This document shows, piece by piece, positions 1 through 64,000 of a stretch of DNA of 64,000 nt. Source of the stretch: Hirsutella rhossiliensis (Eukaryota > Ascomycota > Sordariomycetes > Hypocreales > Ophiocordycipitaceae); assembly GCF_020360975.1 (NCBI RefSeq), contig NW_025408669.1:3720001-3784000 (forward strand). Reading direction: 5' to 3'. Position numbers and translations under genes: made by a program. Each line of letters starts with the position of its first letter. Positions within the stretch are counted from its first letter, which is position 1. Below the pieces are notes generated by a model. It was not told the DNA's origin. It did not search any database and was given only the letters and a program-made list of their open reading frames with translations.

Positions 1-2760
1 CTAAGAGATAGAGCGCCTCCCTCCCTATATAAACGACCCCTTTTACCCCGACCTTACCTATATATAACTAAAAGTACTATTCTAAAATATATAAAAGAAA
101 TATAAGCTAGCTTAGTTAGCGCTTTACTACTAGGCTAGCTTTAACTTAATAGTACTATAGGAAGTAAAAGCTATACTAAGAGGTAAGGCCCTACCCCTTA
201 AAGCGGCGCCTTATAGCCTAGTTTATAAGGAGGGGAGGTATACGCTATATATATATAAAAGGCTTAGGCTAGGGACTTAGTTACCTTAGTCTAAACTAAA
301 TTAAAGTAAGGTAATTTTTAAGGCTAGTACTAAACTATAAACGATTTACTTACTACTAAAGGCCGCGAGGGCTAGAGCGTTATAAGACCTAAGTATAATC
401 GAACTAAAGTACCTTATAGTAATAGTAAGGGACTTTAATATCTATTACTTACTCTAAGATAAATATAATAAAACCTTAGATAGTATGATATAACTTATAT
501 AAGAGGCGATAAGATTATAACTTAAACTCGCTACCTTAAAAGGGGAGTATATAAGATTTTTCTATAGCTAAAGGGATAGTACTATTAACTTAGCTTAGGT
601 AACGCTAAAGACTAAGATATAGTATACTAGGCCCGACCTAAACCTAACTAAGTTAAACTATATCCTTTAAACTATTATATTATAGGTCGATACCTAAGCT
701 TAAGCGCTTAAACTAGCCCTAAAGTAAAAAACATAGATATTAAGCTAGTTAAAGCTAAGACTATATCTTAGCTAAGACTATATTAACTAATACTTTAGAC
801 GCTAAAGGATATCGACTAAGACCTAGACTATATCTTTGCTACTTTAGCGTAGATCGCAATAGCTATAGTTCTATACTAAGGGCGAGTATTACCTAAAAGT
901 AATATATAGTTTACCTTAGAGGTAGGAAAGGTAATAAGGGAGGCTAAGAGGATAAGGAAGAAGTATAAATAGGAAAGGAGTAAGGTAAACTAAGAAGACC
1001 TATATAATATAATAGCGGCTTAAAAGTAAACTATTTATAAGGTAAGGAGGGCCTATTAATATAAGTTCTTAAAAGAATTTAGCGCTAATAATACTAAGCT
1101 TTAAAATATAAAAAGGTAAGCTAGACTCTATAATAAGCTATTACTAAAACTAACTTATATCTTACCGCTAATTAAAGAGGGTAAGGACTAACTAATAGAA
1201 ACCTTTAAAAGGAAAGCCTAAATATTAATAGCTAAGTTCTTCTTACTAAAAGCTAGTATAACTTAAGGGCTACCTTAGCCTATAACTAAGGCGACCCTTA
1301 TAATTAACTAATAAATCTAGCTAGCTAATATTATAGTAACGCTAAGTAAGATAAAAAGCTAGAAAGTAGTAGGTCTAGATAGCGTCCCCTTAGGGTTTAT
1401 TAAGAAGTATAGACTAGTATTAGTCTAGTAACTAGCTACGATCTTTAACGCTTATACCTAACTCTTATATTTTCTAAAACGGTTTTATAGCGCGAATATA
1501 GTAGTAATTTAAAAGCTAAGTAAGAAGCTAGAAGCTTACTATATAGTAAGGGGATAGAAACGGATTTCCCTCTTACTTATAATAAGGAAAGTACTTAAGT
1601 AAATACTAGCTTAAAAGATTATAGGAGTAGTAAAGGTAAATAGTATCTTACTAAATAGATAAATAAGGAATAAGAAGGAGCACTTAATAGAGGCAGCGAT
1701 CTTATTAGTAATAGAACTAATATACGCGACCTAGGCCTAAAAGGGCATTATATTATTCTTATAGCTAAATATTAAGGGCGTATTTAATATAGTTAACTAT
1801 AATAAGCTTATAAAGGAACTAAAGCTTTAAGGATACCTTAAATAGCTTACGAGCTTAATATAGAGCTTTATAAGTAATAGAAAATTAATCTTTTACTTTA
1901 ATAAAAGGACCTTAGAGCTAACTTAAGTACTAATAAAAGTCTATTAAGGCTCCCTCTTATCCTTAATCTTATTTTTATACTATATAACCCCCTTATATAA
2001 GAGGCTTAGTATAATATATAGTATTTATATTATTAGCTTCGCCGATAATATAAATATAGTTAGTATTAAACCTACTAAGGCTATTATAGTAGTATACCTA
2101 AAGGAGGCTTAAAAGGTATACGTAGAGTAAGCGACTAAGTTTATAGTTACTTTTAAACTATTAAAAAGTAAGTTAATATACTTTATATAAAAGAGATAAG
2201 TAATAATAACGCTAGTTTACTTTAGGGCTAATATAGTAATACTAGTCTAGGAGGCCCGCTTACTAAGGGTTTAAGTATACCGGAAATTATATTAAAAGGT
2301 ATACTTAAAATAGCTTTAAGTAAAAATAAAGCGCTAAACTATAGCCCTAACTAAGCTTACGGCGTTTATATAAGGCTATACCTTATTATACGCTAAGGAA
2401 GTCTATAGTAAGGTAATCTAGTCCTTAATCTCTTACGCTATAGTTATATTCTATAAGATAACGCTTATAAGGGGGAAACTATATAGGATTACGCGGGACC
2501 TAGTATAAGACTAGTTAGCTTACCTTTAAGTAATAATAAGCGCCTACCGCGCGACCTTAGTTTACTAAGTAAAAGTAGAGGTATAGGTGCCTTTAATCGA
2601 CCTTTACTTAAACTAAAGAATAATAGATACCTTTTAAAGGTTAAAGGACTTAAGGCTTTTAAGCTAAATTTAACGTACGTTTAACGCGGTCGCGGGTATA
2701 CTTAAAAGGAGATAATACTAAAGAGAGAGTAGGCCCTTTATTATATACTAGTCCCTTAGT
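1..2760 (+). pseudogene. LINE (Tad1/I-type) pol relic: endonuclease and reverse transcriptase
   Basis: The fossil reads on the plus strand with many stops that revert to Gln or Trp if RIP is undone. Around 427-690 is the end of an apurinic endonuclease domain: a DFNIYYLL stretch (DFNxHH type), followed by a KLNYI stretch where an S-D-H would stand. RT motifs follow at about 1720-2110: a DIKGAFD-like block, then GSLLSLILFLYYI (from QGSPLSPILFLLYI), then the active-site FADN (FADD) at 2038-2049. The 5' end lies outside the window. The 3' limit is approximate, placed where the frame fades and CA/TG content rises. No poly(A) tail or target duplication was found. Confidence 0.8.
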
Positions 2761-3480
2761 ACGGGGCTAGTACGTTAACCTTACTATCTGCCCGGATCCG
2801 GTGCGGGTCTAATAGGTAATTAAACGGACTAGCTACTATACGTAATTAAACGTATTATATAGACTAGCTACCGTACGTTGTTACGCGCGTTAAATACGGA
2901 CTAGCTACCGGTCTTATAAGTTAAAGTAAGAGTAGTAATAACTATCTATATTCTTCTCTACCCGCCTAAGATCTAGCGGGTTCTCTATCCTCTATATATA
3001 CTATAGCGAGCGTAAGACCTTACTTAGGGCTTTAACCGAGTAATATCTTAACCTTATAATCGTGCGATAGTAGTACGGTATATTAGCAGTATTTCCCGGT
3101 ATTTTCCCTAGGTAGGTATAGGTATTTCTCTATAATTTCCCCGCTATATTCTTATAGTAACTTCTTAGGGAAATATCGGTATAGTCCTTAAGGAACTATT
3201 ATTACTTAGGAAATTATAGTGCATTCCCTATATAATATATCCTTAGGGGAAATCTCCGTAAAATATCCGTGTAATCCGCTTAGTTATCGTTTCTAGGAAT
3301 TCTAGGTGATTTCCTAGAGTTTGCCCGGTAGCTTCTAGGTTCCTTCTTCCGCGGGGAGCCTTAGGGAGTTAGGGGTGACTTCCTTAGGGGAAGTAGATAT
3401 CGTTCCGGGTACCTAGATTATCGACTATAGGGTGTCCTATAATACCCTTAGTAGTACTACTACCTAGTAGGCCCCCTTTT
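2761..3480. other. Less RIP-mutated non-coding stretch, unassigned
   Basis: No frame is readable. Unlike its neighbours it keeps a fair number of TG and CA steps (for example gtgcggg near 2802 and ggtgatttcc near 3307). It contains a short repeated motif, gactagctacYg, near 2827, 2866 and 2896. It could be the 3' end of the LINE on its left, an LTR or leader of the gag-like frame on its right, or a younger insertion. I could not find a second copy in the window. Confidence 0.35.
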
Positions 3481-6300
3481 ATAGAGGAGATAAGAGGGGT
3501 CTAGAGCTAGATAAGATTAAACGACCTCTTAGATAAAGCTAAGTCGCTTAAAAGGCTAAATAAAGAATAGGCCGCTTAATAGAACGCTAAGAAAGATATA
3601 ATTTAATAATACTAAACTACCTTTTACCCTATTAACTTCTTAATATAGTTTAATAAAGTAATAATACTAGACCGTTATAAGGGCCTCCTTAAGTATATTA
3701 GTATAGTAATTACTTAGATATATATAGGAAAGATTAAGCTTAATAACTTCCTCTTTAACTAATAAGTCCTTAGCTTAGTCTTACTAATATATACCTATAA
3801 ATAAAAACGGGATACTATCTACTATATAATAATTAACTATTTATTAATAGTAAAGGTAAGGGAGTCCCTTTTAATATAAGCTTAGGATATAGGTAATATA
3901 AGAGCGGGCCTTTAAAGGAAAAAGATAGTAGTACTACTAGTATAATAGTTCCTTTACTTAAGTAGGTTCTATTAGTTTAACCTAGCTTAGAGGCTATATA
4001 TAAATATACTAAATAATAAGACTAGGGTCGTACTAAAAATAGAGCGGCCTTAATTAAGACTACCTTAGCTAACTACTTCCTTTATTAAAGCGACCTTAAG
4101 AAAAGAAGAGGACTTATAATAATAAGACTATAGTATTAACTAAACTAAACTTAGACTAAGTATAAACCTCGTAGCTTAAACTATAAACTAAATAAAACTA
4201 ATATAACTTTACTAAGTTAGCCTTAATAGCTATAAAATAAAACTTATTACTAAAAGACTATAACTAAATAAGACTTAACTTAAAACTAAACTAAAGAAAA
4301 GCTAATAACTAGCCCTTAAACTATAACCTTAGCCTAACTTATTAGTAATAATATCTACTTTATTATTATAGTAGGAATAATAAAACCCTCTTAAAGTAGT
4401 ATATAAGGTATAGAAAGGAGTAACCTAAGACTTATAAGGAGTATAGGGACTACTACTATTATAAGAAGCTTAATAACGACTAGTTAAGCCCGACCTTAAA
4501 CCTAAACTAAAGCCTACTTAAATAGCTAGCTTATAAGATAGAGTAATAACTAAGGTCTATATTAAGGTAAGACTTATACTAGTAGTAGCGTAAAGGCGTT
4601 TACTATAGCCTATACTATAACCCTAGATTTAATTAAGGTTAAAACTAGTAATAATCTTAGCTAGGACTAAACCGCGATAGCTATAAAGACGTTATTAAAT
4701 AAAGTTAAGAGCGTTAGTAAGGTTAGTAAGTAACGTAAGATAAGAACGCTTTAAGGTAAGCTTAGCGTTAAGAGAACTACTAAGCTATAGCTTAGCGTTA
4801 GAGCTAATAAAGGGTAATATAATAGGTTCTTATACTAGCTTTAAGATAACTATAGGTATAATAATAATAGCGGACTCCTTAGCCTTAACCTTAAATAGAG
4901 CCTTAAATATAATAGCCGCCTTACCCTTACTTTTACCCTTACCCTTCCCCTTATTAAAAAAGGCTAGGGCTAGACTAAGCTTAATAAGATTAAAACTATT
5001 ATCCTTACTATTATAATTATTACTAGCGATAAGATAAAAATAGTTAGTAAGATCGTTAACTACTATAAGAGTCTTTTAAGTAACTAAGAGCGACTTAGGC
5101 CTAACCTAAGCTAAGGTCTTAATAGTATTATTAAACTTACTTTAATAAGTAAGGTTATACCCTTATAGATATTAGCCTATTAAAAGGATAAGACTCTTAG
5201 TACTCCCTTTTTAACTTACTTCTAAGTATACTTAAAGGCATTATAAAGACCTTGATTATCTAATTAAGTATCTTCCTTAATTATAGTTAATTTAAATTTT
5301 TATTTTTTCCCCTTTAAAGTAAAGGCCGCTAGTTACGCGACTTTAATAAAGATAAAGAAGTATAGAGTAAAGAAATCTCTAAGACTTATATTTATAACCT
5401 AAGGCCCTTAGAGCTATATATAGAACCGATAATTAGATAATTATATAGTTAATTACTTTACTAATCCTTAGCTATATACTATACGTGCTTTAGGTATATA
5501 CCCTTATCCCTATTAAATTACCTAAGTACTTTTCTAAGGACTTATATATATAGTAGGTATTATTTATAAAATAAGTAAAAACTAAGGTAAGTATCTCGAT
5601 ATTCTTAGTAATTATAGCTAGACTAAGAGCGGACTCGCTTAACGCGCCCTTACTCTTAATAGTAAGGGCCTTTTAACTAGCGCGAATATAAGTTTTTAAA
5701 GTAGTATAGTAAAAGCGCTCTTATACTAACCCCTTAATAAGGGAGGGGCTATTAACCTTAGACCTAGCTTAGTAAAGGGTACGCGCGGCCTCCTTACTCT
5801 TAAAGGTAATCTAGAATATAAATTAATACTAAACTTAGACTATACTATAATAAGATAGGGTTACTTACTTAGTAATAGGACTAACTAAAGTTAGTATAAG
5901 TAATATACGCTTTAGCCTTTATAGTTATTAAAGTTAGTAAAAAATACTAAAGGTAAGACTAACCTAAGATAAAACTAAGACTAATACTTATAAGACTAGT
6001 TTTAATAGCTAGCGAAGGACTTATAAGTAAGCTTATTAGTAAGGCGCTTAATATATATAAAATATAGGATAGAGCGCTTTAATCTTACTATAGTAGCGAC
6101 TTTCTTATAAGGAGGGGGTTTTAAAGGAAGCGAGCCTTTATTACTTAAGTTAGCTTCTTAGTTAAATATTATAATATAACGGCGAGTAAACTAAATATAA
6201 TACTAAAAAGACCTAAGGATATAAAAATAAAGCAGGTAAGATAGTAAGGCCTATAAAAAAGATAGTAGATAAAGAGATAGGAGGGGGCTAAAATAAAACT
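3481..6300 (+). pseudogene. Gln/Asn/Pro-rich gag-like reading frame, split by a solo LTR
   Basis: One plus-strand frame can be followed through the stretch if TAA and TAG are read as Gln. The product would be rich in Gln, Asn, Lys and Pro, with a Tyr/Pro-rich segment near 4900-4960, and ends in a Gly-rich tail close to 6300. No zinc knuckle, protease or RT is visible. A purine run (aaggggggaggg, near 6299) follows the frame and could be a polypurine tract, but no matching LTR pair was found. The frame is interrupted by a 377-bp solo LTR at 5141-5517. I call it gag-like only from composition. Confidence 0.4.
5141..5517 (+). mobile_element. Solo LTR of gypsy family L2
   Basis: The segment is the reverse complement of the LTRs at 17166-17544 and 20203-20578. 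It begins TTTAATAAG and ends CTATTAAA, giving an inverted terminal repeat. It is flanked by the 4-bp direct repeat TTAC (5137-5140 and 5518-5521), a target-site duplication. Orientation is given relative to the coding strand of the gypsy element next to the 17166 copy. It lies inside the Gln-rich frame, so it is younger than that frame. Solo LTRs form by LTR-LTR recombination. Confidence 0.85.
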
Positions 6301-7466
6301 AAGGGGGGAGGGTAGGTATATATATACGCGAGCTAAGCGCGCGTAATTAGTAACTATACGATAGATAATAAATATAGGCCGCTGCGCCCTTAATTAAGAA
6401 GTCGCGTAGCTAGATAGGAACCGATTTTCGATTAATAGAGCTAGCTAACTAAATTTCGATTAGCCGGCCCTACCTAGGAGCGACCTATATTAATGCCCGG
6501 CCTAGTAACTAGATATTACTTACCCTACTAACTAATAAACTAATAGGCTAACGCGGCCGCGGCTATATAGTAGCAATATAAGAGCTATAGAGAATAAAGG
6601 CGCCTATAAGTTAGGCCTTTAAAGAGAGACTATTACTTATAACCCTAAGCCCGGGCTAGTAAGCTTAGGCCGCGGCCGCTTAAAATAATAGCGGCTATAG
6701 CCTAAGAGGGCCTATACTAAAATATAAATATATAGGAGGAGCCTATAATAGCTAGCGTAAATTTCTTATATATTACTACTATAACCTTATTTAAGGCAGA
6801 CCTATATTAAAAGAAATAAGGGTTTTCCCTTAAGTACTTTAGGTTTTCCCTCTTATTTAATACTAAAGTTTTAAATACCTTTAGCTAGGTCCTTAGTATA
6901 ATCTTAATAATAATAATAATAATATAAATAATTAATATATCTTAAGTAATAGCTTAAGAGTATAATAAAAGAAATAAAGGTATAAAAAGGTAAATTTAGT
7001 AATATATATCTTAGTTTACTTATTAAAATAAAGGGAGGGGCTTATATAAGTATAGTAACTATATATAGCTAGCTAAAAAAGGGTATTAAGATATTCCTAT
7101 ACTTAAGTTAAGCTTATATAATATCCTTAAGCTAAGAGAGTTATATTAATTAAGTAGGTTTCCTTATATATAACTATTAAGTCTACTAAGTATAACTATA
7201 GCCTTTTATACTTACTCTTCTTAATATACCCCCTTACTACCTTAGCTTTTAAATAGTAAGGTAATAAGTAAAGGAGCGTTTAGTTTAATAAATATAAGGC
7301 TATTTTAATATTAAATTTAGCTACTTTATTATTTATTTAAAGATATTATTTAAAAATAAAGGAGGCTCTTAATTATATCCTATAAAAAAGAAAAGGTAAA
7401 TATAGTAAAAGGGAAGTTTATTTAGCGGCTAATACTTTATACTATATAAGTATATTATACTAGCTA
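6301..7466. other. Unassigned AT-rich stretch
   Basis: No frame or repeat partner was recognised. From 6312 to about 6750 it keeps GC-rich islands (repeated gcggccgc, ggcgcc). From 6780 on it is very AT-rich and includes a short (AAT)n tract near 6905-6925. It is probably the flank into which chromovirus A3 inserted, possibly with a degenerate LTR just after the purine tract near 6299. Confidence 0.3.
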
Positions 7467-7932
7467 TATAACGACCGGTATTACTTTTAAGGGATAAACC
7501 TATTAAGGGGTTTATATTAATAGGTATAATAAAGTATAGTTTAAGTAATAATAAGTATATTATATTAGTAATAAGTTAATAGATAAAGATAATAGACTAT
7601 AACTAAGTAATTAAAATTTAAGATAGAATTATAATATAGATCTATATTAAAAGCTATTAAGCTATTTATTTAAAGGAATATTTTATTACTTCCTTATATA
7701 TTTTAAGAGCTTTCTTAAATCGATAGGAGTACTAAGTAATCTTATTACTTAAGAGCGCTAAAGCGCTAAAGCAATCCTATAATCTTAGCTATAAAGCGTT
7801 AAAGCGCTTAAGTAACTTATTACTTTAAACTTAATTAGCTTATTAGTTTATTTAATATTCCTTACTCCTTATATTATATATCCTTATAATATATATTAGT
7901 CCCCTATAGTTTATTAGACTATAGTTATAATA
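7467..7932 (-). mobile_element. 3' LTR of chromovirus A3 (truncated copy)
   Basis: This is homologous to the LTRs of the full-length element at 33380-41224. It shares the end TATAACGACCGGT (RIP form of TGTGACGACCGGT on this strand) and the following block of about 200 bp. Its middle differs and contains repeated agcgctaaagcgc-like units, also found in the A2 LTR at 48442-48905. A minus-strand polypurine tract complement lies just right of it, so this is the 3' LTR of a minus-strand element. Confidence 0.85.
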
Positions 7933-8475
7933 AGAAGCCTCCTTTTTTTTAGTCTTACTTTTAAGACCTACTACCTTAGCCGCTATATATAAATATACCC
8001 TTATCGTATTATATATAAGTACGATTATTCTTTATCTTTTATTTTTCTTAAGATATACTATTAATAGTATATTTAATTATATTTAAAAATCTTACTCTTA
8101 TAATTCTAATATATAGTACTAATAATTAAAGCTAGCATCTTAGACTAAGATATATAGTATTAAAACTATACCTTACTCTTATTATTTTCGGTTAAGCTTA
8201 ACTTATAAGGTCGGCGAGCGTTTTAATTAGTATTTTAAATATACCTTTATAGGCCGTTCTTATAATAGTTATAATATAGCGTCTACCTATTTATTTTATC
8301 CCTTTTCCTTTTTATTATTCTTTTTACTAATATTCCTTTCTTTTTTATTTATTATATTATAAATTAATAGTAAAAGATTAATTTAAATAAATAGAAAGTA
8401 AAAGAAGTATTAAAGAAAGTAATATCTAGCTTAGCTTAAATTAGGAAATAAAAGTATTTCTTAAAGGACTAAGGT
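7933..8475 (-). pseudogene. 3' non-coding end of chromovirus A3, cut by Copia-1
   Basis: The first 180 bases (cctcc...tttagtcttac, then ctatatataaatataccctta) match the sequence just inside the 3' LTR of A1 (33829 on) and A2 (48906 on). The stretch continues to the left LTR of Copia-1. The A2 paralogue continues past the break point (ctaagg at about 49448), showing that Copia-1 cut this copy. Nothing of the A3 pol remains in the window. Confidence 0.75.
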
Positions 8476-8963
8476 TCTCGCGAAGAGAGATACGAGAAGT
8501 ATATAAAAAATATACTAAGGTAAAATTAGGAGTAAGGGGTCGGATAGGTAGGGCAGAGAGATTTAATTCTTACGGGGGCAGCAATTACGGTAGGGAAGTA
8601 ATTATTATATTTCCTTAATTGCCCTTCTTTCCTTTATCTAACGCCCCTCTTTATACCCGTCTAGCATCTTAATTAATAAAGAAGATCCTACTTAAAGAAG
8701 CTACTAATATCCTTTTAACTACCGAGCTTTTTACTAGTTTTTTCCCCTCCTTTCTAGCCGTTACTAGTATATCTATCTTATCTCTCGCTACCTCTATAGG
8801 AAGCTATCGCTACTTCTACTTCCCCTTATACCCCTACCCTCCTTTCTATACCTCTTTTTAGCTCCTTTTTCCTTTTTCTATACCGGGTGTTTTTTAGCTT
8901 CCGTAGTCCCTCTTACTAAGGGATATCTCCGAGAACTACGAAATTAGGCTACGCTTCGCGATA

Positions 8964-11900
8964 TACCCCCTTAGCTATAGCCTGCCCTTATAGTAAGGGC
9001 ATAGCTAATACGGCTTTAGGCTAGTAAGCGTATAGAGGAGGTCTTAGTCTATACTTATCCCCTACTTAAGAAATCCGGGTTTTAGCCCCGGGCTCTTTTA
9101 GACCTACTTTAGGAAAAAGGGGCCTAAGGAGGAAATTAAGTCCTATAAGAAAGGGGGCTTCTCTAAGGATAAGTCCTAAAAGGGGCCTTTAAGAAGAATA
9201 AGTCCTAATTAAGCTAGGGGCCCTCCTTTAGGATAAGTCCTATTTCCTCTCTTTAGCTATAGACGTCTCCTTCCTCCTACGTACTATTAGCTCCTCTCGT
9301 AGACTCTTAAGGCGGGCTTCTAAGGACAGCTTCTCTCGAACGTCTTCTAGCCTAATTTACTATAAAAAGACAGCTAGCTTCTACTTCGGTAGGGGCTTCG
9401 TAAGACCGTTAGCTTTTATCGATACCGTTAGAACTTAACGGACGGAAATAAGTCCCCTTTAGACCTCTTAGCGTAACTAATGCTAGTAGATATCGATATA
9501 CCGTAGCTAGGTCGATAGCTTACTATTTTCCTCTATAAGAATTCGTATAGTCTATGTGTTATCGTATTCTATAGCTAACGGGGACGGAATTTATAGTCGT
9601 AACGATATTAGTAGCCGGCTAAGGAAAATCGCTTCTTTTAACGCTTCTAAAAGAGCTAATAGCTCTACTTCCGTGCTTAATATAGTAACGGTAGCTTACT
9701 TCGAAGCTCTCTAAGTAATAGTTCCTCTAAAAAGGGATATAATATACCCCTATAAGCTCTTTCTATCTAATAAATTGTCTATAAAGGACGAATCGCTCGA
9801 ATAGAGGAAGATTTCGGTAGCTTATTTCTTCCTTTCTAGCCCTCCTAGGCGTAGACTATATAATCTCGTTAAATAGAGATAAAGGATAGCTCTATCTGCT
9901 GCTTCTTAATGCCTAGGGCTAGGATTCTAGTTATGCCTAGCTAGCCGGGAGACCGTAAAAGAGATATCCGGTCTAGTAGAAATAGCTAAAAAAGCAGGAG
10001 CCTACCTTCTATTAATATTAGTGTTTCTCTTACTCCCTAGCTTAAAAGGACGGATTAAGTAAAAGCTCTTCGTTTAATATAGGCATAGAGGGAAGCTTCT
10101 TATCGAGGGAATTAGGGAGGAATTTATAAGCGACCTTATCGATATAGGCGTCTTAGGTAAGCTAGATAGTCCGTTAGGACCTATTTTAAAGGATTTATAT
10201 CCCTAGGAACTACTTTAGCTCCCCTAGCCTAGTTATCTTATACCTTTATTATAGGCCTCGTATAGCCTCCTTAGTAGTAGCTTCTTCCTCTTTTAAGTAG
10301 GCCTAGATAATATTATCGACGTAGAAGAAGACTATGATTTTACCCTTCTATATTATACACGGTTCCTAAGGGACTTTCTTAAAGCCTAGGGCTTTAAGGG
10401 AACCTATTAAATGCTATTGCTAAAGAAGGGGTAATCTTCGTAATCTATATAGAGCTTTCCTAAGCTATAGAACCTTTCCTAGCTATTAGAAGCTTAATAG
10501 AAGGCGTATATAGATAACTTCTTCTTCCTTAAGTAGGTAGTTAATAAAGGCGTTAACTATATCTATTTAATTAAGTTTAAGGTCGAATTCTACTACTATA
10601 GCTATAAGGGTCCGAAAAGACATCCCTACTAAGGTAGTTGCCTTAGTAGGAAGATCCCCTTTTTCCTACTAGTTCCCGTAGATAACTAGCTAGGCTTTAT
10701 ACTTTTAAAGGAAGCTATATTTATTAGTCTTATAAATAAAGACCTACTTATAGCTAAGGACCTATTTTCCTCTTGCCTTTTCCTTAAGGACTTCTTTAAA
10801 AGACCCTATCTCTTCGTATAAAGCTAGGTAGTCTTTCTAGGCCTAGAAAAACTAGTCTCTAAAAGGGTGTCTTTCTAGCTGCTTCTAGTTTACTAGTAGG
10901 TCTAGGAGGTCTCTTTTATATACCTTCCTTGCTAATAGCTATAGCTTAAAGAGCCGGCCTACTATAAACGCTCCGTAGGAACTATCTTCTATTAGCGTTA
11001 GGTAGAAGTCGGAAAAACGATCGAAATAGGGGAGAAGTTAGTCTTCTTTAGTATCCGTATTAGGCCCTATACCTTCCTTTGCTTCTCGAAGTAGGGATAA
11101 AAAGGCAGCCGGGTAATCCTTTAAGAGAGGTGCCTTTCCTACCCCCTTAGGAGCCGAGATAGGAAGACTAACTAAAAAAGCTGCTTCTAGATCTTCTTCT
11201 TATTCCGTAAGAGGAGGCGTAGGGAGGTAGGCGTATTCTAGCTCTACCGCTTTCCTATAGTCTCCTTCTTCGTCTAGATTATTTAATCTAGCAGCTTCCT
11301 CTTCTTCTTCTTCGAAGTCGGCGTTATCCTCGACTACTTTAACGTCGGTTTCTTCTTCCGTTTCCTTATTTAAGACCTCTTCTTAAGACTATTAAGAAGG
11401 GGGGATTTAAATCTTTTAAATTAGCTAACGTTAAGAGAGTAAGAGGGGCTATTAATCCCTCTTTCCGTCGAAGAAGCTAGATTCGTCGAAAATTATATCC
11501 CTAGTCGAAATAACCTTCTATAGAAGAGGAATCTAGATCTAGAAGATATTCGTAGAATTATAACTAACGAGGTAACTAATAAAAGCTCTAGGATTAAGCT
11601 TTCTTTTCTTCTTCCTTTTTAGCTATATATCGGTAGTTATAGCGTATACCTTATAGCTATAGGCATAAAGGTAAGCTAGCGAGGCCCTCTTCTTCTTAAA
11701 GAGCTCGAGGGGGAATTTCTAGTCTATTCCTTAGGTCTTAAAAAGGGTCTCTAGGTCCCTATAGTCCCTTAGTCCCCTAGGGTCCCTTAGTCCCTTAGGG
11801 TCCCTTAGGGTCCGGTTCCGAAGGTAATAGGCGGTCTTAACGACTTCCCTCTAAAGGTTATATAGAAGCTTTATAGTAAGTCTTATCGTATAGGCCCTTT

Positions 11901-14385
11901 CTATTATAGCACCCCTTAATCTTTCTGCCCCTCCGTTCTAGGCCTAGGTATTCGGTGCTAACGGGAGGGGTAAAATGCCCCTTTTTCGAAGCTAATTTAA
12001 GATATCCTTCGTAAATAGCTCTCCGTTAGACTATATCTTCTTTACCTTATAGCTAAAGTAGGATTTTATCTAGTTAACGAAGTCCTAGAGGGTAGACTAG
12101 TTATACTTACTTAGGTAGGTCTATAAGAAATAAGGGAAAACTATCCCTAAAAAAGCGTCTATAAAAAACATTACCCTAACGAAGCTTTCCTAATCCCTAG
12201 AGATATCGGTCTAGTCGACCTAAATTTCCTTATATAGCTAGTCCGGCCGTATTAGGGTCCGTCTAGAAATTCGTCTCTTAGTCTTCCCTTAGCTATAGTA
12301 TTCGTATTCGACGGTCTTTAGGCCCCTTATTTATATACCTTATTATTAACCTAGCTTATATAAAGCTAGGGGGCCTAGGTAACTAAGTTATACGTACTAA
12401 AGAATGCTGTCTCCTTAGGCTGCTGGAAGAGGGTCCTTTATAGTAGACCTATTCCTCCTAGTAGGGAAAGCTAACTTCTTAAGAGATTCCTTCCTAAGGA
12501 TAGGTCGGAATTCGAGAATAAATTAACCGAATTTCTCCTCGATAAGCTTAATAGTCTAATTCTTCTAGACTAGCCTTATAGGCTTAGACGTCGTATCCTA
12601 GAAGATTCCTTCCTCTCGAAGAAGGTAGAAGGAAATTAAGCTCGTTAAAAATCGAGGGTAAAAAGCTACCCTTTTTCTTCGAAGAATTCGTATAGATCTA
12701 TTAGGTAATTTTATCGTAAAATTTACCCTTCTATATCCCTCTATCTATACGGTTAATTCCCCGGTAATAAGATATTCCTTTCGTGCCTTCTTAAAGGACC
12801 GGAATCGTAAGAGTATATTATAGATATCGAGGGAAGCACTAGAGTTAAGGATAGCTAATTTTCGTAGGGGATAATCGGAGGGCTCTAACGGTTAGTCTTA
12901 GCCTTATTAATCTATAGGGAAGACGAAGGCCGGATTTACTATACTAACGATTTTTCCTCGAATTTATAGCTCGAATAAGGGTAGCGGCGTTAGTTGCTAT
13001 TTCTTAGTAACCTAAATCTCGTCTATCTTCTTCTATAACGAGGGGTCCTCCTTAAGAGACTATTATACTATTTCTCGTAGCCTCTTTAAAGGGTTAATTC
13101 CTTTAGGTCGGTTTTCCTTAAAGACCTACTAGTAGTCTTCTAGCCGATAGGGCTTTTTATATACTTAGTAGGTAGGTCGATTCCTCCTTATACGTTATCT
13201 CTTCGAGGAATCCTCATCCCTTTCTAGAAGGTCTGCTTAAAAACCCCCCCTTTTTACCCCTTATTGCTAATTTTAACGAAGAGGTTCGATTTCGACTAGT
13301 TCCTTAATTTTTCGACTAACGGACTAAAAGGTCTATTAGGGGACTAGTCGGGCCGGTCTAACTAACGGGACCGGGGCCGGGCCCGGAGTAAGAGGCGGAG
13401 CCGGGACCGGGGCAGCCGTTAAAGACGGGGTTAAGGCTCTCGAGGGAGGAGGAGCCGAAGGAGTAACAGCCGTAGCAGCAGCAGCGGGAGCCGTAGTAAC
13501 AGGGGCTATAGCAGCTATAGGGGCAGTAGGTCGAGCCGTCTAGGTCGAGTGCTAGCTACGAAGGAATAAGACTGCTTACTATTATACTCTAGCAGCCTCT
13601 TTATTTAGTTCCCGGCTAGCCTCTCGAAAGATAGTCGAGTAACCGTTACTAATAGGCTTTATTAGTAGAGATATATCCCGTAGCTACTAGCCTAAAAGAG
13701 CTTTTATAAGGAAGTATTAGTTAGCTTCCTCGAGGATTTCTTCCTATATAGCTAGCTACGACGAAGCTAGTAGGTTTCTAGCAAAGAAGGCTCCTAGATA
13801 TACTATATAGGTCTTCCTAATACGGTTAGTTATATAGCCCTTCGAGGGAGCTATCGAGGTCTCGAGCTTTAAAAGCTACTGCCTAGGAGTCTCTTCCTCT
13901 TAAAGAGAGATTAGCTTTACGGTACTAACGGATTCCGTTATCGCTATACGAGCAGCCGTTAGTAGCTTCGTTTCGTAGAGGTATTCCTTTCGGTGACTCT
14001 CGTAGTCGCCTAAGGTAGTAGAAAAAGCTCTCTATTATATAGAGGTTAGCTTAGAGAAGAGGGTAGCTCCCTCTATAAAGTCCGTTGCCCTAAGACGAAG
14101 AGGGGGCTTAAGAGGGTCCTACTTATTAGAGAAGACTAAATTATAAATAGTTCTATCTATACGAGCCTATAGCTCCTTTACCTACTTATCTTAATCTTAG
14201 GGCTTTATAAGAATCGTCCTATAGACCGTAGGGACGGTAGAGGAGTCGATTTTCGTTATTATTACGGGGAAAGGTAGAAAAGTCGGTTAAAAATCGGCTT
14301 TTCTAGTAAGAGGGGTAAAAGGAAGCTATAAGGGATATAAGAAAGGTGCCTTTTATAGTAGCCGGAAGGTATAGGAATTCTATTC
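8964..14385 (-). pseudogene. Copia-1 gag-pol relic
   Basis: Read right to left on the minus strand: gag with a Pro/Ala-rich linker near 13370-13530, integrase about 12450-11650, RT about 10900-10050, RNase H near 9830-9600. The RT active site at about 10307-10330 reads FFYVDNII, from YVDDII with one G-to-A change. The RNase H start reads SDSSFIDN near 9770-9795. The frame has many RIP stops, so nothing functional is made. It is contained between the LTRs and has a single gag-pol arrangement typical of copia. Confidence 0.88.
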
Positions 14386-14387
14386 CT

Positions 14388-14401
14388 CCTAGGCTTATAA
14401 C
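14388..14401 (-). promoter_or_regulatory. Copia-1 primer-binding site (half-tRNA initiator Met)
   Basis: Read on the minus strand, the bases just inside the 5' LTR are GTTATAAGCCTAGG, the RIP form of GTTATGAGCCCGGG. GTTATGAGCCC is complementary to the anticodon-loop segment GGGCTCATAAC of initiator tRNA-Met. Priming by a cleaved half of this tRNA is known for copia and Ty5. Copia-2, Copia-3 and the miniature element at 63492 share this site. Confidence 0.8.
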
Positions 14402-14886
14402 TCTCGTAAAGAGAGGTATAAGAAGTATATAAAAATATACGAAGGTGAAATTAAAAGTAAGGGGTCGGATAGGTAGGGCAGAGAGATTTAATTCTTATAG
14501 GAGCAGCAATTACGGTAAGAGAGTAATTATTATATTTCCTTAATTATCCTTCTTTCCTCTATCTAACGCCCCTCTTTATACCTATCTAGCATCTTAATTA
14601 ATAAAGAAGATCCTACTTAAAGAAGCTACTAATATCCTTTTAACTACCGAGCTTTTTACTGGTTTTTCCCCTCTTTTCTAGCCGTTGCTAGTATATCCGT
14701 CTTATCTTTCGCTACCTCTATAGGAAGCTATCGCTACTTTTGCTTCCCCTTATACCCCTACCCTCCTTTCTATACCTCTTTTTAGCTCCTTCTTCCTTCT
14801 TCTATACTAGGTGTTTTTAGCTTCCTTAGTCCCTTATATTAAGGGATATCTCTAAGAACTACGAAATTAGGCTACGCTTCGCGATA

Positions 14887-17165
14887 AGATCTACTTTATA
14901 TCTATAGTATATAGGGATAATCTTTAAGCTAGTTTTTACTATTCTCGTTATCTTAATTTCCTCTATATCCTCTTTAACTCTTTATCTTTTCCCCTTATAG
15001 GCATTAATCCCTATTATAGTTATATTAATTATCTAATTATATATATTGCTTTATTATAAGTTATCTATAATTATAATAACTAATATCCTTCCTACTTCTT
15101 TTCTTATATCGCTTACTTTTAGATTCCTTAGCTTCTACTTATATAGGCTTTTATATCTTTAAAACTAGTCTAGGAAACCGGATTCTCTTTTACTAGTAGC
15201 TTAATTTAAGTAAGATAGTATAACTATAGCTTTAACCTATTTTATAAGTAGTAATATAAAGGAGTCTAGCTATATATCTACCTAGTATATAATAAGCTTT
15301 TAAATATATATACCTATTTAAGAAAACCTATTAGTAAGTACTAGGGGAATTACGCTTTTATTATCTTTTTTTTTAAGGTAAAAAGTCTTATTTACTACTT
15401 TATATATTATAAATCCGATCTTATAGTCCTAAGGGTATACCTCGTACTTATTAAGGTAGTATCCTTCTTTACTATAATAAAAGTATCTCTTAGGCTAGTT
15501 AAAAGTATTAACCTAAAACTATATATATTAATTAGATAGGTAGTAAAATCCGATAGTATTTATACTACCTCCTTATTTATAACTTAAAGAGTAGCTTTTA
15601 CTATTAATACGTCTCTATTCCCTATTAAGCTAGTTAAATATCTACTCTTACTAGCGAGTAAGGTTAATCTTTATATCTTTAAAGGTTTTTATTAAGTCTA
15701 AGATCTCCTTTATAGGCTATCTAGGTTTCTTATCTATTTTCTTTAGCTCTTTAAGAAGTTTTTCTTTGCCCTTATTAGATTCGGCTTCTTCTATTACTTT
15801 ATTAATTTCCTTAAAGAGCTAGTCTTTCTTTAAGTTCTTAAGCTTTTAATTATAGACTTTAGATACTATATCTTATCGCTTAATATCTTAGCGAGGTACT
15901 AAGTAGTTATTAATTATATAGATAAGGCTTTTATATAGGAGTTTTAAGATAACTTTAGATATCTTCTTATTTCTCTTTATAACGTTAATAATAAGCTCCT
16001 TTAGTATTATATAGTAAATAAAGTATAACTAAACTATAGATTCTTCCTAGCCGTTAGGTTATACCTTACGCTCTAAGTATAAGTAAAGACTAAGCTATTC
16101 TATAACTTCTATAATAGTCTTAAGCTTTTTAGTATTATAATAGTCTAAGTAGTTATTAGTAGTTTCTAGTTATTTAATACTATATATATAGTAGTATTAA
16201 AAGAGTCTCTTTTTCGCTTTTTCTTAGGTAAGTCCGTCTATAAGAATTTTAATAGTAGGGGCTTATATAAAGGAGATATAGACTTCGAGCTAGTCTATTT
16301 TATCCTTATTATAGATACGGTTAATATATATCTCCCGTTTAAACTTCTTAAGGAATTTAGTTATATTTTTACCGTTAAATTTACTAATAAGTAGGAGTTA
16401 TAGTTAGTAGAGTCTTCCTATAAGGTTATCTTAGCTTTTAGTAAGTATATCTCTAAGTCTATTAGTAATCTTATTAATATCTACCTTAATTTTCTTTATA
16501 TTACTAGTAGTAGGATTAAATAATCCCTCTTAATAGTTCGCGTTTCTAAATATAATATACCTATAGATTATAAGGTTATAAAATTTAAAGTTAGAGTTTT
16601 CGGAGTTAAAGGATATCTTATTATAACTATCTTATTACTTACTTTCTTATTTATTAGTAAAAGGTAAGCGTTCTCTATAAGCTACTATATAGAGGAGAGC
16701 TAAGGTTAAGGTTATTAAGGTATCCCTTATTAGTACCTATATTAGTATTATTAGTACGTATATAAGTAAGAGGTCTTAGTAGGGTTCTAGAACGGTCTAG
16801 ATTACGCTATTATCGTTATTTATATCTTTTAAAGTATTATATAAAGATTATAGTTTCTTAACTAAGTCGCTAGTATTAAGGGTCGTAGGGTTAATAATAG
16901 GAGCTCGTAGTTTTTTAGTATTAGCTTATTACTTTTCCTTTACTACTAGTAAAGGCATTATCTAATTATTTATTTCCTAGTAAGTCTATCGCCTTATTAG
17001 GTCCTTAACTCTAGCTATTAAGGTAGTTACTACTTTAATTATTAAATCCCTAGATTTTATTTTTTCTAAATAGTACCGTCGTCCTCTAGGTGTTCTTAGC
17101 TTTATAAAGCTACTCGTCGCTATATAAATAAAACGGAATAACGAGTTTATACTCTAGAAACTAGT
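14887..17165 (-). pseudogene. Gypsy gag relic (element D), truncated by Copia-1
   Basis: On the minus strand a gag-like frame runs from about 17100 to 15550. It shows a block KFNGKNITKFLKKFKREIY near 16400-16340, a capsid-type segment typical of gypsy Gag, then a Lys/Glu-rich helical region (KKIDKK, KELKK) near 15720-15800. No zinc knuckle or RT could be read before the frame meets the Copia-1 LTR at 14886. The element's 5' LTR is 17166-17544. Left of about 15550 only short frames remain, perhaps protease. Confidence 0.65.
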
Positions 17166-17544
17166 TTTAACGGGGACGAGGGTATATACTTAAAGCACGC
17201 GTAATATATAGCTAAGGATTAGTAAAGTAATTAACTACGCAATTATCTAATTATTTAGCCTATATATAGCTTTAAGGGCCTTAGGTTATAAATATAAGTC
17301 TTAGAGATTTCTTTACTTTATACCTCTTTATCTCTACTAAAATCGCGTAACTAGCGGTATCTACTTTAAAGAGGAAAAATAAAAATTTAAATTAACTATA
17401 GTTAAGGAAGATACTTAATTAAATAATTAAGGTCTTTATAACGCCTTTAAGTATACTTAAAAGTAAGTTAGAAGGAGAGTACTAAGGGTCTTATCCCCCC
17501 CTTAACGGGCTAATATCTATAGGGGTGCTATCTTACCTATTAAA
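17166..17544 (-). mobile_element. L2-family LTR (5' LTR of gypsy element D)
   Basis: It starts TTTAACGGGG and ends CCTATTAAA on the plus strand, an 8-bp inverted terminal repeat allowing for RIP. It is about 379 bp and aligns along its length with 20203-20578 and, inverted, with 5141-5517. The gag on its left reads away from it on the minus strand, so this is the 5' LTR. The 4 bases to its right are GTAC (17545-17548), identical to the 4 bases left of the 20203 LTR. Confidence 0.85.
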
Positions 17545-19007
17545 GTACCTTAGAATAAGGTACCTAGCTATATACCTTCCTTAGCTATAGCGGTAGTTAT
17601 CTTAGTCTACCTTATTAGTCCTTTTTAAAAAGGAAAATAAAAACCTAGCTTTAAAAAGGAGCTAGTAAGAGGCTAAGAGGGTTAGCCTAGGTATATTTAT
17701 AAGGTCCTTTTCTAAGCTAAGGGCTAAGTAAAGGGTCTTTTAAATAGATATATAGTACTTACCTAAGCCCTTAGCCTTAGGGCCTTTAGCCGCTTTAGTA
17801 GCTTAGAGTCCCTTTTAATAGTCCTTAGTAGCTTACTAGACCTTTCTTTATAAGTAGCTAATAAAGACTAAAGGGGTCCCTTAAGTAAGGGCCCTTAAGC
17901 CTTTTTTAGCTAGCTAGCTAGCTAGCTTATTACTAAAGATCCCTAGGTAGCTAAGGTACTAATATAGCTATATATTATAAAAAGCTTTTAAGCTAAATAA
18001 GAGCCGTTTAATATATATAGCTAGGTCTAAGAAACCTATAACTTTCTTTATAGCGGCTTAGCTATCTATAAAGATATAGGTATTTATAAAGGGGTTAAGA
18101 AGGCTAAGCTTTAAGGGCTAAGGCCTCTTAACTAGGTCCTTTAAGACCCTTATTATCGTAAATAGCTTTATATTAGCTACTTTAATTAAGGGCCTTAGGT
18201 TCTTATAGTATACTTTAATAGGCCTATTTTCTAAGCTTATTTTATAGAAGGAATAAGCGTTAGTCTTTATAAGGGACCCCTTAAAGTAACCCTTAAAGCT
18301 ATTAGTATAAAAAGCTAAGGGCCTAAAGTCTTCTAAGCTAGTTAAGCTAGCTAAAAGGTATTAGTATTACTTCTTAGCTAAGGGCTTAAGGGCCTCTATT
18401 ACTATAATAAAGGCCTTAAGCTCTAAGGCCTATAAGGGCTCTTAGCTAGCTTTCTTTCTTTCTAAGTTATAATTAGGTCCTATAAAGGCTACTAAGCCTT
18501 TAAGAAAGTAAAAGAGCTATATATATAGCCTAATATAGCTTAAGGCCCTTAAGTTAAAGCTTAAGTTAGCGAGGTTATCTTATATAGCTAGGTTATAAGC
18601 TTACTTTATAAGGTAATTAAGTAAGAAGTATAGGGTTTAAAGGGCGTAAGAGAGGTATACCCTTTTAAATTATACCTTTAATAGTAGTAGGGCCGCTTTA
18701 GCTTTTAAACCCTTAATTAAGGATCTTTTAAAGGCCCTTAAGACCTTTAAATAAGCTTAGTTTTATAGCCTTTAAAAAGGCTTTATAAGGCTCTTAAGGG
18801 TCTTAGGCCCCTTATATTAAAGTTAAGCTAAGATAAAGTATTAAGTAGTATTATTATTATATCTTCTTAGCTAACTTTTTAAATCTAAGCTTAAAATATA
18901 GAAAAAGTATATACTTAGAACTACTATAAATAGTATATTACGCCCCTTTAAGTATAGCCTTATATAGCTATTAATAAGTATATAATATACTATTAAAGAT
19001 TATAAAT
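17545..19007 (-). pseudogene. LINE pol C-terminal relic: RT thumb and RNase H
   Basis: Minus-strand frame. Near 18775-18700 it reads RL*N*AYLKVLRAFKRS, the LINE post-RT block RLQNxALRxxLGAFKxSP. RNase H follows: an ALELKAF segment near 18430, FIDSQAAIKKV (DSQAA core) near 18030, and a GIFSNKLAS*LAKKG block near 17920 that matches GNELADxLAKKG. The upstream RT is missing: the fossil stops at about 19007 where the plus-strand ORF1 fossil begins. It ends near the 4-bp GTAC beside the L2 LTR. Confidence 0.8.
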
Positions 19008-20202
19008 TAAGCGAGGTTCTCCTTTTTATAAGTAGAAAACTCTTCCTTACTTTTATTAACTAAGGGTATATACCCCCTATTAATAAGACTTAGCTTAGAC
19101 CTAACTTAGGACCCTAGCTTAGACCTAAGGAGGGCCCCTTTAACCCCCCCCCTTTTAACCTAAGGGTTAAAATAAGTATCTTAGAAGCTAAGGCCCGCTT
19201 AAAAGAAACTCTAAGAAGCTAACGCCTTTTAAGGACCTTAGAAGAAAGGCCTAGAACCTAAGACTAAGACTTAAAGGATATAAAGATAGAAGATAATACC
19301 TAGCCTATATTAAAGACTAGCTTCTTTAAGCTTAGCTTAGCCCTACCTTAAGCTAGCTACTTTTAACTTAACTAGCCTTTAAAGTAAGTAAAGGGGTAAA
19401 AGAGAGCTACCTTTAATAGCTTTATTAGCCCTATACCTATTTAACTTATATTTTAATACTTATAATAGACCTAGCTCTAGCCTTAATACCCCTTCCTTAA
19501 GGACTAAGCTTAGGGCTTCTTTTAATAAGCCTTTTAAGCCTTTAAAGAAGCCTAAAAAATTAAACGCTTTTATAAGACCCTTATAAAAGGGCTTAAGAAG
19601 GTAGCTATAAAGACCCTAGACCGCTAATAGCCCTTATAATAGCCCCTATACTAGCTTAAGGCCGCTTAGTAGCTTAAGGCTACTTAAGGAAACCTTAAAG
19701 CGAGCTTATAAGCTAAGGTTACTATAAAGAAAGCGCTTAAGGCCCTAGCTAAGACCCTAGCTAAAGCTTTAGCTAAAGCCTTAGTAAAAGCCCTAACTAA
19801 GGCCCTAGCTAAGAGGAACGTAAAAGAGGACTTTTAATATATCTTAAAGCTAAAAAAGGAATCGCTAACGCTTACTATTAACCTTATTACTCTTTATAAT
19901 AAGCTTAATAAGGCTATAAGGGAACTAGCTATATTAGCTCTATTAACTATAAATAAAGGTAATATAGTTATAACGATAAAGGCCTTATATATAGTAAAGA
20001 AGCTTTTAAAGTAGTAAGAGAAGTAGTCTTTATACTTTAAGGAGCTACTTATTAAATTAGCCGACCTTCTTACTATCTAAACTAAGCTAGTAGCCTAGAG
20101 CGTCCCTAACCTCTTAAAACCCCTTATCCTTAATATCTTTACTATAAAAGCTAAAACCTTTAATAGGATCGATATCTTAGGGCAGCTTAGGTAGCTAGGT
20201 AC
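19008..20202 (+). pseudogene. LINE ORF1-like relic B1 (Pro- and Ala/Lys-rich)
   Basis: Plus-strand frame with a Pro/Ser-rich first half and a repetitive Ala/Lys/Leu segment near 19735-19815 (ALAKTLAKALAKALVKAL). This composition is seen in Tad-type LINE ORF1 proteins; no zinc knuckle is visible. A second copy, B2, starts at about 51621. Both share TAAGCGAGG at the left end and differ before it, which fixes the 5' end. An L2 LTR interrupts it at 20203, after GTAC. Confidence 0.6.
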
Positions 20203-20578
20203 TTTAATAAGGACGAGGGTATATACTTAAAGTATATATAGTATATAGCTAAGGATTAGTAGAGTAATTAACTATGTAATTATTTAATTATCGGTCTTAT
20301 ATATAACTTTAAGGGCCTTAGGTTATAAATATAAGTCTTAGAGATTTCTTTACTTTATACTTTTTTATCTTTATTAAAGTTATATAACTAGCGGTCTTTA
20401 CTTTAAAAGGGAAAAATAAAAAATTAAATTAACTATAATTAAGAAAGATACTTAATTAAATAATTAAGGTCTTTATAACGCCTTTAAGTATACTTAAAAG
20501 TAAGTTAAAAGGGGAGTACTAGGGGTCTTATTCTTTTAATAGGCTAATATCTATAGGGGTATAATCTTACTTATTAAA
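20203..20578 (-). mobile_element. L2-family LTR (3' LTR of a minus-strand gypsy)
   Basis: The plus strand begins TTTAATAAGG and ends TTATTAAA, 376 bp. On the minus strand the bases just before it are CTAAGGAGGAG (20579-20589 on the plus strand), a good polypurine tract, so this is a 3' LTR with internal DNA to the right. Its left flank is GTAC (20199-20202), its right flank CTCC. It may be the 3' LTR of gypsy-2, whose pol lies at 25950-46950, but the 5 kb between is too degraded to prove this. Confidence 0.75.
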
Positions 20579-20589
20579 CTCCTCCTTAG
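20579..20589 (-). promoter_or_regulatory. Polypurine tract beside the L2 3' LTR
   Basis: The minus strand reads CTAAGGAGGAG directly before the LTR start TTTAATAAG. Polypurine tracts prime plus-strand DNA synthesis in LTR retrotransposons and sit immediately upstream of the 3' LTR. Confidence 0.6.
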
Positions 20590-22400
20590 TAATTTTCCGA
20601 CTTAAGATACTAATAAAAAGAGCGCGATAATAATAAGTAAGGCTCTCTTCCTAAGTATATAAGTAAGTAAATAAACTATTAATAAAACCTTTCTCCTTTA
20701 CTATAATCCTTTCCCTTTATATTATTTATTCCTCTTTTTATATATAAGCTACTTATTTAACTCTTTCTTATCTTTACTTATATACTTCCTTTTTTAGATA
20801 ATTATCTACTACCCCTTATATACGCTCTTAAGTATTTACGCTTATTATTCTTAGGGGTATTAAGGAAATAAAGTAGTTAGTATCTTTATTAGTTTATAGC
20901 TTTAGGTATAGCTAGATTAAATAAGCTATTAAGTTTTATAAACTAATTATTATTACGTTATTAGTAGTCCTATATAAATATATAGAATTATAGTTATTAA
21001 TATCCTAGTAGTAGTTTTAATATATTCCTAGGTTTTTAACTCCTTTAACCTAAGAGGGTTTAAAGCTTAGTATAAACCTTATAGGGACTATAGCTAAAGA
21101 GGCTATTACTATACTTTATTTCTAGGGAGTAATAGAGCGCGCTATAGGTATTACTAAAGTCTTTAGCCTTAGGGTAATTAACCGAGCGCCTAGTAATTTT
21201 AAAGTCCTAGGGCGAGTTAATAGCCGCGCTATCTACCTTTCTTCCTTACTAGCTTCTTATTAAGCTATTAGCGGGGGTATAGTTATAAGTCTTTTACTCT
21301 TTTATATATTTAAAGGGGTCGTTAGTAATAGGTAAGGAGTAGGTATAATTAGCTATATATTTAAAAGAGAAAATAAAAGCGTTATTTCTATATAGATAAA
21401 GGGACTAATAAGGGCGCTTAGCTCTTTTTTTTATAGATTCTAAGGTAGGGATCCTATCTTAAGGTTACTTAAGAAAAGGCTACTTAGTTTAAATAAGGAG
21501 CTTAATTTAGTTAACGCTTAAGGTAATAAAGGTCTAGGCCTATTCTTAATTCCTATTAATATAATTAAATAGTTAAGAGTCTTTTTAAGGAGGAGTTTTA
21601 TAAAGAAACCGCGTATAGCTTAAGCGATTAGGTTAAGTTACTCTATAAAGGTACCTAGCGTAATTAGCTCTTTTCTCGCTCTCCTTACTATATAAGCTAG
21701 TTCTATATCTTTTAGAGCGGTAGTTTCTATCCGCTAGGCTTATCTTAAAGGTTAACTACTTCTAGGACTTCCTAGAGGTCTTATTTTTCTTAATCTCCTA
21801 GAATAATATAGTTATATTAATAAATCTATTTATACCTAAGAATCCTTATAGGAAAAACTTTATTAAAAGTTATTAAACCTTAATTAAATAGTATCCTTTA
21901 TAGTTATTTAACCCCGCTATTAAACTACTAGGAAACTCTACTACCTTATAATATCGCTTATATATAATTAAGTTCGTTCGCTATAATAGCTTAGATTTTA
22001 TATATTAGCCTATTAATATAGCCTTTTATACTTATCCTTTTATCTAGCTTAAAGAAATACTAGTCTTAGTATAAGATTTTATCTATCTATAAAGCTTCTT
22101 ATATTACCCTATACCTTTACTCTAGAATTACTTTAACCTTTAAGTATTACTACTTAATTATCTTAAGGTATAGCTATAAGAATATACCCTTATATTTATA
22201 TTTTACTATTATAAAGAAATAATAGGTATAAGGGGGCTCTATAAAATAAGCTAGTAAAAAGAGGCTCTATAATATAGTCTAAGGGAATAACCCTTAAAGA
22301 TAAAGACCTCTACTAAATATCTATACCTTCCTTTAAGAAAAGCGGGTTAAGATAAGCCTATCCTAATAAAATAAAATATATATAAAATGCATAGGTTAAT
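20590..22400 (-). pseudogene. Unidentified RIP-mutated frame
   Basis: On the minus strand a frame near 21740-21500 reads ALKDIELAYIVRRARKELI and then FFIKLLLKKTLNYLIILIG, with stops mostly at former Gln or Trp codons. Reading continues raggedly to about 22080. The plus strand is also partly open but gives Gln/Pro-rich nonsense. No family was recognised. It lies just inside an L2 3' LTR, so it may be the 3' part of a gypsy element. Confidence 0.3.
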
Positions 22401-22828
22401 TATAAGTAGAACGGATACCTTATTACCTATTTTAGCTTAGCGGTTCCGAAGATATCCGCGATATAAGAATAGGTAGGGCATAGAATATTCTAGTTAAATC
22501 TACTACTTATACTAAAACCTATGGTCTTACGTTAACTATTATATTATAATTAAACTACCTACTAAGTTAGGAAGATATACTATAGATAGAGCTTTTTAAG
22601 CACTATAGAATATATTAGAAAGCTAACTAATTAGTTTACTAATAGGCGAGCAATAGTCTATAAAAAACAAAGGATTTCCTTAGGAGTAGTAGATAGAATA
22701 AGTAAGTTTATAAGTATCCTTTATAACGCTATTCTTTTAATATATTATTTAGCCCCTTATATACTTATTATAAATTCCGGACGAAATCCTACCTTATACT
22801 CCGTTAACCGATCTTTCCGCTTATATTA
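22401..22828. mobile_element. Solo LTR, family related to solo LTR C
   Basis: It begins TATAAGTAGAACGGATACC, similar to the TATAAGGAACGG start of family C. Its distal part shares ataaattccg...aaatcctaccttatactcc with the family C copies at 52007 and 58295. It is flanked by the direct repeat TTAAT (22396-22400 and 22829-22833). It retains several CA and TG steps, so it is less RIP-mutated than its surroundings. Strand is left open because no internal sequence remains. Confidence 0.65.
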
Positions 22829-25800
22829 TTAATTACCTAATTCTACGCTTATTACTTATACCTCTTAATAATAGCCTAACTATACCTTTAACTTAGTATT
22901 AAATTATTATTAAGGCTAAGTAGCTATATTCCTACTTATCTTACTAAGTAGTATAAGGGAATAGCGTATAAGTAAAGTTATAAGGAACTTAGAAGATATA
23001 AAGAAACTACTACTATACTTATAGGAATATATAAAGTTTAGTATACTATCTTTCTTTCTAAGTATTAAAAATAACTAAGTTTCCTTTCTTATAGTCTTAA
23101 AGGAACGCTCCTTAATAAAGTCCCTTTTTATTTAGTCCTACTAAAAAGTTAATAACTTTAGTTATATACCTTTATTTATATATAAAGCGACTAAGGGTAA
23201 AGGTAGGAGTAGTAAACTTAATTAAATACTCCTTATTATTTAGGTATTTATAGTACTTTATATATCTATCTTTTATTTCTTTAATAAGTTCCTTTTAATA
23301 GTTAGTATAAACTAATAGTAAGTAAGGTAAGGGGTATACCGCGTTCTTAATACCTTTTATTAAGATCTTAATTATTACGCTAAAGCTAAAGCTTATAGCT
23401 TATTATTTATTAATAGCTTTATAAAGAAAGTTATATATATCGACGATATACTTTTCTTAGCGGGCCTTATTCCTAGTAAATCTATTTATCTTTTTAACGC
23501 CCTTATATATTATCTAAGTATCTTTAAGGGTAATATCCTACTATTTAATAAGGCCTATTAATATTAAGTACTAACGATCTCTATAAATATACTAAGGAGG
23601 TTACTTTTACTTATAAACGTCTTATTAGTCTTAGTCTATAAACTTTTCCTTATTTTTAGCGTAAAAGCGCCCTTTACTACTTTTTACTTTAACTTCGCTA
23701 TAGTAAGTAAGTAAAATAAAGCTCTTACTCTTAAATAGGAGTACGCTAAAGAAGATAGCGGTATTCTTAAGAAGGTCTATAGCTAGGCCTAGGATACTAT
23801 TTAGGTTCGCCGCTATATCTTAGGAAAAGGTAAAGTAAGTAAAAGAAAGGGAGAAAATAAGATTAAATAGTTAAGGTAAGTAGTTTTAAGTTATAACGCT
23901 AAGAGGCTAAGAAGGTATTATATATATATATAAGAGTTATATTAATAAAGGGGATTAGTATAAGTAAGGAAGTGTATAGAGTATATATATATATATATAT
24001 ATAGAAGGAAGAAGAAGGAAGGAAGAAGGAGGGTATAGTAAGAGGAATAAATAGTTATTAAAGCGCGCGGTTATTAGTTACTTTAGCTAGCCTTTATAGT
24101 AGTAAGGTCTTAAGCGTATTTAAAGGTTATACTTAAATAGCTTCTTTTACTAGTTATTAATTAAAGAGCTATTTAATCTTTACCCTTTTCTTTTCTTTTT
24201 TACTCTTTTTATTCCTTTTCTTCCTCTTTTCTTTTTTATCTTTTTTATTTCTTTAAACCGCTACCTCTTATCTTCTCTTTTTATAACTACTTCTTCTTCC
24301 TTATTATATCTTATAAGACCGCTAAACTTAAAACTAAAGAGCTATTAAATATCGTTAACTACTTTTTAATAACTCTTTTATAACCTTCCCTTATTACTAC
24401 TACTCTTCTTACTTAAAATTATTATACTAATATCTTTCCTCTTTATATAAAGTACTTTTAAGTAATAATTATCTAACTTATTTAATCTTACTTAGCTCGT
24501 TCTAACTATCTTCTTTTATAGATCTATAGTTACTTTAAGACCTAGGTCTATAATTAAAATAATCTTAGTTACTAAGGGTTTCTAATTTATATAGAAATTG
24601 CCTTTTAGTTATAGGTTCTATTAAAAGCTCTTAATATTATTAAGATTAAAGCGCGCGGTCGCTCTCTTCTTTCTTACTTTCTTAAGAGTATACTAGGTCG
24701 GTATAATTAAATCGTCTTTTATACCCTTTATTATAGACGTCCGCTAGTAACTTATATCCCTATAGAAATCGCTTATCTATATAAATACTTCTTTTCTTAG
24801 CTTAGTTTAAGGTAGTAAGAATACTCTTAAGTAGTCTTAATTACTTTATATAGAACTTATAATCCTTACCTTTATTAAAGGTATATTTAAACTTATTAAA
24901 TAATTATAACTTCCGCTTATAAGTATATTATATTTCCTTTTTATAAGTATATCTCTCTTTTAAGTACTACTAATAGCTCTTACGCTAACTATATCTAGGA
25001 TTTAACTAAGGCGCTTATTTATAAATAGTAGTACTTCTATAAATACTATAAAGCTACTTATAACCTTAATAGATTCGCTAACTATATATATAGTTATAAT
25101 TTCTATACTAACCTTAAGACTAATAAATTTTATAATAAGTATATTAATAATAAGACCGCCCTTTATCTTCTTTATAATATCCTTAATCCCTTTAGTCTTA
25201 CTAAGGATTTAAAGGAAAGGGAGGAAATTAACCTTATATTTATTTTACTTAAAAAGAGATTATATAGGTTTAACGAGCTCTCCCTTAAGTAATAATTAAA
25301 TAGTTTTTAAGTTTACTTTATAGTAGTCTATAGTAAGTTTACTAAGAGTAGGTAGCCTTATTTAATCGCTATCTTTAGTAGTAAAAGTTTTTCTTTTAAG
25401 GTTATATATATTTAATTTAGTAAGTCGAAAATATATTAGAATTTATCTTATAAGCGCGTTTATTTTCGCTACTATAGGTCTCCCCCTTTATAATAAAAAA
25501 TAAACGTCCCTATCTAGAAAGTAAAAAATCCTATTCTTAAAGGAGGTAGGTAGTAAGAATATTTATTTTCTTACTTTATTATTTAATTATATCTCTATTT
25601 ATCTTCTTTAAGGTAATAAAGGGTAGGTTATTATTAAGGAAGGGTAGGAAATATTATCTTTATTTACTTAGGGAGCTTTAAGTAGAAAATTTAAAATAAT
25701 AAGGTAATAAGTAAGGCGCTTATAAATATCTTAGCTACTATAGTCGTCCTTTAATTAAATATTTAGGCGGTGCCTTAGTTATTAGTTAGGTTTTAGTATA

Positions 25801-25949
25801 CTTTTTATAATAGTTATAGATTTTTATCTTTACTACCTTTTCCTCCCTAGCTTCTTTTTACCTCTTCCTTTTCTTATTAGATTAGCGTTTTTAGGGCTCT
25901 TATATAGAGATCCTTTTTTACGTTACTAAGCTATAGTAGCTAAACCTTA
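22829..25949. other. Degenerate repeat DNA with partial plus-strand frames
   Basis: From about 24850 to 25560 a plus-strand frame can be read that is rich in Tyr, Asn, Phe and Lys (for example LTKDLKERKEINLIF near 25200), with few stops; its family is unknown. Between 23340 and 23900 another plus frame is partly open. A (TA)n tract lies at about 23978-24001. These may be 3' accessory parts of gypsy-2 or separate insertions. No LTR pair was found. Confidence 0.3.
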
Positions 25950-26830
25950 ATTATATACCTTAGGCCTTTCTTAAGTATCTATAATTACTCTTTTTTCTCT
26001 TCTTAGCTTTAATCTTTCTAAGGTTTATTAAGGAGTTATTATAACTATAATACTATTTAATCTAAGGCTTTTCTACTTAATAAGAGTAATAAATTATTTA
26101 CTTTACTTATTATTTCTTCCTTCCTCTTCTTATTAAGAGTAATCTTATCTTAGAGTAACTAGTTATCCTTAGTAAAGTCCTACTAACCTTTTTTATCTTT
26201 TTTAAACTTTTTTAAATACTCTTCTAGGATTATCTTATTAAGCACGATTTTATTTAAAGTCTTAATCCTATACGCCTTAGACTACTTTAAGCGCGATACT
26301 ACTTAAAAGGGACCGTTCTACCTTATTTAATACTTAGCTTACCTCCTTAGATTATTTAATCGTCTTATATTAAATAGTAAGATAAGGTCTTTAAGTTATA
26401 GGCTTTCTTTCCTTATTATATACTTATTAGCTTTATTTATCCTTTCTATTAATCGATTTTAATATCTTATTACTCTTTTCTTAGCTTCTTTTATATCTTT
26501 TTCTTTCCTTTTTAAAACTTATACTTATACTTTAAATAATTCTTCTCTTATCTTTACTTTATTTTAGTTAATTAGTCGCTAAGTTAGGTATTCTACCTCT
26601 TAAGGTAGTACTAGTTCCTATTTATATAGTAGGTAGAAAGCTAATATTCTATAAGACTCTTTAACTACTATTTAGTTTATAAAGATTACTTAGTTAAGGT
26701 ATTTAATCTACTTACCCTTTTTCTCTACTATTTTTATAAGTACTATTATTAATCTTTAATACCTTTATTTTACTACTACGTTTACTTTTAGATTATATAC
26801 TAAAGTTTAAATAACTTTAATACCTATATC
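25950..26830 (-). pseudogene. Gypsy-2 pol, piece 4: integrase C-terminal part
   Basis: Read on the minus strand from 26830 leftwards: a block resembling SxFYLLYGQEPVLP, then a long charged helix (KERKDIKEAKKRVI) and a LKDLILLFN block that matches the GDLVLL motif of gypsy integrase C-terminal regions. The frame fades near 25950. It continues, after removal of Copia-2 and one ATATC repeat, from the integrase core at 33158-33379. Confidence 0.78.
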
Positions 26831-27315
26831 TATCGCGAAGTATAGCTTAATTTTATAGTTCTTAGAGATATCCCTTAGTATAAGGGACTAAGGAAGCTAA
26901 AAACACCTAGTATAGAAGAAGGAAGAAGGAGCTAAAAAGAGGTATAGAAAGGAGGGTAAGGGTATAAGGGGAAGCAGAAGTAGCGATAGCTTCCTATAGA
27001 GGTAGCGAGAGATAAGACGGATATACCGGCAACGGCTAGAAAGGAGGGGAAAAACCGGTAAAAAGCTTAGTATTCGAAAGGATATTAGTAGCTTCTTTAA
27101 GTAGGATCTTCTTTATTAATCGAGATACTAGATAGGTATAAAGAGGGGCGTTAAATAAAGGAAAGAAAGATAATTAAGGCAATATAATAATTACTCCCCT
27201 ACCGTAATTACTACTCTTATAAGAATTAAATCTCTCTACCTTACCTATCCGAACCCTTACTTTTAATTTTACCTTTATATATTTTTATATACTTCTTATA
27301 TCTCTCTTTACGAGA

Positions 27316-27329
27316 GTTATAAGCCCGGG
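27316..27329 (+). promoter_or_regulatory. Copia-2 primer-binding site (half-tRNA initiator Met)
   Basis: GTTATAAGCCCGGG directly follows the 5' LTR. With one RIP change undone it is GTTATGAGCCCGGG, whose first 11 bases complement the initiator tRNA-Met anticodon segment GGGCTCATAAC. The miniature element at 63492 carries the unmutated version at the same place. Confidence 0.85.
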
Positions 27330-30300
27330 AGGAATAGTATTCCTATACCTTCTAGCTACTATAAAAAGCACCTTTCTTATATCCCTCGTAGCTCCCTTTT
27401 ACCCCTCTTACTAGAAAAGCCGATTTTTAACTTACTTTTCTACCCCCCCTCTCTTCTTCTATAATAATATCGAAAAACGACTCCTCTACTATCCTTATAG
27501 TCCGTAGGACGATTCTTATAAAGCCCTAAGATTAGGATAAGTAGGTAAAGGAGCTATAGGCTCGTATAGATAGAACTATCTATAATTTAGTCTTCTTTAA
27601 TAAGTAGGACCCTCTTAAGCCCCCTCTTTATCCTAGGGCAACGGACTTTATAGAGGGAGCTACCCTCTTTTCTAAGCTAACCTCTATATAATAGAGAGCT
27701 TTTTCTACTACCTTAAGCGACTACGAGAGTTACCGAAAAGAATACCTCTACGAAACGAAGCTATTAACGGCTGCTCGTATAGCGATAACGGAATCCGTTA
27801 GTACTATAAAGCTAATCTTTCTTTAAGAGGAAGAGACTCCTAGGCAGTAGCTTTTAAAGCTCGAGACCTCGATAGCTCCCTTAAGAGGTTATATAACTAA
27901 CCGTATTAGGAAGACCTATACGGCCTACCTAGGAGCTTTTTCTACTAGGAACCTACTAGCCTCTTCGTAGCTAGCTAAGTAGGAAGAAATCCTCGAGGAA
28001 GCTAACTAATACTTCCTTATAAAAGCTCTTTCCGGCTAGTAGCTATAGGATATATCTCTGCTAATAAAGCCTATTAGTAATAGTTACTCGACTATCTTTT
28101 AAGAAGCTAGCTAGGAACTAAACGAAGAGGCTGCTAGAATATAATAGTAAGTAGTCTTATTCCTTCGTAGCTAGCACTTAACCTAGACGGCTCGACCTAT
28201 AGCGGCTGCAGCCCTTATTGCTGCGGCTCCCGCTGCTGCTGCTGCGGCTATTGCTCCTTTAGCTCCTCCTCCCTCGAGAGCCTTAACCCCGTCTTTAACG
28301 GCTGCCCCGGTCCCGGCTCCGCTTCTTACTCCGGGCCCGGCCCCGGTCCTATTAGTTAGACCGGCCCGACTAGTCCCCTAATAGACCTTTTAGTCTATTA
28401 GTCGAAAAATCAGGGAACTAGTCGAAATCGAACCTCTTTATTAAAATTAGTAATAAGGGGTAAAAAGGGGGGGTTTTTAAGTAGACCTTTTAAAAAGGGA
28501 CGAGGATTCCTCGAAGAGATAACGTATAAGGAGGAATCGACCTACCTACTAAGTATATAAAAAGCCTTATCGGCTAGAAGACTACTAGTAGGTCTTCGAG
28601 GAAAATAGACCTAAAGGAATTAACCCTTTAAAGAGGCTATAAGAAATAGTATAATAGTCTCTTAAGGCTCGTTATAGAAGAAGATAGACGAGATTTAGGT
28701 TACTAAGAAATAGCAACTAACGCCGCTGCCCTTATTTAAGCCGTAAATTCGAGGAAAAATTATTAGTATAGTAAATCCGGCCTTTATCTTCCCTATAGAT
28801 TAATAAGGCTAAAACCAACCGTTAGAGCCCTCTAATTATCCCCTATAAAAATCAGCTATCCTTAACTCTAGTAATTCCCTTAATATCTATAATATACTCT
28901 TATAATTCCGGTCTTTTAAGAAGGCATAGAGGGAATACCTTATTGCTAGGGAATTAACCGTATAGATAGAAGGGTACGGAAGGGTAAATTTTACGATAAA
29001 ATTACCTAACGGATCTATATAAATTCTTCGACGAAAAAGGGTAGCTTTTTGCCCTCGATTTTTAACGAGCCTAATTTCCTTCCGCTTTCTTTAAGAGGAA
29101 GGAATCTTCTAGGATATAACGTCTAAGCCTATAAGGCTAGTCTAAAAGAATTAAACTATTAGGCTTATCGAGGAGAAATTCGGTTAATTTATTCTTAAAT
29201 TCCGACCTATTCTTAGGAAGGAATCTCTCGAGAAGTTAGCTTTCCTTACTAGGAGGAATAGGTCTACTATAAAGGACCCTCTTCTAGCAGCCTAAGGAGA
29301 TAGTATTTTTTAGCACGCACGACTTAGTTACCTAGGCCCCCTAGCTTTATATAAGCTAGGCTAATAATAAGGCGTACGAATAAGGGGCCTAAAGATAGTC
29401 GAATACGAATACTATAGCTAAGGGAAGACTAAGAGACGAATATCTAAACGGACCTTAATACGGCCGGACTAGCCGTATAAGGAAATTTAAGTCGACTAAA
29501 CTAACGTCTCTAAGGATTAGGAAAGCTTCGTTAGGGTAATGTTTTTTATAGACGCCTTTTTAGGGATAGTTTTCCCCTATTTCTTATAGACCTACTTAAG
29601 TAAGTATAACTAGTCTACCCTCCGGGACTTCGTTAACTAGATAAAATCCTACTTTAGCTATAAGGTAAAGAAGATATAGTCTAACGGAGAGCTATTTACA
29701 AAGGATATCTTAAATTAGCTTTGAAAAAGGGGCATTTTACCCCTCCCGTTAGCACCGAATACCTAGGCCTAGAACGGAGGGGCAGAAAGATTAGGGGGTG
29801 CTATAATAAAAAGGGCCCGTATAATAAGACTTACTATAAAGCTTCTATACGACCTTTAGAGGGAAGTCGTTAAGACCGCCTATTACCTATAGAACCGGAC
29901 CCTTAGGGACCCTAAGGACCCTAGGGAACTAAACTAAGGAATAAACTAGAAATCCCCCTTTAAGCTCTTTATAAAGAAGAGAGCCTCGCTAGCCTACCTT
30001 TATGCCTATAGCTATAAGGTATACGTAATAACTACCGATATATAGCTAAAAAGGAAGAAGAAAAGAAAGCTTAATCCGAGAGCCTTTATTAGTTACCTTA
30101 TTAGGTATAATTCTACGAATATCTTCCGGATCTAAATTCCTTTTTTATAGAAGGTTATTTCGACTAGGGATATAATTTTCGACGAATCTAGCTTCTTCGA
30201 CGGAAAGAGGGATTAATAGCCCCTCTTACTCTCTTAACGTTAGCTAATTTAAAAGATCTAAATTCCCCCTTCCTAATAGTCTTAAGAAGAGGCCTTAGAC

Positions 30301-32660
30301 GAGGAAATAAAAGAAGAAACTAACGTCGAAGTAGTTAAGGATAACGCTAACTTCGAAGAAGAAGAGGAAGCTACTAGATTAGATAATCTAGACAAAGAAG
30401 GAGACTATAGGAAAGCGGTAGAGCTAGAATACGCCTGCCTCCCTACGCTTCCTCTTACGGAATAAGAAGAAGATCTAGAAGCAGCTTTCTTTATTAGTCT
30501 TCCTATCTCGACCCCTAAGGGGGTAGGAAAGGCACCTCTCTCGAAGGATTACCTAGCTGCCTTTTTATCCCTGCTTCGAGAAGTAAAGGAAGGTATAGGG
30601 CCTGATATAGATACTAAAGAAGACTAACCTCTCCCTTATTTCGATTGTTTTTCCGACTTCTATCTAACGCTAATAGAAGACGGTTCCTATAGAGCGTTTA
30701 TAGTAGGCCGGCTATTTAAGCTAATATTAGCAAGGAAGGTATATAAAAGAGACCTCCCGGACCTACTAGTAAACTAGAAGCAGCTAGAAAAACACCCTTT
30801 TAGAGACTAGTTTTTCTAGGCCTAGAAAGACTACCTAGCCTTATACGAAGAGATAGGGTCTTTCGAAGAAGTCCTTAAGGAAAAGGTAAGAGGAAAATAG
30901 GTCCTTAGCTATAAGTAGGTCTTTATCTATAAGACTAATAAACATAGCTTCCTTTAAAAGTATAAAGCCTAGCTAGTTATCTATAGGAACTAGTAGGAAA
31001 AAGGGGATCTTCTTACTAAGGTAACTACCTTAGTAAGGATGTCTTTTCGGACCCTTATAGCTATAGTAGTAGAATTCGACCTCGAACTCGATTAGATAGA
31101 TATAGTTAACGCCTTTATTAACTGCCTACTTAAGGAAGAAGAAGTTATCTATATACGCCTTTTACTAGGCTTCTAATAGCTAGGAAGGTTCTATAGCTTA
31201 GGAAAGCTCTATATAGATTATAAAGATTACCCTTTCTTTAGCAATAGTATTTAATAGGTTCCCTTAAAGCCCTAGGCTTTAAGAAAGTCCCTTAGGAACC
31301 GTGTATAATATAGAAGGGTAAAATTACGGTCTTCTTCTATATCGACGATATTATCTAAGCGTACCTAAAAGAGGAAGAAGTTACTACTAGGGAGGCTATA
31401 CGAGGCCTATAATAAAGGTATAAGATAACTAAGCTAGGGGAGCTAAAGTAGTTCCTAGGGATACGAATCCTTCGGAATAAGTCCTAACGGACTATCTAGC
31501 TTACCTAGGACGCCTATATCGATAAGGTCGCTTATAAATTCCTCCTTAATTCCCTCGATAAGAAGCTTCCTTCTACGCCTATATTAAATAAAGAGCTTTT
31601 ACCTAATCCGTCCTTTTAAGCTAAGGAGTAAGAGAAACACTAATATTAATAGAAGGTATACTCCCTGCTTTTTTTAGCTATTTCTACTAAACCGGATATC
31701 TCTTTTATAGTCTCCCGGCTAGCTAGGTATAACTAGAATCCTAGCCCTAGGCATTAAGAAGTAGTAGATAGAGCTATCCTTTATCTCTATTTAACGAGAT
31801 TATATAGTCTACGCCTAGGAGGGCAGGAAAGGAAGAAATTAGCTACTAAAATCTTCCTCTATTTAAGCGATTCGTCCTTTATAGATAATTCCTTAGATAG
31901 AAAGAGCTTATAAGGGTATATTATATCCCTTTTTAAAGGAACTATTGCTTAGAGAGCTTCGAGGTAGGCTACTATTACGACTTCTAGTATAGAGGCAGAG
32001 CTACTAGCTCTTTTAGAAGCGTTAAAAGAAGCGATTTTCCTTAGCCGGCTACTAATATCGTTATAACTATAAATTCCGTCCCCGTTAGCTATAGAATACG
32101 ATAATATATAGACTATACGGATTCTTATAGAGGAAAATAGTAAGCTATCGACCTAGCTATAGTATATCGATATCTATTAGTATTAGTTATACTAAGAGGT
32201 CTAAAGGGGACTTATTTCCGACCGTTAGGTTTTAACGGCATTAATAAAAGCCGACGGTCTTATAAAGCCCTTACTAAAGTAGAAGCTAGCTGTCTTTTTA
32301 TAGTAAATTAGGCTAGAAAACGTTCGAGAGAAGCTGTCCTTAGAGGCCCGCCTTAAGAGTCTATAAGAGGAGCTAATAGTACGTACGAGAAGGTAATATC
32401 TATAGCCGAAGAAATGGAAGATGTTTTTCCCTTTAAAGGGCCCCCTATTTAATTAGGTTTTTCCCTTCTAAGAAGGCCCCCTTTCTTATAGGACTTTCCC
32501 CTCTTTAGGCCCCTTTTCCTTAAGTAGGTCTAAAAGAGCCTAGGGACCCGAAAGGGCCCTTGCTTTCCTTAAGTAAAGGGAGAAGTATAGAGCTAAGAAC
32601 CTCCTCTATATGCTTACTAGCCCGAAGCCGTATTAGCTATGCCCTTAAGGGGCAGGCTAT
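27330..32660 (+). pseudogene. Copia-2 gag-pol relic
   Basis: Plus-strand frame with RIP stops. Gag carries an Ala/Pro-rich linker near 28200-28340. Integrase at about 29250-30000 shows an HARL/SH zinc-type start, a VD*TN block near 29490, and NGELFTKDIL with GGAERLGG near 29680-29800. RT at about 30900-31640 has the active site FFYIDDII at 31332-31355, here with both Asp codons intact. RNase H near 31860-32060 reads SDSSFIDNSLDRKSL and later TSSIEAELLALLEALKEAI. All enzymes of a copia polyprotein are present, but the frame is destroyed. Confidence 0.92.
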
Positions 32661-32672
32661 AGCTAAGGGGTA
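32661..32672 (+). promoter_or_regulatory. Copia-2 polypurine tract at the 3' LTR junction
   Basis: AGCTAAGGGGTA lies directly before the 3' LTR start TATCGCGAAG. Copia-1 has CTAAGGGGGTA before TATCGCG. The miniature element has CTAAGGGGGTG before TGTCGCG, which appears to be the unmutated form. Confidence 0.7.
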
Positions 32673-33157
32673 TATCGCGAAGCGTAGCTTAATTTCGTAG
32701 TTCTTAGAGATATCCCTTAGTACGAGGGACTAAGGAAGCTAAAAACACCTAGTATAGAAGAAGGAAGAAGGAGCTAAAAAGAAGTATAGAAAGGAGGGTA
32801 GGGGTATAAGGGGAAGTAAAAGTAGCGATAGCTTCTTATAGAAGTAGCGAGAGATAAGACGGATATACCGGCAACGGCTAGAAAGGAGGGGAAAAACCGG
32901 CAAAAAGCTTAGTAGTCGAAAGGATATTAATAGCTTCTTTAAGTAAGATCTTCTTTATTAATCGAGATACTAGACGGGTATAAAGAGGGGCGTTAGATAG
33001 AGGAAAGAAGGATAATTAAGGTAATATAATAATTACTCCCCTACTATAATTACTGCTCCCGTAAGAATTAAATCTCTCTGCCCTACCTATCTAAACCCTT
33101 ACTTTTAATTTTACCTTTATATATTTTTATATACTCCTTATATCTCTTTTCGCGAGA

Positions 33158-33379
33158 ATATCTTCTAGGATATACTTAAAGTCTTTCTTTATTTCGGGCC
33201 CTCTATTAATTATAGCATATAGTATTACGCTATACCTATAAATAATAAAGAGTATAAATTTAGTTATAGCTCCTATAGTAATTACTTTAACTAAGGTTAC
33301 TTTTACTTATTTAGTAAGGTCGTCTTATACTTTTATAAGGTATAAATACTTATAATTAGATAGTATATACTAGCTATTA
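33158..33379 (-). pseudogene. Gypsy-2 pol, piece 3: integrase core
   Basis: The minus strand reads a segment YKYLYLIKV*DDL, then RGPEIKKDFKYILEDI towards 33158. This matches the integrase core of fungal gypsy elements (a DGGPEN-like block following the first catalytic Asp region). The frame continues into 41225 on the right after removal of chromovirus A1 and one TATTA repeat, and into 26830 on the left after removal of Copia-2. Confidence 0.78.
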
Positions 33380-33828
33380 TATAACGACCGGTGTTATTCC
33401 TAAGGGATAAACCTATCGAGGGGTTTATATTAATAGATATAATAGGGCGTGGTCTAAGCAATAATAAGTATATTACGTTAGTAATAAGTCGGAGGTTATA
33501 GACCGTAGACTATAACTAGGTAATTAGAATTAAAGATAAATCGTAATAAAGATCTATATTAAAAGCTAGAGAGCTATCTATCTAAAGAAGTAAAAGTAGG
33601 TAGCTATATATACCTATAGAGACTATCCTTAGATTATAGGCCTAGCTATAATCCCTAACGTTAGATCGTATAGAGCGTAGTAATCTCGTTAATCTTAGAT
33701 TACTTAGATCTCTACGATCCCCTCGATCTTATATCTATTAGATAGTCGTGCCGACTATTTATCCGTTAGACCGTATTACGTGCTTAACGTAGTCGACCGT
33801 TAGCGGCTTAGTAGCCGTGGTCGTAATA
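33380..33828 (-). repeat. 3' LTR of chromovirus A1
   Basis: It begins TATAACGACCGG and ends GGTCGTAATA on the plus strand, and is nearly identical to 40776-41224. The minus-strand polypurine tract lies next to its right end. Confidence 0.95.
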
Positions 33829-33833
33829 CGATA

Positions 33834-33849
33834 TCTCCCCTCCTTTTAG
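33834..33849 (-). promoter_or_regulatory. Chromovirus A1 polypurine tract
   Basis: The minus strand reads CTAAAAGGAGGGGAGA about 5 bases before the 3' LTR. The A2 copy keeps AAAAGGAGGGGAGG at the same place (about 48911-48924), supporting the assignment. Confidence 0.7.
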
Positions 33850-34599
33850 TCTTATCCGTAAGACCTACTATAGCTGCCTTAGCCGCCGTATATAAATATA
33901 CCCTTATCGCGTCGTGCGTAAGTATATCGTTCCTTATCTCTTTATCCTTTTAGGATATACTACTAATAGTATATCTAGTCGTATACTAAAAAATCGTTCC
34001 CGAAAAGCCTCTAAGCGCGCTACTCTTACTAAATATATCGACTTAAGTAGAGATCCTACCGATATACCGTGCACTCGATACTTTAAGGCGAAGAAGATAA
34101 ATTATCGGATAGCCGAAAATTCTTCGCGCTATAATAATTATATTGCTAGTAGTCGTCCTTATTATAATAGTGTTTTAGTAGCCTCTTCTTATAGGTGTCT
34201 TTTAATTCTTTCTACGCGTAGTAGCTAACGTATTTCTTTTAGTAACTAAATTATTAGCGGAGTAGCGTAAGCTATATTCTAAAGAGGAGGAAGCTAGGGA
34301 AGCCTTATTAAAGCTTTAAGCATAGCTTATGAATCTTTAGTCGTAAATATCTATCGCTATTAATTGTTTAGCTCGTATCTGGAAGATTTAGAATCGTACG
34401 AAGGAAAAGAGTTCTAAGTTATTTCGTCGTAGTATCTAAGAAGTAGATACTAAGGATAGCGTTTTACCTACGCTCGATATATATAAGTATTAGGTAGTAA
34501 ATAACTTATAATCGTTAGGCGTTCCTAATAAAGCGAATTAGTCCTCGTTTAGTATTAGTAAGGAGTTTATAGATCTTAGTCCTTTAATCCCTCCTAAAC

Positions 34600-37500
34600 C
34601 TTCTAGTAAAATTATTAAAGTAAAGAGCCGTAGTAGGTTAAGTGCTTAAGTAGTTCCTAGGTATTTTCCTCTAGTCTATATCCCTTCTACTTAATAAGGT
34701 ATTCTTATTACTAACCTTATTTTCTTATATCTAGTATTTATTCTACTTTATATTCTTAATCGTCGTTAACTTCGATTTTTTCTTATAGTTTAGCGTTTTA
34801 TAGCGCTAGTTCTAATAATAAGATATAAAATAATAAGTATATTTATATTATTATTAGTAGCGAAAGTTCGTAGTTAACTTTTAAAATAGTTTCCTTAACC
34901 TTAAACGGTCTAAGTTTCTTAAAATCTAATTTATTACTTAGTCGTTTTATTTTAATATTTTATCGTATAAGGTAGACTATATCTCCCTCTCGAAAGATTA
35001 GTCCCTATAATCTTTTCCGATTATAGTAAGTAGATATTCGTTCTCTAACGAATTAAAGTTCTTATTATATTTCTTTATATAATTTTTATAGCTAATCTAC
35101 TTATAGTATTGCTCGTTCCGCTTATAGTCCTTATTAAGTAACCTTAAATACTTCTAGGTTATATCTATAATTAGCGTATACTAGTAAGAGCTTAGTTATT
35201 TCCGTAACTAAGCTATTATAAGCTAGTTACGCTATTAGTAGCTATTTAACTTAATCGTTTTATTCGTAGCTAATATAGTATCGTAAATATTATTTAAGCG
35301 TTTAGTTAAGTCATTCTATTTATCTATCTATTTATAAGTAATAAGCTATACTAAGCTTATATTTCGTCCTTAATTATACTATAAGAGCTTACTAAAACTT
35401 AGCTATAAATATACTTCCTCTATTAAAGATAATCTCGTTTAGTAGTCCGTAATTACTAATAATTATTTATAGGAATATATATACTAGCTCTTCTATATTA
35501 CTTACTTCTTTATATAGTAAAAAATACCTATACTTTATTAGTCTATCGGTAATAACGAATATACTATTATACTTAATATTAGTTATAGGTTCTTTCGATA
35601 GTAGTAGCTTTATAATATAGTCGAAAGCTATCGAATCCTATAGTTTCTCTAGTACTAGTAGCGGTTATAATTCTCTATATAGTTTATATTATTTAGCTTT
35701 ACTTCGTACGTAAAGTTCGTATTCTTTAATAACTTATTATACTACTTCCTTAAGCTATAGGAAGTTATATTATCGTTTAATCCGTTTTATTATTCTTTAG
35801 ATTCCTTAGTATCTATATATTAGATATTCGTATATATCTTATATAACTTTATCTCGTAATTCTAGTAGTATCTAGATTTTATTTTTATATATTAGAACTT
35901 CTAAATATTCTATATCGTATCCGTTTAGTGCTTTATATTCTTTTATCTATTTTAGGATCTTTTAGTATATCGAGTTATTAGGTTATACTTTAAATATTAT
36001 ATTTAGCTATTATTACTAGTAGTTCCTATTTTCGTTGATTTCTAGGAGCTGTCCTTTTACTATAGGTGCCCCTATATTATAGTTACTTCGTCGATTAAAG
36101 GTATTAGCTCGACCGTTTTCTATTCCTTTTTTATAGATTATTTTATAGTCGAATTCTAATAAATATTCGGCCTATCGGATCTATTATCCGTTTAACTATT
36201 ACGTTATTATAAAATATAAGATATTCTTATAATCTATATAAACCTTAACTTTATATTTACTTCTAAGAAGGTAGTATTAAAATTCCTTAAAAGCTTAAAT
36301 AATTATAAGGAATTCTTTATCGTAGATAGGGTAATTAAGTTCTACGCTATATAGCTTTTTTAAGTAGAATGCAATTAGTCGTAGTCTTCCTTTATTATCT
36401 TTTTATCCGATTTATACTCTTAGAGTAAAGTCTAATATATCGGTTTTAAGTTTAATTTATCGTTTTAGATCGAAGGTAGTTAAGACTAGTTCTTATATAA
36501 TTATAGTTTTAATATATTTAAAAGCTTCGTTAGCTTTATCGTCCTATATAAATTCTTTTTCCTTCTTTATTAAGTCGTATAGTAATACTATAATTTTTCC
36601 GAAATCTTTAATAAATCGTCGGTAGTAATTTATAAATCCTAGGAAACTTTATACGTCCTTAACGTTCTTTAGCGTTAGCTATTCTTTAACTAAGTTAATC
36701 TTATCTTATTATATATATATCTCTCTTAGTAAGATCGTATATCTAAGTCTACTTCCTATATATAGAACTTACTTTTCTTTAGTTTAACTAGTAACTTCGT
36801 ATTCTAAAGTACGCGGAGTACCTTATAAACGTATTCCTTATATTCTTCTAGGGTATCCGAGAAGATTAAGATATTATCTAGATATACTACTATAAAGATA
36901 TCTAAGTATTTGCATAGGATATTATTAATTATCCGTTAAAAGGTAGCTAGTATATTTATAAGTCTAAATAGTATTACTAGATATTTAAATAGTCTGAATT
37001 TCGTTTTAAAGGCTATTATCTATTTATATCCCTTTTTTATACGTATTAAGTTATAAGCGCCTTTAAGGTCGAGGGCTATAAACTATTTTTTACTATATAG
37101 TTAATCTTATAGTTCTAATATAAGCGGTAATAGTATTCGGTCCTTTATTATAATATCGTTTAAGCGTTTATAGTCGATAACTAGTCGTAGCTTACCGTTT
37201 TTCTTTAAAATAAATATAACTAGATAGCCTACTTTAGATATTAATATTTATATATATCCTTTTCGTAGATTCTTATTAAGGTAGTCGCATAGCGTTTATA
37301 GTTGCTTTTCGTTTAAGTTATAGATTTTATAGAACGTTAGCGTTATTCTATCCTTAAGATAAATTTTATAGTCCTATTAGCTATATTTAGGTAACCCTAT
37401 CTTAAGTTCTTCTTTAAAGAGTTTATTATATTTCCGGTATTCTTAGGGGATATTCTTTATTCTATCTTATAGGCTTTATTCTTTCTCTTAAGAGCTAGTT

Positions 37501-38900
37501 TCTCTTAACTTAAGCTCTTTATTAATTTATTTAAGGTCTTTCCTTAAAGTAGCAATAACTCTTTAGATCTTCGTATTATATCCTTTATTCTATTTATATC
37601 GGATGCTAGGTTATATAGCCGTGTTAGTTAGTATATAGGTCTTATTAGTCGATTTTATTATATCCGCTAGTTCGGTTACTATTTTCGTCTATATCGCTAA
37701 AGCCCGTAATAATTTACTTAAACGGTTATCCCTTTTATCCTATTTAGTAGCTAAATTATTATAAAATTTTACTTTCTCCTAAATCTACTAGTCCTAGAAA
37801 CTTACGTCTTCGTCTTAATATAGCTAGCTAGTTTTCTAGTTAATTAGTAGGTTGCTCTCTTATAGCTATAGAAGCCCTAATATAAGGTCGTGTTCTTTAA
37901 TATCTATAATATCGAAGTTAACTCGTTTATCGTAGCCCTAGATATTAATATTAAGGTAATTAATCTTTATATTAATAATTCCGTTATTATAGTTAAAGGC
38001 CTCTCCTTCGATATTCGTAAGTTTATATAGATCTATCTTATATCTTTATATAAGTCGGTAACGATTAACGACTTTAGGTAAAACGTAGTTACCTATCGCG
38101 CTATAGTCTAAAAGTATACGTATATAATATCCCGCGATTTAGATATCTAATACTATTTAGTCGCTATAGCTTACCGTTACTATATATAAGGTCCTTAGAT
38201 CTTATTATATCGTGCTAGTCTATAGCCCTTTTATAGATAGTATACCTCGTTTTTTACTTAGTCTTTATTCGTTTTATTTAGGTATTCTTCTTCGATTTAT
38301 TATTAATATCGTTTCTTTATATTTTTATCGCGTAGTATTATATCGGGGCTTAAGAGACTAATTTCTTATAGCTAATCGAAGATTTCTTATTTCTTAACGC
38401 TATATTATTTATATTATACTGCTTCGTAGTTAATTATATACTATACTTCGTAATTCTATTTATTTTTATACTAAAGGTCGAGTTTTCGTTTAGCGTCTTT
38501 CTGTTTTTTATATAGTATTTCTATATCGATTCTTCCTTAGTCGAATACGGCTTATAGCCTTTATACGCACTACTAATAATCTTTTAGTATACCGTTATAT
38601 CGTTTATACTATACTTATACTTTTTCGTATTTATAAATTCTATAGTTTAAGTATATATATTCGTTATAATTTTCTTTATTATATTTAACTTATTACGTAA
38701 GTCTTTAAAAGATTAAGGGTTTAGATATCTTAGAGCGAGTAGCGTTATACTATTCCTTTATTTTAGCGTATCTATAGATTTTATATATCTTTAAAAGATA
38801 TCTCGTTAATAAACCGTAATTATCGCGGTATTTAAGTAGCGTGCTATAATCGGGTTCTAATAATATAACTTAGTCGTTTAGGTAGCGTTAATTAATTTTC
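34600..38900 (-). pseudogene. Chromovirus A1 pol relic: protease/RT/RNase H/integrase/chromodomain
   Basis: Minus-strand order: RT about 37450-36700, with FIALNLKGAYNLIRIKKGY near 37080-37020 and the active site YLDNILIFS at about 36863-36889 (YLDD with one G-to-A change). RNase H about 36480-36050, with YPIYDKEFL and YIDYKN blocks. Integrase about 35960-34880, with an IISDRG block near 35430. A chromodomain follows near 34770-34640, reading EYKVE*ILDIRK and then LIK*KGY. Chromodomains direct such elements to histone-H3K9-methylated chromatin. Many stops come from RIP; no product is expected. Confidence 0.92.
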
Positions 38901-40775
38901 TAGTAGTTTAGTTCTATACTTAGGTAGGGTTTCGAAAGTACTTATCCTTTAAACCTAACTAGGAAGGCGTTATATTATACCTTTATCTAGAAGTATATTA
39001 TATAATTTAGGTAGACGTATAATATCTATAAAATATACTTATAGTGCTTATAAGTAAGTAGTATTTATAGATCGTCTCTAAATTCTCCTTATAGTTACTA
39101 TTCTTATTATAGAGCTATAAAGGTATCGACTACGGCGATAGCTATAGCGTAGTCTCCTTCTTATAGTGCCGGTTAATATCGAATTAATATAGCTTATTAG
39201 TTTTCCGTAAGAATTTAAGGTATTTATTAGGTTCTAATTTTAAGTATTTCTTTAAATTCTTTAAAGTATAGAGCGTGTTTTTTAATCGTAGTATTTTCCC
39301 TTAGTAGCGAGGGTAGTAGTATAAGTTCGTTCTTATCTTCCGTTTCTCTAAGTATTTCTTATTCTTTAGAGCTTATATCGTCGATACTTCGTTATTCCTC
39401 CTTAGGTTATTATCTAAGTTTCGTAAGTATAAGGGCTATATTTATATCTTCTTTATTATATTATTTATAGACTACCCGTTATTATTATTAATTTTTATTT
39501 CGTATATCTTCCTAGAATCGTTTACCGTTCTTCTTAATCTAGTCTTAAGAGACTCCTTTAAGATAAGGGTATTTTAGTTCTACGAATTTAACTTATCTTT
39601 ATATTTTAGGATCCCTTTATTATATTATTATAAGGGTCTTCTTTAGTAGCTTTAGGAACTATCTAGTACTATTTTTATCGCTTAAGTATACTATATATTC
39701 GTCGTTATAGTATATAGTCTAACTAAGGAGTTTATACTTTAGTTCTTATCTATTAGTAGCGTTTAGGTGTTTCTTACCTTTTAGGGCTAGTGCCTAGTAG
39801 GTTTTCTTCTCCTTACGAGGTTATCTATATTCTTTAGAGTAATATTTAAGTTTCCTATAGTTAAAATACTTTCCTTTACTTTTCTATATTATATCTAGAT
39901 CTATCTTACCTAGGTTAGTTATATAGGCGTAGGTAATAGGAGTTTCGCGCTTCTTCTTATAGTTAGCGCGTCGGCTAAAGTTATTTCTATAAGAAGGGTT
40001 TTAGTTTCCTCTTCCTTATTTCTTTTCTTAGCGTCGCGTATACTATCTATTATCGATTCGTACTACTATAGTAATATAGTCTAAGAGGTTATTAGGTCGA
40101 TTTTCCTTATAAAGCTCGTCCTTAACTTCTTCTTTAAGCCTATCGTAGAATCGTAATATAAGGGGTTCGTTGTCTTAATTAAGCTTTAAGGTAACTTAAT
40201 AGAACTTTATAGTATAATCCGATGCTAAGATCCTTTATTAGAGTTCTTAAAGTTTTTATTTAGCTTCTCGTTCCTCGTTAGTTATTCTAAATACCTTTAT
40301 AATAGCTTCTTCGAATCCTTAGAAACTAGTAAAGACTTTATCTATTTCGTTGTCTTATCGCGCTAGTTAGTTATCGAGAAAGTCCCTTATAATAGGTTTA
40401 AACTAAGCGAGTGCTGTTCTAGATAAATAATTTCCTATATAGAGTACCTTTTCGACTAGGTCCGAGAGTTTAGTAGGGTAAAACCGGTAGTAGGCTTTAA
40501 GTTAAGTAAGAAAGTCTCGAAGCGTGCCGTAAGTACCATCGAATAGTCCTAGCTATTTTAGTTTAACTGCTTCTCTAAGGTCCCTAACTTATCCGTTGCC
40601 TCCTCCGTTCCTAAGTAACTATACCTTATATTAAAGGGTAATAATCTCGCGTATTATATCCTAAGGCGATATAGTAGCTCTAGAGTTAGTTAATCTAGCT
40701 TACTATATAGGCATATTAATAGTTACGATATTGCTTAGAGTAACGTAGTATTATATTAAATAAGAGCTTTTAACG
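38900..40775 (-). pseudogene. Chromovirus A1 gag relic with a C-to-Y mutated zinc knuckle
   Basis: Minus-strand Gag region between the 5' LTR and pol. At 39827-39868 lies a CX2CX4HX4C zinc knuckle in which all four ligand codons now read TAT (Tyr): at 39866-39868, 39857-39859, 39842-39844 and 39827-39829. TGT-to-TAT and CAT-to-TAT are exactly the two RIP outcomes. Surrounding residues (F-N between the first two, S-K-E before the last) match retroviral-type knuckles. Capsid sequence upstream is readable but unremarkable. Confidence 0.85.
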
Positions 40776-41224
40776 TATAACGACCGGTATTATTCCTAAG
40801 GGATAAACCTATCGAGGGGTTTATATTAGCAGATATAATAGGGCGTAGTCTAAGCAATAATAAGTATATTACGTTAGTAATAAGTCGGAGGTCGTAGACT
40901 ATAGACTATAACTAAGTAATTAGAATTAAAGATAAATCGTAATAAAGATCTATATTAAAAGCTAGAGAGCTATCTATCTAAAGAAGTAAAAGTAGGTGGC
41001 TATATATACCTATAGAGACTATCCTTAGATTATAGGCCTAGCTATAATCCTTAACGTTAGATCGTATAGAGCGTAGTAATCTCGTTAATCCTAGATTACT
41101 TAGATCTCTACGATCCCCTCGATCCTATATCTATTAGATAGTCGTGCCGACTATTTATCCGTTAGACCGTGTTACGTGCTTAACGTAGTCGACCGTTAGC
41201 GGCCTAGTAGCCGTGGTCGTAATA
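40776..41224 (-). repeat. 5' LTR of chromovirus A1
   Basis: 449 bp, same length and ends as 33380-33828. Its right end abuts the TATTA target duplication at 41225-41229. The primer-binding site should lie just left of 40776; the bases there (minus strand CGTTAAAAGCTCTT) were not matched to a tRNA. Confidence 0.95.
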
Positions 41225-42181
41225 TATTAAAGTAAATCTTACTTATAGGATAGCTAAGCGCGGTCGCGGTTATAACTTCCTAGGGTCTCTTAGTTATAAA
41301 GTATTAGTATTCTTTATTAAAAGAGATTATACTATAAATATTATTTTAAAGGCTAGCCTATTAATACCTATTCTTTATAAACGTATATATAACTTATTAT
41401 CCTTTATATCCTATTTATATATAGTACTTTATAATAATGCTTTTTTATTCTTTTAGGTCGTCTATAACTAGTATAGGTCCCCTTTCTTCCTTCTTAAGGA
41501 GTTACTAAAGCTTTTAATCTTTAATATAGAAATTTAAACTCTTTAAATATAGCTTCCTATAGTCTTATTTAAAAAGGCCCTTTAGCCGTTTTAACGTTTA
41601 AAGGAAGTCTATAATTATCCTCGATTCCTTTAAGTAGTCCCTTTATAGCTTAGTCCCTTATACTACGTTTAAGTAAAAGTCTATAAATTCTTTAATATTG
41701 CTTTTTATTTCCCTATCTAATATATTAAAAGGTCTTTTAAGCTTTCTTAAAAGTCCGTTAGCTATACTATTCTTCTTACCTTCGATATATTATATAGTAA
41801 AGTTAAAGAGGAAAATATAGCTTATTTAGTAAGTTACTATAGCTTTAAGGATATCTTTAAAGGCACCTTTTAGTTAATTAACTAAGACCTATATATTCGT
41901 TTCTAGGATAAAATATACGCTATATAGGTATATTCCTAGTCTTTTAAGCGTACTTAATATAGCCCTATACTCCCTCTTTATTATATTATATTTAGTTTTT
42001 ACTAGGAACTAAGTTTTACTTTTAAACCTTATAAGGCGCCTTTTTTTATCGACGATTTATTTTAAGACTACCCCTTAGCTAAGTAGACTAGTATTATATA
42101 TTATAATAATATCTCCCTTTCCTAGGCCGACGTCGAGGGATATTAAAAAGACTAGATTAGTAATAGCTTCCTTAAGGGTAG
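41225..42181 (-). pseudogene. Gypsy-2 pol, piece 2: RNase H and integrase N-terminal part
   Basis: Minus strand. RNase H reads EAITNLVFLISL near 42170-42130, then K*EYRAILSTLKRLG and YSVYFILETN near 41980-41890. The linker IEGKKNSIANGL near 41770 matches the RNase H end xxGxKNxxADxLSRRP. This is the fungal gypsy type with an LETDA block. The frame joins piece 1 at 45407 through the sequence AIAT|LKEAIT when the inserted element and one GTAG are removed. Confidence 0.85.
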
Positions 42182-42589
42182 TTTAACGGTGGCTGCGGCA
42201 CACACCCAAAGACACACCCACGCCAATGGCAATAGCAGCAGCTAGATACCGAAGGACGAGGGGGTCTAAGGGGGACGAAGGAAACGAGAAAGCACTAGGC
42301 AGGGCAAGGCAAAGGCAAAGAGGGCTAAAAAGGTATATTAGCAAAAGAGGATATAGAAGAAGATGATGATGATAGAAGAAGATGCTGTCTGCTAGCTAAG
42401 GAGGAAAAGAGACCTCTTTTATAGACCGAATTTTCCCTCCTTCTTCCCTAGACGAACAGGGGCCAAGGGATCATCTGATCAAGAAGAGGGCTAGCCAGAG
42501 ACTCTGCCAAGGATCCTGCCAAGGACCCTGCCAAAGACTCTGCTGCGCGGGCTGTGTGTGTTCCTTGGGGTATAGATGCCCCCGTTAAA
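42182..42589 (+). repeat. Left LTR of the non-autonomous element
   Basis: It aligns along its whole length with 44949-45406. The length difference is due to a (GAT/AAT)-rich microsatellite: four GAT units here near 42362-42373, about 50 bp more in the right copy. Most other differences are transitions, several of the RIP type (TAACGG here, TGACGG in the right copy). Confidence 0.92.
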
Positions 42590-42671
42590 CTCCTCTACAA
42601 CAAAGAACAGACGCCCTCGTCTGCTAGGTAAGCAAGCAGGCAGGCAACAGCCAAGGAATAAAGAAACAGAC

Positions 42672-42756
42672 AAGCAGCCAAGCAGCCAAGCAGCCAAGCA
42701 GCTAAGCAGCCAAGCAGCCAAGCAGCCAAGCAGCCAAGCAGCCAAGCAGCTAAGCA
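42672..42756. repeat. 8-bp microsatellite AAGCAGCC, about ten units
   Basis: Perfect to near-perfect tandem units of AAGCAGCC (some AAGCAGCT). It creates long open frames on both strands (Ala/Lys/Gln and Leu/Ala/Trp repeats) that I do not regard as genes. Confidence 0.95.
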
Positions 42757-43395
42757 GGCAAGAAACAGCCCAACGGGAGACCAAGGAATAGACCAAGCAG
42801 CGGGCCAAGGAACAGGCCAACGAGAGACCAAGGGACAGACCAAGCAACGGGCCAATAGGCCAACCAGAGACCAACGGTAAGAAATAGCAATAGAGGGAAG
42901 AAAAAGAGATCCTTATAGGCAAAGGAAAGAAGAAGCTAACGAGGAAGGCAGAGGAAAGAAATCTTAGAGAGAAAGGGGGAAAAAGTCCCTAAAGAAATAC
43001 CTAGAAAAATCATTTAAAATTCAAAAATCATACCCTCTTTTCCCCCGGCGACTTTTGCGCCTAGCTAGCTTTACCTAGGCAAATACCTATGCCTAGGAGG
43101 AGAATACCGGAGATTGCTATTCTTATCTTATTTATTTTAGGTATTTCGAAAAGGGGGGATTTTTCACACTTTCGTTAAGACTGCTTAAAGGTGCCTGCCG
43201 CGTCGGCTGCTGCGGACCGTGCCGGGAAGGGCGGAAGGAAGGATCTCTTGCGTATGTTATTATTGCTATCGGAAAGGTCGTCTATCACGGAAGTCGTCTG
43301 CCAAGGAAAAAGGTCTATCGAGGAAGAAGCTGTCTGCTAGAAAGGTTCGTCTGCTATAAAGGAATTTGTCTGCCGAGAGAAGACTGTCTGCTAGG

Positions 43396-43556
43396 ACGTC
43401 TGCTAAAGAGGAAATCGCCTACCGGGACGGAAAAGGTTGTCTGTCGGAACGTCTAACAGAGAGGAAATCGCCTGCCGGGACGGAAAAGGTTGTCTGCCGG
43501 CATCGTCTATTAAGGAAGAAATCGTTTGCCGGGACGGAAAAGGTTGTTTGTCGGCA
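43396..43556. repeat. 53-54-bp minisatellite, three units
   Basis: Units start with cgtct at 43397, 43450 and 43504 and share gaggaaatcg, ccgggacggaaaaggttgt and tcgg or ccgg. A partial unit follows at 43557. Looser relatives (gtctgctaRgaa) extend left to about 43270. Copies differ mainly by transitions. Confidence 0.9.
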
Positions 43557-43654
43557 CGTCTGCCGGGAAATCTGCTAAAAAGGGGGAAATAAGGCAAAAG
43601 AGAGGTGCCTATAGTCTCTAGGTGCGTAATCGGATGGTCAGAATAGGTGCTAAG

Positions 43655-44031
43655 TGTTACGACCACGGCCACTGGGCCGCTGACGGTCGACCGCGTTAAG
43701 CACGTATAATCTAGGAATTAATAAGATTACTACGCCCTATACGATCTAACGTTAGGGATTATAGCTAGACCTATAATCTAAGGATAGTCTCTATAGGTAT
43801 ATATAGCCACCTACTTTTACTCCTTTAGATAGATAGCTCTCTAGCTTTTAATATAGATCTTTATTACGATTCTATCTCTAATTCTAATTACCTAGTTATA
43901 GTCTACGGTCTACGACCTCCGACTTATCACTAACGTAATATACTTATTATTGCTTAGACCACGCCCTATTATATCTGCTAACATAAACCCCTCGATAGGT
44001 TTATCCCTTAGGAATAACACCGGTCGTCACA
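43655..44031 (+). mobile_element. Solo LTR of chromovirus A, lightly mutated
   Basis: It begins TGTTACGACCACGG and ends CCGGTCGTCACA, the intact canonical termini of the chromovirus A LTR. It is flanked by CTAAG at 43650-43654 and 44032-44036, a target-site duplication. At 377 bp it lacks about 75 bp present in the middle of the A1 LTRs (the tagatctctacgatccc segment). It keeps many CA/TG steps. It inserted in opposite orientation to A1 and after the host element at 42182, so it is among the youngest insertions here. Confidence 0.95.
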
Positions 44032-44257
44032 CTAAGGGGAGCCGTTAGTCCGGGCCATTGGTGCCGAAGGAGCCGTTGGGACCATCTGATCGTGCGGGAA
44101 GGAATAAAATCAAAGGAAGCTGCCGTGCTAGAGGCGCTGCCGAGGAAATTATCGAAGATTGCCGAAGAAAGAGACTATCGAAGAAGAAGACTGCCAAAGA
44201 AGACTGCTGCAGAAAGAGCTTGTAAAAGACCGTAGCCGAGGGGGTGTTGAGACCGTA

Positions 44258-44349
44258 GCTAGGGAAGCTGTCGGGCTGTGGCCGAAGGAGCTGTCGAGAC
44301 TGTGGCCGAGGAAGCTGTCGGGCTGTGGCCGAAGGAGCTGTCGAGACTA
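44258..44349. repeat. 46-bp tandem duplication and following ggtcccgt repeats
   Basis: Two adjacent units share gaagctgtcgggctgtggcc and gaaggagctgtcgagact. They are followed to about 44425 by four spaced copies of ggtcccgt-g/a-gagct. Further right, 44630-44765 holds short repeats of gcaggggacttcggccggg and gggccaacggct. All belong to the interior of the non-autonomous element. Confidence 0.85.
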
Positions 44350-44882
44350 TAGAGACTGCCAGTCCCGTAGAGCTATTGGTCCCGTGGAAGCTATTGGTCC
44401 CGTAGAGCTGTTGGTCCCGTGGAAGCTGCTAAAGAAGTTGTCGTATTGGCAGAGAAAGAAAAACCAGAAAAATATCCGCTGCTGCTGCTTGCGCAGGTGT
44501 CTTCCCTCCACAACAAAGACCAGACGTCCCCGTCTGCAACTAAAGCAGCTGCCGTAGATAGAGCCTGCCGGGGAGGAAAGTTCGGTTCGTTAAAAAAAGA
44601 AAGTTCCGTCTAGTGCAAGGGACTCCGGCTAGGGCAGGGGACTTCGGCCGGGCAGGGGACTTCGGCCGGGACAGGGGCAGGGGACAGGGACAGGAGCAGG
44701 GGCCATGGTCTGGGCCAACGGCTGGGCCAACGGTCTAGGCCAACGGCTGGGCCAACGGCTAGGGGAAAAGAAAAAAAGTCGGTGAAATCTTTCCCTGCCT
44801 AGCGCTTATCTCGACGGGAAAAGTGCGGCAGCACCGGCGCAGTTCGTTTAGCTCTGCCCTTCTCGTATCTTCTTCCTCTTCT

Positions 44883-44912
44883 CGAGAGAGAGAGAGAGAG
44901 AGAGACAGAGGG
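44883..44912. repeat. (GA)n tract near the right LTR
   Basis: About twelve GA units followed by a purine-rich run (cagagggaaagggaaacagaag). It lies about 35 bp before the right LTR, so it may include the polypurine tract, though it does not abut the LTR as is usual. Confidence 0.7.
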
Positions 44913-44948
44913 AAAGGGAAACAGAAGCTTCACGCCCTGGAGACCAGT

Positions 44949-45406
44949 TTTGACGGTGGCTGCGGCACACACCCAAAGACACACCCACGCCAACGGCAAC
45001 AGCAGTAGCTAGATACCGAAGGACGAGGGGGTCTAAGGGGGACGAAGGAAACGAGAAAGCACTAGGCAGGGCAAGGCAAAGGCAAAGAGGGCCAAAAAGG
45101 TATATTAGTAAAAGAGGATATAGAAGAAGATAATGCTAATAATAAAAGAAGAAGATGATAATGCTAATAGAAGAAGATAATAATAATGATAGAAGAAGAT
45201 GCTGTCTGCTAGCTAAGGAGGAAAAGAGACCTCTTTTATAGACCGAATTTTCCCTCCTTCTTCCCTAGACGAACAGGGGCCAAGGGATCATCTGATTAAG
45301 AAGAGGGCTAGCCAGAGACTCTGCCAAGGATCCTGCTAAGGACCCTGCCAAAGACTCTGCTGCGCGGGCTATGTGTGTTCCTTAGGGTATAGATGCGCCT
45401 GTTAAA
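44949..45406 (+). repeat. Right LTR of the non-autonomous element
   Basis: Starts TTTGACGGTGGCTGCGG and ends CCTGTTAAA. It carries the expanded GAT/AAT microsatellite near 45124-45200 and is otherwise close to the left LTR. Confidence 0.92.
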
Positions 45407-46950
45407 GTAGCTATCGCTTTTACTTATTTATCTCCTTATTCTTAATAGACTTCTTTCTTTAATAGGTCTATAAGGGGTTTTACTAAAATAGCGAAATATT
45501 TAATTTAGATTTAATAGTATCTTACGATACTAAGGAAAGCTTTAATATATATTATATTAAGGTATCTTATCTATTCCTTAATTTTAATAACCTTAGCTTC
45601 TATAAGGCACCTTTTATTTATTGTATAGATATAACTAATAACTTTAGTTACTTACTAATAGAATTTCGATTTAGCCCCTATAATCGTATAACTAAAGAGT
45701 TTAACGTTAACTAGGACTTTATCGAGGTTAATAAGGTATTCGAAGATAAATCTCCTTACTCCTAGCGCTACCTCTTTATTATTATACGTTATATTAGGCC
45801 CTTTAATACCTATATTATCGAGGAAATTCCTATAGATATTTAATATAAGGTCTTATAAGATTCTTTATATTATCTTTATAAATTAGCTAACTAAGTTTAT
45901 AGCCCTTTAAGGGAGTATATATATACGTAAAAGGCTAATAGGTATAGCGAATATCGTTAAGTTATAGCTTTTAATATTAAGAAGGATCTAATTATAGCCT
46001 AAAAAAAGGTCTAGGAGGGAAAGGATCTTATATATCGAGAAATAGTTACTAAACTTATTTATATTTAGTAGTAGGTTTATATCTCTTATTATAATAGTAT
46101 TTATATATATAGCGGAATTAATTAAGCGTAGTCCTTTATCTTTCTTTACTACTAAGAAAAAGGGGTTCTTATAAGGCCTATGCTTTTCTTTAAGGACTCT
46201 TATTTTTAGTTTAATTTTAAGGATATTAATAACTTTCTACTTTATTACTTTTAAGATTAGGATTAAAGCTACTTACTATACCTTATATTCTATTATATTA
46301 ATAACCTATAAGGGGGCTATAGCTAAGTCGACTTTACCTCTTTTTATAAAGTCTTAGGATAATACTACTTCCTTATTAAATAGAATACTATTAAAGATCT
46401 AAATTTCTACCTTTATAAGAAAGCCCTTAAATTATTTATAAATTACTTTAAGTCTTTCTTATATTAGCCGCTTTCCTTTCTATATACTAAAGAATTTTCC
46501 TATTAAGTATTCTAGGTAGGGTCTAAGCTATATCTTATCTTTAACGGTATTCTATTTAGTCTTCTTTTAGTTAGGGTCCCTTTTTAGCGTTAAGCTATTT
46601 AATAAAGTATCGTTAATAAGGTTAATCTTATTTACTTTTCTTTTAAAGAGAGTATTAACTCTTAGATTATATAATCTAATAGGTCGTTTCCTCCCTATCT
46701 TAACTTTAACCTTCTAGATCTTTCTAAACTTCTTTCTAGCTCTAATAATATTTTTCTTAAATTCTCTTATAGCCTTTATAACTATAACTTTAATAATCTC
46801 TTTTATTATTTTAAATTTAATAGCTAGAATTACTTTATCTCCTTTATCTATAATTAATTACTATTATACTAGTACTATTAAGGGCTTATTTATACTATCG
46901 TAGGCTAAGTTAAGAACTTAGTTAGCACCCCCTTTATAACTAAGGATCTT
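45407..46950 (-). pseudogene. Gypsy-2 pol, piece 1: reverse transcriptase
   Basis: Read on the minus strand towards 45407: about 46640 reads a VNTLFKRKVNKINLIN block, near 45830 FLDNIGIKGPN (from FLDDxxxKGP, the active-site block of this fungal gypsy type), then FIFEYLINLDKVL near 45750, AKSKFY near 45680, KAFLSIVRYY near 45550 and AILVKPLIDLLKKEV near 45450. This is an RT of the LDDxxVKGP gypsy subgroup and leads straight into piece 2. The gag that should lie to the right was not found. Confidence 0.85.
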
Positions 46951-47808
46951 ACTTCTTAGTAAGAGAATTTTAGCTATTAAGGTATCTATAATAAGTTCTC
47001 TCTATAATTATTAAGTAGCTCTTAATATTATAAAGTAAGTAAAGGCGTATATATAAGTACTATTTATAGGATAATATTAATAAGCTATATAAAGCTCTCT
47101 TATATATAGCTAGCTTATATATATATATATAGGATCCGGCCCTTTATATAACTATATAGCTTAGGCTATAGCCTAAGCCTATAACCTATAATAGTTAAAG
47201 ACTTTTATATAATACCCTCCCTTAAGCGCGGCGTAGTATTACTTAATTAATAGCTCCGCTAGCTCTACCTTACCCTTTCCTATTAATTATACTAGCCCTA
47301 CTAGCCTTATTATCCCTATGCTTATTAGCCTAGGCAGCTAAAACTAGGCTCTATACTTATCGGCCGGCTAGCTATCTAAATAAAGGTATAACTTATTATA
47401 TACGCCCTTAAGTAGCTAGCGGCCGGCCTAGACCTATATAAGCCTTAGGTTACTTATCCCCTTAGCCTTAGGTAGCCTCCTCTACTTAAGGGTATATAAA
47501 GCGGTATCCCTTTCTTCTTTCTTCCTTTCCTTCTCTTTCTTCTTTAACTATAGTAATAGTAGTAATAAGTAAGTTTTACTTTACTTAAAGTATTAGTTCG
47601 TTCTTAGCTATATAGGCTACTTTATTAATATATACTTATAGTAATAGCTATAGTAGTAATAATAACCTTAATAATAATAACTTTAATTAATAAGTTCTCT
47701 ACCTTATAAAGTAAGAGGCTATAATCTATAATACTAACTTCCGCGATAGATATATTTACTTCCCCCTCCCTTACTTTTTTTTTCTTAGAGTATATAAAGT
47801 CGTTCGTC
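46951..47808. other. Leader or LTR-like stretch before gag E1
   Basis: No frame. It holds a (TA)n tract near 47118-47134, two TATA-like boxes (ggtatataaa at 47491-47500, gagtatataaa near 47789) and a long CT-rich run at about 47505-47546. These features are typical of a fungal LTR or 5' leader of the gag that follows. A second copy for comparison is absent, so LTR limits cannot be set. Confidence 0.35.
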
Positions 47809-48441
47809 GATACTATACTAAGTATAGCCGACGATAGCTCCGCTACTACCGCTGCTCCTACCTATACCCTTATAACCGCGCCTACTACCGCCGCCTCTAC
47901 CTTTACTACGCTAGCCGCCCTTATATTACCCTTTTAAGTAATAACGCTATCCCCGCTACTAGCTATAACGCCCGGCCCCTCTACCCCTACCTCTACCTTT
48001 ACTACCCCTATAAGTCCGCTACCTAGTAAGCGTAGTAGCTATTTTCCGCTAACTTCTTAAAGTATAAACGCTAAGTATAAGCCGGAGCCGCCCGCACGGC
48101 CCTTTATATATAGTACGCGTTATAAGAGCTCCCTTACGCCGACTAAGTTAGGCGCCGCTATAGTAATAGTTATTATTAATACGTATATACTAGCCGCGCC
48201 TATAAGGCGGCGCTTCCTATCTTACTTATTATAGCGTCGGCTTAGAAGGCTAGCGTATATAAGTAGGTATAGGGGGCTACTAAGAAGCGCCTTACCGCTA
48301 CCGCCGCTACCTACTATATTCTCCGCGCCTTTAAGCGCTAGGGCCTTATCCCTAAGTAAGTTCCTCTCCTTTAGCTCTTTTACTTCTACTACTAACTCTC
48401 TTAGTACTAGGGATACTACCTCTATTACTTTATCGGCGGTC
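47809..48441 (+). pseudogene. Retrotransposon gag E1, Ser/Thr/Pro-rich N-terminal part
   Basis: The plus-strand frame has only about three stops over 630 bp, all TAA/TAG. The product is Ala/Ser/Thr/Pro-rich (SATTAAPTYTL, then GPSTPTSTFTTPIS), followed by a basic region with RRRF and RGLLRSALPLPP. The retained CpG-rich codons (ccg, gcg) offer few RIP targets. The segment from about 48268 is repeated at 60073-60246. It is cut at 48442 by the LTR of chromovirus A2. A gag role is inferred only from context. Confidence 0.5.
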
Positions 48442-48905
48442 TATAACGACCGGTATTATTCCTAAGGGATAAACCTATTAAGGGGTTTATATTAGTAGAT
48501 ATAATAAGGCGTAGTCTAAGCAATAATATATATATTACGTTAGTAATAAGTCGGAGGTTATAGACTATAGACTATAACTAAGTAATTAGAATTAAAGATA
48601 GAATCGTAATAAAGATCTATATTAAAAGCTATTAAGCTATCTATTTAAAGGAGTATTCCGTTCCTTCCTTATATATCTCGAGAGCTTCCTTAGATCGCCT
48701 AGAGCACTTAGTAATCCCGTTGCCTAAGAGCGCTAGGGCGCTAGAGCGATCCTACGTTCTAGCCGTAGAGCGTTAGAGCGCTAGAGTAACCTATCGCTCT
48801 AAACTTAATTAGCCCGTCGGTCCGTTTAATATTCCTTGCTCCTTATATTACGTGTCCTCGTAATATATACTAGTCCCCGCGGTTTACTAGACCGTAGTCG
48901 TAATA
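48442..48905 (-). mobile_element. 3' LTR of chromovirus A2
   Basis: Starts TATAACGACCGG and ends GTCGTAATA, 464 bp. It carries the same LTR variant as A3, with repeated gagcgctag units at 48725-48790. The polypurine complement (cctcccctccttttag) follows directly. The left flank is CGGTC in gag E1; the other end of A2 is lost, so no duplication can be checked. Confidence 0.9.
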
Positions 48906-51620
48906 GGATGCCTCCCCTCCTTTTAGTCTTACCCTTAAGACCTACTACCTTAGCCGCTATATATAAATATACCCTTATCGCGTTATATATAAGTATATTG
49001 TTCCTTATTCCTTTATCCTTTTAGGATATACTACTAATAGTATATCTAGTTATATTTAAAAATCCTATTCTTATAATTCCGATAAATTACGTTAATAATC
49101 GGAGCTAGTATCCTAGACCGAGATTTATAGTATTAAAATAATACCTTACTCTTATTATTTTCGGTTAAGCTTAACTTATAAAGTTAGCGAGCGTTTTAAT
49201 TAGTGTTCCGAATATACCTTTATAGGCCGTTCTTATAATAGGTATAATATAGCGTCCGCTTATTTATTTTATCCCTTTCCTTTCCTATTATTTTTTTTCG
49301 CTAATATTCCTTCTTTTTCTAGTTTATTATATTATAAATTAATAGTAAAAGATTAATTTAGATAAATAGAAAGTAAAAGAAGCGTTAAAGGAAGCGATAC
49401 CTCGCTTAGCTTAGATTAGGAAATAAAAGCGTTTCCTAAAAGACTAAGGTAGTAAGTTATTTTAGCGGGGTATATAAGCTATTAATAAAGAAGATAGTAT
49501 AATACGTTCTTCTTAAGATAAATCGGTTCGTTTATTAAATAAAGAAACTATTATTATTAGCGAGGTTTAATCGTTTAGTACCTTAGACGTATTAAATTAG
49601 GATACTATTCTTAGTAACCCTATATTTCTAAGTAAGGGTTTACCTAGTAGAACTATTAGAGTAAAGAACTATAGTAGGTTAAGTACTTAAGTAGTTCCTA
49701 GGTATTTTCCTTTAGTTTATATCCCTTCTACTTAATAAGGTATTCTTATCGCTAACCTTATTTTCTTATATCTAGTATTTATTCTACTTTATATTCTTAA
49801 TTATTATCGACTTTAATTTTTTCCTATAGTTTAGTATTTTATAGTACTAGTTTTAATAGTAAGATATAAAATATTAAGTATATCTATATTATCGTTAATA
49901 GCGAAAGTTTATAGTTAACTTTTAAAATAGTTTTCTTAACCTTAAATAGTTTAAGTTTCTTAAAATCTAATTTATTACTTAGTCGTTTTATTTTAATATT
50001 TTATTATATAAGGTAGACTATATCTCCCTCTTAAAAGATTAGTCTATATAATCTTTTCCGATTATAGTAAGTAGATATTCGTTCTCTAATAAATTAAAGT
50101 TCTTATTATATTTCTTTATATAATTTTTATAGCTAATCTACTTATAGTATCGCTTATTCCGCTTATAGTCCTTATTAGGTAACCTTAAATACTTCTAGGT
50201 TATATCTATAATTAGCGTATACTAGTAAGAGCTTAGTTATTTCTATAACTAAGCTATTATAAGCTAATTACGCTATTAGTAGCTATTTAACTTAATCGTT
50301 TTATTTATAACTAATATAGTATTATAAATATTATTTAAGCGTTTAGTTAAGTCGTTCTATTTATATATCTATTTATAAGTAATAAGCTATACTAAGCTTA
50401 TATTTTATCCCTAATTATACTATAAGAGCTTACTAAAACTTAGCTATAAACATACTTCCTCTATTAAAGATAATCTTATTTAGTAGTCTATAATTACTAA
50501 TAATAGTTTATAGGAATATATATACTAGCTCTTTTATATTACTTACTTCTTTATATAATAAGAAGTGTCTATACTTCGTTAATTTATTAGTAATAATAAA
50601 TATACTATTATACTTAACGTTAGTTATAGGTTCTTTTAATAGTAGTAGCTTTATAATATAGTCGAAAGCTATTAAATCCTATAGTTTCTTTAGTATTAGT
50701 AGCGGTTATAATTCTTTATATAGTTTATATTATTTAGCTTTACTTTATATATAAAGTTTATATTCTTTAATAACTTATCGTACTACTTCTTTAAGCTATA
50801 AAAAGTTATATTATCGTTTAATCCGTTTTATTATTCTTTAGATTCCTTAGTATCTATATATTAAATATTTATATATATCTTATATAACTTTATCTTATAA
50901 TTTTAGTAGTATCTAGATTTTATTCTTATATATTAAAACTTCTAAATATTTTATATTATATCCCTTTAATACTTTATATTCTTTTATTTATTTTAGGATC
51001 TTTTAATATATCGAGTCGTTAGGTTATACTTTAAATATTATATTTAGCTATCGTTACTAGTAGTTCCTATTTTCGTTAATTTCTAAGAGCTATCCTTTTA
51101 CTATAGGTACTCCTATATTATAGTTACTTTATCGACTAAGGGTATTAGCTCGACCGTTTTCTATTCCTTTTCTATAGATTATTTTATAGTTAAATTCTAA
51201 TAAGTATTCGGCCTATTAGATCTATTATCTATTTAACTATTATATTATTATAAAGTATAAGATATTCTTATAATCTATATAGACCTTAACTTTATATTTA
51301 CTTTTAAGAAGGTAATATCGAAATTCCTTAAAAGCTTAAATAATTATAAGGAATTCTTTATCGTAGATAAGGTAATTAAGTTCTACGCTATATAGCTTTT
51401 TCGAGTAAAATATAATTAGTCGTAGTTTTCCTTTATTATCTTTTTATCCGATTTATACTCCTAAAGTAAAGTCTAATATATTAGTTTTAAGTTCGATTTA
51501 TTATTTTAGATTAAAGGTAGTTAAGACTAGTTCTTATATAATTATAGTCTTAATATATTTAAAAGCTTCGTTAGCTTTATCGTCCTATATAAATTCTTTT
51601 TCCTTCTTCGTTAAGTTATA
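48906..51620 (-). pseudogene. Chromovirus A2 3' half: integrase, chromodomain and RNase H relic
   Basis: It aligns base by base with 33829-36560 of A1 over most of its length, for example ttaagtagttcctaggtatttt and the integrase region. It is more heavily mutated: many CG positions of A1 are TA or CA-derived here. The region next to the LTR (48906-49650) differs from A1. It stops at 51620 where LINE ORF1 relic B2 starts, inside the RNase H region. RT, gag and the 5' LTR are gone. Confidence 0.88.
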
Positions 51621-52006
51621 TAAGCGAGGTTCTCCTTTATATAAGTAGAAAACTCTTTCCTACCCTTATAAACTAAGGGTATATACCCCCCGCTAATAGG
51701 ACCTAGCTTAAATATAACTTAGGACCCTAGCCTAAACCTAAGGAGGGCCCCTTTAACTTTAACCCCCTCCCCCCCTTAACTTAAGGGTTAAAATAAGTAC
51801 CTTAAAGGCTAGGGCCTGCTTAAAAGAAGCTTTAAAAAGCTAACGCCTTCTAAGGACCTTAAAAGAAAAGCCTAGGACCTAAGACTAAGACTTAGAGGAT
51901 ATTAAAATAAAAGATAATACTTAGCCTATACTAAAGACTAGCCTCTTTAAGCTTAGCTTAGTCCTATCTTAGGCTAGCTACTTTTAGCTAAACTAGCCCT
52001 TAAAGT

Positions 52007-52576
52007 TATAAGGAACGGTATTTTCTTATTATAAATAAAGTAGCTATAATATACTCTCTTAATTATATAAGTAAATAAGTAGTATATTAATTATAAATAA
52101 AGTCCTATCTTATAAAGTACGGATCGCTTATTAGTTTATATATTCTTATATATTAAATAGGTTACTAGTTATTATATAATTAGGAATTAAAGGAATAGAG
52201 CTAGCTTAGAATACTAGCTAAGACCTTTTAAGAATACTAGTATAACTAACCTCCTTTAAATATAAATATAAGTAAAACTAAGATACTTTTAACTATACTT
52301 AAGGTATTATTAGATTCCTTAGTCTTAGAGCTATATAATAGCCTAAATCTAGTCTTAAAAGGTTCTTTTATTTAGCTATAATTATCTATATAAAGTAGTA
52401 TATCCGCTAGTATATAAAAATAGAATTATTAACTTTAATACCTCTTTTATATACTAATATACTACTAATAAATTCCGTTGAAAATCCTATTTTATACTCC
52501 TTCTTCCCTTTTATTATATAGTCTTATATAATTCCTTAACTGCTTAAAATTCCGCTTCTACTTATATAATTTAAGA
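52007..52576 (+). mobile_element. Solo LTR, family C, fully RIP-mutated copy
   Basis: 570 bp from TATAAGGAACGG to TTTAAGA, flanked by AAAGT at 52002-52006 and 52577-52581. The B1 paralogue confirms that the target has one AAAGT. It aligns with 58295-58862. Nearly every CA/TG of that copy is TA here. The 3' terminus GA is not the usual CA, but both copies agree on it. Strand is chosen so the TATAAGG end is 5'. Confidence 0.88.
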
Positions 52577-52606
52577 AAAGTAAGTAAAAGGGTAAAAGAA
52601 AGCTAT

Positions 52607-52863
52607 TATAAAGGAATATATATTATAGTACGATTAGTTAAGTAGTAGAGATAGCTAGACGTACTACGCTATATATATTATATTCTCCTTATTATAAGAC
52701 TAAAGCTTATAAGAAAAGGGATTTCTCTTTTTTAGTTAAAGTAATAAGTAGTTTATAACTTATAAGTAAGGTAGGTATAATTCCCTATTAATACCCTACT
52801 AATATATTAGTACTATATACCTAAGTACTTAGTTAGCTTATACCTTTTAATAGCGCTTTTATA
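52607..52863. mobile_element. Solo LTR of 257 bp, separate family
   Basis: Starts TATAAAGG and ends CTTTTATA, RIP forms of TGTAAAGG and CTTTTACA, an inverted terminal repeat. Flanked by GCTAT (52602-52606) and GCTAC (52864-52868), a target duplication with one transition; B1 shows the empty site. It sits 30 bp from solo LTR C in the same B2 fossil. No other copy was seen in the window. Confidence 0.8.
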
Positions 52864-53743
52864 GCTACTTTTAGTAGCCTTATTAGCCTTATACTTAGCT
52901 AACTTATATTTTAATACTTATAGTAAACCTAGCCCTAGCCTTAGTACCCCTTCCTTAAGGACTAGGCCTAGGGCTTCCTTTAGTAAGCTCTTTAGGCCCT
53001 TAAGGAAGCCTAAAAAATCGAACCCTTTTATAAGACTATTATAAAAGGGCTTAAGAAGGTAGTTATAACGACCTTAGACTACTAATAGTCCCTATAATAG
53101 CCCTTATACTAAACTAAGGCCGCTTAATAACTTAAGGCTACTTAAGGAAACCTTAAAGTAAGCTTATAGGCTAAGGTTACTATAAAGAAAGCGCTTAAGG
53201 TATCGTAAAGAGAGATATAAGAAGTATATAAAAATATATAAAGGTAAAATTAAAAGTAAAGGGACGAATAAGTAGGGCTAAGCTATTTAACTCTTATAAA
53301 GGTAGTAACTAAAGTAAGGGAGTAATTATTATATTCCTTTAATTATCCTTCTTTCTTTTATTTAATACCCCTTTTTATACCTATTTAATATCTTAATTAA
53401 TAAAAAAGATCCTACTTAAAGAAGCTATTAATATCCTATTATAGATTTAGCTAAATATAGACTTTTATTTTTAGATATATTTACTTTATATCCTTTTAAC
53501 TACTAAGCTTTTTTACTAGTTTTTCCCTTCCTTTTTAGCCGTTATTAGTATATCCGTCTTATCTCTCGCTACCTTTATAGGAAGCTATCGCTACTTTTAC
53601 TTCCCTTTATACCCTTACCCTCCTTTTTATACCTCTTTTTAGCTCCTTCTTCCTTCTTTTATACTAGGTGTTTTTAGCTTCCTTAGTCCCTTATACTAAG
53701 GGATATCTCTAAGAACTATAAAATTAAGCTATACTTTATAATA

Positions 53744-56700
53744 TACCCCCTTAGCTATAGCCTACCTTTTAAGGGTATAGCTAATATAGCTTTAAGCTAG
53801 TAAGCGTATAGAAGAGGTTCTTAGCTTTATACTTCTCCCTTTACTTAAGGAAAGTAAGGGCCCTTTTAGGTCCCTAGGCTCTTTTAGACCTACTTAAGGA
53901 ATAGGAGCTTAAAAAGGGGAAAGTCCTATAAGAAAATAGGCCTTTTTAAAAGGGAAAACCCTAATTAAATAAGGGGCCCTTTAAAGGGAAAAACCTCTTC
54001 CTTTTCTTTAGCTATAGACGTTACCTTCTTATATATACTATTAGCTCCTCTCGTAAACTCTTAAGGCGGGCTTTTAAGGATAGCTTTTTTTAAACGTCTT
54101 TTAGCTTAATTTACTATAAAAAGATAGCTAGCTTCTACTTCGGTAAGGGCGTTATAAGACCGTTAGCTTTTATTTATACTATTAAAACCTAATAGATAAA
54201 AATAAGTCCCCTTTAAACCTCTTAGCGTAACTAATATTAGTAGATATCGATATACTATAGCTAGGTTAATAGCTTTATATTTTCTATAAAAGTTTTTTTA
54301 TAGTCTATATATTATTATATTTTATAGCTAATAGGGATAGAATTTATAGTTATAAAGATATAAGTAGCTAGCTAAGGAAAATCGCTTCTTTTAATGCTTT
54401 TAAAAGAGCTAGTAGCTTTACCTCTATACTTAAAGTTATAATAGTAGCTTACTTTAAAGCTCTCTAAGTAATAGTTCCTTTAAAAAGGGATATAATATAC
54501 CCTTATAAGCTCTTTTTATTTAAGGAATTATTTATAAAGGACGAATCGCTTAAATAAAAGAAGATTTTAGTAGCTAATTTCTTTCTTTCTTACCCTCTTA
54601 AGTATAGACTATATAATCTTATTAAATAGAAATAAAGGATAGATCTATCTATTACTTCTTAATACTTAGGGCTAGGATTCTAGTTATACCTAGCTAGCTA
54701 AGAGACTATAAAAGAGATATCTAGTTTAGTAGAAATAGCTAAAAAAAAGTAAGGAGCCTACCTTCTATTAATATTAGTATTTCTCTTACTCCCTAGCTTA
54801 AAAGGACGGATTAAGTAAAAGCTCTTTATTTAATATAAGCGTAAAGGGAAGCTTCTTATTAAGGGAATTAAGAAGGAATTTATAAGCGACCTTATTAATA
54901 TAGGCGTCCTAGGTAAGCTAGATAGTCTATTAAGACCTATTTTAAAAGATTTATATCCTTAAGAACTACTTTAGCTCCCTTAGCCTAGTTATCTTATACT
55001 TATATTATAGGCCTTATATAGCCTCCTTAGTAGTAGCTTCTTCCTCTTTTAAGTAGGCCTAGATAATATTATTAATATAAAAGAAGACTATAATTTTACC
55101 CTTTTATATTATATATAGTTCCTAAGGGACTTTCTTAAAGCCTAGGGCTTTAAGGGAACCTATTAAATACTATTACTAAAAAGGGGTAATCTTTATAGTC
55201 TATATAGAGCTTTCCTAAGCTATAGAACCTTTCCTAGTTATTAGAAACTAAGAGGAAGTTATATATAGATAACTTCTTTTTTCTTAAAGGGGCAGTTAAT
55301 AAAGGCGTTAACTATATCTATCTAATCGAGCTCGAGGTCGAATTCTACTACTATAGCTATAAGGGTCTAAAAAGACATCCCTATTAAGGTAGTTACTTTA
55401 GTAAGTAAATCCCCCTTTTCCTATTAATTCCTATAGCTAACTAGCTAGGCTTTATACTTTTTAAGGAAGCTATATTTATTAGTCTTATAAATAAAGACCT
55501 ACTTATAGCTAAGGACCTATTTTCCTCTTACCTTTTCCTTAAGGACCTCTTTAAAAGACCCTATTTCTTTATATAAGGCTAGGTAGTCTTTCTAGGCCTA
55601 GAAAAACTAGCCTCTTAAAGGGTGTTTTTCTAGCTACTTTTAGTTTACTAGTAGGTCTAGGAGGTCTCTTTTATATACCTTCCTTACTAATAGTAGCTTA
55701 AAAAGCTAGCCTACTATAAACGCTTTATAGGAACTATCTTTTATTAGCGTTAAGTAGAAGTTAGAAAAACAATCGAAATAAGGGAGAGGTTAGTCTTCTT
55801 TTATATCGGGCCCTATACCTTTCTTTACCTCTCGAAGTAGGGATAAAAAGGCAGCTAGGTAATCCTTTAAGAGAGGTGCCTTTCCTACCCCCTTAGGGGT
55901 TAAGATAGGAAGACTAACTAAAAAAGCTACTTTTAGATCTTCTTCTTATTCTATAAAAGGAGGCGTAGGGAGGTAGGCGTATTTTAGCTCTACCGCTTTC
56001 TTATAGTCTCCTTCTTTATTTAAATTATTTAATTTAATAGCTTCCTCTTCTTCGAAGTTAGCGTTATCCTTAACTACTTCGACGTTAGTTTCTTCTTTTA
56101 TTTCCTTATCTAGGGCCTCTTCTTATAACTATTAAGAAGGGGGGATTTAGATCTTTTAAATTAGCTAACGTTATAAGAGTAAGAGGGGCTATTAATCCCT
56201 CTTTCTATCGAAGAAGCTAGATTCGTTAAAAATTATATCCTTAGTTAAAATAACCTTCTATAAAAAAGGAATCTAGATCTAAAAGATATTCGTAGAATTA
56301 TAACTAACGAGGTAACTAATAAAGGCTCTAAGATTAAGCTTTCTTTTCTTTTTTCTTTTTAGCTATATATTAGTAGTTATAGTATATACCTTATAGCTAT
56401 AGGTATAAAGGTAGGCTAGCGAGGCCCTCTTCTTTATAAAGAGCTTAAGGGGGGATTTCTAGTCTATTCCTTAGGTAGTCCCTTTAAGGGTCCGGTTCTA
56501 AAGGTAATAAGCGGTCTTAATAACTTCCCTTTAAAGGTTATATAGAAGCTTTATAGTAAGTCTTATTATACGGGTCTTTTCTATTATAGCACCCCTTAAT
56601 CTTTCTACCCCTCTATTCTAGGCCTAGGTATTTAGTATTAACGGGAGGGGTAAAATGCCCCTTTTTTAAAGCTAATTTATAATATTCTTTATAAATAGCT

Positions 56701-59613
56701 CTCTATTAAACTATATCTTTTTTACCTTATAGCTAAAGTAGGATTTTATCTAGTTAATAAAGTCTTAGAGGGTAGACTAGTTATACTTACTTAAGTAGGT
56801 CTATAAGAAATAGGGGAAAACTATCCTTAAAAAAGCGTCTATAAAAAACATTACCTTAAAGAAGCTTTCTTAATCCCTTAAGATATTAGTCTAGTCGACT
56901 TAAATTTCCTTATATAGCTAGTCTAGCTATAAAGGGGTTCGTTTAGAAATTCGTCTCTTAGTCTTTCCTTAGCTATAGTATTTATATTCGATAGTCTTTA
57001 GGCCCTTTATTCGTACGCCCTATTATAGGCCTAGCTTATATAAAGCTAGGGGCCCTAGGTAACTAAGTTATATATACTAAAGAAGGCCGTCTCTTTAAGC
57101 GGCTAAAAGAGGGTCCTTTATAATAGACCTATTCCTCTTAGTAAGGAAAGCTAACTTCTTAAGTAATTCCTTCCTAAGGATAGGTTAGAATTCGAAAATA
57201 AATTAACCGAATTTCTCCTTAATAAGCCTAATAGTCTAATTCTTCTAGACTAGCCTTATAGGCTAAAACGTTATATCTTAAAAGATTCCTTTCTTTCGAA
57301 GAAGGTAGAAGGAAATTAAGCTTATTAAAAATCAAGGGTAAAAAGCTACCCTTTTTCGTCGAAGAATTTATATAAACCTATTAGGTAATTTTATCGTAAA
57401 ATTCACCTTTCTATATCCCTCTATCTATATAGTTAATTCCCTAGTAATAAGATATTCCCTTTACACCTTCTTAAAAGACTAGAATCGTAAGAGTATATTA
57501 TAGATATTAAGGGAAGTACTAAAGTCGAGAATAGCTAATTTTTATAGGGGATAGTCGGAGGGTCCTAACGGGTGGTCTTACTAATCTATAAGGAAGATAA
57601 ATGCCGGATTTACTATACTAATAATTTTTCCTTAAATTTACGGCTTAAATAAGGGCAGCGGCGTTAGTTTCTATTTCTTAGTAACTTAAATCTTATATAT
57701 CTTCTTCTATAATAAGAGGTCCTCCTTAAGAGACTATTATACTATTTCTTATAACCTCTTTAAAGGGTTAATTCTTTTAAGTCGGTTTTCCTTAAAGAGT
57801 TATTAATAGTCTTTTAGCTAATAGGGCTTTTTATATACTTAGTAGGTAGGTCGATTTCTCCTTATACGTTATCTCTTCGAGGAATCCTTATCTATTTTTA
57901 GAAGGTCTGCTTAAAAACCCCCCTTTTTACCCCTTATTACTAATTTTAATAAATAGGTTCGATTTTAATTAGTTCTTTAATTTTTCGACTAATAGACTAA
58001 AAGGTCTATTAAGGGACTAGTCGGGCCGGTCTAATTAATAGGACCGGGCCCGGAGTAGTAAGCGGAGCTAGGGCCGGGACTAGGGCAGCCGTTAAAGATA
58101 GGGTTAAGGCTCTTAAGGGAGGAGGAGCTAAAGAAGCAATAGTAGTAGTAGTAGCAGCAGGAGCTATAGTAATAAGGGCTATAAGTCGAACCGTCTAGGT
58201 CGAGTACTAGTTATAAAGGAATAAAACTACTTACTATTATATTTTAGTAGCCTCTTTATTTAGTTCCTAGCTAGCTTCTTAAAAGATAGTTAAGTATAAG
58301 GAACGGTGTTCCTACTATAAATAAAGCAGCTATAATATACTCTCCTAATTATATAAGCTAATAAGTAGTATATTAATTATAGACAAAATCTCATCCTATA
58401 GAGCAAGAATCGCTCGTTATTTTACATGTTATTATGCATTAAACGGGTTGCCGGTTATCGTACAATCGGGAATCGAAGGAACAGAGCTAGCTTAGAATGC
58501 TAGCTAAGACCTCTTAAGAATACCGGCACGACTAACCTCCTTTAAACACAAATATTAGTAGAACTAAGACACTTCTAGATTCACTCGAGGTATTATAGAA
58601 TTCCCTAGTCTTAGGGCTATACGGCAGCCTATATCTAGTCCCGAAAGGTTTTTCCGTTTAGCTATAATTGTCTATATAAGACAGCATGTCTACTAGTAGA
58701 TAGATAGAGAATTATTAACTTTAATACCTCTTCTATATACTAATATACTACTAATAAATTCCGTTGAAAATCCTACCTTATACTCCTTCTTCCCCTTTAT
58801 TACGTAGTCTTACGTAATTCCTTAATTTCCTAAAATTCCGCTTTTACTTATATACCTTAAGATTAAGTAACTATTATTAATAGGCTTTATTAGTAGAGAT
58901 ATATCCTATAGCTACTAACTAGAAAGAGCTTTTATTAAGAAGTATTAGTTAGCTTCCTTAAGGATTTCTTCCTACTTAGCTAGCTATAAAGAAGCTAGTA
59001 GGTTCTTAGTAAAAAAGGCTCCTAGATATATTATATAGGTCTTCTTAACTCGGTTAGTTATATAGCCTTTTAAGGGAGCTATTAAGGTCTCGAGCTTTAA
59101 AAGCTACTACCTAGGAGTCTCTTCCTCTTAAAGAGAGATTAGCGTTACGGTACTAATAGATTCTATTATCGCTATACGTATAGTAGTTAGTAGCTTTATC
59201 TTATAGAGGTACTCCTTTCGGTAACTCTTATAGTCGCCTAAGGTAGTAGAAAAAGCTCTCTACTATATAGAGGTTAGCTAGGAGAAGAGGGTAGCTCCCT
59301 CTATAAAGTCCGTTGCCCTAGGATAAAGAGGGGGCTTAAGAGGGTCCTACTTATTATAGAAGACTAAATTATAAACAGTTCTATTTATACGAGCCTATAG
59401 CTCCTTTCCTTACTTATCTTAATCTTAGGGCTTTATAAGAATCGTCTTATAGACTATAGGGGCGGTAGAGTCGTTTTTCGATATCGTTATAACGGAAGGG
59501 TAGAAAAGTTAGTTAAAAATTAGCTTTTTTAGTAAAAGGGGTAAAAGGAAGCTATAAGGGATATAAGAAAGGTGCCTTTTATAGTAGCTAGAAAGTATAG
59601 GAATAATATTCCT
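53744..59613 (-). pseudogene. Copia-3 gag-pol relic
   Basis: Collinear with Copia-1 and homologous over its full length. Minus-strand order: gag from about 59600 to 58000 with the Ala/Pro-rich linker near 58040-58190, integrase about 57150-56400, RT about 55700-54850, RNase H about 54600-54400. It is more mutated than Copia-1: for example the RT active-site region near 55065-55090 reads from ttattaatataaaag where Copia-1 has ttatcgacgtagaag. Confidence 0.88.
58295..58862 (+). mobile_element. Solo LTR, family C, lightly mutated copy
   Basis: 568 bp from TATAAGGAACGG to CCTTAAGA, flanked by TTAAG at 58290-58294 and 58863-58867. The Copia-1 paralogue near 13635 (agtcgagtaacc) shows the empty site. 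It keeps CA and TG (acatgttattatgcatt, ccggcacg), so it carries far less RIP than the sister at 52007 although it lies inside heavily mutated Copia-3. Confidence 0.88.
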
Positions 59614-60072
59614 CTTAAGCTTATAACTCTTATAAAGAGAGATATAAGAAGTATATAAAAATATATAAAGTTAAAATTAAAAGTAAGGGGTTAGATAGGT
59701 AGGGTAGAGAGATTTAATTCTTATAAGAGTAGTAATAAAGGTAAGGGAGTAATTATTATATTACCTTAATTATCCTTCTTTCCTTTATCTAACGCCCCTT
59801 TTTATACTTATTTAGTACCTTTATTAATAAAGAAGATCTTACTTAAAGAAGCTATTAATATCCTTTTAACTACTAAGCTTTTTATTAGTTTTTCCCCTCC
59901 TTTTTAGCCGTTGCTAGTATATCTATCTTATTTCTCGCTACTTATACTTCCCTTTATATACCTCTTTTTAGCTCCTTCTTCCTTCTTTTATACTAGGTGT
60001 TTTTAGCTTCCTTAGTCCCTCGTACTAAGGGATATCTCTAAGAACTACGAAATTAGGCTACGCTTCGCGATA

Positions 60073-60403
60073 ATAAGGGGCTAATAAGAAGCGCCTTATT
60101 ACTGCCGCCGCCGCTTACTATAATCTCCGCGCCCTTAAGCGCTAAGGCTTTATCTTTAAGTAAGTTCTTCTTTTTTAGCTCTTTTACTTCCGCTATTAAC
60201 TCTCTTAGTACTAAGGACACTACCTTTATTACCTTATTAGCGGTCCCCCTAGCTATACTTACTACTACCCCCGTTATTATTACTAGCTGCCTCCCTTTTA
60301 CCTTTATTACTTTTAGAGCCGCTACTATTACTAACTAGCTCGCGGGCTTAAAGGGCCGCCTAAGCGCCCTAGAAAGCGCCGCTACCGCTAATAAAGTAAA
60401 AAA

Positions 60404-60470
<67 letters not shown>

Positions 60471-60500
60471 GGTAAAGATAAGGAATAAGTTTAAGTAGTT
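60073..60500 (+). pseudogene. Retrotransposon gag E2 fragment with poly-Asn tract
   Basis: The first 174 bp match 48268-48441 of E1. The frame then continues with further Thr/Pro/Ala-rich sequence (AAFTFITFRAATITN type) to ALESAATANKVKK and a poly-Asn run encoded by (AAT)n. It ends in a charged KGKDKE segment, after which the minus-strand pol of element F begins. The upstream part is missing because the Copia-3 right LTR abuts it. Confidence 0.5.
60405..60469. repeat. (AAT)n microsatellite, about 21 units
   Basis: Uninterrupted AAT units. In gag E2 it would encode about 21 Asn. The perfect repeat in an otherwise heavily mutated region suggests recent slippage growth; AAT itself offers no RIP target. 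Confidence 0.97.
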
Positions 60501-63491
60501 TAAAAGCTTTACTTTAAAATAAACGCTATTTTTATCTTTATTTATATTATTATACTTATACTATTATAACTACTTACTTTACTTTATTTACTTTATAGTC
60601 TTAGCTTAAGCTACTATTAATAGTTTATTAGTTTATTATTATTACTTATTAGCTTAAATAAAGCCTTAAACTTATTAAGAGCTATACTTCTTATAAACTT
60701 ATATATAGGTTCTTATATAAGGTTAAGATACCTATACTACTTAATAAAGACCTCTTAGTATTTTCCCTTACTAACCTTTTTTTAGTACGCGGCCTATATC
60801 TCTTTAACCTTAAACTTATCTTCTTTCTTTACTTTAATTATAAGCGGTTAAGCGTCCGCTACTTCTTATTTAAGTAATAGGTTAAAGGAGGCTTAGTAAA
60901 AGAGGTCTATATTAATCTTATTATAAACCCTTATTAAAAGACTATTAAGCTTTATAACCTATAAGCTAATAACTCTTTATACTATAAACTTTATATATAG
61001 CTAGTTAAGCTTCTTCTTTAGCTATACTAACTTATAGTTATAAAGGCTTAGCTATACTTTATCCCTTACTATAAACTTATTTATTAGAGCCTTAGTCTTA
61101 TTAGTATACTACTATTAATCTTATATTATAATAGCTATTATAGATTAATAATACCCTAAAGTCTTTTATAGCTTTTATATAATAATAAAGGCATAGCCCT
61201 TTAATAATAAGTTACTATACTACTTTACTACTATATTTATAGTAAAGGGAACTAATAAGGGCGGTTTAAAGATATATATTATAAAGAAAAGGGCTATCTT
61301 AATAAAGGTATATAGTTTACTATTTAATATATATTAAGTTATAAGGACCTACTAGTTTTAGTTTACTTAGTTATAAGCTATAATAGCCTATAAGTAAGCT
61401 TATACTTCTTAGTTAACCCTCTTAAGCCCTTTATTAGTTTATAAGTAATATACTATACTAAGTAGCTATATAATCTAAAGTAGCTAGTATAAGTACTATT
61501 AAAAGTAGCTAGTTTAATTTAATTATCTATTACTTATAATAAAGGCTAGCTAGCTTTATTTATAGAACTCCTTTTAAAAGCTTTTTATTTAGTTTATCCC
61601 TTTATTTAATATAATCGACCTTAGTATCTTATAAAAGTAGAAGTAAACTTAAAGGAACCTTATTATATATACTACTACCCTTATTATTAGTATTACTTTA
61701 AGCGTTACTACTTTTATTAGCTAGTTTATAATTACTTAAAAGTACTTTATACCTTCTATCTTAGTTAGTAGTAGTTTAACTATAAAGTCTATTAATAGGT
61801 ATATAAATAGTTAGGATAGTAGTAGTAAGGGCTTTAAGAGTCCCTTTTAAACTTACCTATATATATACCCCTTCTTATATAGTCTATAGTTAGCGACGAG
61901 CCGCCTTACTATTACTAACTAGCTAGGCTAAAAGAATTCTTAGGCTAGTATTACTAGGGTCCCCTCTCTCCTTAAGTATCTTACCGCCGTTAAGTTATAT
62001 ATCTATTAAGCTATTTATACTTAAAGTATATCTTATTCTTTAGCCCCCTCTCTTTTATTATACTTTAGTTTCCTTAGTACCTATAGCCTCTCTTAAAAGT
62101 ATAACTATCTTTTAATATTAATCGTATATTTACTTAGCTATACCTTTAGTTACTATTTTAATACTAGCGATCTCTCCCTTTTATATATTACTTAAAATAC
62201 CGCTTAGTATTCCTTATCTTTTCTTAGCGCCTCTATCTATTTCTCTTATAGCTCTTAGTCGTCGAATACTAGTATAAGGTAAGCTTATTCTTAAGGTATA
62301 TTTCCGCCTAAGTTTAGGTTAAGTTTTAGTCGGTTATCGCCCTTATTTACCTTTTTCTTAGGTTATTTAACGGGCCCCCTTACTCTATTAATATACGCTA
62401 TTACGCCTACCTTTTTTCTACTTACTTATAGCGCCGCTACTACTACTTTATCTTAAGTTAAGCGTCTTAGTAAGTCGGCGTATTAGCCCTTAGCGGGGAT
62501 TAAGCGGCCTTATAAGTATATAGTCTCTAGAATTATCTAAACTACCTACCTTATCTCCTTTTTATTTATTTTGCCTACCGGCTAATCTTATTTATAGCGG
62601 GATAGCGCGTTAGGTACCGCTACTAGCCTCCTTAGCTAGAACTTTAGTATAAAGTTATAGGATATAAGCTCTATTGCTTATTAGCTTTATCTTTTATTTA
62701 ACTTCTTTTTTATTATAAAGTACCTTAGGTTATTATAGTTAGTTAGTACTATAAAGGTAGGTATATTTTAAAGTTTTACTTCTTAGAAGTCTAAGTACTA
62801 TATAATTATAAGTATCTCCTTATTATAGATTAAGTAGTTATACTTTACTAGGTTTAGTCTCTTTAAAAAGAATCCTACTAAGTATTATATACTATTTAGC
62901 CTTACTTATATTAGCGCCCCCCTTATTATATATTTAGAATAGTCCGCCTCTAAGTATATTTCTATCTTTAGGTTATAGAGTTATAGTACTAAGGCGTTAT
63001 AAAAGGCGTTCTAGATAAACTTAAACGCTACTTAATACTTATCTATCTATTTAAAGATTACGTCCTTTTTATAAAGGCTATCTAAGTATACTAATACTTT
63101 TATATAGAGTAGTATAAAGGCTTAGTAGTAGTTCGCGAAGCTAAGGAAGCTCCGGACTCCTCTTATATTCTAAGGTACCTACTATATTTATATTACTTAA
63201 ATCTTCTTTAGATTATATCGAACCTTACCCCTTACCTATATAATAAAGCCTAGGTGCTTAACCTCCTTTATTATAAAGTTATACTTCCTTAGGTTTAATA
63301 TTAAGCCCGCCTCTTATAGCTTTTAAAATACCCTTACTACCTTCTCTTAATAGTCTTAAAGAGACCCTAATAGGTAGATTAAGACGTTATTTATATACGC
63401 TATAATAAACTTATATAGGTATTCCCTTAGTACCTTATTAATATATCGTTAAAAGGTAGCTAGCGTCCCTATTAAGCTAAATAGGTATACC

Positions 63492-63564
63492 TATCGCGTA
63501 TACTATATGTGTTAATTGACGCTGTCGCTTATATCTGATAGGCGGCTATATCTTTTTCGTGATA
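63492..63564 (+). repeat. Left LTR of the miniature element
   Basis: 73 bp. It differs from the right LTR at four sites, all transitions: TA/TG at the first dinucleotide, gtg/gcg near 63510, ctgata/ctaata near 63537, and cgtgata/cgtaata at the end. Three of the four are TG/TA, the RIP type. Confidence 0.92.
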
Positions 63565-63578
63565 GTTATGAGCCCGGG
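63565..63578 (+). promoter_or_regulatory. Primer-binding site of the miniature element
   Basis: GTTATGAGCCCGGG. Its first 11 bases are the exact complement of GGGCTCATAAC, which spans the anticodon loop of initiator tRNA-Met. It is the same as the Copia site at 27316 apart from one RIP change. Confidence 0.85.
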
Positions 63579-63609
63579 CGGAGGGGTTACCCCTCCGGGA
63601 ACTTCCCGG
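63579..63609 (+). other. Two adjoining hairpins next to the primer site
   Basis: CGGAGGGG (63579-63586) pairs with CCCCTCCG (63590-63597) around a TTA loop. An overlapping alternative, CCGGGAA (63595-63601) with TTCCCGG (63603-63609), could exchange with it. Strong structure beside the primer site may matter for packaging or priming; this is inference. Confidence 0.6.
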
Positions 63610-63630
63610 TGACTACGCACGCACTTCTTC

Positions 63631-63676
63631 TGGCTAGCCTGGCGCGCACTACCCGAAAGGCCCGTGGTTCGAGTCC
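63631..63676 (+). promoter_or_regulatory. tRNA-like A and B boxes (possible Pol III promoter)
   Basis: GGTTCGAGTCC at 63666-63676 is a perfect match to the B-box consensus GGTTCGANTCC. TGGCTAGCCTGG at 63631-63642 is a fair A box (consensus TRGCNNAGYNGG, two mismatches). The gap is in the normal range for tRNA genes. The flanks do not form an acceptor or a good T stem, so it is not a functional tRNA gene. It may be a tRNA-derived internal promoter. Confidence 0.55.
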
Positions 63677-63781
63677 CGCTAGCGCAATTAAGCGCGGTTT
63701 TAGCATAGGGCCTGCCTATATAAAAATTCCCGCTATAGTCCAGGATATCTAGGTATCCCGGGACGCATTAACCCGATATCC

Positions 63782-63792
63782 CTAAGGGGGTG
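63782..63792 (+). promoter_or_regulatory. Polypurine tract of the miniature element
   Basis: CTAAGGGGGTG directly precedes the right LTR start TGTCGCG. The same junction in Copia-1, read on its coding strand, is CTAAGGGGGTA then TATCGCG, which is this sequence after two RIP changes. Confidence 0.85.
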
Positions 63793-63865
63793 TGTCGCGT
63801 ATACTATATGCGTTAATTGACGCTGTCGCTTATATCTAATAGGCGGCTATATCTTTTTCGTAATA
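63793..63865 (+). repeat. Right LTR of the miniature element
   Basis: 73 bp, from TGTCGCG to CGTAATA, followed by the second ATACC. The intact TGT start shows that the left copy's TAT is a RIP change. Confidence 0.92.
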
Positions 63866-64000
63866 ATACCTATTACTTAAATAATTTAAACCTTTTTTAA
63901 AAGGCCGTCTTAAACTTATAGCCCTTTACTATTTAGATCTTATAAAACGCTACTATAATATTAAGCTTTATAAACTACTTTACCTTCGCGAGTATCTATA

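What the first reader, a model, noticed from the sequence alone, without database searches (positions are those of the whole stretch)
63492..63865. A 374-bp miniature LTR retrotransposon with complete cis signals
Seen: 73-bp direct LTRs, 5-bp target duplication ATACC, primer site, polypurine tract and no coding capacity, inserted in frame-restorable fashion in the RT of chromovirus F. This fits the TRIM/SMART class, known mostly from plants. At 374 bp it is near the lower size limit of such elements. Whether this family is already described I cannot tell.
Basis: partly seen in the sequence, partly recalled or inferred. Interest (0 to 1): 0.88.

Follow-up and report, generated by a model that had tools for sequence, protein, structure and literature searches.

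The report
Tiny retrotransposon fused with its mobiliser
A 374-base non-coding mobile element, with 96 internal regions counted in one probably fungal genome, carries the same end, priming and strand-start signals as a full-size Ty1/copia-type retrotransposon and is repeatedly found joined to it, so it very likely spreads by borrowing that element's enzymes.

Summary
Window 63492-63865 is a 374-nt element with 73-nt LTRs, target duplication ATACC, primer site and polypurine tract. It is a mobile family: 96 internal regions and 263 LTRs by mismatch-tolerant pattern. Of the 40 best copies, 33 have perfect 5-nt duplications of 25 kinds; only one pair shares flanks. Two relatives of the host sequence show the empty site.

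(2) A full-size copia-type element shares with it LTR tips, primer site and polypurine tract. (3) The two form composites in two permutations. By coordinates nine have both junctions; the three whose ends I read each have their own duplication. They fit template switching between co-packaged RNAs.

It is a TRIM, a known kind. A perfect pol III box-B motif lies in its internal region, not in the LTR as in Helenus TRIMs. Host species, transcription and co-packaging are untested. Size is no record: 233 bp is published.

The parts
63492..63865 (+). miniature LTR retrotransposon (TRIM), 374 nt
63492..63564 (+). 5' LTR, 73 nt; starts TA where less mutated copies have TG (G to A, RIP-type)
63793..63865 (+). 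3' LTR, 73 nt; starts TG, ends TA where L044 has CA
63487..63491 (+). target duplication ATACC, left
   Evidence: single copy of the target in related sequences L014 and L036
63866..63870 (+). target duplication ATACC, right
63565..63577 (+). primer-binding site GTTATGAGCCCGG, directly after the LTR; 13-nt complement of the anticodon-stem region of the genome's initiator-type tRNA-Met
   Evidence: complementarity read by eye; form in 40 copies
63579..63597 (+). 8-bp perfect inverted repeat with 3-nt loop after the PBS; the 54-nt stretch folds no better than shuffles in L044 (z -0.79)
63631..63642 (+). imperfect pol III box A-like motif TGGCTAGCCTGG
   Evidence: likeness judged by eye
63666..63676 (+). 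pol III box B motif GGTTCGAGTCC, in the internal region
   Evidence: 1 match in the window, 0.01 expected
63784..63792 (+). polypurine tract AAGGGGGTG before the 3' LTR, shared with the full-size partner
63553..63557 (+). T5 run in the LTR (possible pol III stop; not tested)
   Evidence: 37 of 40 copies keep CTTTTTC
62400..63491 (-). C-terminal side of a stop-ridden, Ty3/gypsy-like reverse transcriptase interrupted by the element
   Evidence: translation, motifs recalled; no Pfam match over cut-off in short open pieces
63866..64000 (-). N-terminal side of the same interrupted reverse transcriptase (continues beyond the window in L063)
   Evidence: motifs recalled

Best explanation
The 374-nt unit is a TRIM, a non-coding LTR retrotransposon, that is very likely copied and inserted by the enzymes of a full-size Ty1/copia-type element in the same genome, with which it is found fused in recurrent composites. 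Shown: LTRs, 5-nt target duplications at dispersed sites, PBS and PPT sequences, the end signals shared by the two elements, composite junctions at many loci, and target duplications around the three composites whose ends I read. Inferred: an RNA running from 5' LTR to 3' LTR is packaged in the partner's particles, a fragment of initiator tRNA-Met ending in the anticodon loop primes minus-strand DNA at the PBS, the PPT primes the plus strand, and the partner's integrase inserts the product. When a TRIM RNA and a partner RNA share a particle, the growing strand would switch template at the common PBS/LTR border and yield the composites. Untested: which polymerase transcribes it.
For: Mobile family. 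Empty sites with one target copy in L014 and L036. LTRs regenerated as a pair: transversions or a 1-nt insertion relative to L044 are shared by both LTRs of a copy in L015, L027, L028, L039 and in L037/L040. PBS: directly after the LTR; 13-nt complement of the tRNA-Met at C5, 12 nt for the other tRNA-Met found. Partner: LTRs of about 450-490 nt, internal region about 5.3 kb, 40 scored matches of 1086 candidates, 5-nt duplications in 9 of the 10 copies printed; Pol_BBD in 2 and SH3_retrovirus in 1 of 17 open pieces over cut-off (their copia link is recalled), and an RVT_2 match over cut-off between the two ends of the C3 composite. Shared signals: LTR tip TGTCGCG, PBS GTTATGAGCCCGGG, PPT AAGGGGGTG. 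Composites: bigLTR-miniINT junction over the full query at 20 of 43 listed matches, the query's own place included; miniLTR-bigINT at 12 of 40, likewise; duplications ATAGT, ACTAT, ACTAA around three of them, and outer LTRs of L064 that differ by 1 transversion against 7-13 to the LTRs of seven other copies.
Against: Outer LTRs of the type I composites are not identical: in the C3 copy 2 of 73 positions differ, both in the last 6 nt, where the 5' LTR has the partner's ending; L070 is 93% with one transversion; one plain round of reverse transcription predicts identity. L064's outer LTRs also differ by 11 gap positions. No RNA or particle data. 5 of 40 TRIM copies lack a perfect duplication even after shifting two called ends by one base. 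The middle of the C3 composite was not read. RVT_2 in the L070 composite is below cut-off, and 14 of 17 open pieces of the partner gave nothing over cut-off. The genome has many other copia-type matches (1324 first-look candidates), so another family could be the mobiliser.
Confidence: 0.85

Rival explanations
1. A TRIM, but the composites arose after integration by DNA recombination between neighbouring TRIM and partner copies, so they say nothing about co-packaging.
For: The vast majority of complex LTR elements already identified are explained this way in PMC1950507 (section 4 read). Type I outer LTRs differ in the last 6 nt.
Against: Post-integration recombination should leave unmatched flanks; all three composites whose ends I read have matching 5-nt flanks (ATAGT, ACTAT, ACTAA). 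L064 outer LTRs look like one replication round (1 transversion). Both permutations recur at dispersed loci.
Confidence: 0.12
2. A pol III retroposon (SINE-like or TRIMp3): the box B in the internal region drives transcription of the element.
For: Perfect box B, 0.01 expected in the window; box A-like motif upstream; T5 in the LTR. Pol III-type TRIMs have been proposed (PMC10886601).
Against: A transcript starting near an internal box A and stopping at the 3' LTR T5 would lack 5' LTR and PBS, so it could not be the template. ARAGORN finds no tRNA in ten loci and Rfam none (one search lists three weak chance-level matches, one a tRNA-like-structure pseudoknot on the other strand, E 5.1). Box B reads AGTTCGAGTCC in 13 of 40 copies and differs otherwise in 2 more; the stretch folds no better than shuffles (z 0.64).
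Confidence: 0.1
3. A local duplication or assembly artefact.
For: None beyond the repeat itself.
Against: 96 internal regions on both strands of many contigs, 25 kinds of perfect duplication, one pair of shared flanks among 40 copies, empty sites.
Confidence: 0.01

Closest known systems
[quoted passage not shown]
   Same: Short LTRs, no transposition proteins, 5-nt duplications, copia-type relatives for some, dispersed copies, head-to-tail arrays (here C2:8053837-8054830 and C8:2159085).
   Different: Here the TRIM is joined with a full-size partner whose LTR is unlike its own outside the tips; in the passages I saw, that paper's arrays are of TRIM units.
Helenus, fungal pol III-type TRIMs (PMC10886601, parts 1-4 of 6 read)
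   [quoted passage not shown] here box B is only in the internal region and no tRNA is recognised. Helenus was found there in rusts and a few agarics.
SMART / FRetro129 with partner FRetro64 (PMC3281118, passages read)
   Same: 292 bp, 85-bp LTRs, putative copia partner with unlike LTRs but similar PBS and PPT.
   Different: FRetro129 shares a 96%-identical internal region with FRetro64; here only PBS and PPT were found in common.
Template-switch complex elements of Triticeae (PMC1950507, abstract and section 4 read)
   Same: Internal LTR, two cores, outer target duplication, near-identical outer LTRs; the authors foresee chimeric complexes from two different co-packaged RNAs and name VejuL and BARE2 as switch products.
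   Different: Their four complexes are each of one family (Angela-like, Squiq, Opie); here a TRIM and a full-size element with unlike LTRs, in two permutations.
Seven Copia-related TRIMs of Cochliobolus heterostrophus (PMC4112212, passages read)
   Same: Elements called TRIMs related to a Copia family in an ascomycete.
   Different: No composites or half-tRNA PBS mentioned in the passages I saw; the definition there is loose (lacking one or more genes).

Membership tests
TRIM | two direct LTRs flanking a short non-coding internal region, under about 1 kb | tested here: met
   (366-375 nt in 40 copies)
TRIM | target-site duplication of LTR-retrotransposon length | tested here: met
   33 of 40 perfect 5 nt
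TRIM | PBS after the 5' LTR and PPT before the 3' LTR | tested here: met
   PBS in 40 of 40 (up to 3 substitutions allowed), PPT in 39 of 40 (up to 2 allowed); tRNA match
TRIM | dispersed multi-copy, mobile | tested here: met
[quoted passage not shown]
   by sequence complementarity only; priming itself not tested; initiator identity and numbering are my reading
Copia-dependent element | a full-size Copia-type element shares the cis signals | tested here: met
Helenus (TRIMp3) | tRNA-like sequence with boxes A and B inside the LTRs | tested here: not met
   the window's only box B match lies in the internal region; ARAGORN and Rfam recognise no tRNA
SMART (grass family) | sequence homology to FRetro129 | not tested
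   no grass sequences were compared
Template-switch complex element | internal LTR, two cores, outer TSD, similar outer LTRs | tested here: met
   L064:
Template-switch complex element | identical outer LTRs in type I composites | tested here: inconclusive
   C3 differs at 2 of 73 positions, L070 is 93% identical

The most novel reading that the evidence does not exclude
The TRIM and its mobiliser form one exchanging system: the TRIM's 73-nt LTR has captured the full-size copia coding region, and the resulting composite travels as a single unit that carries its own parasite (miniLTR-bigINT-bigLTR-miniINT-miniLTR), re-releasing TRIM, partner and either permutation by choice of LTR promoter and template switch.
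Probability: 0.3. Interest if true: 0.75.

Novelty: new variant of a known kind. Interest (0 to 1): 0.55.

Why it matters
How TRIMs stay tied to an autonomous partner is called not known in PMC10886601 (part 4), and TRIM transposition is called ambiguous in PMC4717578 (section 22). Here a candidate partner is in the same genome, the signals found in common shrink to LTR tips, PBS and PPT, and fused insertions would be genomic footprints of both RNAs in one particle. That makes co-packaging directly testable by RNA and particle sequencing, and suggests how an element with unlike LTRs can still be mobilised.

Tried and rejected
SINE or tRNA gene: the box B match prompted ARAGORN on ten loci (bacterial-code setting) and two Rfam searches; no tRNA (one search gave three matches at E 3.8-9.2, below their gathering scores). 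Conserved RNA hairpin after the PBS: not clearly more stable than shuffles (z -0.79 in L044, 0.25 in the C3 composite, -1.80 in the partner L061), so no structural claim is made. Self-priming as in some gypsy elements: by eye I saw no complement of the PBS in the LTR; not computed. Internal region as a deletion of the partner: blastn of miniINT against three partner internal regions gave no match at E 1, and the whole TRIM against the C13 stretch with the partner gave, apart from the neighbouring TRIM itself, only short matches, the best of them at LTR end plus PBS and at PPT plus LTR tip, so the origin of the rest is unknown. Other fungal genomes could not be searched for the unit. Solo LTRs: 22 of the 83 zero-mismatch LTRs that I paired (of 100 listed and 263 counted) have no matching internal region within 400 nt; 8 of these form pairs 284-296 nt apart, 11 have no mate within 8 kb among the 83, and 3 of those 11 are miniLTR-bigINT junctions; none was checked for duplications.

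Full report
What is there. Window 63492-63865 (G000:C3:3783492-3783865) is a 374-nt unit with 73-nt direct terminal repeats, flanked by ATACC on both sides. The window copy is eroded by C-to-T and G-to-A changes: its 5' LTR starts TA, its 3' LTR starts TG, and both end TA. The least mutated copy, L044, lies in DNA of 51% GC; its LTRs start TG and end CA, and the two 73-nt LTRs read alike in the printed sequence (the equality test printed compared slices one base out of step and is void).

It is a mobile family. The whole unit gave 40 scored matches at 92-100% identity, itself included, out of 246 first-look candidates. An internal 31-nt pattern without CA/TG steps has 96 matches with up to 3 mismatches, 0 for the reversed control; a 35-nt LTR pattern has 263 with up to 2 mismatches, 0 for the control. 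263 LTRs exceed two per internal region by 71; composites, solo LTRs and internal regions too diverged for the pattern can account for this. In 40 copies, 33 have a perfect 5-nt duplication of 25 kinds; L037 and L040 also have one if the called end is moved by one base (read by eye), L009 has one mismatch, and L010, L025, L041 and L047 have two to five. Left flanks paired with right flanks of other copies match in 28 of 1560. Only L022 and L024 share both flanks. Two other copies of the host sequence (L014 and L036, each with its own TRIM elsewhere; L007 is the same place as L014) run through the window's site with one target copy. Relative to L044, both LTRs of a copy share a transversion or a 1-nt insertion in L015, L027, L028, L039 and L037/L040 (L010, L041 and L047 were dropped before that comparison). 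Against this, 5 of the 37 compared copies have one transversion between their own LTRs.

Primer site. Directly after the 5' LTR comes GTTATGAGCCCGG. The genome has a tRNA-Met gene reading ...GCGCGCCGGGCTCATAACCCGG... (L057, C5; ARAGORN), whose segment CCGGGCTCATAAC is the exact 13-nt complement; it ends at nt 39 in standard numbering (recalled). The second tRNA-Met (L056) pairs over 12. The initiator assignment is mine, from the sequence. In 40 copies the site reads GTTATGAGCCCGG in 11, GTTATAAGCCCGG in 24, GTTATAAGCCTAG in 4 and GTTATAAGCCCCG in 1. Priming at the anticodon loop is reported for Ty5 and Drosophila copia, and iMet is the dominant primer type in fungal Helenus TRIMs (PMC10886601).

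The partner. Next to one copy (C13:35070-35441) lies a full-size element in the opposite orientation: LTR 476 nt starting TGTCGCGAAG, then GTTATAAGCCCGGGAGG, an internal region of 5312 nt, the tract CTAAGGGGGTG and the second LTR. A 581-nt query from its internal 5' region has 40 scored matches of 1086 candidates. In 9 of 10 copies printed the ends carry perfect 5-nt duplications, and in those 9 the LTR ends in GA, not CA (L068, L072 and L076 were fetched but not printed). Of 17 open pieces searched, two gave Pol_BBD and one SH3_retrovirus over cut-off; RVT_2 and gag_pre-integrs matches were below cut-off. The C13 copy has 109-147 stops per frame. The TRIM shares with the partner the LTR tip, the PBS and the PPT; blastn of the internal regions found nothing at E 1.

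Composites. C1:1479500-1489000 (L064, minus strand) reads bigLTR-miniINT-miniLTR-bigINT-bigLTR, 6593 nt, flanked by ATAGT; its outer LTRs are 92% identical with one transversion and 11 gap positions, against 7-13 transversions to the 5' LTRs of seven other copies. C3:559086-565259, 6174 nt, reads miniLTR-bigINT at one end and bigLTR-miniINT-miniLTR at the other, flanked by ACTAA; I read only the two ends, and an RVT_2 match over cut-off with no stop lies between them. L070 has the same order, flanked by ACTAT, with a stretch before the inner LTR that does not align to the partner. A 400-nt query across bigLTR-miniINT is matched over its whole length at 20 of 43 listed places, and a 244-nt query across miniLTR-bigINT from base 1-3 to 238-244 at 12 of 40; both counts include the query's own place. 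Pairing these by place and strand gives six with the first order, type I (C3:559086, C1:9593957, C2:8060345, C10:569880, C4:5810607, C10:566525), and three with the second, type II (C1:1487084, C11:1080465, C2:825930). Type I is miniLTR-bigINT-bigLTR-miniINT-miniLTR, type II is bigLTR-miniINT-miniLTR-bigINT-bigLTR. I read the ends of three of the nine, and all three have duplications. In the three read, junctions fall at the LTR/PBS border, one of the blocks the two elements share.

Mechanism. Sabot and Schulman (PMC1950507, section 4) take an internal LTR, two cores, outer duplications and near-identical outer LTRs as marks of template switching between co-packaged RNAs, as opposed to DNA recombination, which leaves unmatched flanks. 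L064 meets all four if its RIP-type differences and the gap are set aside. The type I copies meet three: their outer LTRs differ in the last bases, where the 5' LTR has the partner's ending. I therefore infer co-packaging and template switching with the partner; this is not shown by experiment.

Pol III motif. GGTTCGAGTCC at 63666 is a perfect box B (1 match in the window, 0.01 expected) with an imperfect box A-like motif before it; 25 of 40 copies keep it, 13 have one G-to-A change and 2 differ otherwise. No tRNA is recognised. Because it lies inside the internal region, a pol III RNA from it would lack the PBS and 5' LTR, so I regard it as a relic or a binding site. Helenus has its tRNA-like sequence in the LTR, so this element is not filed as Helenus.

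Host site. Minus-strand translations on the two sides show, with many stops, motifs I recognise as Ty3/gypsy reverse transcriptase; Pfam gave no match over cut-off in ten short open pieces, only three weak unrelated ones. Chromovirus membership was not tested.

Novelty. TRIMs in fungi, anticodon-loop primer sites in TRIMs, tandem TRIM arrays and template-switch complexes are each in print. Three full-text searches aimed at fused elements (11 papers, 10 listed; 3; 5) listed no paper that I recognised, from titles and abstract starts, as describing composites between a TRIM and its autonomous partner; the library is open-licence only and subscription papers are mostly missing, so this is weak evidence. 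Five further searches were on TRIMs, half-tRNA primers and size. Size is not a record: 233 bp (PMC4717578) and 292 bp (PMC3281118).

Noticed in passing
L010 / G000:C13:35437-35460: A TRIM and a full-size partner sit head to head; the TRIM's 5' LTR is preceded by polypurine-tract letters instead of a target duplication, as if the PPT was retained at the cDNA end or the partner inserted at the PPT.
   Followed up: partly
G000:C2:8053837-8054830 and C8:2159085-2159414: Head-to-tail TRIM internal regions with a 297-299-nt period; the C2 array follows a type I composite by coordinates.
   Followed up: partly
full-size partner LTRs (L065-L067, L069, L071, L073-L075, L077): LTR ends are TG or TA at the start and GA (CGCGAGA) at the end, not CA, while the least mutated TRIM copy has TG..CA.
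   Followed up: no
G000:C1:11550828, C8:617154, C10:1881029; L079: Variants of the repeat after the PBS change both arms together (outer C..G to A..T; or both arms shortened), which would keep a stem, although folding is no better than shuffles.
   Followed up: partly
L022 and L024: Two TRIM copies share both 60-nt flanks at 92-93%, so one insertion was probably duplicated with its surroundings.
   Followed up: no
whole genome G000: Many reverse-transcriptase matches (RVT_2 1324 and RVT_1 1923 first-look candidates), some with long open frames beside stop-ridden copies.
   Followed up: no
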